64,000 bases of DNA from Opitutales bacterium (GTDB lineage Bacteria; Verrucomicrobiota; Verrucomicrobiia; Opitutales; UBA953). The DNA lies in the NCBI GenBank assembly GCA_017546455.1, contig JAFYWY010000005.1:1-64000 (forward strand). Direction: 5' to 3'. The notes beneath the pieces are model-generated. The model was not told the DNA's origin, searched no databases, and was given only the letters and a program-made list of their open reading frames with translations. Positions 1 to 64,000 of this stretch are shown one piece after another. Positions within the stretch are counted from its first letter, which is position 1. Every line of letters starts with the position of its first letter. A program made the position numbers and the translations under genes.

Positions 1-248
1 CTCCCGCTCCGAAGCCCGTCGCCGCTCCCGCAGCCGCCGGTGCCGTCGTTGCTCCCCTGGCCGGCAAGGTCGTCGCCATCGACACGAAGGTCGGTGATGC
101 CGTTAAGGAAGGTGATCAGATTTTGACGCTTGAGGCCATGAAGATGAATACCTACATCTACGCGGATCGCGCCGGCAAGATCGCCTCGATCAACGTCGCC
201 GTCGGCGACGGCGTCGAAGAAGGACAAGCCCTCGTCACGATCGCATAA
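1..248 (+). CDS. Biotin carboxyl carrier subunit of Na+-pumping decarboxylase (3' end only)
   Basis: Open from the left edge in the frame whose first full codon is at base 3; the gene starts outside the window. The visible 81 residues are an Ala/Pro-rich linker followed by a biotinyl domain with the classic EAMKM motif; the biotinylated lysine codon is at 141-143. In sodium-pumping decarboxylases (oxaloacetate, methylmalonyl-CoA or glutaconyl-CoA type) this subunit carries carboxybiotin from the carboxyltransferase to the membrane beta subunit. The next two genes are the matching small membrane anchor and beta subunit, so this is the decarboxylase carrier rather than the acetyl-CoA carboxylase one (AccB). 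Substrate specificity cannot be read here because the carboxyltransferase gene is not in view. Confidence 0.9.
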   Translation, partial: PAPKPVAAPAAAGAVVAPLAGKVVAIDTKVGDAVKEGDQILTLEAMKMNTYIYADRAGKIASINVAVGDGVEEGQALVTIA

Positions 249-290
249 CCGAGTTCCCCGCGGGAACGCTTTGAAAGGCGGAACTCTCTT

Positions 291-458
291 ATGTTTTCGT
301 TGTTTGCCGCAGCTCAGCCCGACACCGCGTTTGCGATGGAATGGCTCGCGTGGATTGTTCTCATTGCCATCGCGGTTTCGGTCTTCATTGCGCTGACGAT
401 TAAGTCGATATACCTCATCTTGCATCTCTTTTCCAAACCGGAAGGAAAAAAGAAGTAA
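291..458 (+). CDS. Small single-pass membrane subunit of decarboxylase (OadG/MmdD-like)
   Basis: A 55-residue protein starting at ATG 291 and ending at TAA 456-458. It has one strong hydrophobic helix (about residues 17-45, WLAWIVLIAIAVSV within it) and a short lysine-rich C-terminus, KPEGKKK. Size, single helix and position between the biotin carrier and the beta subunit match the small gamma/delta subunits of sodium-translocating decarboxylases, which hold the complex together at the membrane. Sequence similarity in this family is weak, so the call rests mainly on context. A GAAAGG-type ribosome site lies at 273-278. Confidence 0.7.
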   Translation: MFSLFAAAQPDTAFAMEWLAWIVLIAIAVSVFIALTIKSIYLILHLFSKPEGKKK

Positions 459-485
459 GCGGGGCAACTCCCACAACTTAAGGCT

Positions 486-1964
486 ATGGATATTGATATC
501 ATTGACATCTTTCGTCAGCTCTTTCAGGGGATTACCACCCTCGTCGATTCGGATTCTACGATTTTCTGGGGACGTATCGTCCTGACGCTCCTGGGCGTCG
601 CGCTCGTATTCCTCGGACGCAAGGGAATTCTCGAGCCGTTGCTGATGATCCCGATGGGGCTCGGCATGGTCGCCGCGAACACCGGCGTCCTCTACCTGGA
701 CCCGGAAAACGCCGTCCGCGCCGAACGCAACTACGACGCCCGTTGGATCAACACGGAAGACCGTACGGACATTCGTTACTTCACGGTGGAAGGCGAAGCA
801 AACTTCGCGGAATTGGCTAAAAATCCCGATTACATCCCCGTCAAATCCGAAAAGCAGCTCAACGCCTACATCGCGGCGGAAGCCTGCGTAATCCAGGAAA
901 ACGGCAAGACGCTGACGGGTAGTGTCGTCGTCCCCGGTAATCTGAATCTCGAACCGCTGGTTCAGCAGCCGGACAACGTTGTCAACCTCATGCAGGTGGA
1001 CTGGATTCAGCCGATTTACAACTTTGCGTTCTCGAACAACCTGATTGCCTGTTTCATTTTCATGGGAATCGGGGTGCTTTTGGACGTCGGCTTCCTGATG
1101 GCCCGCCCGTTCCAGAGTATCTTTATGGCGTTCTGCGCCGAGCTCGGCACCATCGTTACCTTCCCCGTCGCCGTCCTTTGCGGCCTTAATCTCGGGGAAG
1201 CCGCCTCGGTCGCCCTCATCGGTGGCGCGGACGGACCGATGGTCCTCTTCGGTTCTCTCCAGCTCGCGAAACACCTTTTCGTTCCGATTACGGTCGTGGC
1301 CTATCTCTACCTCGGGATTACCTACGGAGCCTATCCCTTCCTGATTCGCTTCCTCGTTCCCGAAAAGCTGCGTCGCGTCCGCAATGCTCCGCCCAAGAAA
1401 CCGGTTAAGGTTACGGCCACGGAAAAGATTGCCTTTGCAGTGGTTGCCTGCGGCGTTCTCTGCCTGCTCTTTCCGGTCGGCACCCCGCTCTTCTGCTCGC
1501 TGTTCGTCGGCATTGCCGTACGTGAAGCCGGAATTCAGTCCTTTGTACGCCTGATCGACCAGGTATTCCTCTACGGCGGCACCTTCTTCCTCGGACTCAT
1601 CCTCGGTCTGCTCTGCTCGGCAGGCACCCTGCTCGACGAAAAGGTTCTGATCCTGCTCGTTCTCGGGATTTTTGCTCTGACGATTTCCGCTACCGGCGGC
1701 ATCCTCGGGGGCTACGTGCTCTACCTGCTCTCCGGACGTCGTTTCAATCCGGTCTGCGGTGTTGCCGGCGTCTCCTGCGTGCCGACCTGTGCAAAGATTG
1801 CCCAGAAGGAAGTTTCCCGCGTCGCCCCGGACGTCATCGTGCTTCCGGACTCGCTCGGAATTAACATCTCCGGCGTCATCACCTCCGCCATCTTTACGGG
1901 GGTTTACATCGCCCTTATCCCGCAGCTCGAAAAGATCTGGGCGCTGACGAGCACGGCTCTCTAA
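486..1964 (+). CDS. Na+-translocating decarboxylase beta subunit (OadB/MmdB/GcdB family)
   Basis: A 492-residue multi-pass membrane protein that decarboxylates carboxybiotin and exports Na+. Family landmarks are clear: IGGADGPMVLFGS around residue 244 (the Asp of GGADGP is the known sodium-site residue), NPVCGVAGVSCVP near residue 422, and a C-terminal LGINISGVITSAIF segment. It is longer than typical MmdB (about 373 aa) or OadB (about 433 aa). The surplus lies between the first hydrophobic block and the IACFIFMGIG helix, where roughly 100 mostly soluble residues (about 70-175) are inserted. The gene follows the anchor subunit by 27 bp. The CoA-transferase downstream favours a methylmalonyl-CoA substrate, but that is inference. 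Confidence 0.9.
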   Translation: MDIDIIDIFRQLFQGITTLVDSDSTIFWGRIVLTLLGVALVFLGRKGILEPLLMIPMGLGMVAANTGVLYLDPENAVRAERNYDARWINTEDRTDIRYFTVEGEANFAELAKNPDYIPVKSEKQLNAYIAAEACVIQENGKTLTGSVVVPGNLNLEPLVQQPDNVVNLMQVDWIQPIYNFAFSNNLIACFIFMGIGVLLDVGFLMARPFQSIFMAFCAELGTIVTFPVAVLCGLNLGEAASVALIGGADGPMVLFGSLQLAKHLFVPITVVAYLYLGITYGAYPFLIRFLVPEKLRRVRNAPPKKPVKVTATEKIAFAVVACGVLCLLFPVGTPLFCSLFVGIAVREAGIQSFVRLIDQVFLYGGTFFLGLILGLLCSAGTLLDEKVLILLVLGIFALTISATGGILGGYVLYLLSGRRFNPVCGVAGVSCVPTCAKIAQKEVSRVAPDVIVLPDSLGINISGVITSAIFTGVYIALIPQLEKIWALTSTAL

Positions 1965-1980
1965 TCGAAATCCGGCAAGC

Positions 1981-2193
1981 GTGAATGCAATGCGTTCCCA
2001 AAAACATTGGATCTACGGAATCCTCGTTGCGCTTGTCGGAGTTTTACTTGCCCGCGGTCTCAGTCCCGAACTTTCCGGAGACGGACTGCGCTTCGCCACG
2101 TTGCTCTTAGGCCATGCTGCCTGCCTCTTAGGCTTATTTATCATCGCCCGCGGCGTTTTTCTCCGCCACCGCGAAGAAGACCCGAGCGAATAA
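1981..2193 (+). CDS. Small two-helix membrane protein, last gene of the decarboxylase operon
   Basis: A 70-residue protein (67 if the ATG at 1990 is used instead of GTG 1981) with two hydrophobic segments, IYGILVALVGVLLARGL and LLLGHAACLLGLFIIARGV, and a charged C-terminus ending EEDPSE. It lies 16 bp after the beta subunit and just before a strong terminator, so it should be cotranscribed with the pump. I do not recognise a family. It may be an accessory or assembly subunit; that is inference from position only. Confidence 0.6.
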   Translation: MNAMRSQKHWIYGILVALVGVLLARGLSPELSGDGLRFATLLLGHAACLLGLFIIARGVFLRHREEDPSE

Positions 2194-2198
2194 ACCGA

Positions 2199-2235
2199 AA
2201 ACATTCCCGCAGATTTCCTGCGGGAATGTTTTTTT
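2199..2235 (+). terminator. Rho-independent terminator after decarboxylase operon
   Basis: Inverted arms ACATTCCCGCA and TGCGGGAATGT separated by a 7-base loop, followed by seven T residues. It carries a variant of the GTTCCCGC-type arm found in many terminators of this window. Confidence 0.9.
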
Positions 2236-2380
2236 AGGACAGAATCAACGCAATCTTATTCCCTGTTTTATTAAATCCTTGCGGAAACAAATTTGAAGGT
2301 TTAGCTTTGGGAAAGCGCTTTTTCACAACGCGCACGCGAAAGCGCTTATACCCATTTTACTCATCAGCCAAATCCTATTT

Positions 2381-3868
2381 ATGAAATTCAAGATTCTCAC
2401 TCCGGAAGAAGCCGTTGAAATGATTGAAAACGGCGAAAACATCGGCCTCAGCGGCTTCACCGCCGCCGGCGCCCCGAAAGCGGTCCCGCGCGCCCTCGCG
2501 GAAAAGGCCAAGGCCGAACACGCCGCCGGACGCCCCTTCAAAATCAACCTCTTTTCCGGCGCTTCCACGAGTGCCTCCACGGACGGCGCTCTCGCTCAAG
2601 CCGACGCGATTGACTACCGTACGCCTTACCAGTCGAGCCCCGACCTGCGCAAGAATCTCAACTCGCAAAAAACCCGCTACAACGACATGCACCTCTCGCA
2701 CACCGCGATGTACATGCGCTACGGCTTTATCCCGCAGGTAAAAACCGCAATCGTCGAAGCCACCGAAGTCACCGACGACGGTAAGATTGCTCTCACGACG
2801 GCCGGCGGCAACACGGCAACCTACTGCAAGCTCGCAGAACGCATCATCATCGAGCTCAATGCCTATCACCACCCGGGCCTGAAGGACCTGCACGACGTCT
2901 ATTTGCCGCTCGATCCGCCGAACCGCGAACCGATTCCGATGACGCAGGTCGAAGACCGTATCGGTACAACGATGCTCCAAGTCGATCCCGCAAAGATTGT
3001 CGGTATCGTTCACACCAACGAAAACGACCACATCGCTCCGTTTAAGGACAGCGATCCCGTCACCGACCAGATCGGCGAAAACGTCTGCAATTTCCTCGCC
3101 GCCGAACTCAAGGCCGGCCGCATCCCGCAGGGCTTCCTCCCGATTCAGTCCGGCGTCGGCAACATTGCCAATGCCGTGCTCGCCGCACTCGGCCGCAACG
3201 CCGACATTCCCGCGTTCCGCATGCACACGGAAGTTATTCAGGACTCCGTTATCAAGCTCATGGACGCCGGCCGCTGCGTCTTCGTCGGCGGTTGCTCGCT
3301 GACGGTTTCCGACGACTGCCTGAAACACATCTACGAAAACTTCGATTTCTATAAAAACAAAATCATGCTCCGCCCGCAGGAAATCTCGAACAACCCGGAA
3401 GTTGTTCGTCGCCTCGGTCTGATCTGCATGAACACGGCAATCGAAGTGGACGTCTTCGGCCACGTCAATTCCACGCATTTCTACGGACGCCAAATGATGA
3501 ACGGCATCGGCGGTTCGGGTGACTTTGCCCGTAACGGCTACCTGACGATCTTCACCTGCCCGTCCGTCGCCAAGGGCGGTGCGATTTCCTCCATCGTTCC
3601 CATGTGCTCGCACATCGACCACACGGAACACGACGTGGACATCGTCGTCACGGAACAGGGCGTCGCCGACCTGCGCGGCAAATCCCCGCGCGAACGCGCC
3701 GAAGAGCTCATCGAAAAATGCGCTCATCCGGAATACAAGCCGATGCTCCGCGAATACCTCGCACGCACGCCGGGCTTCCACACACCCTGCGACGTCACAA
3801 AGGCACTCGAATTCCACAAGGCCTTCCTCAAGGAAGGTGATATGCGCAAGGCCGTTTTCAACGACTAA
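2381..3868 (+). CDS. Succinyl-CoA:acetate CoA-transferase (acetyl-CoA hydrolase/transferase family)
   Basis: A 495-residue class I CoA-transferase. Glu284 in MHTEVIQD sits where this family has its catalytic glutamate, which forms the acyl-CoA anhydride. Other landmarks are RPQEISNNPEVVRRLG (about 331-346), NSTHFYGRQ, the glycine-rich GIGGSGDFARNG and VVTEQGVADLRG. Length and motifs agree with the Cat1/AarC/SCACT subgroup rather than with acetyl-CoA hydrolase alone. Together with the sodium-pump decarboxylase just upstream, it could release propionate or succinate while reloading CoA. It is separated from the pump genes by a terminator and about 145 bp, so it probably has its own promoter. 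Confidence 0.88.
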   Translation: MKFKILTPEEAVEMIENGENIGLSGFTAAGAPKAVPRALAEKAKAEHAAGRPFKINLFSGASTSASTDGALAQADAIDYRTPYQSSPDLRKNLNSQKTRYNDMHLSHTAMYMRYGFIPQVKTAIVEATEVTDDGKIALTTAGGNTATYCKLAERIIIELNAYHHPGLKDLHDVYLPLDPPNREPIPMTQVEDRIGTTMLQVDPAKIVGIVHTNENDHIAPFKDSDPVTDQIGENVCNFLAAELKAGRIPQGFLPIQSGVGNIANAVLAALGRNADIPAFRMHTEVIQDSVIKLMDAGRCVFVGGCSLTVSDDCLKHIYENFDFYKNKIMLRPQEISNNPEVVRRLGLICMNTAIEVDVFGHVNSTHFYGRQMMNGIGGSGDFARNGYLTIFTCPSVAKGGAISSIVPMCSHIDHTEHDVDIVVTEQGVADLRGKSPRERAEELIEKCAHPEYKPMLREYLARTPGFHTPCDVTKALEFHKAFLKEGDMRKAVFND

Positions 3869-3880
3869 TCCTTCCGCAAA

Positions 3881-3916
3881 AAGGCGTTCCCGCAACCGTC
3901 GGGGACGCCTTTTTTG
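3881..3916 (+). terminator. Terminator after CoA-transferase
   Basis: Arms AGGCGTTCCCG and CGGGGACGCCT flank a short loop and are followed by a T-run. The left arm contains the recurrent GCGTTCCCGC word. Confidence 0.9.
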
Positions 3917-3961
3917 CCTCTCCGTATCTCCCTTTTCCTTCACCTCCAATCCGACTCTGCT

Positions 3962-4705
3962 ATGAAATGCGAATTATGTGCTTACTCCGTCGAATCCTGC
4001 ATCGCCGCCGCGCGACTCGGGCTTGACCGCGTCGAACTCTGCGCCTCCCCGGCCGAAGGCGGCGTCACGCCCTCCTACGCCGCCATCGAACGCGTTGCCG
4101 CCGTAAAGGGTATCGACCTCAGCGTGATGATTCGCCCGCGCGGAGGCGACTTCCTCTATTCCGACGAAGAATTTCAGACCATGCTCGCCGACATCGCCGT
4201 CGCCCGTAAAGCCGGTGCCACGGGGGTCGTCTTCGGCATCCTGACGCCGGACGGGAAAGTGGACGTAAACCGCACGCGCGCCCTCGTCGAAGCGGCAAGC
4301 GGGCTGGAAACCACCTTCCATCGGGCAATCGACATGACGGAAGACTACGATGCCGCGCTTGATGCCATTATCGATGCCGGATGCAGCCGCGTGCTGACCT
4401 CGGGCGGCTACGACAAGGCTGCGGACGGTATTGAAGCCATTGCCCGGGCCGTGTCGCGCGCCGCCGGCCGTATCGAAATCATGGCGGGGAGCGGAGTCGG
4501 TTCCGCCAACGCCGTCGCACTCGCCGCAACGGGCGTCGACGCACTCCATTTCAGCGCCAAAAAAATGATTGCCGGAAAGATGCTCTACCGCAATCCCCGC
4601 ATCTCAATGGGCGGTTCGGCGGAGGTTGACGAATACGCCCTGCGCGTCGTCGACGAAGAGGAAGTCGTCAAAATCCTCAACCTCGTCAAGCCGGGCCTTC
4701 CGTAG
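3962..4705 (+). CDS. cutC: CutC family protein (copper homeostasis)
   Basis: A 247-residue TIM-barrel protein of the CutC family. Recognisable blocks are the N-terminal MKCELCAYSVESC, RVELCASPAEGGVTPS, MIRPRGGDFLYSDEE, TFHRAIDMTEDY, RVLTSGG and IMAGSGVGSANA. The start at 3962 matches the usual N-terminus; in-frame codons further upstream overlap the preceding terminator and are unlikely to be translated. CutC was named for copper tolerance in E. coli, but its biochemical role is still debated. No copper operon is adjacent; it stands alone between a terminator and the next small gene. Confidence 0.9.
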   Translation: MKCELCAYSVESCIAAARLGLDRVELCASPAEGGVTPSYAAIERVAAVKGIDLSVMIRPRGGDFLYSDEEFQTMLADIAVARKAGATGVVFGILTPDGKVDVNRTRALVEAASGLETTFHRAIDMTEDYDAALDAIIDAGCSRVLTSGGYDKAADGIEAIARAVSRAAGRIEIMAGSGVGSANAVALAATGVDALHFSAKKMIAGKMLYRNPRISMGGSAEVDEYALRVVDEEEVVKILNLVKPGLP

Positions 4706-4766
4706 AATCCGCCGCTAATTGGCAATTGCATTTTTTCGAGCCGGAGGAGACAATCGGAGCTTTACG

Positions 4767-5012
4767 ATGATTTCCGTCGATATCGAATTTTTCTTTGCGA
4801 CGCTGATTGCCTGCGCGGTCTGCGTATATCTCGCTTACGAAATTTATTGGTCTTTGATCGAAAACCGTTCCCGCGGGGACGACAACCGCAAGCAGACGCT
4901 TTACTGCTGCGTTCGCTGCGGGAAGGTTTACACCCGACCGCGCGATCGGGATGACGAAAAAACGGCGCCCTGCCCGAACTGCGCATTCGAGAATATCCGC
5001 CTGAGATTTTAG
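4767..5012 (+). CDS. Small membrane-anchored zinc-ribbon protein
   Basis: An 81-residue protein with one N-terminal membrane helix (IEFFFATLIACAVCVYLAYEI) and a C-terminal ribbon with two pairs of cysteines, CVRCGK and CPNC, about 24 residues apart, as in a zinc knuckle. The ATG at 4767 has a GGAG ribosome site at 4756-4759; earlier in-frame starts would overlap the end of cutC. It lies 4 bp before the metallophosphoesterase and is likely cotranscribed with it. The function is unknown. Confidence 0.7.
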   Translation: MISVDIEFFFATLIACAVCVYLAYEIYWSLIENRSRGDDNRKQTLYCCVRCGKVYTRPRDRDDEKTAPCPNCAFENIRLRF

Positions 5013-5016
5013 CCGC

Positions 5017-5973
5017 ATGCGCTTCGGCATCGACTTTTTCCGCCGGCATGCCCGAAAGTTCATTTTCGGGGCATTGCTCCTCATTCCGCTATTCATTTTT
5101 TCCGTATTCGCCTGGGCCCATTGGGTCGAACCGAATCGCCTGACAACAACTTACCTGAAATACCCGATTCCCGAATGGAACGGAACGGACAACCGCATCC
5201 GCATCGCCATGGCGGGAGACTTCCACGTCCGTCACGGAGAAGCCGATCGGCTCAAGCGCGTCATCAATGCCCTTCGGGAACAGTCACCCGACATCATCAT
5301 TCTGGTCGGTGACTTTGCATTCGCCTCCAGCGATCCGCACAAAAACACCTTGGATTTGCCGCTGATGTCCCGGATTTTCCGGCGACTTCGCAACGGCGGA
5401 AAAACACCCGTTTACGCCTGCTTAGGCAATCATGACTACGCCTACGGAGACGCCAAGATGCGCAAAATGCTCGAAGATGCCGATATCACGCTTTTGGAGC
5501 CGGGCACCGCCCGCCTGCATTTCGGCGAAAACTGCGAAGTCTTTCTCGGCGGCGTTTCCAACAGAAACCAACGCGAAGTGGATCCGAAAACCATCCCCTT
5601 CCCGCCGGAAGATTTTTACGGAGCGGCCCTCTTCGTCGTGCATTCGCCGGATTTGGTCGTCGACCTTCCCCGCGAAGCCGGCTACGCCCTCACACTCGCC
5701 GGCCACACGCACGGCGGACAAATCTGCCTTCCCGGACGCATTCCCTTTGTCCCCCACGCCAGCCGAATCGGCGACCAATACGCGCACGGCATGTTCGAAG
5801 AAGGCGGCAAAGACCTTTTCGTAACCCGCGGGGTCGGAGAAAGCCGCCTTCGCATGCGTTTGTTCTGCCCGCCCGAAATTGTCGTCATCGACCTTGTTCC
5901 GACCGAGGCGCTCCCGGAATCCCAATGGCGTAATCGCGCCGGAAATCCCCGAAAAATCCAATTGCCGCAATAA
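5017..5973 (+). CDS. Membrane-anchored metallophosphoesterase (YkuE/YaeI-like)
   Basis: A 318-residue calcineurin-like phosphoesterase with an N-terminal membrane anchor (about residues 14-36). The metal-binding motifs appear in order: GDFH (about 68), GDFA (about 97), GNHD (about 138), the HSPD histidine (about 210) and GHTHGGQ (about 231). This layout matches the YkuE/YaeI group, some members of which act on lipid-linked phosphates such as UDP-diacylglucosamine. The exact substrate cannot be read from the sequence. The stop overlaps the gluQ start (TAATG), indicating translational coupling. Confidence 0.85.
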   Translation: MRFGIDFFRRHARKFIFGALLLIPLFIFSVFAWAHWVEPNRLTTTYLKYPIPEWNGTDNRIRIAMAGDFHVRHGEADRLKRVINALREQSPDIIILVGDFAFASSDPHKNTLDLPLMSRIFRRLRNGGKTPVYACLGNHDYAYGDAKMRKMLEDADITLLEPGTARLHFGENCEVFLGGVSNRNQREVDPKTIPFPPEDFYGAALFVVHSPDLVVDLPREAGYALTLAGHTHGGQICLPGRIPFVPHASRIGDQYAHGMFEEGGKDLFVTRGVGESRLRMRLFCPPEIVVIDLVPTEALPESQWRNRAGNPRKIQLPQ

Positions 5974-6803
5974 TGCCGCCTTCCGTCCCATACCGCGGTC
6001 GTATCGCACCGACTCCGACCGGTTTCCTGCATCTCGGCCACGCCCGCACGTTTTCTCTCGCCGCCGAGCGTTGCCGCCAAGCCGCAGGGACGCTCATTCT
6101 CCGCATCGAAGACTTGGACACTCAACGCTGCAAAAAGCACTTCGCCGAAGCGGCACTTGAAGATTTGAAATCCATCGGAATTGCCTGGCACGAAGGGCCG
6201 GACCTCGGCGGCCCCTGCTCGCCTTACGTTCAATCGGAGAACGCTGCTTATTTTCTCGAAATCTGGAAACGCCTGAAAGATGCCGGCGCCATCTATCCCT
6301 GCCGCCGCTCCCGAAAAGACGTTGCCGCAGCCGCACGGGCCCCGCACGCCGAAGACGAGGATGCCGAGCCGATTTTCCCGCCGGAATGGCGTCCGAGCGA
6401 TCCGGATTTCGGAAAGGACTTCGCAGATCCCGGCGATTATAATTGGCGCTTCAGAGTTCCCGACGGTGAAATAATCACATTTTGCGACGCCATTCAGGGG
6501 CCGCAAAACTTCGTCGCGGGAAAAGACTTCGGCGACTTCGTTGTCTGGCGACGAGACGGTGTTCCCGCCTACGAATTGGCGGTTGTCGCCGACGACATTC
6601 GCATGGGCATCACGGAGGTCGTACGCGGAGCGGATTTGCTGAAATCCACAGCCCGCCAGATACTGATTTACCGGGCTTTGGGAGCAACGCCGCCCGTTTG
6701 GGCGCACGCACCGCTCATCCTCGACGAAAACGGCAAGCGTCTCGCTAAGCGCTCGGATGCCCTCTCCGTTCGCACCCTACTCGCCCGTGGCATAAAAATT
6801 TAG
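5973..6803 (+). CDS. gluQ: Glutamyl-queuosine tRNA(Asp) synthetase
   Basis: A 276-residue truncated GluRS-like enzyme lacking an anticodon-binding domain, which charges Glu onto queuosine-34 of tRNA(Asp). The class I HIGH motif is HLGH at residues 20-23 in APTPTGFLHLGHART; the KMSKS equivalent is KRLAKRSD near residue 245. The zinc-binding cysteine set of E. coli GluQRS is not conserved: only one Cys remains in YPCRRSRKDV. tgt at 50.5 kb indicates that the cell makes or salvages queuosine, which supports the call. It is translationally coupled to the upstream phosphoesterase. Confidence 0.88.
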   Translation: MPPSVPYRGRIAPTPTGFLHLGHARTFSLAAERCRQAAGTLILRIEDLDTQRCKKHFAEAALEDLKSIGIAWHEGPDLGGPCSPYVQSENAAYFLEIWKRLKDAGAIYPCRRSRKDVAAAARAPHAEDEDAEPIFPPEWRPSDPDFGKDFADPGDYNWRFRVPDGEIITFCDAIQGPQNFVAGKDFGDFVVWRRDGVPAYELAVVADDIRMGITEVVRGADLLKSTARQILIYRALGATPPVWAHAPLILDENGKRLAKRSDALSVRTLLARGIKI

Positions 6804-6804
6804 G

Positions 6805-6873
6805 ATCCCGCCTGCGGCAGTGGATGGTTCGTGATGAATGGAAACTAGTGAACAGAGAATAGTGAATGGCAGA
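6805..6873. repeat. Degenerate GTGAA-type intergenic repeat
   Basis: The stretch between gluQ and the insertion element consists largely of degenerate copies of GTGAATGG/AGTGAACAG (for example TAGTGAACAGAGAATAG). Similar strings occur at 50482-50525 and 42900-42925, always outside genes. Confidence 0.5.
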
Positions 6874-6922
6874 GGCGCAACCAGACATAGGTAACACTTT
6901 AGAGTCAGAGATAGGTTACACT
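6874..6922. repeat. Left terminal inverted repeat of the IS element
   Basis: It contains two tandem copies of AGAxATAGGTxACAC (6883-6896 and 6907-6920), mirrored at the other end of the element. Confidence 0.75.
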
Positions 6923-8187
6923 TCTAAGGTTACAGAGAGGTTACAAGGTTGGGGGTTGGAAGCAAGACTTTGATTTGTCGAGGAAGACTCCTCCCCTATG
7001 ACGCCCCCTAGGGGGCGCGCGCCGACCGCCGGATGAAGCGCTAAGTTTTCGGCCGAGATAAACTTAGCAATATCCGGGTGATACTCTCCGAGGAAGATTT
7101 CATAGAGATAAACACCGAAAGCCTCTCCGTCGTCCCGAGGTAACAATCCGACGGTATGCCCACGCAAAGAAGTGCTCAGGAAGAACTGGCGTTGGGGTTT
7201 GAGGCTGATGCTTCCGTCCTTTGCGACTTTACGCTCAAGCATCCCGTGGTACTTATAGCAAAGCTCGCGGGAGTATCTGCGTTCGCTTTTTCTGTAAACA
7301 TCGGCGGGGACGGCATTGCCCAAAGCGGCATGCGGACGTTCGCAGTTAAAGCTTTCACGCCACGCATCCAGTTCTGCTTGGGACGAACAACGATTCGCCT
7401 CAAGCAAGAGCATGTCGCGATGCATGCGCTCGTGAGCTCCGTTGTCCTGCGGGCACCCCGGACGAGAACGAATCAGGCTGATTCCCAGGCTCGCCCACCA
7501 CGCGGAGAGTGCGCTCAACCCGCCTAGCGCTACCACGCTGCGAAAAGGAGGCCCATTGTCGCTTTGTATGGCTTGCGGAAGCCCGTACTTTTTAAAGCAT
7601 TCTTCAAAGACTGCCTTTACTTCTTGGGTCCCGCATTTACAAACAAATCGGGCATCCAAAAGAAACCGGGAATGCGCATCCCGAATCGTTAACGCCGTCA
7701 TGCGAGCATTCGTATTAGAACGCCACCAGCCTTTAAAATCAACCGTCCAAAGCTCGTTCGGAGCCTGAATCCGGACAACGGGTTTAGCAATATTTACGCG
7801 CGGACGCTCCCGCTTCTTTTTAGTTTGAATCAGATTGCTTTTCTTTAAGAAACGCTGAATCGCCGACGGGCTCGGCAAAGGATTTAACTCCTGTTTTCGA
7901 AGGAACGCATGAAGCTTCTGCGCCCCCCAGTCCATGTGTGCTAAGCGCAGCTTGATAAGCCGGCTTGCGACCTCTTCGTTCCAAAGAAGATCTGCCTTAT
8001 CCGGACGCCGAGACCGATCGTGCAACCCGGCTTCGCCTTCTTGTTCGTAGCGACGCTTCCACTTGTAGAGCGTCTTTCGTGATATTGAATAACGCAGGGC
8101 AATCGAGCTGACGCTCTCTTGCCCCTGCGCTAATGCTGCCATTATTTCTTTTTTCATATCGATAACACTTTTGTTTTTCCACGGCAT
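6916..8187 (-). CDS. IS481-family transposase
   Basis: A DDE/rve integrase-core transposase of about 423 residues. The N-terminus MPWKNKSVIDMKKEIMAAL is the usual IS481 opening, so I start at 8187 rather than at the in-frame ATG at 8217 inside the terminal repeat. A helix-turn-helix follows (SVSSIALRYSISRKTLYKW). The catalytic triad is visible as TVDFKGWW (D), QSDNGPPF (D) and DNGAHERMHRDM (E). The gene is full length with no frameshift, so the element may still be active. Its stop falls within the left inverted repeat. Confidence 0.93.
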   Translation of the reverse strand: MPWKNKSVIDMKKEIMAALAQGQESVSSIALRYSISRKTLYKWKRRYEQEGEAGLHDRSRRPDKADLLWNEEVASRLIKLRLAHMDWGAQKLHAFLRKQELNPLPSPSAIQRFLKKSNLIQTKKKRERPRVNIAKPVVRIQAPNELWTVDFKGWWRSNTNARMTALTIRDAHSRFLLDARFVCKCGTQEVKAVFEECFKKYGLPQAIQSDNGPPFRSVVALGGLSALSAWWASLGISLIRSRPGCPQDNGAHERMHRDMLLLEANRCSSQAELDAWRESFNCERPHAALGNAVPADVYRKSERRYSRELCYKYHGMLERKVAKDGSISLKPQRQFFLSTSLRGHTVGLLPRDDGEAFGVYLYEIFLGEYHPDIAKFISAENLALHPAVGARPLGGVIGEESSSTNQSLASNPQPCNLSVTLEV

Positions 8188-8217
8188 CGCACCGTGTGTT
8201 TTAGCATAAAACCTCAA

Positions 8218-8270
8218 AAAGTGTTACCTATGTCTGACTCTAATCTGTTACCTATCTGTGAATTTGCACC
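8218..8270. repeat. Right terminal inverted repeat of the IS element
   Basis: Reverse complement of the left end, with the same doubled AGAxATAGGTAACA unit. The perfect 19 bp core is at 8218-8236, with a second unit at about 8245-8258. Confidence 0.75.
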
Positions 8271-8280
8271 AGAATCCCCG

Positions 8281-8335
8281 CTCTTCTTTAAGCCTTAAGC
8301 TCTAATCTTTAAGCTCTTAAACTCCGCCGTAGGCA
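8281..8335. repeat. Degenerate TTTAATCTC/TTAAGCTCT repeat
   Basis: Low-complexity run built of units such as TTTAAGC, TCTAATC and TTAAGCTC. A similar run lies at 30955-31000, also between a gene end and a minus-strand gene. Confidence 0.5.
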
Positions 8336-8365
8336 GGCTACCCTTCGAGGCCCGCTCGAGAACAA

Positions 8366-8399
8366 AAAAGCGCTCCCTATTGCGGGAGCGCTTTTTTGT
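8366..8399 (-). terminator. Terminator of nuoMN (bidirectional form)
   Basis: Arms AAGCGCTCCC and GGGAGCGCTT with A-run and T-run on opposite sides, so it can act on both strands. It sits 14 bp beyond the nuoN stop. Confidence 0.85.
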
Positions 8400-8412
8400 A
8401 AGTTGCATTCGC

Positions 8413-9933
8413 TTAAGCCAGAGCGAGCAATGCGAAATAAACGAGCGAGCCAAGCACCGTCAAAGCCGCGAAAAACACGAGCGAGGTACGTGCCCCGATG
8501 CCCGGAGCGGCGAAAGGCGTTGCGTCTGCCGTATCGCTTTCGTCGGTCGAGAAAATCGAGCGCATCCAGCCGAAGTAGTAGTAAACGCTTGCTACGACGC
8601 AAGCCAGCATGATGGCGGCAGGAACGTAGAGTCCGGCAGAGAAAACGACCCAGAGAATCCCGAGCTTGGTGATGAAGCCGACCGTCGGCGGAATACCCGC
8701 AAGCGAAGCCAAGCCGGAAGCCAAGGCTCCGGCGAGCACCGGCGAACGTTTTGCCAAACCGCGGAAATCACCGAAGTCCTGCATCGCTTCGTCTCCGGCC
8801 TGTGCGGAAACGCGCGCCATAACCGCGAAAATCGGGTATTGCGAAAGCACGTAGAAAACGATGTAGAGCCCGAGCGCTACACCCATCAGCTTTAACGCTT
8901 CGCCGCTGATAGAGCCGGCTTGGCCCAGCTTCACAAACGCCAAGATACCAAGCATCATATAGCTCGCGTGCGAAATCCCGGAGAGACCGAGCAGGCGCTT
9001 AACTTTGCGTTGGCCGAGCGCCGCGAGATTGGCGTAAACCATCGAGATAAGCGTCACGGCAAGCAGAATCGGGAAAAGTCCCCCGAAAGCCGGAGCAAAG
9101 ATGCCCGCCAGGAACCAGAAAGTCATGAAGAAGCCGACTGCCTTGGAGAGGGTCGCGAGGAAGAACGTCACGTGCAAAGGTGCACCCTGATAGGTGTCCG
9201 GAATCCAGAACTGCATCGGGAAAACGCCGAATTTGAACATAACCCCGCCGAGCACCATTGCGGCACCGACCAACATAATCGGGTTCGCCGGATTGACCAC
9301 AAGAGCCGAGCTCACGGCCTCATAGCCGAGCACATCCATCCCGGTTCCGGTAGCCACGCCGGAAAGCGCGGTCGCACCATAGAGCAGGACAATCCCGAAA
9401 AGCATCAGACCTCCGGAAACGCCGCCCGCAATCAGGTATTTCACCCCGGCTTCGAGCGAAGCCACACTCGTGCGATAGGAACCGACGAGCGCGTAAAGCG
9501 AAACCGTCAGCGTTTCGAGCAAAACGAAGAAAGCGACGAAATTGCTCGCCTTCGTCAACGCAATTGCCGCCGCCGTCGAAACGAGAATCAGGTGATTCGT
9601 AATCGGAGCGGAGAATTCCGTGCGTTCGCGCACGGTCTTGCCGAGGAGCACGGTGAGGAAAGCACAAACAAGGAAGAACGGCCCGGTAACCATACCGACT
9701 CCGGCCGATCCAAAAATACTGTTTTGGTCATAATCCGCCGAAACGACAAACGGGATAATCCCGGCGACCAGCAAGGCGAGGCAAGTCGTAGCGAAGCCGA
9801 CCTTCGCACGGTCTTTCGGAAGCCAGACATCCAGCGCAAGGACGAGCAATGCGGCGCCCGCGAGCACAATTTCCGGCAAAAACGCCTTAACCAGAGCGCC
9901 TGTCGGTTGCCAAAGTTCGATGAATTCGTTCAT
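8413..9933 (-). CDS. nuoN: NADH-quinone oxidoreductase subunit N
   Basis: A 506-residue antiporter-like membrane subunit of respiratory complex I. Family signatures on the reading strand include FVLLETLTVSLYALVG, FKFGVFPMQFWIPDTYQGAP and KVKRLLGLSGISHASYM. The conserved lysine and glutamate positions of the proton channel are present. It lies 21 bp after nuoM and both end at a shared terminator. The remaining nuo genes are not adjacent. Confidence 0.93.
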   Translation of the reverse strand: MNEFIELWQPTGALVKAFLPEIVLAGAALLVLALDVWLPKDRAKVGFATTCLALLVAGIIPFVVSADYDQNSIFGSAGVGMVTGPFFLVCAFLTVLLGKTVRERTEFSAPITNHLILVSTAAAIALTKASNFVAFFVLLETLTVSLYALVGSYRTSVASLEAGVKYLIAGGVSGGLMLFGIVLLYGATALSGVATGTGMDVLGYEAVSSALVVNPANPIMLVGAAMVLGGVMFKFGVFPMQFWIPDTYQGAPLHVTFFLATLSKAVGFFMTFWFLAGIFAPAFGGLFPILLAVTLISMVYANLAALGQRKVKRLLGLSGISHASYMMLGILAFVKLGQAGSISGEALKLMGVALGLYIVFYVLSQYPIFAVMARVSAQAGDEAMQDFGDFRGLAKRSPVLAGALASGLASLAGIPPTVGFITKLGILWVVFSAGLYVPAAIMLACVVASVYYYFGWMRSIFSTDESDTADATPFAAPGIGARTSLVFFAALTVLGSLVYFALLALA

Positions 9934-9954
9934 TTTTCGAAAAATTAAAGGTTC

Positions 9955-11517
9955 TTATTGTGCGTCGTCAACGGGAGCGACGGGCGCTTCAACGGCTGCG
10001 GGAGCCGTCTGAGCAAAGCTCTGCGTCAGGGCCGGATTGAGTTCGTCCGTCACCAAAGACGGCACGAAACCGACGGCGACGAGGGCTGCGAAGAGGAGAA
10101 GAGCCGGAATGCGTTCCGCCGGCGTGATATCCTTGACGGCGGCCGCCTGCTCTGCGGGAAGCGCTTCGGCTCCGTAGAACACGCGTGCCACGGCGCGCAG
10201 ACCATAGATTGCGGAGATGACGATGGAAATAATCACGAGGCTGATCAGCCAGAAAGGCTTGAGACTTGCCAGGGAAACGAAGATGGAAAGTTCGCCCCAG
10301 AAATTCGCGAAGCCCGGCAAGCCGATGCTCGCCATCATGGCAGCGACGAAAAATGCCGCCAGAACCGGTGCGCGCGTAGCCAAACCGCCCATTTTCTGCA
10401 TATCGAGCGTCCCCGTACGGTCGGCAACCGCCTGCGTCAAATGGAAGAGCAAGGCAACGGAAAGACCGTGTGCAAACATCATCATGACGGCGGCACCCAG
10501 CCCCGTGACATCGCCGCCGCTAAACGCGAACGCCGCAATCCCGAGGAAAATCGGGCCCATGTGCATGACGGAGGAGTACGAAATCATGTGCTTGAGGTCG
10601 CGCTGAACCATCGTAATCAGACCGATGACGAGGATGTTTCCGAGCGCGAGAACGAGAATCCACTTTGCCCAGGATTCCAAGCCCAACGGCAGGAAAGCGG
10701 CACCGAGCTGAACGAGACCGTAGAGACCGAATTTCTTCAGCACCCCGGCGTGCAGCATCGACACCGGCGTCGGCGCGGCGGAATAGGTGTCCGGCGCCCA
10801 GGTATGGAACGGGAAAAGCGAAACCAAAATCCCGAAGCCGAAAAGCAGGAGCGCGAAGATGGACGTCTGCATACCCGCGTTCAGATTAAGGACCACGTTC
10901 TTAAGCGAAATAAAGTCAAACGCGACGGCCGGCGTGTTCACATAGAAATAAACCAGACCGGCGAGCGAAATCATCGCCCCGAGCGTCAGGTAAACGGCCA
11001 TCGTAATCGCCGTCGTGCGCTTACCGTAGCCGCCCCAGATGAGGATGGCAATGAAGGTCGGAATGAGGGCAAATTCGTGGAAAATGTAGAAGCCGAAAAT
11101 ATCAATCGAGGCAAACAGCCCGAGCAGCCCCGTTTGAATGAAGAGCAAGGTCGCGTAGTAGAGCGTGGGCATCTTGGTATCTTTCGTCCAAATTGCACGC
11201 ATTCCGGCAGCCAGGCCGACGATTGCCGCCATGACGAAAAGCGGAAGCGAAATCCCGTTCAGACCGAGCTTCAGCCAAATACCGGTGGATTCGACGCCGA
11301 GCCACTTACACTCGGAGAAAAACGCGTATCCGGTCGCGGCATCCTTGGCCTCGGAAAAGAGCCCGGCAAGCGCAAGGGCGATCAGGCACGGCAAGGCAAA
11401 GCCGACGAGCGCAACGGATTTGCGCACGACGAGCGGGGTGCTTTTCGCCAAAAACAAAACTACGCTCGCGAGCAGCGGCGCAGCAACGGCGGTTTGGAGA
11501 AGATTCGCTGAATTCAT
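9955..11517 (-). CDS. nuoM: NADH-quinone oxidoreductase subunit M
   Basis: A 520-residue proton-pumping complex I subunit. The key glutamate lies in FHEFALIPTFIAILIWG, followed by FPFHTWAPDTYSAAPTPVSM, the channel lysine in LHAGVLKKFGLYG, and KHMISYSSVMHMG. I start at ATG 11517 (MNSANLLQ); a six-residue upstream extension to 11535 is possible. It heads a two-gene unit with nuoN. The usual upstream partners nuoK and nuoL are absent: the next gene upstream is divergent and unrelated. Confidence 0.93.
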   Translation of the reverse strand: MNSANLLQTAVAAPLLASVVLFLAKSTPLVVRKSVALVGFALPCLIALALAGLFSEAKDAATGYAFFSECKWLGVESTGIWLKLGLNGISLPLFVMAAIVGLAAGMRAIWTKDTKMPTLYYATLLFIQTGLLGLFASIDIFGFYIFHEFALIPTFIAILIWGGYGKRTTAITMAVYLTLGAMISLAGLVYFYVNTPAVAFDFISLKNVVLNLNAGMQTSIFALLLFGFGILVSLFPFHTWAPDTYSAAPTPVSMLHAGVLKKFGLYGLVQLGAAFLPLGLESWAKWILVLALGNILVIGLITMVQRDLKHMISYSSVMHMGPIFLGIAAFAFSGGDVTGLGAAVMMMFAHGLSVALLFHLTQAVADRTGTLDMQKMGGLATRAPVLAAFFVAAMMASIGLPGFANFWGELSIFVSLASLKPFWLISLVIISIVISAIYGLRAVARVFYGAEALPAEQAAAVKDITPAERIPALLLFAALVAVGFVPSLVTDELNPALTQSFAQTAPAAVEAPVAPVDDAQ

Positions 11518-11684
11518 GCTAAAAATTTTCCGCAAGCATAGAGGAATTTGAGGCGCCTTTCAAGAACGTTCCCGCAAGCGCGCCCGCGAAAAATTCCGTT
11601 TTTTAAGACAAATTTAATACTCGACTCCGCTAATAGGTTTTAGGATTATTACATAATCAACGTCATAAGCCGAAAACGACAGCC

Positions 11685-12575
11685 ATGAGAAACAAAATCA
11701 AAAACCTCCTCCGCTTCGCCGCCGTCGCCGCCTTTTCCGCGGGAACGGCCTACGCAGCTAAAAGCATCCCGGTGGACGGGCATCCCGAAAGCATCGCCGA
11801 AGAGGATGACCATTACTACATCGCCGTTGTCGGGAAAAAGCTGGAACCGACCCGCAAAGACGGCGACGGGTTCATCATGAAAGTCAATTCCCGCGGCAAA
11901 GTCGTTTCCCCCAACGCCTTCCCGCAGGTAAAACTCAACGCCCCGAAAGGCGCCGTCGTCGAAGACGATATTCTTTACGTCGCCGACGTTGACCGAATCG
12001 TCGGCATCAGCCTGCACTCCGGAGCACAGGTCTGCGTCGTCGACATGGCCTCCACGGGAGCGCAATTCCTCAACGACATCGTTGAAGACGACGACTTTCT
12101 CTACGTCTCGGCGACCGACATCAACAAAATTTTCCGCATCAACATGCGTAGCTGGAAATTTGAAGAACTCCCGCTCGCAGAGCCGCTCAATGCCCCCAAC
12201 GGCTTGGCCGTCGAAGACGGATTTCTCTACGTAGGCGAATACGCCAACGACGCCGACGGGCAACCATCCGGAAAAATCAAGCGCATCCCTCTCCGCGGTA
12301 ACACGGCCCGCCCGGTCTCCGTCGTGTACGATGTTCCCGGCCAATACGACGGCCTCGTCGTACGGGAAGTCGAAGACCTCTTCGGCCGCGAGACGGATTA
12401 CCTCTATTTCTCGGATTGGGCGAGCAAATCCGTCAAACGCCTCAACCTCAAGACCGGCAAGGCGGAAATCGTCACCCAAACACCCGTAGAAGGCCCTGCG
12501 GACTTCATCATTGAGGACGACAAGCTCTGGCTCCCCGCCATGGCCGAGCAAAAAGTTCTCATTCAGACGCTATAA
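11685..12575 (+). CDS. Secreted beta-propeller-like protein (NHL/SMP-30 type)
   Basis: A 296-residue protein with a signal peptide (LLRFAAVAAFSAGTAYA, cleavage near residue 27). The mature part has a recurring pattern of about 45 residues, seen in units such as VVEDDILYVADVDRIVG, IVEDDDFLYVSATDIN, AVEDGFLYVGEYAND and IIEDDKLWLPA. This is typical of four-stranded propeller blades. No catalytic residues can be assigned with confidence. It is a single-gene unit, divergent from nuoM and convergent with hemB through a shared terminator. Confidence 0.65.
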   Translation: MRNKIKNLLRFAAVAAFSAGTAYAAKSIPVDGHPESIAEEDDHYYIAVVGKKLEPTRKDGDGFIMKVNSRGKVVSPNAFPQVKLNAPKGAVVEDDILYVADVDRIVGISLHSGAQVCVVDMASTGAQFLNDIVEDDDFLYVSATDINKIFRINMRSWKFEELPLAEPLNAPNGLAVEDGFLYVGEYANDADGQPSGKIKRIPLRGNTARPVSVVYDVPGQYDGLVVREVEDLFGRETDYLYFSDWASKSVKRLNLKTGKAEIVTQTPVEGPADFIIEDDKLWLPAMAEQKVLIQTL

Positions 12576-12590
12576 ATTCCAAAGCGATGT

Positions 12591-12637
12591 AAAAAAACGG
12601 AGCAACGACACCTAAAACTCGTTGCTCCGTTTTTTAT
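12591..12637. terminator. Bidirectional terminator between the propeller gene and hemB
   Basis: Twelve-base arms ACGGAGCAACGA (12597-12608) and TCGTTGCTCCGT (12619-12630), flanked by an A-run and a T-run. It serves two convergent genes. Confidence 0.9.
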
Positions 12638-12659
12638 TGCGGTCGGTAAATGCCGTTTG

Positions 12660-13676
12660 CTACTCGCCGCTGTTCTGCCAATCGCGAGCATAGGCTTCTG
12701 CAAAATAGGTAAGAATCAGGTCGGCTCCCGCACGGCGAATAGCCAAAAGCGACTCGTCGCGGCAGGCCTTCAGGTCCAACCAGCCGAGCTGCGCGGCAGC
12801 CTGAATCTGCGCGTATTCCCCGGAAACCTGATAGGCGGCCAGCGGCAAAAGCGTGTTCTCACGCACATCACGAATGACGTCCAAATAAACGCCGGCGGGT
12901 TTGACCATGACCATATCGGCACATTCCGCTTCGTCCGCCAAGGCCTCGCGGATCGCTTCGCGGCGATTTGCGGGAGCGAGCTGGTAGGTCTTTTTCGTCA
13001 GCCCGGTCACTTTATTCGGGGCGTTTTTCTTGCTTCCGACAGCATCGCGGAACGGCCCGTAAAACGCCGATGCAAATTTTGCCGAATATGCCAAAATACC
13101 GGTCTGCGTCAGCCCGGCGGCGTCCAAAGCTTCGCGAATCGCCGCGATACGCCCGTCCATCATGTCCGACGGAGCGACGAAATCCGCACCCGCGCGAGCG
13201 TTTTCGACCGCCATACGGCAAAGAATTTCGACGGAGGCGTCGTTATCCACATCTGTTCCCGCCGCGTTAATCACGCCGTCGTGCCCGTGCGTCGTGTAGG
13301 GATCGAGGGCGATATCGGCAAAAATCACGCATTCGGGGACCGCGGCTTTTACGGCGCGGATGGCGCGGCAAATGAGGCAATCGGGATTCGTCGCTTCCCG
13401 GCCGTCCGGCGTTTTCTTTTCGTCCGGCGTCTTGGGAAACAGGGCCACGCCGTAAACGCCGAGCGAGACGAGCTCGCGACATTTTTCGACGAGCAGCGGA
13501 ATCGGCAGACGCTCAACGCCCGGCATCGATGCGACGGCTTCGGGCGTTTCGCCTTCCGTCACGAAAATCGGTTGAATCAACTGCGCGGGAACCAGCTGCG
13601 TTTCTTTAAGCATCGCACGAATTCCCGTGTTTGCGCGCAGGCGGCGCATGCGGAGAGGAATATCAAAATTTTTCAT
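12660..13676 (-). CDS. hemB: Delta-aminolevulinic acid dehydratase (porphobilinogen synthase)
   Basis: A 338-residue enzyme condensing two 5-aminolevulinate molecules to porphobilinogen in tetrapyrrole synthesis. The two active-site lysines lie in YSAKFASAFYGPFRD and VMVKPAGVYLDVI; SDMMDGRI and the N-terminal RMRRLRANTGIRAML are also family-typical. ATG 13676 (MKNFDIPLRM) is the natural start; the frame is open a little further upstream. Divergent from obg with about 100 bp between them. Confidence 0.95.
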   Translation of the reverse strand: MKNFDIPLRMRRLRANTGIRAMLKETQLVPAQLIQPIFVTEGETPEAVASMPGVERLPIPLLVEKCRELVSLGVYGVALFPKTPDEKKTPDGREATNPDCLICRAIRAVKAAVPECVIFADIALDPYTTHGHDGVINAAGTDVDNDASVEILCRMAVENARAGADFVAPSDMMDGRIAAIREALDAAGLTQTGILAYSAKFASAFYGPFRDAVGSKKNAPNKVTGLTKKTYQLAPANRREAIREALADEAECADMVMVKPAGVYLDVIRDVRENTLLPLAAYQVSGEYAQIQAAAQLGWLDLKACRDESLLAIRRAGADLILTYFAEAYARDWQNSGE

Positions 13677-13758
13677 GTTTCTACGGAAAATAAAACCTCC
13701 GTCGCACAACGCCAACTAAATTTCCGCGATTTGCGTTTGCGTTCCCGCGCGAACCTGA

Positions 13759-14793
<1,035 letters not shown>

Positions 14794-14834
14794 GCGACAC
14801 CGCATTCCGCACAATTCGCATTTAACACATTCTT

Positions 14835-15218
14835 ATGAAAAAAATTCCCACCGACGGAAAAGCTTCCGCCAACACGTCCATCAATAATGCCTTTGACGGT
14901 CTTCATATCGCCGACCTGCCGCAACACACGGAAACGCCCGTGAAGCGCAAGTCTGCCGACTCGAAGCCCAGCCAATCGGAAAAGCTCGGACGCGTTCACA
15001 TGAACATCGAAAAATCCGGTCGCTCCGGCAAGACCGTCACCGTGCTCTTCGGCCCGGGCATCAACGCGCTGACGCAGGAGCGTCGCGATGACCTGCTCGC
15101 CTCCCTCAAGCGCAAGTTCGCGGCCGGCGGCGCCCTCGAAGGCGATAAAATCGAAATCCAAGGCGATGTCCGCGACCGCGCCAAGCTTTTCCTCCAGATG
15201 CTCGGCTTCTCCGCCTAA
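14835..15218 (+). CDS. SUI1/YciH family translation factor (eIF1-like)
   Basis: A 127-residue protein whose first 50 residues are a polar tail and whose last ~75 match the SUI1 fold: IEKSGRSGKTVTVLFG, LLASLKRKFAAGGALEG and KIEIQGDVRDRAKLFLQ. This family includes eukaryotic eIF1 and bacterial YciH, which influence start-site fidelity. The basic GRSGKTVT loop and GDKIEIQGD strand are well kept. It lies after obg and before a strong terminator, giving a small translation-related operon. Confidence 0.85.
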   Translation: MKKIPTDGKASANTSINNAFDGLHIADLPQHTETPVKRKSADSKPSQSEKLGRVHMNIEKSGRSGKTVTVLFGPGINALTQERRDDLLASLKRKFAAGGALEGDKIEIQGDVRDRAKLFLQMLGFSA

Positions 15219-15247
15219 AGCCTCTCTCATTCGATTTTTCGAAAACA

Positions 15248-15287
15248 AAAAACGTTCCCGCCATTTCCGACGGGAACGTTTTTTTAT
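15248..15287. terminator. Bidirectional terminator with GTTCCCG arms
   Basis: Arms AACGTTCCCG and CGGGAACGTT with an A-run on the left and a T-run on the right. Shared by SUI1 (+) and the convergent gene at 15301 (-). Confidence 0.9.
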
Positions 15288-15300
15288 TCCGGAAAAAGCC

Positions 15301-15951
15301 TTATTCGCCCTGCGGCGGCAGCTCGCGCGGAGCCGACTTACCGCGTTGGCCGTTGCGTTGGCCACGGAATCGCGGCTTACCGTCTTCGCCCTGCGGACGG
15401 CGCATTTCCGGTTTCGGCAAAGCCTTGAGCGCTTCCGCCTTTTGTTGGGTCGTCATCTTCTGAACCTCCGCCACGCGAGTGGCGATTTCCTGCAAGCGCT
15501 CGTTGTCGGCAGAAAGCAGCATGTACATCATCGGGGCGCCCTTGTTCGCCTGCGGCCCCTGCGGCTTGCCTTCCTGTTTACGGCCTTCGGGATTGCCGCG
15601 TTGGCCGTTGCGCGGGCCACGGGCTTGCGGCTTGCCGTTTTCGCCCTGCGGACGACGCATCTCCGGCTTCGGCAATGCCTTGAGGGCCTCAGCCTTTTGC
15701 TTGGTCGTCATTTTCTGAACTTCCGCCACGCGTTCGGAAAGCTCATCGAGCTGTTCGTTGCTGAGTGCGAGCAACATGTGCATGAGCGGGAACGCACGAC
15801 GTGCCTGCGGACCTTGGCGGTTGCCGCGTTCACGAAGCTCCGGCTTGCCGGCATCTGCGGAGGCGGGAGCCTGCGGGGACGATTCGGCAAATGCAAAAGC
15901 CGACGCCGCAAGAAGGATGAGAACGGATGTAATCTTAGTCTTCATAATCAT
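15301..15951 (-). CDS. Secreted basic protein with an internal duplication
   Basis: 216 residues with a signal peptide (ITSVLILLAASAFAFA). The mature protein is two copies of a unit of about 70 residues. Each unit begins with a hydrophobic MxMLL segment, continues with (S/T)xRVAEVQKMTTxQKAEAL and then KALPKPEMRRPQGEx, and ends in a Gly/Arg/Gln-rich GQRG linker. The repeated core is nearly identical, so the duplication is recent or under homogenisation. The helical core followed by a basic linker hints at a nucleic-acid- or envelope-interacting protein, but I do not recognise a family. Confidence 0.65.
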   Translation of the reverse strand: MIMKTKITSVLILLAASAFAFAESSPQAPASADAGKPELRERGNRQGPQARRAFPLMHMLLALSNEQLDELSERVAEVQKMTTKQKAEALKALPKPEMRRPQGENGKPQARGPRNGQRGNPEGRKQEGKPQGPQANKGAPMMYMLLSADNERLQEIATRVAEVQKMTTQQKAEALKALPKPEMRRPQGEDGKPRFRGQRNGQRGKSAPRELPPQGE

Positions 15952-16187
15952 AAAGGGTGTTGACGGTTAATAATATTCGGAGGTGTCGTTTCGTGACGAC
16001 ATTCGGATAAACGCGGAAACTTCCGCAAAGTTTCAAAAAAATCGGCCTTGCCCTTTCGCCGCCGAAGCCTGCCTTCTTCACTCTCCGTCCTCATTCATGC
16101 CCCTCCGATTATTCGCTGAAGCCGAGTGTTTTTCCGTTGTAGTTTTTGTCTCAAATTCTATGCTAATCGTTTTCTCTTTTCCGACAA

Positions 16188-17087
16188 ATGATTAACGAAT
16201 CCGAGCTCATCGCCAAAGCGCAGGTCCTTTTAGAAGCGCTTCCTTACATTCAGCGTTTTCACGATTCCATTTTCGTCGTCAAATACGGCGGGAGCTTCAT
16301 GGATTCTGACGATCCCGAAGTGCGGGAACGCGTCGCCGCCGACATCGTTTTCCTCAACAGCGTCGGCATCAAGGTCGTCGTCGTTCACGGCGGCGGCAAG
16401 GCGATTACCCGCGCGATGGCCAAGACCAACATTACGCCGCAATGGCGCAACGGCATTCGCGTCACGGATGCGGAAACGATTAAGATTGTCGAAGACACGC
16501 TCAACAACGAAATCAACACCGACATCTGCGAGATGATTTCGAAACGCAAAGGCGCCGCGCTCGGTATGCCGGGCAATTTGGTCAATCTCTGCGAAAAAAT
16601 GACGGCCAAGGGCGAAAACGGCGAAATCGTCGACCTCGGCTTTGTCGGCGACATCAAGTCCGTCAAAACCAAGCTCATCAAAAAGGCGCTTGCGGAAGGC
16701 AAAATCCCGGTTATTTCCCCGATTGCGCTCGACGAAAACGATCAGCCTTACAACACGAATGCGGATGCGGCAGCAAGTGCCGTGGCCTCCGCGCTCAAGG
16801 CACGCCGTTTGGTATTCATGTCGGACGTCCCCGGCCTGCTCGCCGACCCGAAGGACCCGAGCTCGCTGATTTCGACGCTGCGCGTCCACGAAGTCCCGGG
16901 CCTGAAGGAATCCGGAGTCATCTCCGCCGGCATGATTCCGAAAGTTGACTCCGCCGTCCGCGCCCTGCAAAGCGGCGTGCGCCGCGTCCACTTTATCGAC
17001 GGCCGGACGCCGCACTCACTCCTGCTCGAAATCTTCACGGACAAAGGCGTCGGAACGGAAATTCTCCATCCGGACGTGAAAATTTAA
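16188..17087 (+). CDS. argB: Acetylglutamate kinase
   Basis: A 299-residue amino-acid kinase for the second step of arginine synthesis. Visible are the ATP-binding [10 protein letters not shown], the substrate loop [19 protein letters not shown], and the C-terminal [15 protein letters not shown] and [15 protein letters not shown] segments. The N-acetylglutamate-type kinase (not UMP kinase) is indicated by the N-terminal [11 protein letters not shown] helix, which in related enzymes is linked to arginine feedback inhibition. No other arg gene is near. Confidence 0.95.
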
Positions 17088-17196
17088 TCTGTTTGACCTT
17101 TAGCCGCCGGCGCTCGACAAAGAAGCACGGCGGCTAAAAAATAAATCGCTTTCGGTCTGCGAAAGGAGTAGCGTCCCCGCCAAAAATTTTTCGCAG

Positions 17197-18948
17197 ATGG
17201 ACTGGTTCGTCGATTTATTATACACGAATAAAGACGGTGTCGCGCACACCATGCTGATGTTTTGCATCGCCATTGCGGTGGGAATTCCGCTGGGGCGCAT
17301 CAAAATTTTCGGGATTTCGCTCGGTATCACGCTGGTACTCTTCGTCGGGATCATCCTCGGGCAGCTCGGATTTACCGTCAACGACCACGTCCTGCACTTC
17401 GTCAAAGAATTCGGCTTAATTCTTTTCGTTTACACCATCGGTCTTCAGGTGGGGCCCGGCTTTTTTGCCTCGCTGAAAAAGGGCGGCATGCTTATGAACG
17501 GGCTGGCGGCGGCAATCGTGTTGTTGGGCGTCTTAACGACCGTCGCATTTCATTACCTCACGAAGATTCCGATGCCGACGTTGGTAGGCGTGCTCTCCGG
17601 CGCAATTACCAATACCCCGGGACTCGGCTCCGCGCAACAGGCCTTCTCGGAAATCGTCACCAATAATCCGGAAGCTCGCGCACGCCTCATCGAGGAAGTC
17701 GGCGGTGTCCCCGAAGGGATGACTCCGGACGGCGTAATCGACTCGCTTGCCGGCACACTCGGTCAAGGCTACGCCTGTGCCTATCCGCTCGGCGTCGTGG
17801 GTATCATTCTTTCACTGATTCTGATTCGCGCCATTTTCAAAATTGCTCCGGAAAAAGAAACCGAGGCGGTTAAAGCCCAAGAGAACACCGACGGCTCAAC
17901 CGCCATCACGCTTGAAGTGCAGAATCCGGCCATCATCGGCAAAAGCATCGCACAAGTCGCACGACTTTTTGGGCGCCGCTTCGTCATTTCCCGCCACCGC
18001 CGGGGCGAAAACCCGCCGACCGTCGCCACGGGAAAAACCGTTCTGGAAGCCGGCGACCTCCTTTTCGTCATCGTCATGAAACACGACGCGGAAATGCTGA
18101 CAGCGTTTTTCGGCAAAGTCGTCGATTGGGGGCTTGAAGACTGGGAGCACCTCAAATCCGCGATTGTCCGCCGCCGCATCATCGTCACGCGGGAAAACAT
18201 GAACGGGCGCCCGCTCTCCCGCCTGAGCGCCTACCAGGCGATGGGCGTCACCTTTACGCGCATCAACCGCGCCGGGGTCGTCCAAGTCGCAACGCCGTCC
18301 CTTTGCCTACAAATCGGCGACCGCGTCAATGTCGTCGGTCCGGAATCGGCGGTTAACGAAGTTGAAAAGCTGCTCGGCAACCAGCTCAAGCGCCTCGACC
18401 ATCCGAATCTGGTTTCAATCTTCCTCGGCATCGCCGTCGGCGTCTTCTTCGGCAGCATTCCTTTTGCGCTTCCCGGGCTTTCGCAACCGCTGAAACTCGG
18501 TCTTGCCGGCGGCCCGCTGATTATCGCCATCCTCGTCAGTTGCTGGGGCTACCGTTCCCACCTGATTACCTATACGCCCATCGCCGCAAACCTGATGATT
18601 CGCGAAATCGGGATTCTGCTCTTCCTTGCCGCCGTCGGCATCGGCGCCGGTAAAGGCTTTTTGCAGGCAGTCCTCAACGGCGGCTATTGGTGGGTGCTCA
18701 TCGGTTTTTGTATCACGACAATTCCGATTCTCATCATCGGCAGCATCGCGCGCGGGATTTTCAAAATGAATTATCACTCGCTGACGGGTTTGATTTCCGG
18801 CGCTGTGACCGACCCGCCCGCTCTCGCCTACGCGAACAGCCTCGCGCAGAACGAAGCCCCGAACGTCGCCTACGCCACGGTTTATCCGCTGACCATGTTC
18901 CTGCGCGTCCTCACCGCGCAATTGCTAATCTTGGCCTTCTGCAGCTAA
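17197..18948 (+). CDS. AspT/YidE/YbjL-type antiporter with RCK_C domains
   Basis: A 583-residue membrane protein with the duplicated AspT-AspT transporter layout. Five or so helices occupy the N-terminal ~200 residues, two TrkA-C (RCK_C) regulatory domains follow at about 240-400, and a second set of helices closes the C-terminus. The paired signature segments GAITNTPGLGSAQQAF and SGAVTDPPALAYANS match the two halves. Family members exchange aspartate for alanine or move succinate and similar dicarboxylates. Its substrate here is unknown; dicarboxylate traffic would fit the fermentative genes at the left edge. Confidence 0.85.
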   Translation: MDWFVDLLYTNKDGVAHTMLMFCIAIAVGIPLGRIKIFGISLGITLVLFVGIILGQLGFTVNDHVLHFVKEFGLILFVYTIGLQVGPGFFASLKKGGMLMNGLAAAIVLLGVLTTVAFHYLTKIPMPTLVGVLSGAITNTPGLGSAQQAFSEIVTNNPEARARLIEEVGGVPEGMTPDGVIDSLAGTLGQGYACAYPLGVVGIILSLILIRAIFKIAPEKETEAVKAQENTDGSTAITLEVQNPAIIGKSIAQVARLFGRRFVISRHRRGENPPTVATGKTVLEAGDLLFVIVMKHDAEMLTAFFGKVVDWGLEDWEHLKSAIVRRRIIVTRENMNGRPLSRLSAYQAMGVTFTRINRAGVVQVATPSLCLQIGDRVNVVGPESAVNEVEKLLGNQLKRLDHPNLVSIFLGIAVGVFFGSIPFALPGLSQPLKLGLAGGPLIIAILVSCWGYRSHLITYTPIAANLMIREIGILLFLAAVGIGAGKGFLQAVLNGGYWWVLIGFCITTIPILIIGSIARGIFKMNYHSLTGLISGAVTDPPALAYANSLAQNEAPNVAYATVYPLTMFLRVLTAQLLILAFCS

Positions 18949-18999
18949 GCCGGAAACCGGAAACGGGAGAACGGAAGCCGTTGAGCGGAATCAAACCGC

Positions 19000-20097
19000 T
19001 CACTGTTCCTTGTCCAAATTGCGGAGGCGGAGCTGACCGCAGGCGGCATCGATGTCGTGCCCTTTTTCGCGGCGCAGTGTTGCGGGAACACGACGTTCCT
19101 GCAGGATTTTGAGAAACTGCATTTGGCGATTGCCGGACGGACGTTTCCAAGGCAGTCCTTCCACGGTGTTGTAGGGAATCAAATTGACGTGCGCGTGAAG
19201 TTCCCGAGCGATATCGGCAAGCTTGCGCGCCTGCTCAAGCGAGTCGTTGATGTTCTCGATTAAAATAAACTCGAGCGTAATCATGCGCCCGTGCTTGTCG
19301 GAAAATTCCTTGGCAGCGGGAATAAGCAGAGCCAACGGATACTTGCGGTTGACGGGCATAATCTGCGTACGCACCTCATCCGTCGCTCCGTGCAAGCTGA
19401 TTGCGAGGCGGAATTGCATCGCTTCGTCGGCGAGCTCACGAATTCTCGGCACGACTCCGCTCGTCGAAATCGTGATGCGGCGCGCGCCCACACCCAAGCC
19501 CCACGGCGCATTCGCAATCGTCAGCGCACGCATCGTCGCTTCGTAATTCATGAGCGGCTCGCCCATCCCCATGACGACGATGTTGTCAAAATCCGTAAAG
19601 CCCGTCTCCCGCGTGCCCTTGTCGCCGCCTTCCCAGCAGACGAACATAAGCTGCGCCATAATTTCTCCCGCGTCGAGATTGCGTTTCCATCCGGCCAGCC
19701 CGCTCGCGCAGAATTTGCAACCCTGAGCGCATCCGACCTGCGTCGAAATGCAAACGGTTTTCCGGGAGCGTTCTTCGCCCGTGCCCTCCTGAGGTGCACG
19801 CAAAATCACGCATTCGACGAGCGCTCCGTCGCGCATCTGAAGCAAAAATTTTTCCGTTACATCGCTCGACTGCGCGCTCTTCGTAAGCAGCTTCGCCGGC
19901 ATGAAATCGTAGGTTTCGGCCAGCCACACACGCGTCGCCGCGGGAACGTTCTTCATCTCATCGAACGAGCGAACACGCTTTTTGTAAATCCATTCGAGGA
20001 TCTGCGTAGCGCGAAACGCCTTTTCCCCGCGCGCTTCGAGGGCAGCGGCAAGCGTTTCTTTAGTTTCGGAAAAAATCAGCGGACGAGGCTCGGACAT
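19000..20097 (-). CDS. rlmN: Dual-specificity RNA methyltransferase RlmN
   Basis: A 365-residue radical SAM enzyme methylating A2503 of 23S rRNA and A37 of some tRNAs. The cluster motif is CAQGCKFCASG; ISTQVGC precedes it and the conserved MGMGEPLMNYE follows. The second methyl-carrying cysteine is in the C-terminal DIDAACGQLRL. The start at 20097 (MSEPRPLIF) is chosen over the upstream in-frame ATG because family alignment begins near it. Confidence 0.95.
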   Translation of the reverse strand: MSEPRPLIFSETKETLAAALEARGEKAFRATQILEWIYKKRVRSFDEMKNVPAATRVWLAETYDFMPAKLLTKSAQSSDVTEKFLLQMRDGALVECVILRAPQEGTGEERSRKTVCISTQVGCAQGCKFCASGLAGWKRNLDAGEIMAQLMFVCWEGGDKGTRETGFTDFDNIVVMGMGEPLMNYEATMRALTIANAPWGLGVGARRITISTSGVVPRIRELADEAMQFRLAISLHGATDEVRTQIMPVNRKYPLALLIPAAKEFSDKHGRMITLEFILIENINDSLEQARKLADIARELHAHVNLIPYNTVEGLPWKRPSGNRQMQFLKILQERRVPATLRREKGHDIDAACGQLRLRNLDKEQ

Positions 20098-20136
20098 AAA
20101 AAGTATTCTGCTATTGAAAAAGGCGACTTGCAAGCA

Positions 20137-20916
20137 TCAGGCGGGGACGACACCGTAAAAACCGTTCTCGCGGCTCACACGCAGCGGAATGTCGAAAAGC
20201 GCGGAAAGTTTTTCGGAAGTCAGCACGTCCTGCTTCCGCCCCATTTCGAGAATCTTTCCCTTCTCGAGCAAGGCAACGTATTTCATCTCCGGCGGAATTT
20301 CGTTGATATTGTGCGTAACAAGAATCACGGTCGTTCCCTTGCTCATCAACGTACGCAGGAAGCAAATGTAAAAAAAGCTCGCTCTTAAATCGAGTCCGGC
20401 GGTCGGCTCGTCGAGCACAAGTGCCTCCGGCTTGCTGACAAGCGCCCGCGCCAAAATGAAGCGCCGTTGCTCCCCGGTCGAAAACGTACTGAACGGACGG
20501 GAAGCAATTCGCCCCAAGCCCATAACGGCCAGCATATCGCCGACCCGCTTTTCCTGCGCCGGCGTCAGAATCCGGTCGCGGCAAAGCCCGATGCTCGAAA
20601 AGAAACCGGAGCGCACGACATCCGCCCCGCTGATGTCCGACGGAAACATTCCCTGTAGGTCGTTCGAGACGATGCCGATTCGGGAACGCAACTCCCAGAT
20701 ATTCCAAGTCGATTCGCCGAAGATTTTCAGCGAGCTCTTTGCGTTCGCCTCCGGATACAGTTCCCGCGTAAGCAACTTCAGAAAAGTCGATTTCCCGGCA
20801 CCGTTCGGTCCGAGAATCGCCATATTGCGGCCGACGGGAATTTCCAAATTCAACCCGGAAAAAATCTTTTTCCCGCCGCGCGTCACCGTAATGTTCTTAA
20901 GCTCAATCAAATTCAT
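20137..20916 (-). CDS. ABC transporter ATP-binding protein (orphan ATPase)
   Basis: A 259-residue single ABC domain: Walker A GPNGAGKST, Q-loop NDLQ, signature region FSTGEQRR, Walker B ALVLDEPT and H-loop VTHN. The signature is unusual: FSTGEQ instead of LSGGQ. The MNLIELKN start at 20916 leaves a short gap to the trigger-factor terminator. No permease or binding protein is adjacent. The sequence resembles the ModF/YlmA-like group of stand-alone ATPases, but the transported substrate, if any, is unknown. Confidence 0.8.
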   Translation of the reverse strand: MNLIELKNITVTRGGKKIFSGLNLEIPVGRNMAILGPNGAGKSTFLKLLTRELYPEANAKSSLKIFGESTWNIWELRSRIGIVSNDLQGMFPSDISGADVVRSGFFSSIGLCRDRILTPAQEKRVGDMLAVMGLGRIASRPFSTFSTGEQRRFILARALVSKPEALVLDEPTAGLDLRASFFYICFLRTLMSKGTTVILVTHNINEIPPEMKYVALLEKGKILEMGRKQDVLTSEKLSALFDIPLRVSRENGFYGVVPA

Positions 20917-20956
20917 ACTCGTTCGCCAAAGCTCCCTTCTCAGAATGCGCCCGTTC

Positions 20957-20993
20957 ATTAAAAAAGCGTTCCCGCAAAATCTACGGGAACGCT
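20957..20993 (-). terminator. Terminator of trigger factor gene
   Basis: On the minus strand the arms AGCGTTCCCG and CGGGAACGCT are followed by a T-run. It lies just past the tig stop. Confidence 0.88.
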
Positions 20994-21013
20994 CTTCGAA
21001 AAGCGGGAGCGAA

Positions 21014-22312
21014 TTACTTTGCAACCGCGGCGTTGACGACGACGTCGAGCGCCTTGTTGTAGCGGATGTTCGCCTGCAATTCCATGATGCGGGAACGGTC
21101 CTTCGTCAGTTCCTTGACGAATTTTTCCGCCGGCATACCGCTCATGTAGGCCTCCTGCTGAATGCGAGCCGTGATGTCAGCCTGCTCGACCTTAACGTCT
21201 TCCACCTTGGCGATGGCGTTGAGGATGAGCTGCGTCTTGACGCGGGTCTTGGCTGCTTCCTTGGTGTTTTCCATCAATTCATCGCGCTTAGCCTGGATGT
21301 CTTCGATCTTGACGCCCTGACGGAGCTGCGTGTTCGCGAATTCAACGAAGATGTTGTAGGCTTCGCGGTCGATAGCGCTCTGCGGGAGTTCGAAGTCAAC
21401 GAGCTCGTTGAGCTTGTTGATGACATTTTCGCGCGTCTTAGCCGTTGCGGCATTCTTCTTGTTGGCTTCGAGGCCTTCGCGAATCTGCTTCTTAAATTCG
21501 GCTTCATCGGCAACGTGGACGGACTTGAAGAATTCTTCGTTCAGTTCCGGAAGCACGCGCTGGCGGACTTCAGCAACGTCGAGCGTGTAAACCGCCGTCT
21601 TGCCGCGAAGGGCTTCAGCAGCGAAATCGTCCGCGAAGGTCACGGAGATTTCCTTCTTGTCACCGGCCTTCATGCCGATAACCGCAGCTGCGATTTCCTT
21701 GACGGAAGCGCCGAAAGCTTCTTCGGAGCCGGCTTCTTCCCAGGTGCCGGTCTGCTTGCCGTAGCGGGCAAGGTCTTCCGGGAATTCAGCGCCGTCGATC
21801 TTGCCTTCGTAGGAAAGCTTCACGTAGTCGCCCTTTTCTGCCGGCGTTTCAACCTTGTTGAATTCCGCGCGCTGCGAGCGAATGCCTTCTGCAGCCTTGT
21901 CAACTTCTTCGTCGGAAACCGATACGTCTTCTGCCGGAACTTCGAGGCCCTTGTACTGCGGGAGCTCAAATGCCGGAACGACGTCGATTTCGAAGCGGAT
22001 TTCCGCATCCTTGCCGACTTCGATTGCCGGTTCCTTGACGTCGACGAGCGCGTAAACTTCGACTTCCTTGTTTTCGCGGATCGCGGCGTAAGCTTCCTGA
22101 ACCACGCGCTGCGTAAGTTCCTTGTCCAAGTCCTTGCCGTATTTCTGGCGAATGACGCTCACCGGCGCCTTGCCCGGACGGAAGCCCGGAATGCGTGCCT
22201 GAGACGCATATTCTTTGAAAAGTTTGTTCTGAGCGTTTTCGATAACGTCGGCCGGAACAACCACCGTTGCCGCCTTGCGCGTCGTATTAATGTCTTCGAT
22301 TTTGGTATTCAT
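21014..22312 (-). CDS. tig: Trigger factor (ribosome-associated chaperone)
   Basis: 432 residues with the three usual parts. The N-terminal ribosome-binding domain includes GFRPGKAPVSVIRQKYG (about residues 43-60). The FKBP-type prolyl isomerase domain starts at about 150 (GDYVKLSYEGKIDGAEF), and a long helical chaperone C-terminus follows. The ribosome signature GFRPGKAP is intact, so it should dock at the exit tunnel. Single-gene unit ending at its own terminator. The usual clpP-clpX neighbours are not present. Confidence 0.95.
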   Translation of the reverse strand: MNTKIEDINTTRKAATVVVPADVIENAQNKLFKEYASQARIPGFRPGKAPVSVIRQKYGKDLDKELTQRVVQEAYAAIRENKEVEVYALVDVKEPAIEVGKDAEIRFEIDVVPAFELPQYKGLEVPAEDVSVSDEEVDKAAEGIRSQRAEFNKVETPAEKGDYVKLSYEGKIDGAEFPEDLARYGKQTGTWEEAGSEEAFGASVKEIAAAVIGMKAGDKKEISVTFADDFAAEALRGKTAVYTLDVAEVRQRVLPELNEEFFKSVHVADEAEFKKQIREGLEANKKNAATAKTRENVINKLNELVDFELPQSAIDREAYNIFVEFANTQLRQGVKIEDIQAKRDELMENTKEAAKTRVKTQLILNAIAKVEDVKVEQADITARIQQEAYMSGMPAEKFVKELTKDRSRIMELQANIRYNKALDVVVNAAVAK

Positions 22313-22476
22313 TGCGTTTGATTAAATTTTCCTGTGCCTTGAGGCTAAAAAATGAAGCATTAAGGAAACCGCTTTTCCGCTTCCGGGTCAAACTTTCTTT
22401 AAGGAATCCCGCCAAAGCAAAATCAATCGCGGGTTCATTTTTTCTCCAGCCGGAGCGGATTCTTCAGTCCCTCAAA

Positions 22477-22660
22477 AGGCAAGCTCTAGAAATTCGTTTT
22501 TTTTAAACAGTCTCAAGATTAGTCATGTGCGCCGGAGGTGCAGGCAAAGCCGAAACCCGCGGACTAACCCGAATTACACATGCGCCGCTAAGTAACAGCG
22601 ATGTGTCCCTGACGTGCCTGCGGCGCAATGGAACGAAATGCACGCTCTTTTCGTGGGAAA
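22477..22660. repeat. Dispersed repeat element, copy A
   Basis: Matches 32286-32516 over its whole length apart from two internal gaps. Shared blocks include GGCAAGCT, AAATTCG plus a T-run, GTCTCAAG, GTGCGCCGGAGGTGCA, GGCAAAGCCGAAACCCGCGG, ATGCGCCGCTAAG and CTGCGGCGCAATGGAACGA, ending in CACGCTCTTTTCGT. It fills most of the 350 bp gap between tig and the next minus-strand gene and stops 6 bp short of that gene's stop codon. Confidence 0.85.
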
Positions 22661-22665
22661 ATTCA

Positions 22666-23715
22666 TTAAAACGAACTGCTATAGTGGTGGCTTGCCGAGT
22701 TTTTATTGATTTGATTTCGGATGTCGTATTCCAAATTCCGGGAGGCGGGATCCGGATTGATAAGTGCCTGAAAGCGGACGTTCCCGGAGGCGCCTGCGTC
22801 AATTTCAAGAAGACCGTATAAACCGTTTGGGAATTTTACGAAGTAGTGGCAGATTTTTCCGCTTTTCCAATCTTTTTCACCTTTTCTGAATCCGATCCGG
22901 ACTTCTTCCGGATACCCGTCTTCCGGTGCGATAAAGCTGAAATCTTCGCTACGCTTCAAATAGCCTGCGGTTGCGCCTAGGGAGGGGAGAAATCTGAAAT
23001 CTCCGTTTCGTTCTCGAAAACCGCCTCCCGGAATTCGCAGGACATACTCCCAATCATAACGAATTTCATTTTTCTGTGCTCGGTCGTTTTTGTAGGTGAT
23101 ATGAAGACTTGTCGGTTTTTCTTGGATTCTTCCGTTGGCGAGGTTTATCCCAAGCCCTTCTTCCGGAATCCGAATCCAAGAGCTTCCTTTTCCGATTACA
23201 TCGCTGCACGAATAATACAACGGTTCACAGGCACCTTTTTTATACAGGCGGAGAACAATCGGATTTTCGTAGTCATCATGCGAGACTTTCTTTTCACGGG
23301 CCGCATAGCCTCGGGAATGGCTTGATTGGTCCGTTTGGTAGTAATCGGGATGTTTAGCAAAACAAGTCAGCGAGCCTCCGATTCCCGAAATCGAAAATCG
23401 ACCGTTCGCATCCGTCTTTTCAATGCATTGTTCAGGAGTTCCCCCTCCGAAAGCTCGAAGGAAATTCTCCGGATCCATAAGCGAGTATTCGATTGTCGTA
23501 CCGGGAACCGGATTGTCGAATTGATCCAAAACGATGCCGTAAAATTTAACGCGCTGCCCAAATATACGCAGGATTTCAGTCGCGATAAATGAAGACTGCT
23601 TATCTTTTTGATGTTTTTCATGTTCGGCAGAAGACGCATCGTCCCAAGACGTATAAATAATTCCTGCAAAAATAGATAATACGAGCAGAATCAGAATCTT
23701 TTTGTCTGTTTTCAT
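22666..23715 (-). CDS. Secreted or membrane-anchored protein with carboxypeptidase-regulatory-like domain
   Basis: A 349-residue protein with an N-terminal hydrophobic segment (ILILLVLSIFAGIIYTSW), probably an uncleaved anchor or signal peptide. Residues about 55-130 (VKFYGIVLDQFDNPVPGTTIEYSL, TDANGRFSISGIGG) form an Ig-like carboxypeptidase-regulatory-type fold. The rest is unrecognised beta-rich sequence. Codon use is more AT-rich than in neighbours, suggesting an accessory origin. A repeat element adjoins its stop codon. Confidence 0.65.
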   Translation of the reverse strand: MKTDKKILILLVLSIFAGIIYTSWDDASSAEHEKHQKDKQSSFIATEILRIFGQRVKFYGIVLDQFDNPVPGTTIEYSLMDPENFLRAFGGGTPEQCIEKTDANGRFSISGIGGSLTCFAKHPDYYQTDQSSHSRGYAAREKKVSHDDYENPIVLRLYKKGACEPLYYSCSDVIGKGSSWIRIPEEGLGINLANGRIQEKPTSLHITYKNDRAQKNEIRYDWEYVLRIPGGGFRERNGDFRFLPSLGATAGYLKRSEDFSFIAPEDGYPEEVRIGFRKGEKDWKSGKICHYFVKFPNGLYGLLEIDAGASGNVRFQALINPDPASRNLEYDIRNQINKNSASHHYSSSF

Positions 23716-23928
23716 ATTTTTAGTTCACAGTTATTAGGGCATCCTTGTTTTTACATCTTAGGGCGCAATAAGAATTCAACTACTCAAGACTTGTCAAACG
23801 ACAATCCCGCAATTCTCTGCGAAACGGCATAAACAAAAGAACCTTTTATGCGTTAAAACCTGATTATTCCATAATTTACCCGAATCTTTCCGACGGGGTT
23901 TAAACGCAAAAGCCGAGGTCTGCCTATA

Positions 23929-23964
23929 AAAAAACGTTCCCGGAATTTCCGGGAACGTTCTGCT
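23929..23964 (-). terminator. Terminator after the basic-tailed protein gene
   Basis: Perfect arms ACGTTCCCGG and CCGGGAACGT around AATT. On the minus strand they are followed by a run of seven T. Confidence 0.88.
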
Positions 23965-23978
23965 GCGAAACCGCCTGA

Positions 23979-24806
23979 TTAAGCGGCGTCGGACTTATTT
24001 TGCTGGCGGTTGCGATTGCCGTTTCCGCCGCGGAAACCGCTATTGCGATTGCGGTTGAAGTTTTTCTTTCCGCCGGAGCGTTGTCCGTGGAAATCCTTCT
24101 TTCCGTGCGGACGGTCACCGCGGAACTTTCCGCCGCGCTTCTTGCCGCGCTGGTGTTTTTTCTTTTTCTTACCGATTTTGAAAAATGCCAGAATGCGGGC
24201 TTTCAGCTTTTGCCAGAACGAGGGCTCTTCTTCCTGGACCGGAATCGGAGCCGGCTCAATGATGAGCTTGGGACGCGGATTGCCCGCGTTGGACTGCACA
24301 TGGTGGAAATTCTTCTCGCGCTTTTCGCGGATACGCCAACCGGCGCCCTGACGAATTTCTTCGATCTTTTCCGCGACGTTTTCGGCGGCAGGCGTGTTTT
24401 CGGAAGCAGCTTCCTGCGGACGGGCTTCGCGTTCGCGGCGGCGTTCACGCGGCTTCGGACCGGTTCCGGAAAGCGTTTCCGTAAACTGTTCCGGGCTTTC
24501 GATTACACCGACCGAAGCACCGGCTCCGGCATTCTTTCCTTTTTTGGCAGCGGCTCCGCGGCGCAGACCGTGGCGACCGCCGTTTTTCTTTTCGGGGTTT
24601 CCGGCATTATTCTTTTCGGGTTCGCCACCGATGGGGCTGAGCGGAAGGACATCGCTGAGCGAGGATTCGAGGGCGGATTCTGCGAGGCTCGTGTGCGGCT
24701 TGGCTACGGGCGTTTCGGGTGCCTGCTCCGCAACACTTTCGTTTGCAGGCACTGCCGTCGAGACGTCCGACAAGGGGGCGGTCTCTTCTGTGTTATTATC
24801 AGGCAT
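23979..24806 (-). CDS. Low-complexity protein with an RGG/Asn-rich basic tail
   Basis: 275 residues, no signal peptide. The first ~70 residues are acidic and Ser/Ala-rich; the middle has GRHGLRRGAAAKKGK and RREREAR stretches. The C-terminal ~70 residues are extremely basic, starting with KKKKHQRGKKRGGKFRGD and ending in a Gly/Asn/Arg/Gln-rich tail (NRNRNSGFRGGNGNRNRQ). A tail of this kind is typical of RNA-binding or disordered RNP proteins. No globular domain was recognised. Single-gene unit with its own terminator. Confidence 0.6.
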   Translation of the reverse strand: MPDNNTEETAPLSDVSTAVPANESVAEQAPETPVAKPHTSLAESALESSLSDVLPLSPIGGEPEKNNAGNPEKKNGGRHGLRRGAAAKKGKNAGAGASVGVIESPEQFTETLSGTGPKPRERRREREARPQEAASENTPAAENVAEKIEEIRQGAGWRIREKREKNFHHVQSNAGNPRPKLIIEPAPIPVQEEEPSFWQKLKARILAFFKIGKKKKKHQRGKKRGGKFRGDRPHGKKDFHGQRSGGKKNFNRNRNSGFRGGNGNRNRQQNKSDAA

Positions 24807-25128
24807 GATTCTGTATGGTTGTTTTATTGTGGATTGGTCTTTGCTTACCGGGTACGGATAACGGACGGAATGAAGGCGAAGCGTCGGCGGCTAAACAGCA
24901 CACTCGAAGGCGACGCGCAAGGCGCGACACGGCATAGCTCGCACAGCACGTAAACGTGCATAAAAACCCGGCAGTTCAAAGAACGTAAAAAATGGAACCC
25001 TTATTAAAAACCAATTACAACGCTCTGAAAAGTTAAAAAACGGCCCCAAAGCGACAAGAACCGCTTGGGCTTCCCTTTTCCGAGCCGTTTGAAAGATTCG
25101 TCCTACTACAGAGCGAAGTAGCACAAGC
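24807..25128. other. 322 bp intergenic region with leader and terminator
   Basis: This holds the upstream region of the basic-tailed protein gene (-) and the terminator of ispD (-). A GC-rich stretch at 24890-24965 can form several short hairpins (for example GCACGTAAACGTGC at 24950-24963), so a structured leader or small RNA is possible. No tRNA-like fold or reading frame was found. Confidence 0.4.
25030..25091 (-). terminator. Terminator of the ispD operon
   Basis: Read on the minus strand, nested arms (AAACGGC with GCCGTTT, and an inner GCCCAAGCG paired with CGCTTTGGGGC) are followed by TTTTTTAACT. It lies about 40 bp past the ispD stop. Confidence 0.7.
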
Positions 25129-25890
25129 TTAGGCCGTGCGGGCGGACAAATTTAAAATCGCTTCGGCAAGAACGAGGTCGGCGGGCGCGGTAATCTTGAG
25201 ATTCGGCGAAAGATTTTCCACGAGCGCCACCCGCCCGTCGAGCGCAACGGCGAAGGCAGAAACATCGTCCGTCACCGTAAGATTTTCGGCGCAAACGCGC
25301 TCATAGGCGAACAGAATTTTCCCCAGCGGAAAAGCCTGCGGCGTCTCCGTTTCCCAAAGTCTCCCGCGATCCAAATCTTCCGTTTCGGAAGCCGTTCCCG
25401 GACGCGTTTCCGCAGGGACGCGCTTGACCGTATTTACACAGCGATGGGCAAGCACGGCGGCACCTTCGCGCAGAGTCGTTTCGTAAACCTCCCGCAAGGC
25501 CGTCGGCGAAACGAGCGGGCGCGCCGCGTCGTGAATCAGCACGACGGCATCTTCGGCAACTCCGGCCGCTTGGGCCGCCCGCAGGCCGTTCAGCACGGAA
25601 TCGCGACGTTCCTTTCCGCCTCGACAAAACACGATTTTCGCAAAGGCTTCCCGGGCTTCAAGCTTACAAAGCTCCGCGCGAACGGCGTCTTCCTGCGCCG
25701 CGTCGCGACAGACGAAAACGAGGGTTCCCGCAACACCGCTTTCACGGAAGCTGCGAATAACATGCGCGACCACCGCTTCGCCCGCCAAGGGCGCAAAAAT
25801 CTTGTCGTCCACCGTTCCGCGCATCCGCGTTCCCGAGCCGCCGGCAAGCAAAACGGCGCAGGCCGGTCTCTTAGTGCAATCCGAACTCAT
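25129..25890 (-). CDS. ispD: 2-C-methyl-D-erythritol 4-phosphate cytidylyltransferase
   Basis: A 253-residue nucleotidyltransferase of the MEP isoprenoid pathway. The CTP-binding loop is LLAGGSGTRMRG (about residues 14-25) with the downstream lysine in VDDKIFAPLAG. HDAARPLVS and the C-terminal ETPQAFPLGKI block are family-typical. The start overlaps the stop of the upstream gene by 4 bp (ATGA), so the two are translationally coupled even though that neighbour is an unrelated secreted protein. ispF is not fused or adjacent. Confidence 0.92.
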   Translation of the reverse strand: MSSDCTKRPACAVLLAGGSGTRMRGTVDDKIFAPLAGEAVVAHVIRSFRESGVAGTLVFVCRDAAQEDAVRAELCKLEAREAFAKIVFCRGGKERRDSVLNGLRAAQAAGVAEDAVVLIHDAARPLVSPTALREVYETTLREGAAVLAHRCVNTVKRVPAETRPGTASETEDLDRGRLWETETPQAFPLGKILFAYERVCAENLTVTDDVSAFAVALDGRVALVENLSPNLKITAPADLVLAEAILNLSARTA

Positions 25891-27896
25891 ACGCGTATTT
25901 TTTCTCCGAAAACTCTGGGATCAGCGGCGCCGCCTTCCTCCGCTTCCGCCTCTTCTTCGGCGACACCCGGCTCCCCGGCAGGCTCCGCAGGCGCTTCCGC
26001 TTCCTCCGCAACTTCCTCGAGGCTGACGAATTCCTCTTCCGCCTCTTCCGGCGGAAAATAATCGCTGAAGAAAATCGCCACACTGCCCAAAGGCGCATCA
26101 CCGCGGAAACAGTCTTCGCTCGGTTTTTCCAAGCCGAGGGCCGGCGGGAAACGCGACGGGGTAAACTTCTTCAGCTTCTCAAGGCGCATCTGCAGACGCT
26201 TGGAATACTCGATTCCGAATTTTTCAAAATAAGGTCCGAGATTCGTCTTCGCCGCACGCGACCACACGGTAACGAAGGTTTCCGCCTTATCGAGTTCCGT
26301 CTCGGTCAGCGGGCGCTTCTTGTTGTTATAAACGTCAAAAGCCTTGAAGAGCGGCTCCCACCCGAAGGCTTCGAGCGGAGCCAGGTAAGCGCCGATGATT
26401 TCCGGCGTCCCCGCCGCATCCGGCTGCGTCAGCGCCGACGACTGGAGAATCTTCGCGTTAAAAAAGGTATGCGCTTTGCGTTCCGTTACCTGCTCCATGC
26501 AGTACAGAGCCAGCAAAGCCGCAGGCGCATCCGTATTTCCGTTGAGCGTCCACTCGGCTCTCACGCGGTTTTTCGCGAGATAGAAAAACAGCCCCCAAGA
26601 GCCGTGTTTGCGGACATAATCCAAATCGACGAAGGTCTTTACAAGCTCAAGCGGAAGGACAATGGTATCGCCTTCGTGACCGGCAAATCCGACGGAATCG
26701 ACGTCGAAAACAATGCACTCCCGCGGCGCATTTTTATCGCGCTTTTCGCGTCCGGAAAGCTTGTCGAGCCCTTCGATGATTTTATCCCAAAACTCGACGA
26801 TTTTCTGGGGATTCTCGATTTTTCTCACGGCGGAAGACGGTACGGTCGCGATGAAATACTTGCCCGCGAGATGTGCCCAGGGCGCGGGAGCATTGCGCAG
26901 GTGCAGCCATTCCGCCGGCTTGGTTTCGCCGAGTTCGAAGTACGGGGCTTCGACGACGCCGATAAACTGAAAGCGGGCGTAGCGGGGCACGCGGCGTTGC
27001 GAGGATGAGGAAAGTTTGCTGCGTGCCGGCGGGGCCGGAGCGTAAACGTAAATCATCCCGCCGAAAGGATTCGCAACTTCGACCGTAGAATTGCCGACAC
27101 CGAATTCCCGCACGATGGTCGGGAAGCGATGCCAATAATTTTTCTTACGGCCTTCCAGCAAATTGTCTTCGTGCGTACCGACGCGAATGCGGTAGCCGGT
27201 CCCGATGGCCGCCGACGAAACGTGTACTCGGATAATCTCTCCGGGCGGCGCATAAAGGCCGGTGCACTGCCAGTCGCGGATTTCGTTGTCTGTCTTAAAA
27301 GCCTTGTTCACGCGCTGAATGCTTTCAGGCACGTCACCCGGGAAAAACTCCGCCGCCGCGTGCTTGAAAACCGATTCCGCCGGCAGTTCGACGAATTTGC
27401 GAAAATCTTCCTGTCGCTGATCTTTTTCCTCCCGCTCCTTTTTCAGTTTTTCCAAGGTTTCACGGCGCTTGGCGTCTTCTTTTTCACGCTCGTCGAAAAG
27501 CATCCAGGAACGCGCCTGGCGTTCGGCACGACGCTCCTCGGCCGCCCGTTTTTTTTCCTCCGAAAGCCTCTTGCGCTCGGCCGCTTCCGCCTCCTTATCC
27601 GCCTTGCGGCGCTCGTTTTCCGAAATACGGCGTACAATCATTTTCAGCTTAGCCGGGCGCTGAACCGCAATTTCCGGCACAAAAGGGTTTTCCGGCGTCG
27701 GCACAAGCTCATTGAGCCGCTCGGCAATTTCGCTCTCACGCCGCCCTTTGATAATGCGTTCGGCCTTGGCACATTTGGAAACGAATTCCGCCGGAGCCGA
27801 ATCCGCCGCCGGCACGGAAACATCGTCCCGGGCACTCGCCAAGACGGCCAGCAAACAACAGCCGAGGGGTAACCAATTACGAGTATAAAAACGCAT
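25887..27896 (-). CDS. Secreted M60-peptidase-like protein lacking the HExxH motif
   Basis: 669 residues: signal peptide, a Lys/Glu/Arg coiled coil (about 90-185), then a region resembling the M60 (enhancin/SslE-like) mucin-peptidase fold. Matching blocks are CTGLYAPPGEIIRVHV, GTHEDNLL, a WHRFPTIVREF stretch and VEVANPFGGMIYVYAP. Where M60 enzymes have W-G-x-x-HExGH, this protein reads WGLFFYLAKNRVRAEWTLNG, and the distal metal-ligand glutamate (EVT-type) reads TDAPAALLALY. The zinc site therefore looks lost, giving a pseudopeptidase, possibly a glycan- or mucin-binding protein. The C-terminus is a Glu/Ala/Pro tail. Family assignment is from motif memory and needs a profile search. Confidence 0.6.
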   Translation of the reverse strand: MRFYTRNWLPLGCCLLAVLASARDDVSVPAADSAPAEFVSKCAKAERIIKGRRESEIAERLNELVPTPENPFVPEIAVQRPAKLKMIVRRISENERRKADKEAEAAERKRLSEEKKRAAEERRAERQARSWMLFDEREKEDAKRRETLEKLKKEREEKDQRQEDFRKFVELPAESVFKHAAAEFFPGDVPESIQRVNKAFKTDNEIRDWQCTGLYAPPGEIIRVHVSSAAIGTGYRIRVGTHEDNLLEGRKKNYWHRFPTIVREFGVGNSTVEVANPFGGMIYVYAPAPPARSKLSSSSQRRVPRYARFQFIGVVEAPYFELGETKPAEWLHLRNAPAPWAHLAGKYFIATVPSSAVRKIENPQKIVEFWDKIIEGLDKLSGREKRDKNAPRECIVFDVDSVGFAGHEGDTIVLPLELVKTFVDLDYVRKHGSWGLFFYLAKNRVRAEWTLNGNTDAPAALLALYCMEQVTERKAHTFFNAKILQSSALTQPDAAGTPEIIGAYLAPLEAFGWEPLFKAFDVYNNKKRPLTETELDKAETFVTVWSRAAKTNLGPYFEKFGIEYSKRLQMRLEKLKKFTPSRFPPALGLEKPSEDCFRGDAPLGSVAIFFSDYFPPEEAEEEFVSLEEVAEEAEAPAEPAGEPGVAEEEAEAEEGGAADPRVFGEKIRV

Positions 27897-28001
27897 TGTC
27901 TAAAACCTAAAGCAAGGAATGCGCCGAATCAACGGGAGAGTTTCCCGCACGCAAAATTCATAATTGCACTCGGCAGAACCTTCCAACAAAATTCTTCCCG
28001 T

Positions 28002-28784
28002 ATGAGAAAGCCCCTGCCCTTCGTTTCGAAAGCCCTCCTGTGCCTGTGCCCGGCCCTGTTTCTCCCGTCTCTCGCAGAGGCGGTGACGGTGTCTGCGGCC
28101 AAGCTCCCGCAAAACGCCTTCGGAATCGAAATCCAAGAGCCCTACCAAAGTTTCTACTGCAAGGACGCGCGCAAAATCACGCACGTTTCCCTGCAGAAAT
28201 ACGTTTCGCCCCAAGCGACGGAACGGCCGCAGTACATCACGGAAATGACCATCGACTTCGAAAGCATGCCGGGACAGGTCCGCATCTACGCGATGGAAGA
28301 ATTTGACCCGCTGCGCATCGCCCAAAAAATTCCCCAGTACGGCAACGCCAAAACGCGACTGAAAAACACGCTTAACAAGGCAACGAAATCCAACGTCACC
28401 AACCTCGCGGAATACCTCGTCGTCAAAACCTACCCGCACACCACCCACGCGAAGACCATCGAGTTCCGCCTGCCCGACGCCGCCGAAGTCGAAGAATTTT
28501 ACAAACTCTTCAACATCTACTACCTACGGGAGCGCAAAGACTTCCGTTATCTGGGAAAATTCGCTTCGGAGATTTCGAAGACGCTGAACGACAAAGTCTT
28601 CATCGGCCTGAGCTCCGAAACCCCGAGCAAGGAATGGGCTGACGCCGTAAAGGCCGGCGAACTCGTCCGTCTCAACGAACAGATTACGGTCAGCGGCCTC
28701 GGCGGTCTGCTTTTCACGCTCGGTACGCCCGACACGATTGCCACGGAAATCGAACGCCAGGACGTAAACAAAAACAAAAAGTAA
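28002..28784 (+). CDS. Secreted protein of unknown function
   Basis: 260 residues with a signal peptide (ALLCLCPALFLPSLAEA, cleavage about residue 27). The mature part is mixed alpha/beta without a motif I recognise. It has a stretch resembling surface-adhesion strands (ITEMTIDFESMPGQVRIYAM) and a helical second half, and ends in NKNKK. It starts the plus-strand run that continues with the phasin-like gene 51 bp later. Divergent from the M60-like gene. Confidence 0.6.
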   Translation: MRKPLPFVSKALLCLCPALFLPSLAEAVTVSAAKLPQNAFGIEIQEPYQSFYCKDARKITHVSLQKYVSPQATERPQYITEMTIDFESMPGQVRIYAMEEFDPLRIAQKIPQYGNAKTRLKNTLNKATKSNVTNLAEYLVVKTYPHTTHAKTIEFRLPDAAEVEEFYKLFNIYYLRERKDFRYLGKFASEISKTLNDKVFIGLSSETPSKEWADAVKAGELVRLNEQITVSGLGGLLFTLGTPDTIATEIERQDVNKNKK

Positions 28785-28835
28785 GCTTCCGCGACGCTTT
28801 TAGTAAAATTTAAACTCCGCAAAGAAAGGAAAACC

Positions 28836-29210
28836 ATGTTCGACACATTCAAAAAAACACTCTACGCCGGTCTCGGCGCCGCCACGCTTTCCAAAGAAGC
28901 GATTGAAAAAGTTCTCGGCGATTGGGTCGCCAAAGGAAAAATTTCCGCCGCCGACGCAAAGGAATTCTTTGAAAAGGCCACCAAGGTAGGTGAGGAAAAC
29001 TGGGAAAAGGCCCGCAGCGATCTCTCGAACAAGGCGGAAGCGCTCGGCAAAAAATGGCCCTTCGCTACGCAGGAACAGCTCTGCGCCATCGGCAAGCGCC
29101 TTAAGGCCATCGAAGAAAAGCTCGGCATTCCGACCGAATGCGAGTGCTGCTGCGACGCGGAAAAAGCCGAAAGCGCAACGCCCGCCACCGACACGGAAGT
29201 CGTCGAATAA
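28836..29210 (+). CDS. Phasin-like helical protein next to UbiB
   Basis: A 124-residue, mostly alpha-helical protein. The N-terminus MFDTFKKTLYAGLGAATLSKEAIEKV and the following KGKISAADAKEFFEKATK match the small phasin-like family often found beside ABC1/UbiB kinases. A cysteine cluster, CECCCD, lies near residue 112. A GAAAGGAAA ribosome site precedes the start. In these pairs the protein is thought to act with the kinase in lipid or quinone metabolism rather than on PHA granules; that is inference. Confidence 0.65.
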   Translation: MFDTFKKTLYAGLGAATLSKEAIEKVLGDWVAKGKISAADAKEFFEKATKVGEENWEKARSDLSNKAEALGKKWPFATQEQLCAIGKRLKAIEEKLGIPTECECCCDAEKAESATPATDTEVVE

Positions 29211-29217
29211 ACGCCAC

Positions 29218-29248
29218 CCGTCCCCGTGAAATGCTTCGCGGGGACCTT
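29218..29248 (+). terminator. Weak hairpin between the phasin and ubiB genes
   Basis: Arms GTCCCCG (29220-29226) and CGGGGAC (29239-29245) followed by CTTTCCT only. It is more likely an attenuating or mRNA-stability hairpin than a full terminator. Confidence 0.4.
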
Positions 29249-29292
29249 TCCTGCCCTCCGTGCCCAACCGCCCCATCCCCCAATCCTCTCCG

Positions 29293-30936
29293 ATGCGTAC
29301 GATTTCGTTCCTGCGCAACAGCCTGCGTGCGAAAGAAATCGCCGTCGTCCTGCTGCGCAACGGCTTCGCGGAGATTGCCGGGAAATTGCAGCCGCATAAT
29401 TTCTTTCTCAAGAAAATCCTCCCGCATCCGTCCAATCTTTCGCTTTGGCAACGCATTCGGGTCACTTGCGAAGAGCTCGGGCCGACCTTCGTCAAGTTCG
29501 CTCAAATCGTCAGCACCCGCGAGGATATTCTCCCGCCGCCGCTTTTGGAGGAATTCAAAAAGCTCCGCGACCACGTCGCCCCGCTCCCTTGGGAAGCCGT
29601 GGAGCCGGTGATTGACGGCGAACTCAAGGGCGGAATCGCCGAAAACTTTCAGACCTTTAATAAAGAGGCCCTTGCCTGCGGCTCCATCGGTCTCGTTTAC
29701 AAAGCCACCTTGAAGACGGGCGAATGCGTCGCCGTCAAAGTGCGGCGCCCCGGCGCCGGCAAAGCCATGCGGGCCGACTTCGAGATTCTCGAGTGGATCG
29801 TCACACAGGCAACGGAAAATATCCCCGAGCTCGCGGCCTACGACTTCGCCGGCATTCTCAACGAAATCCGCAACGGCGTCCTGCGCGAAATCGACTTCAC
29901 CTTCGAAGCCAAAAACGCCCAGCATTTCGATAAAATCAACGACGACCCGCGCATCTTCGCCCCGCGCGTCTTCCAGCACCTTTCCTCGGCCCGACTCCTG
30001 GTAACGGATTGGGTGGACGGCCTTTCGCCCGGCGATAAGCGCATTCCCGCCGACGTCGCCCGCGAACTCAGTATCGCCGGCGGAGAATCCGTCTTCCGCC
30101 AAATTTTCTCCTTCGGCTTCTTTCACGCCGACCCGCATCCGGGCAATCTCCTCATCACGCCCGACGGCCGCCTCTGCTTCCTCGACTGGGGATGCGCCGG
30201 AACGCTCTCGAGAAAAATGCGCTATTTCCTCGCCGACATCTTTGCTGCCGTCGCCGAGCTCAACGCCGAAAAAGTCCTGCAAATCGCGCTCTGCATCAAT
30301 CCGCCGAAGGAACACGTCAACAAAGCCAAGCTCGAGGCCGACATCGCCGTCGTCCTGCGCCGCCACGCCGATTTCGAGACCGACGCCGGCGCCGTCGGGC
30401 GTATCATTTTCGACATGCTGCGCGTCTTCGCCCAAAACGGGCTTCCGCTTCCGCGCGATTACGCCCTGCTCGCCAAATCCGTCACCGTCATGGAAGAATC
30501 CGGTCGCGCGTTGAATCCGGATTTCGAACTTTCCGAATTCGCCCGCCAGGCGCTCAAGGATCTTCATGCACAACGCTGGAATCCGCTCAATGTCGGACGC
30601 GACATCTATTGGCATGCCGAGCGCCAACTCGCCTACATCAAGGAGATTCCCGAATCCTTCCAGCGCATCCTTTGGAAAATCGAAAGCGGCGACGCCCGCA
30701 TCAACATCGAGCACGAAGGCCTCAACGCCACGCGTGTCACCCTCGATCGCTCTGCCAACCGCATGGCGCTCGCCATGATCATCTCCGCGCTCCTGGTTGC
30801 AAGTGCGCTTTTGGTTTGCGCGGCAAGCATCGGCAACGAACTCGGATTCGCCAAGCACTTAGGCATCACGGGCTTCGTCGTCGCCGCCATCCTCACCGCC
30901 TGGCTCTTCCTCACCATCGTCTGGCGAAAAAATTAA
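29293..30936 (+). CDS. ABC1/UbiB atypical protein kinase
   Basis: A 547-residue protein kinase-like ATPase linked to quinone/lipid biosynthesis. The family motif KxGQ appears as KFAQ in GPTFVKFAQIVSTRED. The Ala-rich loop reads ACGSIGLVY instead of AAASIGQVH. VAVKVRRPG supplies the ATP lysine, and HADPHPGNLL with FLDWGCAG give the catalytic and metal residues. Two C-terminal transmembrane helices end the protein. ATG 29293 is preferred to the in-frame ATG at 29260. The variant KxGQ and Ala-rich loops may change nucleotide preference. Confidence 0.88.
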   Translation: MRTISFLRNSLRAKEIAVVLLRNGFAEIAGKLQPHNFFLKKILPHPSNLSLWQRIRVTCEELGPTFVKFAQIVSTREDILPPPLLEEFKKLRDHVAPLPWEAVEPVIDGELKGGIAENFQTFNKEALACGSIGLVYKATLKTGECVAVKVRRPGAGKAMRADFEILEWIVTQATENIPELAAYDFAGILNEIRNGVLREIDFTFEAKNAQHFDKINDDPRIFAPRVFQHLSSARLLVTDWVDGLSPGDKRIPADVARELSIAGGESVFRQIFSFGFFHADPHPGNLLITPDGRLCFLDWGCAGTLSRKMRYFLADIFAAVAELNAEKVLQIALCINPPKEHVNKAKLEADIAVVLRRHADFETDAGAVGRIIFDMLRVFAQNGLPLPRDYALLAKSVTVMEESGRALNPDFELSEFARQALKDLHAQRWNPLNVGRDIYWHAERQLAYIKEIPESFQRILWKIESGDARINIEHEGLNATRVTLDRSANRMALAMIISALLVASALLVCAASIGNELGFAKHLGITGFVVAAILTAWLFLTIVWRKN

Positions 30937-30954
30937 TCAGAGGGTTACGCCCTC

Positions 30955-31001
30955 TACTTATCTCTTTCTTTAATCTTCACCCTTTAATCTCTAATCTATC
31001 C
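30955..31001. repeat. Degenerate TTTAATCTC repeat
   Basis: Pyrimidine-rich units TTTAATCTT, CTTTAATCT and CTCTAATCTAT in tandem, like the run at 8281-8335. It lies between convergent genes and may also assist termination. Confidence 0.5.
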
Positions 31002-31010
31002 GGGCACCGC

Positions 31011-32210
31011 TTACTCAGCGGGAACGCGGACGAGACTCAACTCCGAAGCCATACAGGATCCGAGCGAATATTCGCCCTTGCTGGCCGTGGAAAACAGCGG
31101 CGGCTCGGGAAAGATCGGATTAAAGCCGCGGGATGCACGCGCACGGTTCATGCGTTGCCACATCAGGAAGTCCAAAATCACGGGATTCGCGCTCATCCAG
31201 ATCTGCTTTTCCGAAAGCGTGTAATTCTCGTTGAAAACCGGCCCGCCGATAAACTGGTATTTTTCCAGCGAAAGAATCGAAAGCTCAAACTTCGCGCGCA
31301 ACTCCGGAATCGTCGCAATCGAAACCGCCATGTGAACGGCATTCGCGGGATTGTCCAAAAAGCGCTTCTGGTTGCCGGCATTCCAGAGCGTCGCATTGCC
31401 GAGGGCCGCGCAAACGCCCAATACCGGGCTGTCGCAGGCCACGGGAAGATTAATCCAAAAATCGACTTCGAAGAGCAAAGGAACCGGCAGGAAGCTCTTT
31501 CGTTCGTTGGCGATATCTTCCCACTCGGAAGCCGCTCCCGGATTCGATTCCCGCGTCGGCAAATTGTTTTCGTAAAACCATTTTTCGTGGTAATGCTTGC
31601 CCGTGTCGAGCGCCGCCACCGGCGAACCTTCCCAAAAGAAATCGTTCTTTTTGCGGAACGGCGGCAAGTAACCGGCGAGGCGCAACTGGCGCTCGCTCAG
31701 GTCAACGAGCAAAATGTTTTCCCGCGAAAAACCGCGGTTTTCTAAGGCCGTCCGCACCGCCCGCGTCAAATCCTTCGGCGTTTCCAAACCGCGTCCGGAA
31801 GCCGTGTAAATCTTGAGCGCCACCTTTTTGTGTTCGCCCGGAATCAGTTTACGCCCCGTATTCTTTTCATAGGCGGCGAGCAAATTCTCCACCGAGCGTT
31901 CGTACGATTCCGCCGAAAACTCCTTCGGCTCGCATTCAAAAATAAATTTCCGGTGCGCCTCCGGGAAGCTCGGCTTTACGGGCTCCGCAACAACAGCCGC
32001 CGCCTTAACTTCGGGAACTTCCGCCGGAACCGCCGCCGCATCCTGCTTCGTTTCCGCCGGCGGCACGCTCAAGTCGAGACCGAAAGTCTTACGCTCGACA
32101 CCCGCACCGACCGAAATCGTTCCGCTCGCCGCCTCTTCCGCCGACATCGAAAACGGCAACGCACACACGCACGCCGCGCACAAAAAAATCTTTCCGAAAG
32201 ACAAATTCAT
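31011..32210 (-). CDS. Secreted protein, possibly DUF362-like
   Basis: 399 residues with a signal peptide (IFLCAACVCALPFSMSA). A Pro/Ala/Val-rich linker follows, then a globular part from about residue 85. The LTRAVRTALENRGFSRENILLVDLS segment and the later FEVDFWINLPVACDSPVLGVCAALGNATLWNAGN block resemble DUF362 proteins, where an [LI]xxxG...VD(D/L) segment precedes an INxPxxK-type block. The resemblance is weak and no iron-sulfur cysteines are present. Its start faces repeat copy B. Confidence 0.55.
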   Translation of the reverse strand: MNLSFGKIFLCAACVCALPFSMSAEEAASGTISVGAGVERKTFGLDLSVPPAETKQDAAAVPAEVPEVKAAAVVAEPVKPSFPEAHRKFIFECEPKEFSAESYERSVENLLAAYEKNTGRKLIPGEHKKVALKIYTASGRGLETPKDLTRAVRTALENRGFSRENILLVDLSERQLRLAGYLPPFRKKNDFFWEGSPVAALDTGKHYHEKWFYENNLPTRESNPGAASEWEDIANERKSFLPVPLLFEVDFWINLPVACDSPVLGVCAALGNATLWNAGNQKRFLDNPANAVHMAVSIATIPELRAKFELSILSLEKYQFIGGPVFNENYTLSEKQIWMSANPVILDFLMWQRMNRARASRGFNPIFPEPPLFSTASKGEYSLGSCMASELSLVRVPAE

Positions 32211-32285
32211 AACGCGGAATTATGTCCGCCCGCATGCCCCCGCGCAAACCTTCTGACAGAGAAAAAAACGTCCCACCCCAAAAAC

Positions 32286-32516
32286 GAAAGGGCAAGCTAT
32301 CGAAATTCGCTTTTTTTAACCAGGTCTCAAGCGTTCTTCCAGCCTGGTCATCAGCACACGTGCGCCGGAGGTGCACTACATTGGATAACCGCGGGGGCAG
32401 GCAAAGCCGAAACCCGCGGATGGACGCTTCGCCGTCATGCGCCGCTAAGCGACGATGATGTGTCCACAAGCTTCCTGCGGCGCAATGGAACGAGCTACAC
32501 GCTCTTTTCGTAGCTA
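32286..32516. repeat. Dispersed repeat element, copy B
   Basis: Homologous to 22477-22660 with two extra internal segments (about 15 and 20 bp). Its plus-strand frame stays open across the element, and the peptide pattern AGKAETRG...HAPLS...LRRNGT...TLFS is shared with copy A. As with copy A, it ends about 16 bp from the stop codon of a minus-strand gene. Confidence 0.85.
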
Positions 32517-32532
32517 AGCGAAGGCCGGTAAA

Positions 32533-33546
32533 TTATTCTTCTTCGGCTTCGGCGAGAACGACGCGGAAGCCGAGGTAGTTGAAACGCTCTTCCGGAGAAC
32601 GCTTATACCACATCGCAGCCGTATAAACGTTTGACACGCAGTCCGACCAATCGCCGCCATGACACGCTAATCTGTCGTCAAAAAGTGTTCGGGTCCACTC
32701 GCTGACATTCCCGCACATATCATAAAGCCCAAAGGCATTCGGCGGCTTTTGTCCGACGGGGTGAGTCTTGCGTTCGCTGTTCTCGCTGTACCATCCGAAG
32801 CGCAACAAATCTCCCGCGGTATCGCCCACGGGAGACTCCGTCGTCACCCCGGCCCGGCAGGCGTGTTCCCACTCCTCTAAGCTCGGCAAGCGATACTCGC
32901 GGTCTTTCGGCAACCGCCCCAACGCGCGTTCCCGCTCAGTCAGGCGCAGACAAAATTCTGCGGCTTCCTCCCAGGTAACGGACTCCACAGGGCGATTGTT
33001 TCCTCGAAAGTACGACGGATTTTTGCCCATGATGAAGCGAAACTGCTCCTGCGTAATTTCGTATTTTCCGAAGGCATAATTACACCCCGGAATCTCTACC
33101 AACTCCGGGACACCGAATCCCGCGACGAAATTTTTTATCAGGTTTTTGAGTACGCCGCTTTCCCATGCGATATTTCTTTTCGCAAGCGCGAGATCTGCGT
33201 CTCCGAGCTTTTCGGCGGTAATCAAGCCGGCCTTGTGACGGAAAAATGCGTCTTTAATCGTGACGGCCCACTCGGCTTCCCGTTTTTCGAGCGCCGCGAT
33301 TTTTTCGGAGAGCGCGCAGTAGCCGGCGTCGTCGGCCGCCGCGCGATTCATCACGCGCAAATCTTCCGCGAGAGACACTTGAAGCCTTTTGCTTTCCGCA
33401 CAATCTTTGCGAAAACGTTCAAATACGGCTTGCGATTCCGGCATATACTGCCGGGCGAATTCCTCGTGATTTTCCGGAGCGGCAAACGCAGAAACGCCGA
33501 GCGTCGCCACAGCAGTCCAAAGGAAAGATTTTAATAAAGTCTTCAT
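32533..33546 (-). CDS. Secreted SUMF1/FGE-fold protein, probably non-catalytic
   Basis: 337 residues: signal peptide ending AFA, a helical N-terminal region, then a formylglycine-generating-enzyme-type domain (about 155-337). Landmarks are KYEITQEQFRFIMG, PVESVTWEEAAEFC, YRLPSLEEWEHACRAG, FGLYDMCGNVSEW and NYLGFRVVL. The active-site pair of true FGE (Cys-x4-Cys in the RGGSW region) is not intact: the stretch reads GGDWSDCVSNVYTAAM. A role in sulfatase maturation is therefore doubtful; many such proteins only use the fold for binding. Start 33546 gives a clean signal peptide. Confidence 0.8.
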   Translation of the reverse strand: MKTLLKSFLWTAVATLGVSAFAAPENHEEFARQYMPESQAVFERFRKDCAESKRLQVSLAEDLRVMNRAAADDAGYCALSEKIAALEKREAEWAVTIKDAFFRHKAGLITAEKLGDADLALAKRNIAWESGVLKNLIKNFVAGFGVPELVEIPGCNYAFGKYEITQEQFRFIMGKNPSYFRGNNRPVESVTWEEAAEFCLRLTERERALGRLPKDREYRLPSLEEWEHACRAGVTTESPVGDTAGDLLRFGWYSENSERKTHPVGQKPPNAFGLYDMCGNVSEWTRTLFDDRLACHGGDWSDCVSNVYTAAMWYKRSPEERFNYLGFRVVLAEAEEE

Positions 33547-33581
33547 AACGCATTTAATTTTCCGCATTCGGGAATGGACGA

Positions 33582-34700
33582 TTAGTTTCCGGAAAATTCC
33601 GCGTCTCGGGCGGCAAGTTCGTCCGGAGTAATCGCCCCGATTTTAAACAACGAATAGTAATCCGTCAGCTTGTAGCGCAGGCGCCAGTATTCGGCAGCCA
33701 AATCCAGCCAGCGGCTTCCCGCCGCTTGGAAAATATCGTTTGCCGCGGCCAACACGGCTTCGCGTTGCCACCAAAATTCGTTCCCGTAACGCGCGAGACA
33801 CTTGGTCTGATTCCCTTCTTTGAGATCCGCCACGAACTCCTCAAACGTCAGCAGATTTTTTGCACACACTTCGAGAATTTTAAAATTCAGCTTCGTGTTG
33901 ATGCCCTCCGCCCGAAGCGCCGCCACCAGCTCGTTCAGGTTCGCATCCGCTTCGAGGAACGCCTGCCGCGCCTTCTTATAGCTCTCGAGAAGCGCGGGCA
34001 TTTGCTCTTCCCCGAAGGTTTCGATGAGAACACGTCCGCGGGAGCTCTCTTCCTTCGAAAGCTTTTTTTCGCCCGCCAAAATCTCCTCAATCATGCGAAC
34101 GCTCAGAGCCGAAGTTTCCAGCTCCTTTAAGGTCTCTAAGGCTTCTTTGCGTTCCCGCTCAATCCGCTCCTTCTCGAGACGGGCTTCTTCTTCGGCGACG
34201 CGTTTTTGCTCGGCCTCCATTTTCGCCTTTGTCGGAAGCGCCAATCCCGCTTCCCAGATTCGGGAACAGACATTCGCAACGCGCAAGTTCGGATCCTGCG
34301 ACAGTTTGGAAATAACGAATTCGACGTAAGCCGTCGCTTGCTTCTCCGCAAGTTCCGGATAAAGCGCCTGGGTGTCAAAGCAGATTTTGAGGTAAGCCTC
34401 TCGGCAGTGAATCGCGGCGTAGTTAAAAAGAGAAAACGTCCCCGTCGCGTCCTTCATTTCCCAAGGATTTGCACCTTTCGCGACAAAAAGCTCCACCACC
34501 GCGACGTTGCCGCGACTTGCGGCTTTCTTCAAAAAGGCTGCGGAAATCTCCGCGCCCTCGGCAATCGCCGCTTGAGCTTCGTTCGCCGTCAGCGAGTACT
34601 CATCCAAGCCTCGGGCAATCTTCTCGGTCGGGGTCATGCACGACGCCAAAAACGGCACGGCCGCAACGGCAAGAAGGCCTGCCAGCTTCGTCGGTGTCAT
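33582..34700 (-). CDS. Lipoprotein with ankyrin-like and coiled-coil segments
   Basis: 372 residues with a lipobox LASC at about residue 18-21. Residues 45-100 read like an ankyrin repeat (AAFLKKAASRGNVAVVELFVAKGANP). A Glu/Lys/Arg coiled coil occupies about 180-230, and the rest is helical. The C-terminal KIGAITPDELAARDAEF resembles HKAGLITAEKLGDADLAL in the next gene downstream, hinting at a shared short domain. It lies 11 bp after the coiled-coil gene and 35 bp before the SUMF1-like gene, so the three form an operon. Confidence 0.65.
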   Translation of the reverse strand: MTPTKLAGLLAVAAVPFLASCMTPTEKIARGLDEYSLTANEAQAAIAEGAEISAAFLKKAASRGNVAVVELFVAKGANPWEMKDATGTFSLFNYAAIHCREAYLKICFDTQALYPELAEKQATAYVEFVISKLSQDPNLRVANVCSRIWEAGLALPTKAKMEAEQKRVAEEEARLEKERIERERKEALETLKELETSALSVRMIEEILAGEKKLSKEESSRGRVLIETFGEEQMPALLESYKKARQAFLEADANLNELVAALRAEGINTKLNFKILEVCAKNLLTFEEFVADLKEGNQTKCLARYGNEFWWQREAVLAAANDIFQAAGSRWLDLAAEYWRLRYKLTDYYSLFKIGAITPDELAARDAEFSGN

Positions 34701-34711
34701 AAACGTCCTTC

Positions 34712-35476
34712 TTATTCGCCGTCGAGAAATTCCTCGGCGGATTGCTTGCGCGCCGCGTCGGGATCTTCTTCGGTAATGTCGTCGAGGGAAAGCTTCGTCG
34801 GATCTTCGTCGAGTTCGATCGACATATCCTTGATCGTACCGAGGACGTCCGTCAGCTCGTCGATTTCGCCAAGCGCCTGATTCATTTTCACCTGTTCAAG
34901 CTGGAGTACGAGCTTGCGGCGAATCGTGCGCAGTTCCCGCGTCTTCGTCTTCAAAACGCCCTGACGAATTTTTACTTTCTTGGCGACGACGCTGTTGGTC
35001 TTCTTTTGGCTTTTAGCGAGCTCAACGCGTTCGAGCGCATCGGCGACCTTATCGGAAAGCTCCTCCTCGGAAAGCTCAAAGCCGTTAACCGTCACCGGAA
35101 AGGCATTCTTTTCCTTGGCGATTTTATACTGCTTTTTCGCCTCTTCCAAAAACTTCGTATAGCGGCGAATCGCGCTTTCGGCTTCCGTGACCTTGCGTTC
35201 CGCCTGTTTTTTCAAACGGATAAACGCGATATCCTGCGCTTCAATCTTGTCCTTCAGCGCATCGCACGCCGCGATGGTTTCCTGCAGGAAAAGCACGGGA
35301 TTGTCGCGGATGTTTTCCGGAGTCCACGTCGAGTCCTGGCGTTCGCGCTCCCGTTTCTCCGCCTCCCGAACAATGCGCGGCTTCTCTTCCTTTTCTCCCG
35401 AAAAAGCGGATGCGGGGACAACGGACAGCGCCGTCGAAGCAAGCATCAGTGCAATCAAAATTTTTACGTGTTTCAT
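34712..35476 (-). CDS. Secreted coiled-coil protein, first gene of the lipoprotein operon
   Basis: 254 residues: signal peptide (ILIALMLASTALSVVPASA) followed by nearly continuous charged helix, for example KKQAERKVTEAESAIRRYTK and VLKTKTRELRTIRRKLV. The acidic tail is DDITEEDPDAARKQ. No enzyme motif. Followed after 11 bp by the ankyrin-like lipoprotein. Likely a periplasmic structural or scaffolding protein, but this is inference. Confidence 0.6.
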   Translation of the reverse strand: MKHVKILIALMLASTALSVVPASAFSGEKEEKPRIVREAEKRERERQDSTWTPENIRDNPVLFLQETIAACDALKDKIEAQDIAFIRLKKQAERKVTEAESAIRRYTKFLEEAKKQYKIAKEKNAFPVTVNGFELSEEELSDKVADALERVELAKSQKKTNSVVAKKVKIRQGVLKTKTRELRTIRRKLVLQLEQVKMNQALGEIDELTDVLGTIKDMSIELDEDPTKLSLDDITEEDPDAARKQSAEEFLDGE

Positions 35477-35615
35477 AGAGGTCCTTCAGTTAAAGCGCTT
35501 CGCGATAAAAACGCGCTGTTATTGAGTTAGCCCAATCGTATGCCTCAAAAAACGATTTTCAAGAGAAATGTAGGAACGGACAAACGACAAACGGGGAAAA
35601 CGCCCGCTTATTCAA

Positions 35616-35656
35616 ACAAAAAAAGCGTTCCCGTGATTGGCGGGAACGCTTTGATT
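35616..35656 (-). terminator. Terminator of leuA
   Basis: On the minus strand the arms AGCGTTCCCGCC and CGGGAACGCT are followed by seven T. Another member of the GTTCCCGC-arm family. Confidence 0.88.
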
Positions 35657-35672
35657 ACAGCCGGGAAACGAC

Positions 35673-37349
35673 TCAGATGCGACGGGAACGATTGAACGCC
35701 GAAACGAGAGCAAGCAAGCCCGCGAGTTCGATGTTCGTGTCGATGCCGCAACCCCAGAAGACTTTGCCGTCGCTGTCACGGGAAATCGAGACGTAAGCGG
35801 CGGATTCCGTCGCCGAACCGCTTCCGATTGCGTGCGAACGGTAGTCGCGGAGCGTAAAGTTTTTCCAGCCTTGCAGGTGGATGGCCTTGACGAAGGCGTT
35901 AATCGGTCCGTTCCCGCTGCCGGAGATGCGGTGTTCCTGCCCCTGATAGACGACGGTCGCATTGCAGGAAACGAGCGGCTTCTTTTCCGAAAGGCTTTCA
36001 AAAACCTTGATCGCGAGCGGCTCGGAGACGTTGACGAAATGCTGCATGAACGCGTCGTTAATTTCCTTCGGCGTGAGTTCGCGGCCGAGCTTGTCGGCAA
36101 TCCCGCCGATGACTTCGCCGACGACCGGGTGCATGAGCTTCGGCAATTCGATGCCGAAATCACGTCCGAGAATGTAGGCGATCCCGCCCTTTCCGCTTTG
36201 GGAATTGATGCGAATAATGGCTTCGTAATTGGCGCCGACGTCGGAGGGGTCGATCGTCAGATACGGCACGTGCCACGGAGCATCGGGGCCGGCGTTGCGG
36301 CGCAGGTCCATGCCCTTCTTAATCGCGTCCTGGTGGGAGCCGCTGAACGCCGTAAAGACGAGGTCTCCGCCGTAGGGATGGCGCTCGGGAACGGTCATGC
36401 GCGTGCAACGTTCGTACACTTCGCGGATGGCGGGGAGATTGTCGAACTTCAGGCCGGTTTCGATGCCGTGCGTGTACATGTTGAGCGCAACGGTGACGAT
36501 GTCGAGATTCCCCGTGCGTTCGCCGTTGCCGAAGAGCGTGCCTTCGACACGGTCGGCTCCCGCCATCAGGCCGAGCTCGGTTGCGGCAACGCCCGTCCCG
36601 CGGTCATTGTGCGTATGCAACGAAATAATGGCCGCCTCGCGATTGTCCAAGCCGTTGATAAACGCCTCAATCATGTCGGCGTAAACATTCGGCGTCGTCC
36701 ACTGAACCGTTTCGGGCAGATTCAAAATAATCGGATCTTCCTTGGTCGGTTGCCAGACGTCCATGACGGCCTTGCAGCATTCGAGGGCGAAATCGACTTC
36801 CGTATCGGAAAAGCTTTCCGGCGAATATTCGAGGCGGATTTTCGTTCCTGCGGCTTCGGGCAGGAGCGATTTCACGAGCTGGGCGCCGTCGATGGCGATT
36901 TGCTTAATCTGTTCCTTGGAGGCATTGCCGAAAGTGACGCGGCGCTGCAGCGGCGAGGTCGAATTGTAAATGTGGACGATTGCCTGCTTCATCCCGCGAA
37001 GGGCTTCGAAAGTACGGCGGATGAGGTGTTCGCGGCATTGAACGAGCACTTGGACGGTAACGTCGTCCGGAATCAAATCCTTTTCGACGAGCGTACGCGC
37101 AAAAGCGAATTCGGTATCGGATGCGCTCGGGAAGCCGATTTCGATTTCCTTGAAACCGATATCGCAGAGCATTTTGAACATTTCGATTTTTTCTTCGACG
37201 TTCATCGGAACGGCGAGCGACTGATTCCCGTCGCGCAGGTCAACGCTACACCAAATGGCCGGTTTCGTAATGGAGTTGTTCGGCCAGCGGCGATTGGGCA
37301 AATCAATCGTCGGGAACGCAGCGTATTTCGTAATTTTTTCGTGTTGCAT
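35673..37349 (-). CDS. leuA: 2-isopropylmalate synthase
   Basis: A 558-residue enzyme condensing acetyl-CoA with 2-oxoisovalerate, the first leucine-specific step. The HMGL-like TIM barrel has the metal motif WCSVDLRDGNQSL (about residue 35), the conserved HTHNDRGTG and GTLFGNGERTGN. A C-terminal LeuA allosteric domain starts near residue 430. Length and N-terminus (TIDLPNRRWPNNSITKPAIW) mark the long LeuA form found in actinobacteria and yeast rather than the E. coli form. The start at 37349 is set by homology; the frame is open upstream. The long leader may carry regulation. Confidence 0.95.
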   Translation of the reverse strand: MQHEKITKYAAFPTIDLPNRRWPNNSITKPAIWCSVDLRDGNQSLAVPMNVEEKIEMFKMLCDIGFKEIEIGFPSASDTEFAFARTLVEKDLIPDDVTVQVLVQCREHLIRRTFEALRGMKQAIVHIYNSTSPLQRRVTFGNASKEQIKQIAIDGAQLVKSLLPEAAGTKIRLEYSPESFSDTEVDFALECCKAVMDVWQPTKEDPIILNLPETVQWTTPNVYADMIEAFINGLDNREAAIISLHTHNDRGTGVAATELGLMAGADRVEGTLFGNGERTGNLDIVTVALNMYTHGIETGLKFDNLPAIREVYERCTRMTVPERHPYGGDLVFTAFSGSHQDAIKKGMDLRRNAGPDAPWHVPYLTIDPSDVGANYEAIIRINSQSGKGGIAYILGRDFGIELPKLMHPVVGEVIGGIADKLGRELTPKEINDAFMQHFVNVSEPLAIKVFESLSEKKPLVSCNATVVYQGQEHRISGSGNGPINAFVKAIHLQGWKNFTLRDYRSHAIGSGSATESAAYVSISRDSDGKVFWGCGIDTNIELAGLLALVSAFNRSRRI

Positions 37350-37582
37350 AATCGTTTTTATAAATTTTTTTCGTGGGTTTACTTCGCGGCAAAACGCAAA
37401 GCGGAAAGGAGAAATTTTCGCGGGAACAGCCCCGTCGGTTTCGGCGTTGAAAAGCGGTCGCCTGCCCGCAAAAAAGCACTTACTCCCCAACGGGGAGAAG
37501 CAATAGATTAAGACTAAGTCGGCTCTTTTTGTAAAAAATCACGTTACGTAAAAAAATCTCGCTTTTACCCACGCTTGTCAAG
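37350..37582 (-). promoter_or_regulatory. leuA promoter and leader with terminator-like hairpin
   Basis: A TTGACA -35 box (complement of 37576-37581) is followed after 17 bp by GATTTT, giving an untranslated leader of about 200 bases. Within it, CTCCCC-GTT-GGGGAG (complement of 37484-37498) is followed by TAAGTGCTTTTTT, like a terminator. This would suit attenuation of leuA, but I found no leader peptide with leucine codons. Confidence 0.45.
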
Positions 37583-37648
37583 CCCGCGTTCCCTCAAGGC
37601 CGATTTCAAGATTGCTTAAAATGCGACGAAAATTAGACTTGTCCCATC

Positions 37649-38464
37649 ATGAAAGCTGCGAAACCCAAGGTCGCTGTTCCCGCCCAAGTTCCCGAAATTC
37701 AAGCCTCGGAGGACGGGCTTGTGCACATCGACAAAGAATTCGTCGCCGCCCTGCCCCTCCTCCAGTACGAAGGAAAAATCGAACTCATCACGGACGAAAA
37801 AGCCGCCCGCAAGGCCGTCAAGGCCCTCTGCAAGGAAGAAGTCCTCGGATTCGACACGGAAACGCGCCCCAGCTTCAGCCGCGGTAATTCCTACCTGACT
37901 TCGCTCGTCCAGCTCTGCGGCAAAAAGTGCGCCTACCTTTTCCGCCTCGACTACTGCGGCGGCGTTCCCGTACTTTTCCCCGTTTTCGAAAATCCGGACA
38001 TCCTTAAGGTCGGCGTCGCCGTCAAAGAAGACGTGCTTCACTTGAAGAAACGCGCTCCGTTTGACGACGCCGGATTCGTCGACGCCAGCACCTATACGCG
38101 CAAGGCGAAAATCGAAAATACCGGCCTGCGGGCGCTCTGTGCCTATTTCCTCGGCGGTCGTATTTCCAAAAACGCCCAGGTTTCCAATTGGGCCGCAAAA
38201 ACGCTGAGCGAACAACAGATTATCTACGCCGCAACCGATGCGTGGACAAGCCGCGAACTCTTTCTAAAGCTTCAGGAGCTCGGAATCGCGCCGAAAAAGA
38301 TTTCCCGCAAGTCCATCTGTGAAGCTCCGCCGAAAAAGAAGGCCGCGCCCGCCAAGAAAGAACCGAAAGGCTTCGATATGGCAGAAGTGCTCGGCGAAGC
38401 GGCGCCCAAGAAACGCCGCCGTCGCCGCCGACCGGCCAAGGCCCCGGTAGCAGCCGCGGAATAA
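37649..38464 (+). CDS. RNase D-like 3'-5' exonuclease
   Basis: A 271-residue DEDD-type exonuclease domain. Motif I is LGFDTETRPSF (about residues 70-80), motif II is VKEDVLHL with its Asp, and motif III is IYAATDAWTSREL, the YxxxD form. No HRDC domain follows. Instead there is a Lys/Arg/Ala-rich tail (PKKKAAPAKKEPKG, PKKRRRRRRPAKAP) that probably binds RNA or DNA. It may act in tRNA or small-RNA 3' trimming. Convergent with pyrE across a bidirectional terminator. Confidence 0.85.
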   Translation: MKAAKPKVAVPAQVPEIQASEDGLVHIDKEFVAALPLLQYEGKIELITDEKAARKAVKALCKEEVLGFDTETRPSFSRGNSYLTSLVQLCGKKCAYLFRLDYCGGVPVLFPVFENPDILKVGVAVKEDVLHLKKRAPFDDAGFVDASTYTRKAKIENTGLRALCAYFLGGRISKNAQVSNWAAKTLSEQQIIYAATDAWTSRELFLKLQELGIAPKKISRKSICEAPPKKKAAPAKKEPKGFDMAEVLGEAAPKKRRRRRRPAKAPVAAAE

Positions 38465-38494
38465 AATCCGCCCTATCGCGCCAAATAAGTCGCA

Positions 38495-38538
38495 TAAAAA
38501 AGTTCCCGCAGGCTTGAACCTTGCGGGAACTTTTTTTG
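38495..38538. terminator. Bidirectional terminator between exonuclease and pyrE
   Basis: Arms AAAGTTCCCGCA and TGCGGGAACTTT, with A-run and T-run on opposite sides; GTTCCCGC is in both arms. Confidence 0.9.
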
Positions 38539-38551
38539 TCCGAATACAAAA

Positions 38552-39124
38552 TTAGGAACCGGGGTGAACCGCCGGAATCGCGGCGAGCTCCGGCGGAAGC
38601 GCATCGGCCGGATAAGTCGGGAACGAAAGTTCCAGCAACGACACCGCAGGCATCGGGAGCGTAGCATTGCCGGCAGAGCGGTCAACGAGCATCGCACAGG
38701 CCACGGGAACGCCGCCCCAAGCCTTGATGATGTCCGCACATTCAACGACGCGGCCGCCGCGCGTGACGACGTCTTCGGCGACGAGAATTTTTTCGCCCGG
38801 AGCAATTTTGAAATTACGGCGCAAAACGAGCTTGTTGTCTTCCTTTTCCGCAAAGATGAAGCGGACGCCGAGCTGGCGCGCAATTTCCTGGCCGACAACC
38901 AAACCGCCCATCGCCGGAGCGAGCACGGTTTCGATGCCGAGATCTTTCAGCTTCGGCAACAGCAATTCGACGAGGCGGGAAACCTTGTCCATGTACTGAC
39001 ACACCTGCGCGCATTGGAAATAATTCGCGCTGTGTAGGCCGCTACGCAGAATAAAGTGACCGGAAAGCAACGCCTTGCTTTCTTTGAAAATATTGAGAAC
39101 TTCTTCTTGGATTTCGGAATTCAT
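38552..39124 (-). CDS. pyrE: Orotate phosphoribosyltransferase
   Basis: 190 residues; transfers phosphoribose from PRPP to orotate in UMP synthesis. The PRPP loop reads ILVAEDVVTRGGRVVE, with the paired acidic residues Glu-Asp. The flexible-loop lysines are in AEKEDNKLVLRRNF, and the N-terminal SGHFILRSGLHS is also typical. No other pyrimidine biosynthesis genes are nearby. Its promoter region is shared with the divergent accessory island at 39.2 kb. Confidence 0.93.
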   Translation of the reverse strand: MNSEIQEEVLNIFKESKALLSGHFILRSGLHSANYFQCAQVCQYMDKVSRLVELLLPKLKDLGIETVLAPAMGGLVVGQEIARQLGVRFIFAEKEDNKLVLRRNFKIAPGEKILVAEDVVTRGGRVVECADIIKAWGGVPVACAMLVDRSAGNATLPMPAVSLLELSFPTYPADALPPELAAIPAVHPGS

Positions 39125-39229
39125 AGTGCCTGATGATTATGCGCATTCCCGCCGACAAGGCAAAAGCATAATCAGACACAACCCGATTTCGCCCCCAAAG
39201 CCGAAGCCATGCGACTACACAAAATTCAT

Positions 39230-39258
39230 TTGACAAAATACAGCAGCCACATATCTAT
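39230..39258 (+). promoter_or_regulatory. Sigma70-type promoter of the accessory island
   Basis: TTGACA at 39230-39235, 16 bp spacer, TATCTA at 39252-39257, about 37 bp upstream of the start codon at 39295. An AAGGTG ribosome site precedes the ATG. This is the clearest promoter in the window. Confidence 0.6.
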
Positions 39259-39294
39259 TGCGCCTCCAAATGTACAAAACAAGGTGATAAAAAA

Positions 39295-39934
39295 ATGAAA
39301 GCCTCTACCCCGATTAAAAAACATCACGGACGTTATTTGCCGTGGGCGGCGGGAAGCGCCGCATTCCTCGGACTTGTCGGAACGCTTTGGGCGATCTCCG
39401 AAGTTTTAGAAAGCGATACCGACGGCGACGGATGGACCGATGCCGAAGAAATTATCGCGGGAACCAATCCCTCCGATGAAACCGATCCTTGGGATTCCGA
39501 CGGAGACGGCATCGCCGACTACCTTGAATTCCTCGACGGGACCGACCCGCTCGCCCCCAACGATCCGCCGCAGGCTCGCGGCGCAAGCGTAGCGTACAGC
39601 GTCGCCGCAACGGTAAACGAAGCAATGGGAAGTGGCGATGATTCGTCGCGAATACGAGTACGCCGGTTTTTCCGGCTCTTGAGGAGATGAGAACGGGTAT
39701 ATCGGTACGTTAATTTGGGATTGTCCGGTACGATGGCAGTTTAGAGACGTTGAAAGGGATAGACGCGACGTCCTCGAATGCATAAACTCCGGCGTATATA
39801 AAAATGCGTTATTAAAGGCAGACGGGGCCCTTCCTACCCGCGTTCAAACGATGAAAATAAAACGCAATTCCCAAGAAAAAACACTATCCGTTTTCGTGGA
39901 AAAAGTTTTTCCCCAACCCTCAACAGAAGACTGA
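39295..39934 (+). pseudogene. Disrupted gene for an anchored protein with DxDxDG calcium-type repeats
   Basis: The first ~110 codons encode an anchored N-terminus (YLPWAAGSAAFLGLVGTLWA) and two thrombospondin-type-3-like units (SDTDGDGWTDAEE, DSDGDGIADYLEF). The frame then shifts at about 39640: the original frame yields an unnatural Arg-rich end and stops at 39690. Another frame (RREYEYAGFSGS, then ENGYIGTLIWDCPVRWQF and more) reads with normal codons, apart from one TGA at 39680, as far as TGA 39932. That end lies 3 bp before the next start codon. I read this as one gene with at least two lesions, possibly the two ends of a much larger protein whose middle was deleted. Confidence 0.6.
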
Positions 39935-39937
39935 GCG

Positions 39938-40963
39938 ATGATTAAAAAAATTTACCTGCTGTTATTTTTACTTTGTCCGTTGCTCCTAACCGCAACGGAA
40001 GCTGTGGAGTTTTACTTTGAAAACTATTACTGGCTGTCGCAGGGGCGCTTTTGTATTCGCTATCGCGAAGGCGTTCTTTTTGAGGAGCAGGTTCTGCCGG
40101 TTCTCAACAGGAGAATCACCAATGAGGGCTACTTCGCATGGCTTGATAAACGTTTGAAGCCGGAAAAAACACACGATGACATGATGGAGAACGTTTATTT
40201 TCAAAGAGATACTTGGCAGCTACGCACTTTCGACTTAGTGGTGAAGAAGGAACTGCTGGAAAAGGTCCTCGGAGAAAAATCCAATCTCCCGCGTGACGAG
40301 AAATATAGGCTTTATACGCGACTGTTTGCATCGCTTTACGATGAGCTTCTTACGCCCCAGGAATATAAGCAAGCTCAGGAGCAGTTTCACGATACGTGTA
40401 AACGAAGGGAGGCGTTAATCCCGAAACGCCTTGAGGCGGGCGTCCGGGATGAAATGGAAAGGTTGTACAGAGAAAGCTCCGGATATGCACTTCGAAAAGT
40501 TCGGCACGAAACAGTGAAGTCAGACCTTCCGCGAGTGTTTTATCCGCGTTTGGCCCAATTGCTTTTTAACGCTTATAATCGAACGCATCCGGAGCTCATG
40601 GTTGAACTCTTTGAGCTCAGCAGAATTCCCGAAAAGACGCATTACAAAGACCTCTTGGAGTTTGTGAGCATCTATTATTATCCGGATGCAAAAAAATATT
40701 TTACTCCGGAATTCCTCGAACGCTACGAAGCAATTATGCGAAAGCGAGAGAAGAGAGAATCGGAGTCTCCCCCGAAAGGAGCCGAGCAGGCGGAAACCTC
40801 CAAGGATAGAAGTAGGCCTGACGAGGAGGTAGCACAGTCCGAGTGCGAAAGTATTTCTTTGTGTTGGTATTTTACCGCGACCGGAATACTTGCCATCCTC
40901 TACAGCTTTTTCCTTTGGCTGAAAATCCGCTCCCAAAATTCGCGGGTTCCCCGAAAAAATTAA
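39938..40963 (+). CDS. Secreted, C-terminally anchored helical protein, island gene 1
   Basis: 341 residues: signal peptide (IYLLLFLLCPLLLTATEA), a charged mostly helical domain, a Ser/Pro/Glu linker, then a C-terminal transmembrane helix (CWYFTATGILAILYSFFLWL) and a basic cytoplasmic tail KIRSQNSRVPRKN. The domain is only distantly like the next two proteins, but the tail is nearly identical to theirs. AT-rich and rare-codon-rich compared with the flanking genes. No family recognised. It follows the disrupted gene by 3 bp. Confidence 0.65.
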   Translation: MIKKIYLLLFLLCPLLLTATEAVEFYFENYYWLSQGRFCIRYREGVLFEEQVLPVLNRRITNEGYFAWLDKRLKPEKTHDDMMENVYFQRDTWQLRTFDLVVKKELLEKVLGEKSNLPRDEKYRLYTRLFASLYDELLTPQEYKQAQEQFHDTCKRREALIPKRLEAGVRDEMERLYRESSGYALRKVRHETVKSDLPRVFYPRLAQLLFNAYNRTHPELMVELFELSRIPEKTHYKDLLEFVSIYYYPDAKKYFTPEFLERYEAIMRKREKRESESPPKGAEQAETSKDRSRPDEEVAQSECESISLCWYFTATGILAILYSFFLWLKIRSQNSRVPRKN

Positions 40964-41180
40964 ATCCCCAAGAGAGTTTGTGGAATTTCATCAACGAGGA
41001 GGAATGCAATGAAAAGATATGTTTTATTTTTTTTAGCTTGGGCTTCGACACTGAGTCTGTTTGCGGAAGATCCGCGCTATTTTCGCGAGCGTTACGATGA
41101 AAATGCACCGCTTGAACAACGCTACAATTACCTCTTGGGGAAACGAATTTCCGTAGAAAAAGACACCGCTTTTTTTTATG
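40905..41180 (+). repeat. Direct repeat unit 1 of the tandem gene array
   Basis: About 275 bp covering the tail codons of one gene, the spacer and the first ~57 codons of the next. It is nearly identical to 41865-42140, exactly 960 bp away. The spacer GAGTTTGTGGAATTTCATCA and the AGGAGGAATGCA ribosome site are perfectly conserved. Confidence 0.85.
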
Positions 41181-41923
41181 ACGAGTCCGTCAAAACGAGT
41201 AAGCAAAACAGTGATGTCTGGGATTTGGAAGCAAAGCTAAAGCTCATAAAGGATTTGGATTTCAGGGTAGATTCTTTTATCGGGCATCGTACGCCGGAGG
41301 AGTGGGCTGCCGACAAGGTACGTGCCATTGAGATGGAGGTAGAGCTCTTCCGCGATATCTATGAGGAGTATCAACCTAAAGGTCTGGAGGGCCTACAAAA
41401 GCAACTCAAAGAGCGTATAAAAGAGTATATTGCGACGAGAACGCAGGAAAGCCACGAACAGTACCTGAGAGCCAGATTTGCGCGAGAACGAAACAAACGC
41501 ATTCTCAGGATTCATGAAGAACGCTATCTTATCAAGGCTTTGGCAAATAACTTTCGCGACAATCTTCCCCGTATGCTTGAACTCTATGACAGAAGCCTCT
41601 TGGAAAAGAGAGGTTTGACGCTTTCGCGTTTCCTGGAAATCCAGCGCCCTTATGAGAAGCAACTCATACAGCAATTAAAAGAGCTTGAAGAAGAAAAAAG
41701 GCTCGAGGGTGAGCGCAAAAATCCAACGCGCGAGGAGCTCAGCATGCCAAGCGGAATAAGTCCCCGCACTGTAGCAGACAGCGGGAACTCGCACACGACT
41801 TCCTCGGATTCGAGATTCCCTTGGTTGCCGGCTTTTTTCGGCTGCGTGGTTGTGCTCTTCGTCGGCCTTTTTCTTTGGGTGAAAATTCGCTCCCGGAATT
41901 CGCGGGTTCCCCGAAAAAATTAA
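41009..41923 (+). CDS. Secreted, C-terminally anchored helical protein, island gene 2
   Basis: 304 residues. Signal peptide YVLFFLAWASTLSLFAED, then a helical, strongly charged periplasmic domain, a Ser/Thr-rich linker, a membrane helix (LPAFFGCVVVLFVGLFLWV) and the tail KIRSRNSRVPRKN. The first ~57 residues are almost identical to the next gene. Residues about 60-250 have diverged strongly, although the order LFRDI-EEY, (R/K)EYI-RTQESH and DNLP-ML-YD(R/K)SLL persists. A strong AGGAGG ribosome site precedes it. Function unknown. Confidence 0.7.
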   Translation: MKRYVLFFLAWASTLSLFAEDPRYFRERYDENAPLEQRYNYLLGKRISVEKDTAFFYDESVKTSKQNSDVWDLEAKLKLIKDLDFRVDSFIGHRTPEEWAADKVRAIEMEVELFRDIYEEYQPKGLEGLQKQLKERIKEYIATRTQESHEQYLRARFARERNKRILRIHEERYLIKALANNFRDNLPRMLELYDRSLLEKRGLTLSRFLEIQRPYEKQLIQQLKELEEEKRLEGERKNPTREELSMPSGISPRTVADSGNSHTTSSDSRFPWLPAFFGCVVVLFVGLFLWVKIRSRNSRVPRKN

Positions 41924-42140
41924 ATTCCCAAGAGAGTTTGTGGAATTTCATCAACGAGGAGGAATGCAATGAAAAGATATGTTTTATTTTTTTTAGCTTG
42001 GGCTTCGACACTGAGTCTGTTTGCGGAAGACCCGCGCTATTTTCGCGAGCTTTACGATGAAAATGCACCGCTTGAACAACGCTACAATTACCTCTTGGGG
42101 AAACGGATTTCCGTAGAGAAAGACATCGCCTTTTTTTACG
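41865..42140 (+). repeat. Direct repeat unit 2 of the tandem gene array
   Basis: Second copy of the ~275 bp unit at 40905-41180, offset by 960 bp. Only a few substitutions separate the two. Recombination between them would delete or duplicate one gene. Confidence 0.85.
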
Positions 42141-42871
42141 ATAAGTCAATTCAAGCATACAAGCAAAACAGTAGCGTCTGGGATTTGGAGGCGAAGGCTA
42201 ATCTCCTTTGGAAGTTAGGTAGAACGTCCATCGTTTTGGTCGGAAGGGAAGAAGGCGATGAGTGGAAGTTACCGAGACTGCGAGCATTGGATATGCAGGT
42301 TAATCTCTTTCGTGATATTTTTGAGGAATATTTTCCCGAAAAACAAGAGGAGTTGGAAGGTCAGCTTCGCGAACGCATTCGTGAATATATTGAGTTAAGG
42401 ACACAAGAAAGCCACAAGCGTTATCTGGAGGCGATGTTTGCTCGGGATAGAAATCGTTTCATTGCCAATAATATATTTCCTTACGACTTCATTCGTTCTC
42501 TTGTCGGAAATTATCATGATAACCTTCCCGTTATGCTTGATTTTTACGACAAAAGCCTTTTGGGGAAAGGAGGAAAGATGACTCTCTCGAAATACGTCAA
42601 AATTGAATACCCGAAAAAGACACAGCTAATTCAACGACTGGAAATTCTTGAAAAAGAGCGCGAAGCAGCTGCAAGTGCCGCTAAAAAGCTTCCCGACAGA
42701 GTAGATGTGTCCGCGACAAAAGAGGGTTCCGCTCCGCCCGCTTCACCTGTCGTTGAGGTTTCGGATAACTCAATCCGCCGGTGGCATTTTTTTGCGGCTA
42801 TTGCCGTAATTTCCCCACTCGTCGGCCTTTTTCTTTGGCTGAAAATTCGCTCCCGAGAGAAGAAGAACTAA
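41969..42871 (+). CDS. Secreted, C-terminally anchored helical protein, island gene 3
   Basis: 300 residues and a paralogue of the previous protein: same signal peptide and N-terminal RYNYLLGKRISVEKD, a diverged middle, a Pro/Ser-rich linker, membrane helix (WHFFAAIAVISPLVGLFLWL) and a shortened tail KIRSREKKN. The last gene of the array; the spacer repeat does not follow it. In topology it is a type I membrane protein with a periplasmic helical domain. Possible roles include immunity or surface-sensing proteins of a polymorphic locus, but nothing proves it. Confidence 0.7.
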   Translation: MKRYVLFFLAWASTLSLFAEDPRYFRELYDENAPLEQRYNYLLGKRISVEKDIAFFYDKSIQAYKQNSSVWDLEAKANLLWKLGRTSIVLVGREEGDEWKLPRLRALDMQVNLFRDIFEEYFPEKQEELEGQLRERIREYIELRTQESHKRYLEAMFARDRNRFIANNIFPYDFIRSLVGNYHDNLPVMLDFYDKSLLGKGGKMTLSKYVKIEYPKKTQLIQRLEILEKEREAAASAAKKLPDRVDVSATKEGSAPPASPVVEVSDNSIRRWHFFAAIAVISPLVGLFLWLKIRSREKKN

Positions 42872-42881
42872 GTAAAAAACT

Positions 42882-42976
42882 ATCCACGAATTTTGCCTAC
42901 GGCGGTAAGCAGAGAATGGTGAATCGTAAGCCGAATTGCTCTTCCGCCATTCTTGAAATCCGTGTAATTCGTGGAT
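42882..42976. repeat. Imperfect inverted repeat downstream of the island
   Basis: ATCCACGAATT at 42882-42892 and its complement AATTCGTGGAT at 42966-42976 enclose about 73 bp with further partial matches (AAATCCGTGTAATTCGTGG). GTGAATGG-type repeat units lie inside. It marks the right border of the AT-rich island. Confidence 0.6.
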
Positions 42977-43024
42977 TTCTTTCGAAAAAAATGCATTTTG
43001 TGATGAGCTCGCAATGTCGCTAAA

Positions 43025-43065
43025 CAAAAAACGCTCCCGGAGCCATTTCCGGGAGCGTTTTCTGT
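43025..43065. terminator. Terminator of the beta-galactosidase gene
   Basis: Arms AACGCTCCCGG and CCGGGAGCGTT with A-run on the left and TTTT on the right; it serves the minus-strand gene and possibly the island. Confidence 0.85.
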
Positions 43066-43078
43066 AAACGGCGCTTAA

Positions 43079-46000
43079 TTATTCACCGAGGACGCCGAAT
43101 TCGGCACCGCCGGCAAAGTCTTGTCCGTTTTGCGAGGACAAGGCGCGGAAGCGTACGTAGCGGGCCTTCAGCGGCTTCGGGAAGAGAATCTTCTTTTCTT
43201 CCTTCGTGCGCGGGAAGCTGCCCTTGGCAACCGGGTCGCCCCAGGTCTTGCCGTCGAGGCTGACGTAGATTTCGTAGTCCTTGATGTCGCCGTTTTCGCC
43301 GCCGGAGCGCGGGAGGTAGGAAACGCCCTTGAGAGTCTTCACTTCTCCGGTGTCGAAATCCACCCAGTGCGGATACGGGGCGACGGTCACGCTGTAAGCC
43401 GTGTGCCAGATCGTGGACGGGTCGTTGTCGACGAGATTGTCTGCCGGTTCTCCGCCTTCCTGGTTACTGCAGAACGCAACGGAGAGGCTGACCTTTTCGA
43501 GGCGCGGCAAGTCCATTTCGGTCTTCAGTTCGGGACGGCCGGCAAGCCATGCGGCAATCTTTCCGCCGTTGCGGAACGGGATTGTCCCCTTGTAGGCCTG
43601 AGCCTTTCCACCGTCAACGGAGTAGTAAATTTCCGCCTTCGGGTCCTTGGCCGAAATCGTCACAACCCCCGCGATATCACGTGCAATCGCGATCGGCATC
43701 GCACCGGCCGGAGCAACGTTGACCTGCTCGGCGATCGAGCCGGCCTTAAGCGGACGCATGATGAAGCCGAAGCTCGTCGGTTCGGAGAAGACCTTGTCGC
43801 GATCGAGCGCATCCGGTCCGCAGGAAGCACCGCCGAGACCGCGAACGCCGGAGCTGAGCAGGAGCGTCGTCTTTTCGGAGTTCGCAACGGCGTCTTCGAG
43901 CTTGTAAGCATTCGACGCCGCAGCAATTTGTGCTTGGGAAATCGGGAGCGCGGAAGCGCAGAATTTTTCCGTGGAAACAAAGGCGACACCGCTCTTGTTT
44001 TCCTTGTTCAGGAGCGCGCACCAACGCACTTCTTCGCGGTTACCCATTTCCTGCGGGAGAATGTAGCGGACGAAGTTGTCGGCCACCTTGCTCTGGTAGC
44101 GTCCGACGAAGGATCCGGACTTGCGGTCGGCGTAATTTTCAATCGGGCCGCGTCCGTAATACGCGAAGGTATCGAGGCCTGCGGGCAGCGCAACTTCGTA
44201 GCCGAGACGCGGCAGGTCGAACTTGCCTTCCGAGCAGGAAATCATGGTTTGGAGCTCAATGGAGCCATCCGGATAAACCGTCCAAATCTGGTGTGCGTTA
44301 AAGTGGAAGCCGTTTTGGCCTTCCGCCTTCACCGGATAGGAGAGCGTGCAGATGCCGGTCTTCGGATCCTGAGAAATCGACGGCGTTCCCGCGACACTCT
44401 GCTTGAGATTGCTCAAGCCGGCACGAGCCCAACGTCCGCGCGGGACATTGTCGTTGCTGACCGGGACGCGGTGAGCGTTGATTTTCGGACCGTTACCGGC
44501 CGTAATCACCGTGTCGTCGCCGTATTGAAGCGATTCAATCGTCCCCGTTGCGCCGGAGAACTTCACGGCGAAACCGCAACCGCGAATTTCCGCATCCCCG
44601 TTCGGCGAACGCTTCAGTTCGACGTCTTCGCCCTTAGCCACATCAGCGATGCTCGGACGCGTTCCCGCGGCCTTGACGAGCAATTGTTCGTCGGCCTGGA
44701 CATAATCCTTTTCCGCCCAGGGCGCATCACCCGCGAGGCAGAACTGGACATTGAGGAAGTATTCGGCTTCCGGCTTAAGATTTTTCGCATCAAACGGAAT
44801 TTCGACGACCTTCTTCGTGCGCGGCGCAACGCCGGCAAGCGCGGAGGCGGGAAGCGTGCCCGACTGAACGGCCTTGCCGTCCTCGGTCAGCGTCCACTTC
44901 AGCATGTAACCGTCGAGGCTCTTGAAATAATACTTATTAAAGACTTCAACCTTCGAAGCGTTTTCCGTCGCCGCGGCAACGCCGATGTACTGGTAAACCT
45001 TTTTGACTTCGAAGTACTGCGGTTTCGGCGAGCGGTCGGCGAAGATAACGCCGTTGCAGACGAAGTCGCGGTCGTGCGGCACTTCGCCGAACTGGCCGCC
45101 GTAAACCAAGCCGCGTCGGCCCGCTACCGGGTCATAGCGGTAAAGCGCCTGGTCCACCCAGTCCCAAATGGCACCGCCGCAGATGTAGTTCGAGGATTCG
45201 ATGGCATCCCAATAATCCTTGAGATTGCCCATCGCATTACCCATCGAGTGCGCGTATTCCGAAATGTGGAACGGCTGCTTGCAGTGGCCCTGAGCGGCGT
45301 AGTTAACCCAGCCGACGGACGGATACTGGTTCGAGCCCATGTCCACGATGTTGTTGTTGCGCTCGTACTGAACCGGGCGGGAAGCGTCAAACTTCTTCAG
45401 CTCCTGGTAAGCGGCCTTGAAGTTATCCCCGGGACCGGCTTCGTTGCCGAGCGACCAAATTACGATGGACGGCTGGTTCACGTTGCGGTGCGCCATTTCC
45501 ATGACGCGCGCCACGTGCGCCGGACGCCATTCGATCGGGTGCGAAAGCGAGGCGTCGCCGTAATAGTACTGGTGCGATTCGATGTTCGCTTCGTCTTCGA
45601 GGTAAATCCCGTACTTATTGCAGAGGAAGTAGAAATACGGATCCGTCGGGTAGTGGGAGTTGCGGACGTGGTTGATGTTGCCGCGCTTCATGAGCATGAC
45701 TTCTTCTTCCATGTCTTCACGCGTCACGGCGTGTCCGCGTTCCGGATGCGATTCGTGGCGGTTTACCCCCTTGAGTTTGACGGTCTTTCCGTTGACGTAA
45801 AGGTAACGGCCCTTCTTGCCGAACTCGTCGATTTGGTTGTCGCGAATTTCGACTTCGCAGAAACCGACCTGCGAGGAAACGGCTTCGATCGTCTTTCCGC
45901 CCTGCTTCAGTTCTGCGATGAGCAGGTAGAGATTCGGATCTTCGGCCGACCAACGTTTCGGTGCGGGAACGGCGAGCACGGTCTTCGGCAATTCGAGGTT

Positions 46001-47038
46001 TTCGCGGCTCTTCAGCGCAGGAACGGCAACCGTTGCCGTTGCGACCGGAGCTTCCGAGTACTCGTCGGAATAAAGTTCTTTCTGCGCATAAAGCGAGTAA
46101 ACGATCTCGCACCCGTCAACGCCGGCACCGAAATTACGTACGTCCGTCGTCACGTTGAGCTTGTCGCCCTGCGGAATAACGACGAAGTCGCGGATGTGCA
46201 CTTTCGGCGTGGAATAGACCGACACGGTACGGAAAATCCCCGGGAGGCGATACATGTCCTGCGCTTCGAGGAAGGAGCCGTCGGAATTGCGGTAAACTTC
46301 GACCGCGACGGTGGCCTTTTCGCCGGGCTTCACGAATTCGGAAATATCAAAGCAAGCGGGGTCGCGGGAATTCTTCGAGAAGCCGACGTATTTGCCGTTT
46401 ACCCAAACATAGAAGAAGGAGTCCACACCGTCAAAATTGAGGAAGATTTCGCGGCCGTTCCAATCGGCGGGCACTTCGAAATCGCGGAGGTAGGAACCGA
46501 CTTCATTGCGGTAAACGTAGGTCGTGCGCTGCTTGTTCGCCGGTTCGCGCATCACGCCGAGCTTCCAGTCGCCGACAGCGACCTTGTGTTCGAAAATAAC
46601 CGGCTGGTTCACGTACATCGGCAAGCCGTACTTGAGCGAGCCGTCTTTTTGAATGCCTGCGATGTTCCAGTTCGACGGGACGGTAATCGTGTCCCAAGCC
46701 GAAGCATCGAAGCCGGCCTTGAAAAAGTTCTTCGGGCGTTCTTCCGGTGTTTTGCACCAGTGGAATTTCCAGGCGCCGTTGAGGGATTTCCAGTAGCGGG
46801 AATACTCCGGAAGCACCTTTCGGGCGGAAGCCGCGTCGGCAAACGAAGTAAAGGTCGCTCGCGGCATTTCCTTGTTGAGGGCAAGATTCTTAACGCAATT
46901 CACGTCACGGGCGGGATCCCATTCGTTCCCCGTCGGAGCCGAATCGTTTCCGTAACGAAAACCTTCCAACTGCGGCATCGCGCCGAAGCAGGCAATCGCC
47001 AAGCCGGAAAAAACAAGAGCAAGGATATTTTTATTCAT
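43079..47038 (-). CDS. Secreted GH2 beta-galactosidase with C-terminal carbohydrate-binding module
   Basis: About 1319 residues with a signal peptide (ILALVFSGLAIACFGA). The LacZ-type GH2 domains are in order: jelly-roll (VWVNGKYVGFSKNSRDPA), Ig-like, TIM barrel (KGVNRHESHPERGHAVTRED). The acid/base Glu is in WSLGNEAGPGDNF and the nucleophile Glu in HISEYAHSMGNAMGN. The Bgal small-chain domain follows. Extra C-terminal parts are a short chitobiase-like segment (AEIYYSVDGGKAQAYKG) and an F5/8-type (CBM32-like) discoidin module (DNDPSTIWHTAYS ... RYVRFRALS). Export and CBM32 suggest use of host or plant glycans outside the cytoplasm. Start 47038 gives the signal peptide. Confidence 0.93.
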   Translation of the reverse strand: MNKNILALVFSGLAIACFGAMPQLEGFRYGNDSAPTGNEWDPARDVNCVKNLALNKEMPRATFTSFADAASARKVLPEYSRYWKSLNGAWKFHWCKTPEERPKNFFKAGFDASAWDTITVPSNWNIAGIQKDGSLKYGLPMYVNQPVIFEHKVAVGDWKLGVMREPANKQRTTYVYRNEVGSYLRDFEVPADWNGREIFLNFDGVDSFFYVWVNGKYVGFSKNSRDPACFDISEFVKPGEKATVAVEVYRNSDGSFLEAQDMYRLPGIFRTVSVYSTPKVHIRDFVVIPQGDKLNVTTDVRNFGAGVDGCEIVYSLYAQKELYSDEYSEAPVATATVAVPALKSRENLELPKTVLAVPAPKRWSAEDPNLYLLIAELKQGGKTIEAVSSQVGFCEVEIRDNQIDEFGKKGRYLYVNGKTVKLKGVNRHESHPERGHAVTREDMEEEVMLMKRGNINHVRNSHYPTDPYFYFLCNKYGIYLEDEANIESHQYYYGDASLSHPIEWRPAHVARVMEMAHRNVNQPSIVIWSLGNEAGPGDNFKAAYQELKKFDASRPVQYERNNNIVDMGSNQYPSVGWVNYAAQGHCKQPFHISEYAHSMGNAMGNLKDYWDAIESSNYICGGAIWDWVDQALYRYDPVAGRRGLVYGGQFGEVPHDRDFVCNGVIFADRSPKPQYFEVKKVYQYIGVAAATENASKVEVFNKYYFKSLDGYMLKWTLTEDGKAVQSGTLPASALAGVAPRTKKVVEIPFDAKNLKPEAEYFLNVQFCLAGDAPWAEKDYVQADEQLLVKAAGTRPSIADVAKGEDVELKRSPNGDAEIRGCGFAVKFSGATGTIESLQYGDDTVITAGNGPKINAHRVPVSNDNVPRGRWARAGLSNLKQSVAGTPSISQDPKTGICTLSYPVKAEGQNGFHFNAHQIWTVYPDGSIELQTMISCSEGKFDLPRLGYEVALPAGLDTFAYYGRGPIENYADRKSGSFVGRYQSKVADNFVRYILPQEMGNREEVRWCALLNKENKSGVAFVSTEKFCASALPISQAQIAAASNAYKLEDAVANSEKTTLLLSSGVRGLGGASCGPDALDRDKVFSEPTSFGFIMRPLKAGSIAEQVNVAPAGAMPIAIARDIAGVVTISAKDPKAEIYYSVDGGKAQAYKGTIPFRNGGKIAAWLAGRPELKTEMDLPRLEKVSLSVAFCSNQEGGEPADNLVDNDPSTIWHTAYSVTVAPYPHWVDFDTGEVKTLKGVSYLPRSGGENGDIKDYEIYVSLDGKTWGDPVAKGSFPRTKEEKKILFPKPLKARYVRFRALSSQNGQDFAGGAEFGVLGE

Positions 47039-47207
47039 AAAGTTATGTCGGATGATAAGGGTTCGCTTCCCAAATAAGAAGCCGACGGGGAGTTTCCCAT
47101 TTTCCCCGCAAACTTGCAAACGCAAACACAGAAAAATTGCCCGCAAATTTATGTTTATTCTCTGTTGCACGGAAACGGCTCAGCGCTCATGATTGAGCTT
47201 TAATTTT

Positions 47208-48308
47208 ATGTCACTTTCCTATACAGAGCTTGCAAATTCGGTCGTAACCAAGATGCCGGTTTACGAACCCGGAAAGCCGATCGAATACGTCGCACGGGAA
47301 TTCGGATTAGACCCGAACGACATCGTCAAGATGGCCTCGAACGAAAACCCCTTCGGAGCCTCGCCCAAAGCCCTGGCCGCCGTGCGCGCCATGCTCGACG
47401 GCGTCAATATGTACCCGGACGGCGCGTCCATCGAATTGCGGGACCGCCTCGCAAAACTTTGGGACCTGAAGCCCTCTCAGTTTTTCGTCGGTAACGGCTC
47501 CAACGAAGCCCTCATGATTCTCGGGCAGACCTTCCTGAATCCGGACTGCGAAGTCATCTACGGCGAACAGGCCTTCGTCGTTTACAAAATCGCGACGATT
47601 CTCGCAGGCGCCAAGAGCGTACCCGTCCCGATGCCGAACTTCCAAACGGACCTGAAAGCCATGCGCGCCGCCGTGACGGACAAAACCCGCATGATTTTCA
47701 TCACGAATCCGAACAATCCGCAAGGCACCGTCAGCGATCCGGACGAACTGCTCGCGTTCGCGGAAAGCCTGCCCGAACACGTCATCCTCGTTATCGACGA
47801 AGCCTACGCAGAGTTTACGGATAAGACGCCGGACCTGCGCCCGCTCATCGCCCAGGGCCGCAAAATCGTCGTCACCCGCACGTTCTCCAAGCTGTACGGC
47901 TTGGCCGGCTTCCGCATCGGCTATCTCTTCGGCTCCGAAGAAGTCGTCGGCCTCATGAACCGCGTGCGCCAGCCCTTTAACAGCAATTTGCCCGCCCAGG
48001 TTGCGGCGCTTGCGGCACTCGATGACCGTGAATTCGTCGAAACCACGCTCCGCGGCAATGCCGAAGGCGTGAAGACGCTCTACGCAGGCTTCGAAGCGCT
48101 CGGCCTGAAATACGTTCCGACGCACACGAACTTCATGCTCGTTGAAATCGAAGACGCAGGTAAGGTTTTCGTCGAACTCGAAAAACACGGCGTCATCGTC
48201 CGCCCGATGAAGGGCTACGGCATGCCGAATCACTTGCGCGTCACCGTCGGCACACCCGAGCAGAACGCCCGCCTGCTCACCGCACTCAAAACCATTTTAA
48301 ACAAATAA
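47208..48308 (+). CDS. hisC: Histidinol-phosphate aminotransferase
   Basis: A 366-residue class I/II PLP aminotransferase. The PLP lysine is in TRTFSKLYGLAGFRIGY; MASNENPFGASP, FITNPNNPQGT and VIDEAYAEF are typical of HisC. The ATG at 47208 (MSLSYTEL) is preferred; a TTG at 47193 is in frame. Other aromatic-transaminase functions are possible, as in many HisC homologues. It is followed 18 bp later by the PpiD-like gene. The his genes here are scattered (hisG 52.7 kb, hisF 63.4 kb). Confidence 0.92.
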   Translation: MSLSYTELANSVVTKMPVYEPGKPIEYVAREFGLDPNDIVKMASNENPFGASPKALAAVRAMLDGVNMYPDGASIELRDRLAKLWDLKPSQFFVGNGSNEALMILGQTFLNPDCEVIYGEQAFVVYKIATILAGAKSVPVPMPNFQTDLKAMRAAVTDKTRMIFITNPNNPQGTVSDPDELLAFAESLPEHVILVIDEAYAEFTDKTPDLRPLIAQGRKIVVTRTFSKLYGLAGFRIGYLFGSEEVVGLMNRVRQPFNSNLPAQVAALAALDDREFVETTLRGNAEGVKTLYAGFEALGLKYVPTHTNFMLVEIEDAGKVFVELEKHGVIVRPMKGYGMPNHLRVTVGTPEQNARLLTALKTILNK

Positions 48309-48326
48309 CTCACACACCCAAAAACT

Positions 48327-49934
48327 ATGATCGGTTTTTTCCAAAACACCATGGCGAAGCACCACCGACTGATGTTCGGCCTGCTTCTTGTCGTTATCGT
48401 CGTCTCCTTCGTTTTCTACACCGGCTCGGGTAGCGCAATGGACCTGCTCGGCTTCCGCAAGTCGCCGGAAGTCTGCGGCGTAAAGCTCAACGACCGCGAG
48501 GCCGAAATCTATCGCACGGCCGTCCTGCTGACCTCCGGCCGCGACATCAGCGAATCCCAATTCCGCACGGCACTCGTCCAACGCGTCGTCCTCGAGCACC
48601 TCGCCGACACCTATCAGGTTCCGAATCCCTCCCAGGAAGCCTTCGACGCCTTCACGAAGCAGTTCTTCGGCCTCAAAGACGGCGAAGTCCTCGACCCGAA
48701 ACGCTTCGGCCTGAACATCGATCCGGAAACCCTGAAAACCATTTTGGTCCAAACCTGCCGCATCGCCGAACTGCAAAACATTTTTGCCGGTTCGCCCGCC
48801 GCCTTGGACGCCGACATCGTTCTGCGCTGGCAGGAACTGAACACGCAGTGGGAACTCGAAAGCGCCAAGCTCTCCCTCGCCGCGCTCAAGGTCGAACCCA
48901 AGGCAAGCGAAGCCGATCTCGAAAAGTACTTTGCGGCCAACGCCGAAAACTACCGCATCGCGCCGATGGTTAAACTCGCGTACGCCGTCGTTCAGCCGAG
49001 CGCCGAAATGCGCGCTAAAATCGGCGAGCCGACGGACGCAGAACTGAAGCTGTTCATCCGCATGCAGGACCGCAAACTCTCCGACGACAAGGCCGTCACC
49101 GACGCCCTCGCCAAGGAGCGCGCCGCATGGGTCAAACGCTGGAAGGACGACCGCCTCTCGCTGCAGGTCGCATCCTCGACCTCCGACATGCTCGCCGACA
49201 AACTGCCGCAGGAACTCATCAGCCCGGACATGCCGGAATTCGCAGAGAACGTCAAGGCCGCCGGTCTGGAACTGAAAACCCTTCCCGCTTTCCCGCAGGA
49301 CGCCGTTCCCGCCAAGGCCCCGATTCCGGAAGCCGTTCTCCGCGAAGTCGCCACCTCGCTTAACAGCACGCTTTGGCGCACGGACGCCATTCCGCACGGC
49401 GAAAACGCCCTCGTCGTCGTCTTCCTCGGCAGCGATCCCTCTCGCATCCCGGCCCTGAGCGAAATCCGCGAGCAAGTCACCGCCGACTGGCTCGAAGCCG
49501 AAAAAGACAGCCTCCGCTTCGACCGCGCACGCGAGCTCGGTGCCCAACTCCGCAAGGATGTCGCCGCAGGGAAGCCTTTCGCCGACGCCGCCAAAGCCCT
49601 CGGCATGACGGCAACCAAACCGGCAGCAGCCGTCACCATGCAAAACGTCCCCGCAGACCTGCAGGTTGTCAGCTACGCTCTTTTCGAATCCCTGAAATCC
49701 ACGCCGCTGAACACGGTTTCCGATATTCTCTACGCCGGCGACGTCGCCTATTTCGTCCGACCGAGCCAAAAGACGATTCCGGAACTCGACAAGAATTCGA
49801 AGGAATTCGCGCAACTCGTGGACTTCGTCAACATGCAGATTGCAGGCACCACGCTGAACGTCCAGCTCAGCCAACGCATCGGCGAAGAGCTCTTTAAGGT
49901 CACGCCGCCGCAGGAAAACGCCGAGCAGGAATAA
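48327..49934 (+). CDS. PpiD/SurA-like membrane-anchored periplasmic chaperone
   Basis: 535 residues. The N-terminal membrane anchor (MFGLLLVVIVVSFVFYTGSG) and the following segment (VCGVKLNDREAEIYRTAVLL, then RTALVQRVVLEHLADTYQVP) match the SurA_N_3 region of PpiD-type proteins. The remaining ~350 residues are helical. A canonical parvulin rotamase core (GGDLG/F...P) is not obvious, so it may be a chaperone without isomerase activity. Likely assists outer-membrane protein folding. Cotranscribed with hisC; a terminator follows. Confidence 0.75.
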   Translation: MIGFFQNTMAKHHRLMFGLLLVVIVVSFVFYTGSGSAMDLLGFRKSPEVCGVKLNDREAEIYRTAVLLTSGRDISESQFRTALVQRVVLEHLADTYQVPNPSQEAFDAFTKQFFGLKDGEVLDPKRFGLNIDPETLKTILVQTCRIAELQNIFAGSPAALDADIVLRWQELNTQWELESAKLSLAALKVEPKASEADLEKYFAANAENYRIAPMVKLAYAVVQPSAEMRAKIGEPTDAELKLFIRMQDRKLSDDKAVTDALAKERAAWVKRWKDDRLSLQVASSTSDMLADKLPQELISPDMPEFAENVKAAGLELKTLPAFPQDAVPAKAPIPEAVLREVATSLNSTLWRTDAIPHGENALVVVFLGSDPSRIPALSEIREQVTADWLEAEKDSLRFDRARELGAQLRKDVAAGKPFADAAKALGMTATKPAAAVTMQNVPADLQVVSYALFESLKSTPLNTVSDILYAGDVAYFVRPSQKTIPELDKNSKEFAQLVDFVNMQIAGTTLNVQLSQRIGEELFKVTPPQENAEQE

Positions 49935-49947
49935 TTCGATTTCCGAA

Positions 49948-49983
49948 GCGTTCCCGCTAAATGCGGGGACGCTTTTCTTTTTT
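49948..49983 (+). terminator. Terminator after the PpiD-like gene
   Basis: Arms AGCGTTCCCGC and GCGGGGACGCT, loop TAAAT, then TTTTCTTTTTT. It ends only one base before folK starts, so folK must be read through or have a promoter inside the upstream gene. Confidence 0.85.
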
Positions 49984-50481
49984 ATGGAAAAGCCCGTCGC
50001 CCTCATCGCCCTCGGAGCCAATCTCGGCAATCGGGAAGCCACGCTCCGCCGAGCCCTAAGCAAGCTGGAATCCGCCGGAATCCGCGTACTCGCCGTCTCG
50101 GACTTCATCGAAACCGAACCCGTCGGCTACACAAACCAACCGAACTTTCTCAACGGAACAGCGGCCCTCGAAGTCCCCGCAGAACTCTCCCCGGAAGCGC
50201 TGCTTAAGCTACTTCTCTCGACGGAAAGCGACCTCGGCCGCGAGCGTCCCTTCCCCAACGCTCCGCGTACCTGCGACTTGGACCTGCTCTTTTTCGAAGA
50301 CGAAACCCGCACCACGCCGCAACTGACGCTGCCGCATCCGCGCTGGCAGGAACGCGCCTTCGTACTCATCCCGCTCGCCGATCTTTTTGAAAAAGCCCGC
50401 GCAGCCGAGCAATCCTGGGGTGCGCGGCAGCCTTGGATCTCGATCCGACAAAAAGTCGCAGAAATTATAGGCGGCGAATAG
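49984..50481 (+). CDS. folK: 2-amino-4-hydroxy-6-hydroxymethyldihydropteridine diphosphokinase
   Basis: A 165-residue HPPK of folate biosynthesis. Motifs are IALGANLGNREATLRRAL, the substrate loop FIETEPVGYTNQPNFLNG, and the ATP/Mg site DLGRERPFPNAPRTCDLDLLFF with its Asp pair, followed by LPHPRWQERAFVLIPL. The start codon directly abuts the terminator of the preceding gene. No other folate gene is adjacent. Confidence 0.93.
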   Translation: MEKPVALIALGANLGNREATLRRALSKLESAGIRVLAVSDFIETEPVGYTNQPNFLNGTAALEVPAELSPEALLKLLLSTESDLGRERPFPNAPRTCDLDLLFFEDETRTTPQLTLPHPRWQERAFVLIPLADLFEKARAAEQSWGARQPWISIRQKVAEIIGGE

Positions 50482-50526
50482 TAAGCAGAGATTGGAAACC
50501 GGTGACCGGTAAACAGTGAATGGTCT
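50482..50526. repeat. Degenerate GTGAA-type intergenic repeat
   Basis: Units such as GTAAGCAGAGATTGG, GGTGACCGGTAAACAGTG and AATGG lie between the convergent folK and tgt genes and resemble 6805-6873 and 42900-42925. No conventional terminator is seen here. Confidence 0.5.
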
Positions 50527-50531
50527 CCAAC

Positions 50532-51698
50532 CTAGCGCCGCTGCTTTCTTGCGGCCTCGCCGGCTTCGTAACGGGCAATCCATTCCCGCGACCACGGCGT
50601 AAAATCGCCCGCCTCGAGGTGTTCCCGTGCCTGGCGCATAAGATCCTGGAAGAAATGGATATTGTGAATGCTCAAAAGCGTCGAAGAAAGCATTTCGCCC
50701 GCAACATAAAGGTGGCGCAGGTAAGCCCGGGAGAAACGGCGGCAGGTGTAGTTGTCCAAACCTTCAACGAGCGGCGCTTCGTCGAGTTTAAACTTTTCGT
50801 TTTTGATATTAATCGTTCCGTCCGGAGTAAAGGCCGTACCGTGGCGCGCCAAACGCGTCGGCATCACGCAGTCAAACATATCCGCGCCAAGGGCAATCAT
50901 TTTCAGCAATTGCGGCGGCGTACCCACGCCCATGACGTAGCGCGGCTTAAAATGCGGAAGGAAAGGCGTGCTCGCGGCCACCTGCTGGAGCATTTCCGGT
51001 TCAGGCTCTCCGACCGAGACGCCGCCGATGGCGTAGCCGGGGAAATCCATCTGCGAAAGCGCCTCGGCACATTCCCGCCGGAGATCATCGTAAATGCCGC
51101 CCTGCACAATCCCGAAAACATGATGCCCGGCCGCGAGGAAACCGTCATCCGTCGCATGGCAAAGAAATTCATTGGCCCAACGTAGCGTCGTACGGTTGGC
51201 ATCGGCGACATCGCGCTTCGTCGCCGGGAACGGCGGGCAAATATCCAGAACCATGGCAATATCGCTTCCGAGAGCACTCTGAATGTCGAGGCAGGAACGC
51301 GGCGTAAGCGTAATTCGGGCGCCGTCCAGATGCGACGCAAAGGTGATACCCGCCTCCGTGATTTTGCGCAGTTTGGACAGGGAAAAGACTTGGAACCCTC
51401 CGGAGTCGGTCAGAATCGGCCCGTCCCAATCCATGAACTTATGCAATCCGCCGAGCGCACGCACGGTCTGCGGCCCCGGGCGCAAGTTCAGGTGATAGGT
51501 GTTTCCGAGAATAATCTGCGCCCCTGTCTCCTTGACCTGTGTCGGCGTGAGCGATTTGACCGTTCCCTGCGTTCCGACCGGCATGAAAACCGGCGTCTGC
51601 ACCGTTCCGTGGCGCGTACGCAACTCACAGCGGCGTGCCGCACTCGCGGGATCGGTTTTTAATACGGTAAAATGCGTGTTAGACTCGGATGACATCAT
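50532..51698 (-). CDS. tgt: Queuine/preQ1 tRNA-guanine transglycosylase
   Basis: A 388-residue TIM-barrel enzyme exchanging G34 for preQ1 in Asn, Asp, His and Tyr tRNAs. The key Asp lies in LTDSGGFQVFSL and the nucleophile Asp in FDCVMPTRLARHGTAF; GNTYHLNLRPG and GVGTPPQLLKMIALGAD are also typical. The structural zinc site is altered. The usual CxCxxC (CDCYTC in E. coli) is LDNYTC here, leaving one of three cysteines plus the histidine in SIHNIHF. Its partner gluQ at 6 kb acts on the modified tRNA(Asp). Two adjacent ATGs are possible starts. Confidence 0.92.
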   Translation of the reverse strand: MMSSESNTHFTVLKTDPASAARRCELRTRHGTVQTPVFMPVGTQGTVKSLTPTQVKETGAQIILGNTYHLNLRPGPQTVRALGGLHKFMDWDGPILTDSGGFQVFSLSKLRKITEAGITFASHLDGARITLTPRSCLDIQSALGSDIAMVLDICPPFPATKRDVADANRTTLRWANEFLCHATDDGFLAAGHHVFGIVQGGIYDDLRRECAEALSQMDFPGYAIGGVSVGEPEPEMLQQVAASTPFLPHFKPRYVMGVGTPPQLLKMIALGADMFDCVMPTRLARHGTAFTPDGTINIKNEKFKLDEAPLVEGLDNYTCRRFSRAYLRHLYVAGEMLSSTLLSIHNIHFFQDLMRQAREHLEAGDFTPWSREWIARYEAGEAARKQRR

Positions 51699-51791
51699 AA
51701 GATTTTTGAAATCTACCGAAATAGAGCGGCTAAGGCAATCGCGGGCTTCGCTTATTTCGCATTAGGCCGGATACTCCTTCCCGAGACAAAA

Positions 51792-51832
51792 CAAAAAAAC
51801 GGGCAAGCTACTGAGAGCCTGCCCGTTTTCTC
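51792..51832 (-). terminator. Terminator of the Glu-rich lipoprotein gene
   Basis: Arms AACGGGCA-GCT and AG-CCTGCCCGTT with A-run on the left, giving a T-run on the minus strand; a TTTTC follows on the plus strand too. Confidence 0.8.
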
Positions 51833-51851
51833 GGAATCGTTCGGAAGCGGA

Positions 51852-52550
51852 TTATTCTTCCTCTGCGTACTCTTCCTCTTCGGCGTATTCTTCTTCGCCT
51901 TCGTCTTCTTCGCTGACGGCTTCGAGCGCGTCACCGGAATCCTGCTTAGCCTTTTCGGCTGCAGCCGTAACGGCGGCAACGTCTTCCGGATTTACCCAAA
52001 CCGTGCAGTCGAGTTCGTCGCCCGGAACGAGGGTCGGAGCACCGACAACGCCGTCCACTTCTTCTGCGACGTAGCGGGTTTCGCCTTGGACGGCGACGAC
52101 GATGACGAGCGTGTGAGCGCCGGCCTTGGAAAGGACAACCTTTTCACCCTGCTTGAAAGCGGTGTTCGTGTCAAATTGAACGAGGGAGCAATCTACATTG
52201 TAAGCAACAACGCGAGCCTTGCCTTCATCCGGGGTCGGGAGCGGTTCGCTGTCGGCCTTTGCCGCTTCAATCGCCGCCAACGCCTTTTCCTTGTTGGCCT
52301 GGCTGAGAGCCGGGTAGTTCGCGAGTAACGGAGCTTCGGACTCGGCAGCTACCGCGACAGACGATGCGGGCGTCGCAACATCCGCTTCCGGCGCTTCGTA
52401 GGCATCCACAGCCGGAACAGCAACGGGCTTTGCCTTGGAAACGGTCGCTCCGGCAGACCACGGGCTTTTCGCGGAACCGTCGCTATTGGAAGCGCAGCCG
52501 GCGCAGACGAGGATTGAGACGGAAGCAAGAATGGTGAGAAGATTTCTCAT
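51852..52550 (-). CDS. Lipoprotein with Glu-rich tail, unknown function
   Basis: 232 residues with a lipobox VCAGC (cysteine at about residue 19). An Ala/Val/Pro-rich region follows, then a conserved-looking beta-rich core (ARVVAYNVDCSLVQFDTN, GDELDCTVWVNPEDV). The C-terminus is an acidic run built of EEY/AEEE repeats (GEEEYAEEEEYAEEE). The core may be a small Ig- or SH3-like domain. No family recognised. Divergent from hisG. Confidence 0.6.
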   Translation of the reverse strand: MRNLLTILASVSILVCAGCASNSDGSAKSPWSAGATVSKAKPVAVPAVDAYEAPEADVATPASSVAVAAESEAPLLANYPALSQANKEKALAAIEAAKADSEPLPTPDEGKARVVAYNVDCSLVQFDTNTAFKQGEKVVLSKAGAHTLVIVVAVQGETRYVAEEVDGVVGAPTLVPGDELDCTVWVNPEDVAAVTAAAEKAKQDSGDALEAVSEEDEGEEEYAEEEEYAEEE

Positions 52551-52672
52551 AGGATTGTGTAAAATTTCGGGTGTAATTTGGGATAAATTAGGAAATTCGA
52601 GACTGCAAAACGCGCAGTTTCTGGCAAAAGAGTCGCACTCCTCTCCTAAATTGTCAACTCATTTCTTGCGCC

Positions 52673-52701
52673 TTGACAAGATTGGAGCCGATGTAGATTC
52701 T
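52673..52701 (+). promoter_or_regulatory. Candidate promoter of hisG
   Basis: TTGACA at 52673-52678 followed by TAGATT (15 bp spacer) or GATTCT (17 bp spacer), 33 bp or more upstream of ATG 52734. Confidence 0.4.
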
Positions 52702-52733
52702 TGTGGGCTCATTCCAAAAATTACCTAATAGAT

Positions 52734-53618
52734 ATGGCAAATTCCACACCGCTTCTGATGCTCGGCATGCCCAAGGGCAGCCTCGAAGAATCCACGCTCG
52801 CACTCTTTGCGAAAGCCGGTTATCCCGTCGTTAAAAGCTCCCGTTCGTATCGCCCGTCTTTTGACGACCCGACTCTGGACGGCCGCTTCGTGCGCGCACA
52901 AGAAATCGCCCGCTATGTGGAACACGGTTATTTCGACTGCGGCCTGACCGGTTACGACTGGGTGGTGGAAAACAACGCCGACGTCGTCGAAGTCTGCGAC
53001 CTGGTTTACTCCCGCGCCTCCAATGTTCAGAGCCGCTGGGTCATCTGCGTCCCCGAAGCCTCCGATATCAAGACGGTCAAGGACCTTCAGGGTAAGCGCA
53101 TCGCCACGGAACTCGTCGGCACGACGCGCCGTTTCCTCGAAAGCCAGGGCGTCACGGCTCAGGTCGAGTTCTCTTGGGGTGCTACGGAAGTCAAGGTTCC
53201 GGATTTGGCGGACGCCATCGTTGACCTGACGGAAACCGGTAGCTCGATCAAGGCGAACAAACTGCGTATCGTCGACACGATTTTGAAGACCAACACCAAG
53301 CTCATCGCCAACAAGCAGGCTTGGGAGAACCCGGAAAAGCGCGCCAAGATTGAATCCATCGCCATGATGCTCCAATCGGCGCTTACGGCAAAGCACCTCG
53401 TCGGCCTGAAGTTCAACCTCCCGCGCGAGAAACTCGACGAGGTCGTCGAAAAGCTCCCCGCGATGCGTAATCCGACGATTTCCCCGCTCTCGAACGACGC
53501 GTGGATTGCGGTTGAAACGATTATCGACAGCAAGCTGACGCGCGACATCATTCCCGCGCTCAAGGCCTGCCAGGCGGAAGGCATCATCGAATATCCGCTC
53601 AACAAGGTCGTTTACTAA
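52734..53618 (+). CDS. hisG: ATP phosphoribosyltransferase, long form
   Basis: A 294-residue first enzyme of histidine synthesis. The N-terminal GMPKGSLEESTLALFAKAGY, the YFDCGLTGYDWVVEN block and DAIVDLTETGSSIKANKLRI (PRPP site) are typical. The last ~75 residues (KFNLPREKLDEVVEKLPAMRNPTIS and beyond) form the regulatory HisG_C domain, so it is the self-contained long form that does not need HisZ. ATG 52734 matches the family start; an upstream in-frame GTG at 52701 is unlikely. Confidence 0.95.
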   Translation: MANSTPLLMLGMPKGSLEESTLALFAKAGYPVVKSSRSYRPSFDDPTLDGRFVRAQEIARYVEHGYFDCGLTGYDWVVENNADVVEVCDLVYSRASNVQSRWVICVPEASDIKTVKDLQGKRIATELVGTTRRFLESQGVTAQVEFSWGATEVKVPDLADAIVDLTETGSSIKANKLRIVDTILKTNTKLIANKQAWENPEKRAKIESIAMMLQSALTAKHLVGLKFNLPREKLDEVVEKLPAMRNPTISPLSNDAWIAVETIIDSKLTRDIIPALKACQAEGIIEYPLNKVVY

Positions 53619-53642
53619 GCTTCCTTTCGGATTCCGAAATAA

Positions 53643-53684
53643 AAAGAGCGGCATCTCCGGTAAGAGATGCCGCTCTTTTTGTCT
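53643..53684. terminator. Bidirectional terminator between hisG and the phosphorylase gene
   Basis: Arms AAAGAGCGGCATCTC and GAGATGCCGCTCTTT with a short CGGTAA loop; A-run left, T-run right. Confidence 0.92.
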
Positions 53685-53696
53685 TTCGGGAAGCCC

Positions 53697-55037
53697 TTAA
53701 GCAACGCGTTCGACGATGAGACCGATGTCGTTCGGGCGCTTCGGCGCGAGGCGGTAAGCGCTACGGAAGTATTCCATCGCCTTATCGAGATTCGATTCGT
53801 CGTTGTAAAGAATTTCGACAAGCGGTTCGCCCTGCTTGACCTGCGTTCCGACCTTCTTGAGGTTGACCAGGCCGACAGCGGGATCGTAGGAACCGTCCTT
53901 GCGCTTGGCCAACTCCTGAACACCGCGGGCAATCATGCCGGCGTTGATCATGTGAACATAGCCGCGCTTGGCTGCGGGGAGCTTCTTGGAATACTTTGCC
54001 TTCGGGAATTTTTCCGGATTGTCGATCCAGTCCGCCTTGCCGCCCTGAGCGACCACCATATCGCGGAACTTCTTCAACGCGGAACCGTCCTTGAGCGCAC
54101 GCTCGACAGACTGCTTTGCGGAAAGCGTCGAACCGGCAACACCGGCAAGACGGACCATTTCCATTCCGAGCTTGAGCAGAAGCTCCTTCAGGTCTTCCGG
54201 ACCTTCGCCCTTGAGCAATTCAACGACTTCGAGCAATTCCAAGCCCGTACCGACGGTATTGCCGAGCGGCTGGTTCGCATCCGTCACGAGAGCGACGCAA
54301 CGGCGGGACATCCCGCGGGCGACACGCGTAATCGTGCGGGCAAGTTGCTTTGCCTGTTCCAAATCGCGAATGTAGGAGCCGTTGCCCCACTTCACGTCCA
54401 CGACGAGCCCTTCGCAACCTTCCGCAAATTTCTTGGAAAGAATGCTGCTCGTGATGAGCGGAAGGCTCGAAACCGTAGCCGTCTGCTGGCGCAAATCACT
54501 GAGCATGTCGTCAATCGGCGCAATGTGGTTGCTCTGCTCGACGATGGCGCAACCGACGCGGCGCAGAACCGTTTCGTAGTCTTTCACGGAGAGATTCGCC
54601 TTAAAGCCGGGGATGGCCTTCATCTTGTCCACCGAGGTAATGATGAAGTCTTCATCCTTGGACACCATCGTGGGAACGACGACGCCGCAAGCCGCCGAAA
54701 GCGCCGCGAGAGCAATCGTCGTCTTATCGCCGACGCCGCCGGTCGAAACCTTCGACATTTTCGGATCCGTAATGCTGTTGAGTTCGACCGTATCCCCGGA
54801 GAACATCATTTCTTCGGAAAGCGCCGACATCTCATTCGCCGACATCGATTTGAAATAAATAGCCATCAACAGCGCAGCCTGTTGGGAGAGCGGCATCTGC
54901 TCATTGATAATAGCATCTACGATTGTCCGAATTTCATCGCTCGTGAATTCGCCGCCGTCACGTTTCTTCTCGATGAGATAGGCGTAGGTGGAACGCATAT
55001 CTTTCTCTTTCTTACTGTCCGTTTTTTTCTCTGCCAT
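53697..55037 (-). CDS. Pyrimidine-nucleoside (thymidine) phosphorylase
   Basis: A 446-residue family 3 glycosyltransferase releasing ribose- or deoxyribose-1-phosphate from pyrimidine nucleosides. The phosphate-binding VSTGGVGDKTT, the N-terminal DGGEFTSDEIRTIVDAI, and the C-terminal barrel-sandwich (RGYVHMINA ... VKQGEPLVEIL) are present. DeoA and Pdp cannot be distinguished with certainty by eye. The start is ATG 55037, or 54998 if the Lys-rich leader is not translated. Single-gene unit; the next 253 bp up to gspG hold only upstream regions. Confidence 0.9.
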   Translation of the reverse strand: MAEKKTDSKKEKDMRSTYAYLIEKKRDGGEFTSDEIRTIVDAIINEQMPLSQQAALLMAIYFKSMSANEMSALSEEMMFSGDTVELNSITDPKMSKVSTGGVGDKTTIALAALSAACGVVVPTMVSKDEDFIITSVDKMKAIPGFKANLSVKDYETVLRRVGCAIVEQSNHIAPIDDMLSDLRQQTATVSSLPLITSSILSKKFAEGCEGLVVDVKWGNGSYIRDLEQAKQLARTITRVARGMSRRCVALVTDANQPLGNTVGTGLELLEVVELLKGEGPEDLKELLLKLGMEMVRLAGVAGSTLSAKQSVERALKDGSALKKFRDMVVAQGGKADWIDNPEKFPKAKYSKKLPAAKRGYVHMINAGMIARGVQELAKRKDGSYDPAVGLVNLKKVGTQVKQGEPLVEILYNDESNLDKAMEYFRSAYRLAPKRPNDIGLIVERVA

Positions 55038-55290
55038 TTTGGTATAGTTTATTTTCTACGTTTGTCGGGTTAAAAGCCGATGTTAGCGAATAAGATTACC
55101 GAAAAAATTCAAAACGTCGAGAATAAAAAATCTCGACAAGAAAGATTTTTAAGGATAAAGGAGGTTCTCGGGGGTAGGATTTTTCGTTTTTTCGGAGCAT
55201 CCCGTTTTTCGGAAAATAATTATAAATTTAATGAAACTTTCTCCGCGTTTATGCGTTGCCTGCTTCTAAGAAAGGCAACAAATTAGATTT

Positions 55291-55713
55291 ATGCAAAACA
55301 ACCGTATCTTCCCCCGCACCTCCTCTCTCCGCAACCGCCGCGGTTTCACGCTGATGGAAATCATCATCGTCATCGCGCTCATCGCCCTCATCGTCGGCGC
55401 CGGATTCAGCAATCTCGGCGGCATTTTCTCCGACAACCAGAAAAAGATCGCGGAAACGGATATTCAAGCGCTCGAAACACCGCTTTTCGCTTATCAGGTA
55501 AAGCACGGCGCCTACCCGACCACGGAAGAGGGCCTGCAGGCGGTCGTCAGCTCGGGCGAACTCAAAAAGCTCCCCGAAGACCCCTGGAAGCGTCCGTTCA
55601 ATTATCGCTTCCCGGGTGAAAAGAACAAGGGTGGCTACGATCTGTGGTCGTTCGGTCCGGACGGCGTCGAAAGCGAAGACGACATCACGAACTGGGCCGG
55701 AGCGACGAAGTAA
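55291..55713 (+). CDS. gspG: Type II secretion major pseudopilin
   Basis: 140 residues, first gene of the secretion operon. The prepilin site is RRG|FTLMEIIIVIALIALIVG, with Gly at -1 and Glu at +5. The C-terminal calcium-loop region YDLWSFGPDGVESEDDITNW is diagnostic of GspG, as is the ALETPLFAYQVKHGAYPTTEEGL segment. A GAAAGG ribosome site precedes the start. Just upstream, GTTGCCT/AGGCAAC (about 55254-55279) can form a hairpin that includes this site and might modulate translation. Confidence 0.95.
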   Translation: MQNNRIFPRTSSLRNRRGFTLMEIIIVIALIALIVGAGFSNLGGIFSDNQKKIAETDIQALETPLFAYQVKHGAYPTTEEGLQAVVSSGELKKLPEDPWKRPFNYRFPGEKNKGGYDLWSFGPDGVESEDDITNWAGATK

Positions 55714-55753
55714 TCGCCCCCGCACCTTTTCTCCGCAGCAACGCCGGCATATC

Positions 55754-56245
55754 ATGCGAAAACGCGCATTCACGCTGATTGAAATCATCGTCGTCATCGC
55801 GCTCATCGCCCTGATCGCCGGCGTTGCCGTATTGCGCTTCGATTTGTTTATTCCCGCCTTGGAAAAGCCGGCGCCCGAGAAGCTCGTCTTCCGCGCCTGC
55901 ACGCTCGCCGCCCACAAAGCCTGGACGCAGAAGAGCCGCTTTTTCCTCCGCCTCAACGAAACGCGTAATATCCTGACAATCGAAGACGTCCGAGGCAACG
56001 TAATCGAAAGCTTCCGTCTGCCGACCGAGGGCAACGACGCGCGGGAGCTCTGCTTCCGTCTCGATCCGCGCGACGGCACCCGCCTTTTCGCCGTGGACAG
56101 CATGAAGGAAATCTACGAAATCGAATTCCACCCGTCGGGTTGCTCGACACCCGCCGTCATCGAAATCATCAAAAACCGCCGCACGGAAAAGATCTTCCAA
56201 ACAGATCCCTTCTCCGGCGGACTTACGGAGCGTCCCGCACTATGA
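55754..56245 (+). CDS. Minor pseudopilin GspH-like
   Basis: 163 residues, started at ATG 55754 so that the prepilin sequence RKRA|FTLIEIIVVIALIALIAG is N-terminal. Ala replaces Gly at -1, as in the next two genes, while Glu at +5 is kept. The globular part is unlike the other pseudopilins and matches the GspH position in the operon. Its stop overlaps the start of the next gene (ATGA). Confidence 0.85.
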   Translation: MRKRAFTLIEIIVVIALIALIAGVAVLRFDLFIPALEKPAPEKLVFRACTLAAHKAWTQKSRFFLRLNETRNILTIEDVRGNVIESFRLPTEGNDARELCFRLDPRDGTRLFAVDSMKEIYEIEFHPSGCSTPAVIEIIKNRRTEKIFQTDPFSGGLTERPAL

Positions 56246-56697
56246 AGCGCCTTTCCCGCAGAGCCTTTACGCTGATTGAAGTCGTCGTCGCGATTGCCAT
56301 TTTCGCGGTTACGGCGGGAACCCTGCTCGCCGCCATCGGGAATGCTTATGCGGCTCAAAGCTCCCTTTCGAAGCGCGACTCCCGCCACGAAGACCGCCGC
56401 GAAATCATGCGCATTCTACTCGCCGAATCGGAAAACGACAGCGACAAGCTCGACGCCGGCGGAGATTACGAGAGCCTCGACGGCGAAAAAGCAAGCTGGA
56501 GCGCGGAAGCGGAAGAAACACCCCAGGCCGGCCTGTTTCGCGTGACCGTCTTCGTCGATTGGGACAAAGATTCCGAAACGGAAAGCTTTTTCTTCTACGC
56601 TTTCCGCCCCGACTGGAAATCGCAATTCGACAACCAGGAAGTCCTCCTCGAAGACCTGAGAGAAATTTTCCCGCTCGACCGTTTCGACACTTTCTAA
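56242..56697 (+). CDS. Minor pseudopilin GspI-like
   Basis: 151 residues beginning at ATG 56242 inside the previous stop region. Prepilin motif RRA|FTLIEVVVAIAIFAVTAG. The downstream region (WSAEAEETPQAGLFRVTVFVDW) has the GspI-like short beta domain. It belongs to the tip complex with GspJ and GspK. Confidence 0.85.
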   Translation: MKRLSRRAFTLIEVVVAIAIFAVTAGTLLAAIGNAYAAQSSLSKRDSRHEDRREIMRILLAESENDSDKLDAGGDYESLDGEKASWSAEAEETPQAGLFRVTVFVDWDKDSETESFFFYAFRPDWKSQFDNQEVLLEDLREIFPLDRFDTF

Positions 56698-56698
56698 A

Positions 56699-57364
56699 AT
56701 GCATCGCCGCTCCGACAGTCTGCGTCTCCGTATCCGACGGGCATTTACGCTCCTCGAAGTCGTTATCGCCATCGCGTTGGCGGGCATCTTGCTGACGGCA
56801 AGCGCCGGCGTTGTCATGAACACGGTAAATCTTTGGGATAAATCCGAAAACATCGCCTCGCTCGACCGCCACCTCGCCGGCTTGGACCGCTTTCTTTCCG
56901 CGCTGATTGAAACACAGAAGACCACCCAGGTCGCACAAAGCAGCACCGGAAAAAAAATCGTAGGCTGTACCTGGACGCAACCGCCGGACAAAGACGAAAG
57001 CTTCCCGCAGTTTACCCTCACCGAAGCCTACCCGATTCTCCAGCTCGAAGAAAAACCGACACCGAAAATCACCGCCTGGCTCTACTGGGACAACGACGGA
57101 CTTTGGCTCATTTCGCAAAGCCCGCGCCAACGCAACGACAACGAAAGTAATGTGAGCTTCACACTGCTCTCTCCGCTTTTGGACTCCGTTCGCATTCTGG
57201 TTTGGGAAGAAGAAGCCGGCACCTGGGAGGCCGTCGACACCGTGGAATCCGAAACACTGCAAAGCCGCGCCCTGCGACTCGCCCTGCGCTTCAACGAAAA
57301 CGGGAAAACCCGCGAGCGTGTCTTCACTTTATCCAAAGTCCTTGCAGGAGGCATTACCTACTAA
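56699..57364 (+). CDS. Minor pseudopilin GspJ-like
   Basis: 221 residues. Prepilin motif RRA|FTLLEVVIAIALAGILLTA after a 14-residue leader. The larger globular domain has LDRFLSALIETQKTTQVA and ends in RERVFTLSKVLAGG. Position and size fit GspJ of the pseudopilus tip. It starts 2 bp after the preceding stop and is followed directly by gspK. Confidence 0.85.
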   Translation: MHRRSDSLRLRIRRAFTLLEVVIAIALAGILLTASAGVVMNTVNLWDKSENIASLDRHLAGLDRFLSALIETQKTTQVAQSSTGKKIVGCTWTQPPDKDESFPQFTLTEAYPILQLEEKPTPKITAWLYWDNDGLWLISQSPRQRNDNESNVSFTLLSPLLDSVRILVWEEEAGTWEAVDTVESETLQSRALRLALRFNENGKTRERVFTLSKVLAGGITY

Positions 57365-57365
57365 A

Positions 57366-58409
57366 ATGCGCCGCCGACAAAAATTCTCCCGCTTCTTCGC
57401 TGCCGCCCGTTCCCGCGCCGGCGCAGCCCTGCTCGTCGTCCTCGGCTTCGTCGTCCTGCTCGCGATGCTCACGATCGGAATTCTGAAAAATGCTCAGCGC
57501 GAAATCCTTTGGCAGGCCGAAGGCTACGCGCGCCCGCAACTCGAAATTGCCGCCTGCACTGCCCTGGAATCCGCTCTCGCCGTCATTGCGAACTTCCAGA
57601 ACATCGACGGCGCCGTTTACGCCCCGCAACAGGGATGGAACGACGCGCTCGCACTCGCCGGATTCGAATACGTCCCCGCAGAAAACGCTTGGCGCTTCGA
57701 CGATAAAACGCTCATTTCCGTCAGCTTCTTCGACGAATCCTCCCGCTTCCCGATCAACAAGCTTTCGGAAAGCGAACTGACAAATCTTTTCATCGCACTC
57801 GGCATTTCCGACTCCGACGCCGCCAACCTTAGCGCCTGCTTTGCCGACTGGATCGACTCCGACGACAACGCCCGCACCAACGGCGCAGAAATCGACGACT
57901 ACGAAGGCTTCGACGCCGAGTACATCCCGCCGAACCGCGAACTGAGCGACCTGCGGGAAATCCGCCACATCAAGCATTTCAGGGAAGTCTTCTTCGAAGA
58001 GGACGATCGCCCGAACGCACTCTTCCGCCAACTCGAATCCGCAGTCTCACTCATTGCCTCCTCCGGCAAACCCAATGTCAATACGGCCTCCGACGCCGCA
58101 CTCGACGTCCTCTGCTACGAAACCGACGTCAACGAAAACGCGCTACGGGACTACCGCAGTCCGCAGGAGCATTTCGGGGCTTCCGGCGGCATCTTCCGCA
58201 ACGCAAACGACCTTTCGCGCGCAGGAGCCGAATCCCTTGCAAATAAAGTTTCGTTCGCGGTCCGCACACTCCGTATCACGGCCACGGCACGGCGCGGCAC
58301 CGCCAGCTTCGTCCTCGAAACCTGCGTCGAAATCGCATCCTCCCGCGGAGGTTCCAATTCCACGCCCTTCACCCTCATTGAGCGCAAAGAGAATATCCGC
58401 CGAGAATAG
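57366..58409 (+). CDS. gspK: Minor pseudopilin GspK (tip)
   Basis: 347 residues from ATG 57366. The hydrophobic N-terminus AGAALLVVLGFVVLLAMLTI lacks the Glu at +5, as is usual for GspK. The GspK domain blocks are ESSRFPINKLSESELTNLF, FADWIDSDDNARTNGAE and the later GKPNVNTASDAALDVLCY. GspK caps the pseudopilus with GspI and GspJ. The saposin-like alpha domain is present, so the protein looks complete. Confidence 0.92.
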   Translation: MRRRQKFSRFFAAARSRAGAALLVVLGFVVLLAMLTIGILKNAQREILWQAEGYARPQLEIAACTALESALAVIANFQNIDGAVYAPQQGWNDALALAGFEYVPAENAWRFDDKTLISVSFFDESSRFPINKLSESELTNLFIALGISDSDAANLSACFADWIDSDDNARTNGAEIDDYEGFDAEYIPPNRELSDLREIRHIKHFREVFFEEDDRPNALFRQLESAVSLIASSGKPNVNTASDAALDVLCYETDVNENALRDYRSPQEHFGASGGIFRNANDLSRAGAESLANKVSFAVRTLRITATARRGTASFVLETCVEIASSRGGSNSTPFTLIERKENIRRE

Positions 58410-58442
58410 CATTCGTAAAATTTCCTTAAAGTTGCATAATCT

Positions 58443-59816
58443 TTGAAACTTCCCCCCGAAATCTGCGTTGAAAAAATCAGTATCGTGAACTCCCTTTCTT
58501 CCCAGTCCCCCGAAAAAGCCCCGCCGATTGCGCTCTTTCCGTCGTGGCTCTTTTTCGTCGAAAACCTTGCAGCCGAGGCAAGCGCCACCCCCGAACAGCG
58601 TCGGGAGCAGGTCGCGCTCCACCTCGAAAGCTTCGCTCCGGTTCCCGCAGAGCAACTCCTGTCCGGCTTCATTTCCAAGCCCCGCAGCGATTCCGTTCTC
58701 TGCTACGCTGCCGCCCGCGAACGTTGCCGGGAACGCCTCGAAAAACTTCCCGCCCAAACGCTCCACTGCCTGCCCGCGTTCGCCCTTTGGGACAACGCCG
58801 AAGTCGCCGCCCCGCGCTGGGAATGGCTCGCCACCGAAGCTGAGCTGACGGCAATACTCATCGAGCCGGACAACGCCCTGCCCGTCCGCATTCTTTCCTG
58901 GGAACGGGACGGTTCTTCGCTCGACTCCGACGAAGCCCGCAACGCCCTGATCGCGGAATGCGCCGAACGTAAAAAAGAAATCCGTTCGACGGCCGCTCAC
59001 AAAGACGGCATCTACCTCTTCGACGAACAAATCATCGACCCGAAAAAACGTTGCGGAGAAATCCGCCTCAAGCGCCTCAACGCCGACGGCAGCCTCGTCG
59101 CCGCCGCCCGCGTTCTCCGCTTCACGTTTGCGGACGACTCCCTCTGGGATGCCGACATCCGCGATGCCGCAACTCTTTCCCGCGAACGCAAGGAACGCAA
59201 GCATGCCGCTCTTTGCAAACAGGCGCTCTCCGTCTGCGGCATCCTCGCCGTCGTTCTGGCCGTCCTCCAAATCGCCCTTTGGATTTTCGGCTACAAGACG
59301 CAACAGCTACTCGACAAGGAAGCCGCGCAACGCCCGCAAGTGGCCGATATTCGCGCCCAAGCCAAGCTGATTGCCGACATTTCGAAGGTGCAGGAAAACA
59401 AACTGCAAACCATCCGCACGGTTGCCGTTCTGAACGCGCAGCGCCCGAACGGCGTTGCCTTCTCCAATTTCAGCGGAAACGGGACCTCCGGCACGATTTC
59501 GGTGACGGGGACGGCCGAAAATATCACCCTCGCCAAGGAATTCGAAAAGAACCTGCACGCCTGCGGACTGTTTAAGGAGATTGTCTTCACGGCCAATATC
59601 GCCTCGGTAGGCGCTAATTTCTCGTTACAATGCCAGCCGGATAAGAACGCCATCGGCGAAATTGATTTCTACAATACGCCCGAAAAGGAAGACAGCTCCG
59701 CCGACAGCGAAGCCGCCGCGGAAGCGGAAGGCGAAGCAACTCCCGCCGAAGCTGCTCCCGAGGCGTCTGAAGAAGCCCCGAACAGCGAACCCGCAAGCGA
59801 AGGAGATAACCAATGA
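58443..59816 (+). CDS. GspL-like inner-membrane platform protein
   Basis: About 457 residues, starting at TTG 58443 or GTG 58485; neither has a strong ribosome site. The N-terminal ~250 residues resemble the cytoplasmic actin-like part of GspL/PilM in degenerate form. A single membrane helix lies at about 275-297 (ILAVVLAVLQIALWIFGYK), followed by a periplasmic ferredoxin-like part (TSGTISVTGTAENITLAKEF). The C-terminus adds an acidic Glu/Ala/Pro tail of about 50 residues. Overlaps the next gene by ATGA. Confidence 0.75.
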   Translation: MKLPPEICVEKISIVNSLSSQSPEKAPPIALFPSWLFFVENLAAEASATPEQRREQVALHLESFAPVPAEQLLSGFISKPRSDSVLCYAAARERCRERLEKLPAQTLHCLPAFALWDNAEVAAPRWEWLATEAELTAILIEPDNALPVRILSWERDGSSLDSDEARNALIAECAERKKEIRSTAAHKDGIYLFDEQIIDPKKRCGEIRLKRLNADGSLVAAARVLRFTFADDSLWDADIRDAATLSRERKERKHAALCKQALSVCGILAVVLAVLQIALWIFGYKTQQLLDKEAAQRPQVADIRAQAKLIADISKVQENKLQTIRTVAVLNAQRPNGVAFSNFSGNGTSGTISVTGTAENITLAKEFEKNLHACGLFKEIVFTANIASVGANFSLQCQPDKNAIGEIDFYNTPEKEDSSADSEAAAEAEGEATPAEAAPEASEEAPNSEPASEGDNQ

Positions 59817-60391
59817 AGTCACTTTTAGAAAAACTGACGCAAGCCCGGGAAAACCTGCGCACCAAGCAGGCAACGCCCCGCGAACGCGTCATGCTGCTCG
59901 GTCTCATCGGAGTCGCTCTCTTCATTTGGCTGATGAGCCTGACGAATAATTACCGGCAACTGAAAACGGAAAATGATGCCGCGACCCACGCAATCGCCCA
60001 AAACGAAATCGTACTCGGCACCCGCGACCTCGTCCAACGCCGCCTCGCCGAAAAGGCCCGCGAGCTCGACAAAAGCGCGGAAGTCTCGGGAACGGACCTG
60101 CTTTCCATCATCGGTGCTCTCGGCGCAGAAACGCAGCTGAAGCCCGAAAGCTCCCGCCCGACGAACAAAAGCCAGGCGCCTTTCGACATCATTTCCGTTC
60201 GCATCACGCTCCGGAATGCTCCGCTCGAAAACCTGATCGAATTCGACGAACGCATCTCCAACGAGTATCCCTCCGTCGCCGTCACCGAAGCCCGCTTCAC
60301 GCCGACTTCCGACGACGGGATGACGCTCACCGCCTCTTACGAAATCACCTCCTTCCTCCTGCAATCCTCTGCCTCCAACAAGCTCCGTTAA
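59813..60391 (+). CDS. GspM/PilO-like inner-membrane protein
   Basis: 192 residues: a short cytoplasmic start, one membrane helix (VMLLGLIGVALFIWLMSL), a coiled-coil (NNYRQLKTENDAATHAIAQN) and a ferredoxin-like periplasmic domain (VRITLRNAPLENLIEFDER). This is the topology of GspM, partner of GspL. Its start overlaps the gspL-like stop by 4 bp, indicating coupled translation. Confidence 0.8.
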   Translation: MKSLLEKLTQARENLRTKQATPRERVMLLGLIGVALFIWLMSLTNNYRQLKTENDAATHAIAQNEIVLGTRDLVQRRLAEKARELDKSAEVSGTDLLSIIGALGAETQLKPESSRPTNKSQAPFDIISVRITLRNAPLENLIEFDERISNEYPSVAVTEARFTPTSDDGMTLTASYEITSFLLQSSASNKLR

Positions 60392-60400
60392 TTTTTCGCC

Positions 60401-62731
60401 ATGAAACTTTCTCCCATTTTCCTTTTTGCCGCAACACTCGCCGCCGGGTTCACGAGCCTTCCCGCGCTCGCCCAGCAACAAAGCAACGCGCCCACGCGCC
60501 GGACGCTTGACCCCACGATTGCCCGCCGCACGATTTCCGCAGCGCCCGCAGGTGCGACGAATATCCCGGGAGCCGCCGGCGTCAACAACGAACCGATTGC
60601 CGTCAAATTCGTCAGCGAATCCCAAACCGGCGCCGGCAAAGCCGAAACGCCCAAGCTCATCGAACGCCTCCTCATCGTCGATGCGCCCGCACAACAGGTC
60701 TTCGATCTGCTGGAACGCCTCACGGGCAAAAGCGTCATCCGCAGCCAATCGATCCCCGTCCTGCGCATCAATTTCGATTCCCGCGGCACAATTGCGACCG
60801 ACAAAGCCATCATCGCGCTGGAATCCCTGCTCGCCCTCAACGGCGTCTCGATTATTCCCGAAGGCGACGATTTCCTTAAGGCCGTCATCTCCGGGTACGC
60901 GACCTCCGAAGCTCCGCCGCTTTACGTCGATTCCGTCGCCGACCTTCCCGCAAGCGAACGCTCCATTGCCCGCCTTTTTAAATTTAAGAACATCAACGTT
61001 GCCGGCGTCGAACAACTCGTACGCGGCATGGTCACCCACCACCGCGGCGGTTCCCTGCTGACAATGCCGGCGGCCAATTCCATCCTCGTCACCGACTCGC
61101 TCACGAACGTCCAACGTCTCGAAAAACTGATCGGCAGCCTCGACGTCCCCGGCCAAGTGCTCTTCTACAATCTGAAGAACATCAAGGCCTCTGAAGTCGT
61201 AAAGCAGTTGCAGACCCTGCAGCAGAGCGGAATGAAAAATCTTCTCCAGGGCGAAGTCGGCTTCTCGGCAAACGATCTGACGAACCAATTGCTCATCGTC
61301 ACCAGCACGGCTAATAAGGCTTTCATCGACGATATCGTCGCGAAGCTCGACGTCGAAAACATCCCGATTACGCGTAGCAAGATCTTCCAGCTCAAGCACG
61401 CCGATGCCGATGACGTTGCCGACGCGCTCAAAGGCGTCATCGAAGGCTCCCGCCCGAATGTAACCGGACAAAACAAAACGGCGTCCGTGACCATCATCGG
61501 CAACGGGTCTTCGTCCTCGAGCACCGGTTCTTCTTCCCGCAGCTCTTCCTCATCCTCTTCGAGCGGAAGCAGCTCCTCCTCGTCCGCACGACGCTACTCC
61601 GTCGATTCCGGAGAAAGTACGGCGAGCAACGCCACCCGCGCGAGCGCCGGCGGCTACGAAGTCTTCACGGCCGGCAACGGCGGTAACGCCGCCGCGCCCG
61701 CAACAACAGCCGACAATGATTCGGACACCCAGCGCTTTTCGGAATACCTGACCGTTATCGGCGACACGCGCGCCAATTCCATCATCGTCATCGGCACCAA
61801 CAGCGACATCAGACAAATCGAAGACGTCATCGAAAAAATCGATATCGCGCTCCCGCAGGTCCGCATCGAAGCCATCATCGTCGAAGTCCTGCTCTCGAAC
61901 ACGGACGTCAGCGGTCTCAACACGCTCGGGCTCGGCTACAAGCTTTCCCCGTTAGGCACGACCAGTACGCTCGAAGGCAATTACCGCGTCGCCGCCGGTG
62001 CACCGAACAGCGCGTTCTCGATGGAAGGCTCGCTCAGTGATCTCGCCTTCGAAATGGTCTTCAATCAGGCGAAAACCAATTCCCGCGTCAAAGTGCTTTC
62101 CTCGCCGACGATTATGACGATGCACAACAAGAGCGCGCAAATCGTCATCAGTGAACAGCGCCCCGTCATCACCGGTTCGACGACCGACTCGACAAGCATG
62201 AACACGTCGTCGCAGGTCACTTACAAGGACATCGGTCTCGAGCTCGAAGTCATCCCGCGCATCGGCGCCAACGGCACGGTTCAAATCGACGTTTCCCAGA
62301 AAATTGACAACGTTATCGGCACGACGAGCATCGACGGCAACGAACAGCCGCTCATTTCTTCCCGCCGCGCCACCTCCTACGTCAGCGTTAAGGACCGCGA
62401 AACCGTCGTTCTCGCCGGTCTGCAGTCCTTCGACGAAACGCATAACGACGGCAAAGTTTACCTGCTCGGCGACTTGCCGCTGATCGGATCGCTCTTCCGC
62501 CCGAAGACCGAGTCGTCGGCCAAGCGCGAACTCATCGTCTTCCTGCGTCCCTACATCGTCTCCGAAAAATCGGAAAAGGAAATGCTCGGCACGCGCGAAG
62601 AATCGCTCACGCGTGAAGAAGCCCGCTACTTCATCGAAACCGGCCGCTTCCCGCAGTTGGAAAATCCCGAGTACACGGAAAAGAAGCGTCTTGAAAGCGA
62701 GGCGCAAAATACGGAAGGAGCCGCTAAATGA
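60401..62731 (+). CDS. gspD: Type II secretion secretin
   Basis: A 776-residue outer-membrane channel protein with signal peptide (LFAATLAAGFTSLPALA). N-domains occupy about 85-480, separated by a Ser-rich linker (about 365-400, SSSSSSGSSSSSSARR). The secretin barrel follows, with VRIEAIIVEVLLSNTDVSGL, VKVLSSPTIMTMHNKSAQI and the C-terminal ETVVLAGLQSFDETHNDG. A short KR/E-rich tail ends the protein where a pilotin-binding S-domain could be. It completes the GspG-to-GspM operon. Confidence 0.93.
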   Translation: MKLSPIFLFAATLAAGFTSLPALAQQQSNAPTRRTLDPTIARRTISAAPAGATNIPGAAGVNNEPIAVKFVSESQTGAGKAETPKLIERLLIVDAPAQQVFDLLERLTGKSVIRSQSIPVLRINFDSRGTIATDKAIIALESLLALNGVSIIPEGDDFLKAVISGYATSEAPPLYVDSVADLPASERSIARLFKFKNINVAGVEQLVRGMVTHHRGGSLLTMPAANSILVTDSLTNVQRLEKLIGSLDVPGQVLFYNLKNIKASEVVKQLQTLQQSGMKNLLQGEVGFSANDLTNQLLIVTSTANKAFIDDIVAKLDVENIPITRSKIFQLKHADADDVADALKGVIEGSRPNVTGQNKTASVTIIGNGSSSSSTGSSSRSSSSSSSSGSSSSSSARRYSVDSGESTASNATRASAGGYEVFTAGNGGNAAAPATTADNDSDTQRFSEYLTVIGDTRANSIIVIGTNSDIRQIEDVIEKIDIALPQVRIEAIIVEVLLSNTDVSGLNTLGLGYKLSPLGTTSTLEGNYRVAAGAPNSAFSMEGSLSDLAFEMVFNQAKTNSRVKVLSSPTIMTMHNKSAQIVISEQRPVITGSTTDSTSMNTSSQVTYKDIGLELEVIPRIGANGTVQIDVSQKIDNVIGTTSIDGNEQPLISSRRATSYVSVKDRETVVLAGLQSFDETHNDGKVYLLGDLPLIGSLFRPKTESSAKRELIVFLRPYIVSEKSEKEMLGTREESLTREEARYFIETGRFPQLENPEYTEKKRLESEAQNTEGAAK

Positions 62732-63348
62732 AAAACACACTCGCCGTAATTCTCGCAAGCCTCGCCGGCATGGCTCTGCTCGGCGCGCAAAGCGCTCCGG
62801 CTCCGGAAGCGCCCGCCGCCGAAACGCCCAAAGCGCCGAAACCGGAATCTTTCGTCGCCCTGCTCCTGAATTCGCCGTTCAAGCCGGTACTGAAAAATAA
62901 AATCAGCGCACGCAATGTCCCCGCGGCACTCCTGCAGTTTCGCGGAATGCTCACCATTGCGGGCGAAACGGAATTCGGACTCTACGACACCCGCGCTCAA
63001 CGTTGCTACTGGCTGAAACTGCGTGAGCAAAACGAAAGCGGCATCGTCGTCGAAAGCTACAATCCGACACAAAAATCGCTGAACGTCCAAACCGCGACGG
63101 GGCGTCTTGTTTTGACTTTGGCCAATCCGGAAGAAAAACCGCTCGCCGTCAAGGCAGCTTACAATCCGCACCAGGGCGTGACTACCGGCTCTGCCGTCCA
63201 AGTCGTCCAAAGAGGCAACGCCAATCCGCAAAACAACAACCAAAACGCCTCGAGGCAACAAGGCGGGCGTCCTCAAAACGCACAGCAACAAGGCCAAGGC
63301 GGACAAAACAACAACCAACGTCGCCGTCCCCAACGCGGAAGCCGTTAG
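62728..63348 (+). CDS. Ninth gene of the secretion operon: GspC/PilP-like protein with Asn/Gln-rich tail
   Basis: 206 residues overlapping gspD by 4 bp. Signal peptide or anchor (TLAVILASLAGMALLGAQS), a Pro/Ala linker, then a compact beta domain (LQFRGMLTIAGETEFGLYDT, YWLKLREQNESGIVVESY). This resembles the HR domain of GspC or PilP, which contacts the secretin N0 domain. The last ~60 residues are Asn/Gln/Arg/Gly-rich (NPQNNNQNASRQQGGRPQ). GspC itself is not otherwise present, so this gene may fill that role; the assignment is inference. Confidence 0.6.
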   Translation: MKNTLAVILASLAGMALLGAQSAPAPEAPAAETPKAPKPESFVALLLNSPFKPVLKNKISARNVPAALLQFRGMLTIAGETEFGLYDTRAQRCYWLKLREQNESGIVVESYNPTQKSLNVQTATGRLVLTLANPEEKPLAVKAAYNPHQGVTTGSAVQVVQRGNANPQNNNQNASRQQGGRPQNAQQQGQGGQNNNQRRRPQRGSR

Positions 63349-63418
63349 AGTCGCAAACAACGGCTAGTGAGCGGGAAGCATTACCGCTCCACCATTCACC
63401 GGGCTTTATTCACGACTT

Positions 63419-64000
63419 CTAAAGTCTTGCGGGAAGCCCGGCTGCGCGCATCGCTTCCTTGGCCTCGCGAATGGAATAGGTTCCGAAGTGGAAAATGGAA
63501 GCCGCAAGCACGGCGCTGGCTTTGCCGATTTTTACGGCGTCCACCATGTGTTGCAGATTGCCGGCACCGCCGGACGCAATGACGGGCACGCCGACGGACT
63601 CACTCACACGACGCGTCAACTCCAAGTCGTACCCGGTCTTTACGCCGTCGCAGTCCATACTCGTCAGCAAAATTTCGCCCGCTCCGAGCGAAACGACCTG
63701 CTTCGCCCACTCGATGACATCAATGCCGCAGGGCGTTCTCCCGCCGTGCGAATAAACCTGCCAGGTATCCGTACCCGGATTCCGGCGCGCATCAATCGCT
63801 ACGACGATGCACTGATTTCCGAAGCGCTTCGCCGACTCGAGGATGAGACCGGGATTGGAAATCGCCGCCGAATTCAGGGAAACTTTGTCGGCTCCGGAAT
63901 TCAGCATCGCGCGAATGTCTTCAACCGTCCGCAAACCGCCGCCGACCGTCAACGGCATAAACACCTGGTCGGCCGTACGTTCGACGACATCGCGCATGAT
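63419..64000 (-). CDS. hisF: Imidazole glycerol phosphate synthase cyclase subunit (C-terminal part, runs off window)
   Basis: The last ~193 residues of HisF; the N-terminus lies beyond base 64000. Clear blocks are [49 protein letters not shown] and [17 protein letters not shown]. The catalytic Asp of TSMDCDG is visible; the other catalytic Asp near residue 11 is outside the window. HisF makes IGP and AICAR from PRFAR using ammonia from HisH. Convergent with the secretion operon. Confidence 0.95.

Follow-up and report, generated by a model that had tools for sequence, protein, structure and literature searches.

What keeps the two ends of neighbouring secreted, membrane-anchored proteins nearly constant while their middles diverge? 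The question is raised by three consecutive genes in a 64,000-nucleotide stretch of an Opitutales bacterium genome (assembly GCA_017546455.1, contig JAFYWY010000005.1, positions 1 to 64,000; hereafter the window), which an initial annotation had likened to cassette-type diversification or to arrays of immunity or surface proteins. We find that the three genes are probably orphaned immunity-like genes from a polymorphic toxin/immunity-like system, left behind after deletion of the presumed toxin gene.

A tandem array with shared ends

The reading frames lie where the initial annotation had placed them, all on the forward strand, and the shared unit of genes 2 and 3 does recur at the reported 960-bp offset. 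Below, partner-type refers to secreted proteins encoded directly behind a large gene, A.

39938-40963, + strand: gene 1 (341 aa), partner-type protein with signal peptide, lumenal domain, linker and C-terminal transmembrane (TM) anchor with basic tail
41009-41923, + strand: gene 2 (304 aa), partner-type protein with a predicted, mostly helical lumenal domain, a low-confidence linker and a predicted TM helix at residues 273-297
41969-42871, + strand: gene 3 (300 aa), tandem paralogue of gene 2, conserved at both ends and diverged in between
40905-41180, + strand: homology block copy 1, comprising the gene 1 end (anchor), spacer and gene 2 start; identical to copy 2 at 262 of 276 positions
41865-42140, + strand: homology block copy 2, comprising the gene 2 end (anchor), spacer and gene 3 start
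42880-42990, + strand: dispersed intergenic repeat (TCCACGAATTTTGCCT...) after the array, with about 15 genomic occurrences, often following a partner gene and also elsewhere

The 276-bp blocks sit within a 300-nt direct repeat (40896-41195 and 41856-42155, 92% identity, 960 nt apart), and the 45-bp spacers before genes 2 and 3 are identical at 44 of 45 positions. Codon analysis of these two genes gave 96% amino acid identity over the first 55 codons (dS 0.12, dN 0.02) vs 43% in the middle (dN 0.56 and a saturated pS of 0.84), with dS down again to 0.23 in the last codons near the anchor. The last 17-22 codons of gene 1 match the gene 2 anchor at a dS of about 0.22-0.28. This anchor is all that gene 1 has in common with its neighbours, as had been proposed: a MAFFT alignment hinted that gene 1 is a distant homologue of genes 2 and 3, which found no support in BLASTP or hhalign, neither of which detected similarity in its lumenal part. 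Because the ends of genes 2 and 3 are alike even at silent sites and in noncoding DNA, beyond the reach of protein constraint alone, we infer from the dS pattern that recombination has kept the array ends similar.

A search for the tail elsewhere in the genome, suggested at the outset, located the array DNA block at 12 places and the anchor on 16 proteins. These proteins clustered together when whole sequences were compared; with signal peptide and anchor removed, they fell into six unrelated groups (two clusters, of eight and four members, plus four singletons). When nine tail codons were compared across twelve genes, pairs encoding the same residue used different codons in 35% of cases vs the 64% that codon usage would predict, so the anchor DNA is more alike than the protein demands.

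The array is AT-rich, as first described (GC 45.8% vs 55.9% for the window), and ranks among the lowest in GC of 611 windows of the same size. The impression that it belongs to no known family also held, with none of the three proteins matching Pfam or NCBIfam above cut-off. For the proposed structural check on the central domain, the gene 2 model (pLDDT 60) is mostly helical, and a fold search with it returned nothing at E<=0.001 and middling Z values for helical arrangements. A TM segment followed by a KIRSR tail is common among anchored partners. With PEP-CTERM-like sorting signals in mind, we found no NCBIfam match for the three window proteins or the partners on contigs C64 and C11; the C13 partner matched PGF-CTERM weakly (E=0.26).

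A broken gene A upstream of the array

The initial annotation had overlooked what lies upstream. Judged by sequence comparison, 39295-39935 is an internally deleted copy of the repeated large gene A, which makes the array the downstream part of a two-gene unit.

39218-39294, + strand: putative promoter/5' leader of gene A (TTGACA stretch), common to other A copies
39295-39690, + strand: gene A N-terminal remnant, with hydrophobic anchor and TSP3 repeats; homologous to about 39648 and thereafter out of frame
39701-39935, + strand: gene A C-terminal remnant in another frame, the A middle being deleted; its stop lies 2 nt before gene 1

The N-terminal remnant is 77% identical to residues 1-110 of the A protein on contig C41 and matches TSP3_bac at E=7e-11. 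The C-terminal remnant aligns with the C-terminus of the A protein on contig C55 (36% over 77 columns, E=4e-9), and the partner of that same A gene is 85% identical to gene 2: the same A type stands beside the same partner type. A clear promoter belonging to the array itself, as originally claimed, was not recovered, since a sigma-70 scan detected none immediately before 39938; the promoter probably lies in the TTGACA-containing stretch around 39218-39294. This leader is common to eight of ten aligned A starts, window included (seven other copies, one of them a remnant). From about 39213-39221 onward the region is 82-84% identical to A loci by blastn, and the DNA further upstream is unrelated between copies.

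Partners without an intact A recur in the same genome. Contig C64 retains a partner next to an A gene whose internal deletion differs from that in the window, and C38 has a partner immediately after an A-type leader. On C50, an A gene and its partner are followed by small secreted proteins of a family that we call C, alternating with further partners and with no A between them. C-family proteins (L015:7813-13200 and L102:692-2505; motif PNVYxEDENYFYVW...GxIIDK) either alternate with partner genes in this way or come after one tip group, and their domain is fused to A in genome G001. By eye, ankyrin-like lipoprotein genes are also present (L051:224-2725 and window 33582-34700), and the C19 example immediately precedes another A copy.

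Some eleven contig ends lie within A copies (C10, C13, C19, C35, C50, C55, C67, C79, C84, C93 and C98; loci L014-L015, L045-L052 and L103), which indicates that the assembly broke on A repeats. Counts of A and partner genes in this fragmented genome are therefore lower bounds, and further loci are probably missing from the assembly. The same fragmentation, with contigs ending in A repeats, could suggest that strain-mixed reads gave chimeric genes 2 and 3. We consider such an artefact extremely unlikely: the array lies on a 68.7-kb contig with ordinary flanks, and comparable tandem arrays and A-partner pairs occur in other genomes, one of which (G238) is in a single contig.

Gene A tips and their partners

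A proteins consist of an N-terminal basic and hydrophobic segment, TSP3 repeats, a module weakly like choice-of-anchor C, which we propose to be beta-sandwich-like, and a C-terminal tip. As in polymorphic toxins, a constant N-terminal part carries variable tips, with a sharp drop in similarity at residue 464: the A41, A11 and A13 copies are 87-90% identical through that residue (pS 0.22-0.43) and 35-44% identical over the last ~165 residues (pS 0.75-0.82, near saturation). The A50 copy is 69% identical before the tip and 30-32% within it.

The commonest tip is read as a transglutaminase-like enzyme from its motif and from sub-threshold matches. The order Cys, His, Asp-Pro-Ser is invariant in an alignment of 18 tips, five from the same genome as the window and 13 from other genomes; the C20 copy, left out of this alignment, has Ala in place of Asp. 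Transglut_core matched five of the 18 over the Cys region (best E=0.0013, 19.4 bits against a cut-off of 23), the best PDB profile match was peptide:N-glycanase over the catalytic Cys (E=0.005), and an AlphaFold model of the tip was poor, with a pLDDT of 38. Related N-terminal parts carry other tips, including an alpha/beta hydrolase on C93 and the C55 type, which is cognate to the window array and could be assigned neither to a family nor to a catalytic motif. In G003, an A-like module is joined to a different C-terminus and followed by an overlapping secreted gene (L096:2988-5217); this tip looks lysozyme-like by eye, from the string GWGISQIDG, but Pfam and PDB searches gave that no support. 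Several genomes of the family hold a second conserved pair, in which a TSP3 plus alpha/beta hydrolase protein is immediately followed by a secreted or lipoprotein-like partner (L049:3803-7550, L098:3590-7281, L099, L100 and L101).

We examined partner genes at 21 loci with transglutaminase-like tips, drawn from the window's own genome and 13 other genomes of the phylum. At 20 of them, a separate secreted partner starts between -23 and +28 nt from the A stop, a count somewhat biased in that direction because the script that picked starts preferred hydrophobic N-termini and short distances to the A stop. At the remaining locus, in G001, a partner-type domain of the C family is fused to A. A partner directly downstream is what polymorphic toxins would predict for an immunity gene. 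All 20 partners have an N-terminal signal or membrane segment (two, from C11 and from G409 C9, judged by eye); by inspection, nine finish with a TM segment followed by a short basic tail, and about half have no C-terminal anchor. They form about ten families unrelated by sequence. G508 has three tandem partners, two clearly anchored, much like the window; partners in G503 have near-identical C-termini and diverged middles, and G019 has a tandem pair. Tips and partners appear to diverge together in the four pairs compared, partner identity being 36% where tips share 44% and 17-22% where tips share 30-37%.

These observations bear on what A and its partner do to each other. An enzyme acting on an anchored substrate or adaptor, with A cross-linking or processing its membrane-bound partner to build a surface structure and partners varying with surfaces, would fit the transglutaminase-like triad, the TSP3 and adhesin-like modules of A and the fusion in G001. 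It sits poorly with the finding that a single enzyme family is accompanied by about ten unrelated families of partner, with partners kept where A is deleted, and with divergence located in the catalytic tip instead of the stalk modules; we regard it as unlikely. The invariant order of A then partner, their tight coupling and the matching of their types would suit a cis-acting inhibitor or chaperone that silences a dangerous secreted enzyme up to its exit from the cell and plays no part between bacteria. Partners kept without A, as in the window, on C64 and C38 and in the C50 tail, would then be useless, and we judge this explanation more improbable still.

The cassette-type reading of the initial annotation survives in part. 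The secreted, C-terminally anchored layout and the mosaic ends stand; of cassette machinery, neither a recombinase nor a retroelement was seen beside the array. Its surface version, in which middles vary to escape recognition by phage, predator or host, would account for the mosaic ends, variable middles and low GC, but we hold it to be very unlikely given that no recombinase was seen there, that variability tracks an enzyme tip, and that the inner-membrane-type C-terminal anchor and basic tail of the partners predict a periplasmic orientation. The array centres appear, from these comparisons, to be matched to the variable tips of A instead of being free-standing cassettes.

Transglutaminase-like tips are sporadic, occurring in 11 of 388 genomes across the phylum and in six of 373 in the order. 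Among 57 genomes (own, genus, family and order, the relatives being represented by one genome per species), gene 2 matched its own genome alone and none of the 56 relatives; it had no match in GTDB or IMG/VR. The A protein matched 11 loci in GTDB, the matched query residues centring on the TSP3 repeats, and neither A nor one tip matched IMG/VR. PADLOC gave no match, and PHROGs yielded a weak match to the TSP3 region of A (E=0.0013) from a family without known function.

A probable toxin/immunity-like system and its known counterparts

The combination of variable tip, matched partner, coupled gene order, orphan tandem partners and recombination through end blocks is the pattern of published immunity systems, and it is on this pattern that we favour an orphan immunity-like array. 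Under this interpretation, A would be exported and tethered to the envelope, with a hydrophobic N-terminus, a TSP3 stalk, a beta-sandwich-like module and a variable tip. The partner gene directly behind it, probably translationally coupled, would specify a protein that begins with a signal peptide, continues with a lumenal domain and often ends in a membrane anchor with a basic tail; this protein would sit at the inner membrane, facing the periplasm, and block the tip there. The tip would act in the envelope, presumably harming the cell, after delivery of A from one cell to another. Tips and partners would diversify together; A would be lost by internal deletion, and the retained partners would duplicate and recombine across the DNA that they share in the anchor, spacer and signal peptide, giving constant ends and variable middles.

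A broader proposal, which we advance as a possibility with the odds somewhat against it, is a phylum-level, undescribed form of contact or envelope antagonism in which TSP3-stalk proteins, apparently with no dedicated injection machine, set interchangeable tips (transglutaminase-like, hydrolase or of unknown type) against periplasmic anchored immunity proteins, and in which recombination via an anchor cassette shared at the DNA level diversifies those partners. As to delivery, A has no known toxin-trafficking domain (the N-terminal hydrophobic segment and TSP3 repeats are all that was seen) and a search for a T6SS sheath gene in its genome came back negative, which counts against the orphan immunity-like array; a signal peptide alone is one of the listed export routes of polymorphic toxins (PMC3482391). 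Several further findings weigh against it: a fusion such as that in G001 would be uncommon for an immunity protein, roughly half of the partners have no C-terminal anchor, the C55-type tip to which the window array is matched belongs to no recognisable family and shows no such motif, and the interpretation does not account for the C-family proteins alternating with partner genes on C50.

If this reading is right, the phylum gains a toxin/immunity-like arsenal of its own and provides a clear case in which recombination via shared anchors diversifies immunity-type genes. The catalytic class would be C-terminal transglutaminase-like tips with an intact Cys-His-Asp triad, which we did not find described for such systems. 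The literature searched held no earlier description of a TSP3/transglutaminase toxin-immunity pair, an absence that is weak evidence. The tip-partner pairs are small, and each could be tested in a laboratory strain.

Among enzymes, the A tip resembles the transglutaminase-like superfamily (PF01841; peptide:N-glycanase) in its Cys-His-Asp order and in local similarity around the Cys, but every member falls under the Pfam cut-off and no solved relative was found by sequence past the Cys region. The closest parallels to the array are the esaG and tipC T7SS immunity arrays of Firmicutes (Garrett et al. 2022, PMC9484751), which likewise consist of tandem, non-identical immunity genes diverged between high-identity blocks and shaped by recombination; the blocks are gene ends in tipC and spacers in esaG, and TipC has a predicted lipoprotein signal. 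Their proteins are unrelated to those described here and come from a different phylum, and their toxins are T7SS-exported nucleases or lipid II phosphatases, whereas A combines a TSP3 stalk with a transglutaminase-like tip and has no known secretion machine. The T6SS orphan immunity arrays of Vibrio cholerae (Kirchberger et al. 2017, PMC5361080) also retain old immunity genes downstream once effectors are lost or displaced; there, new modules displace the effector, whereas here A is internally deleted and a T6SS sheath gene was not found. In polymorphic toxin systems (Zhang et al. 2012, PMC3482391), transglutaminase domains are N-terminal and inactive, in contrast to the C-terminal tips with intact triad reported here, and our partners differ in matching no Pfam or NCBIfam immunity family and in often carrying a C-terminal membrane anchor. 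With these systems A and its partners share a constant N-terminal part, a variable C-terminal tip and an adjacent partner gene, and the window resembles their polyimmunity loci in its tandem partners, here three on one strand, separated by small 45-bp spacers with no toxin gene between them.
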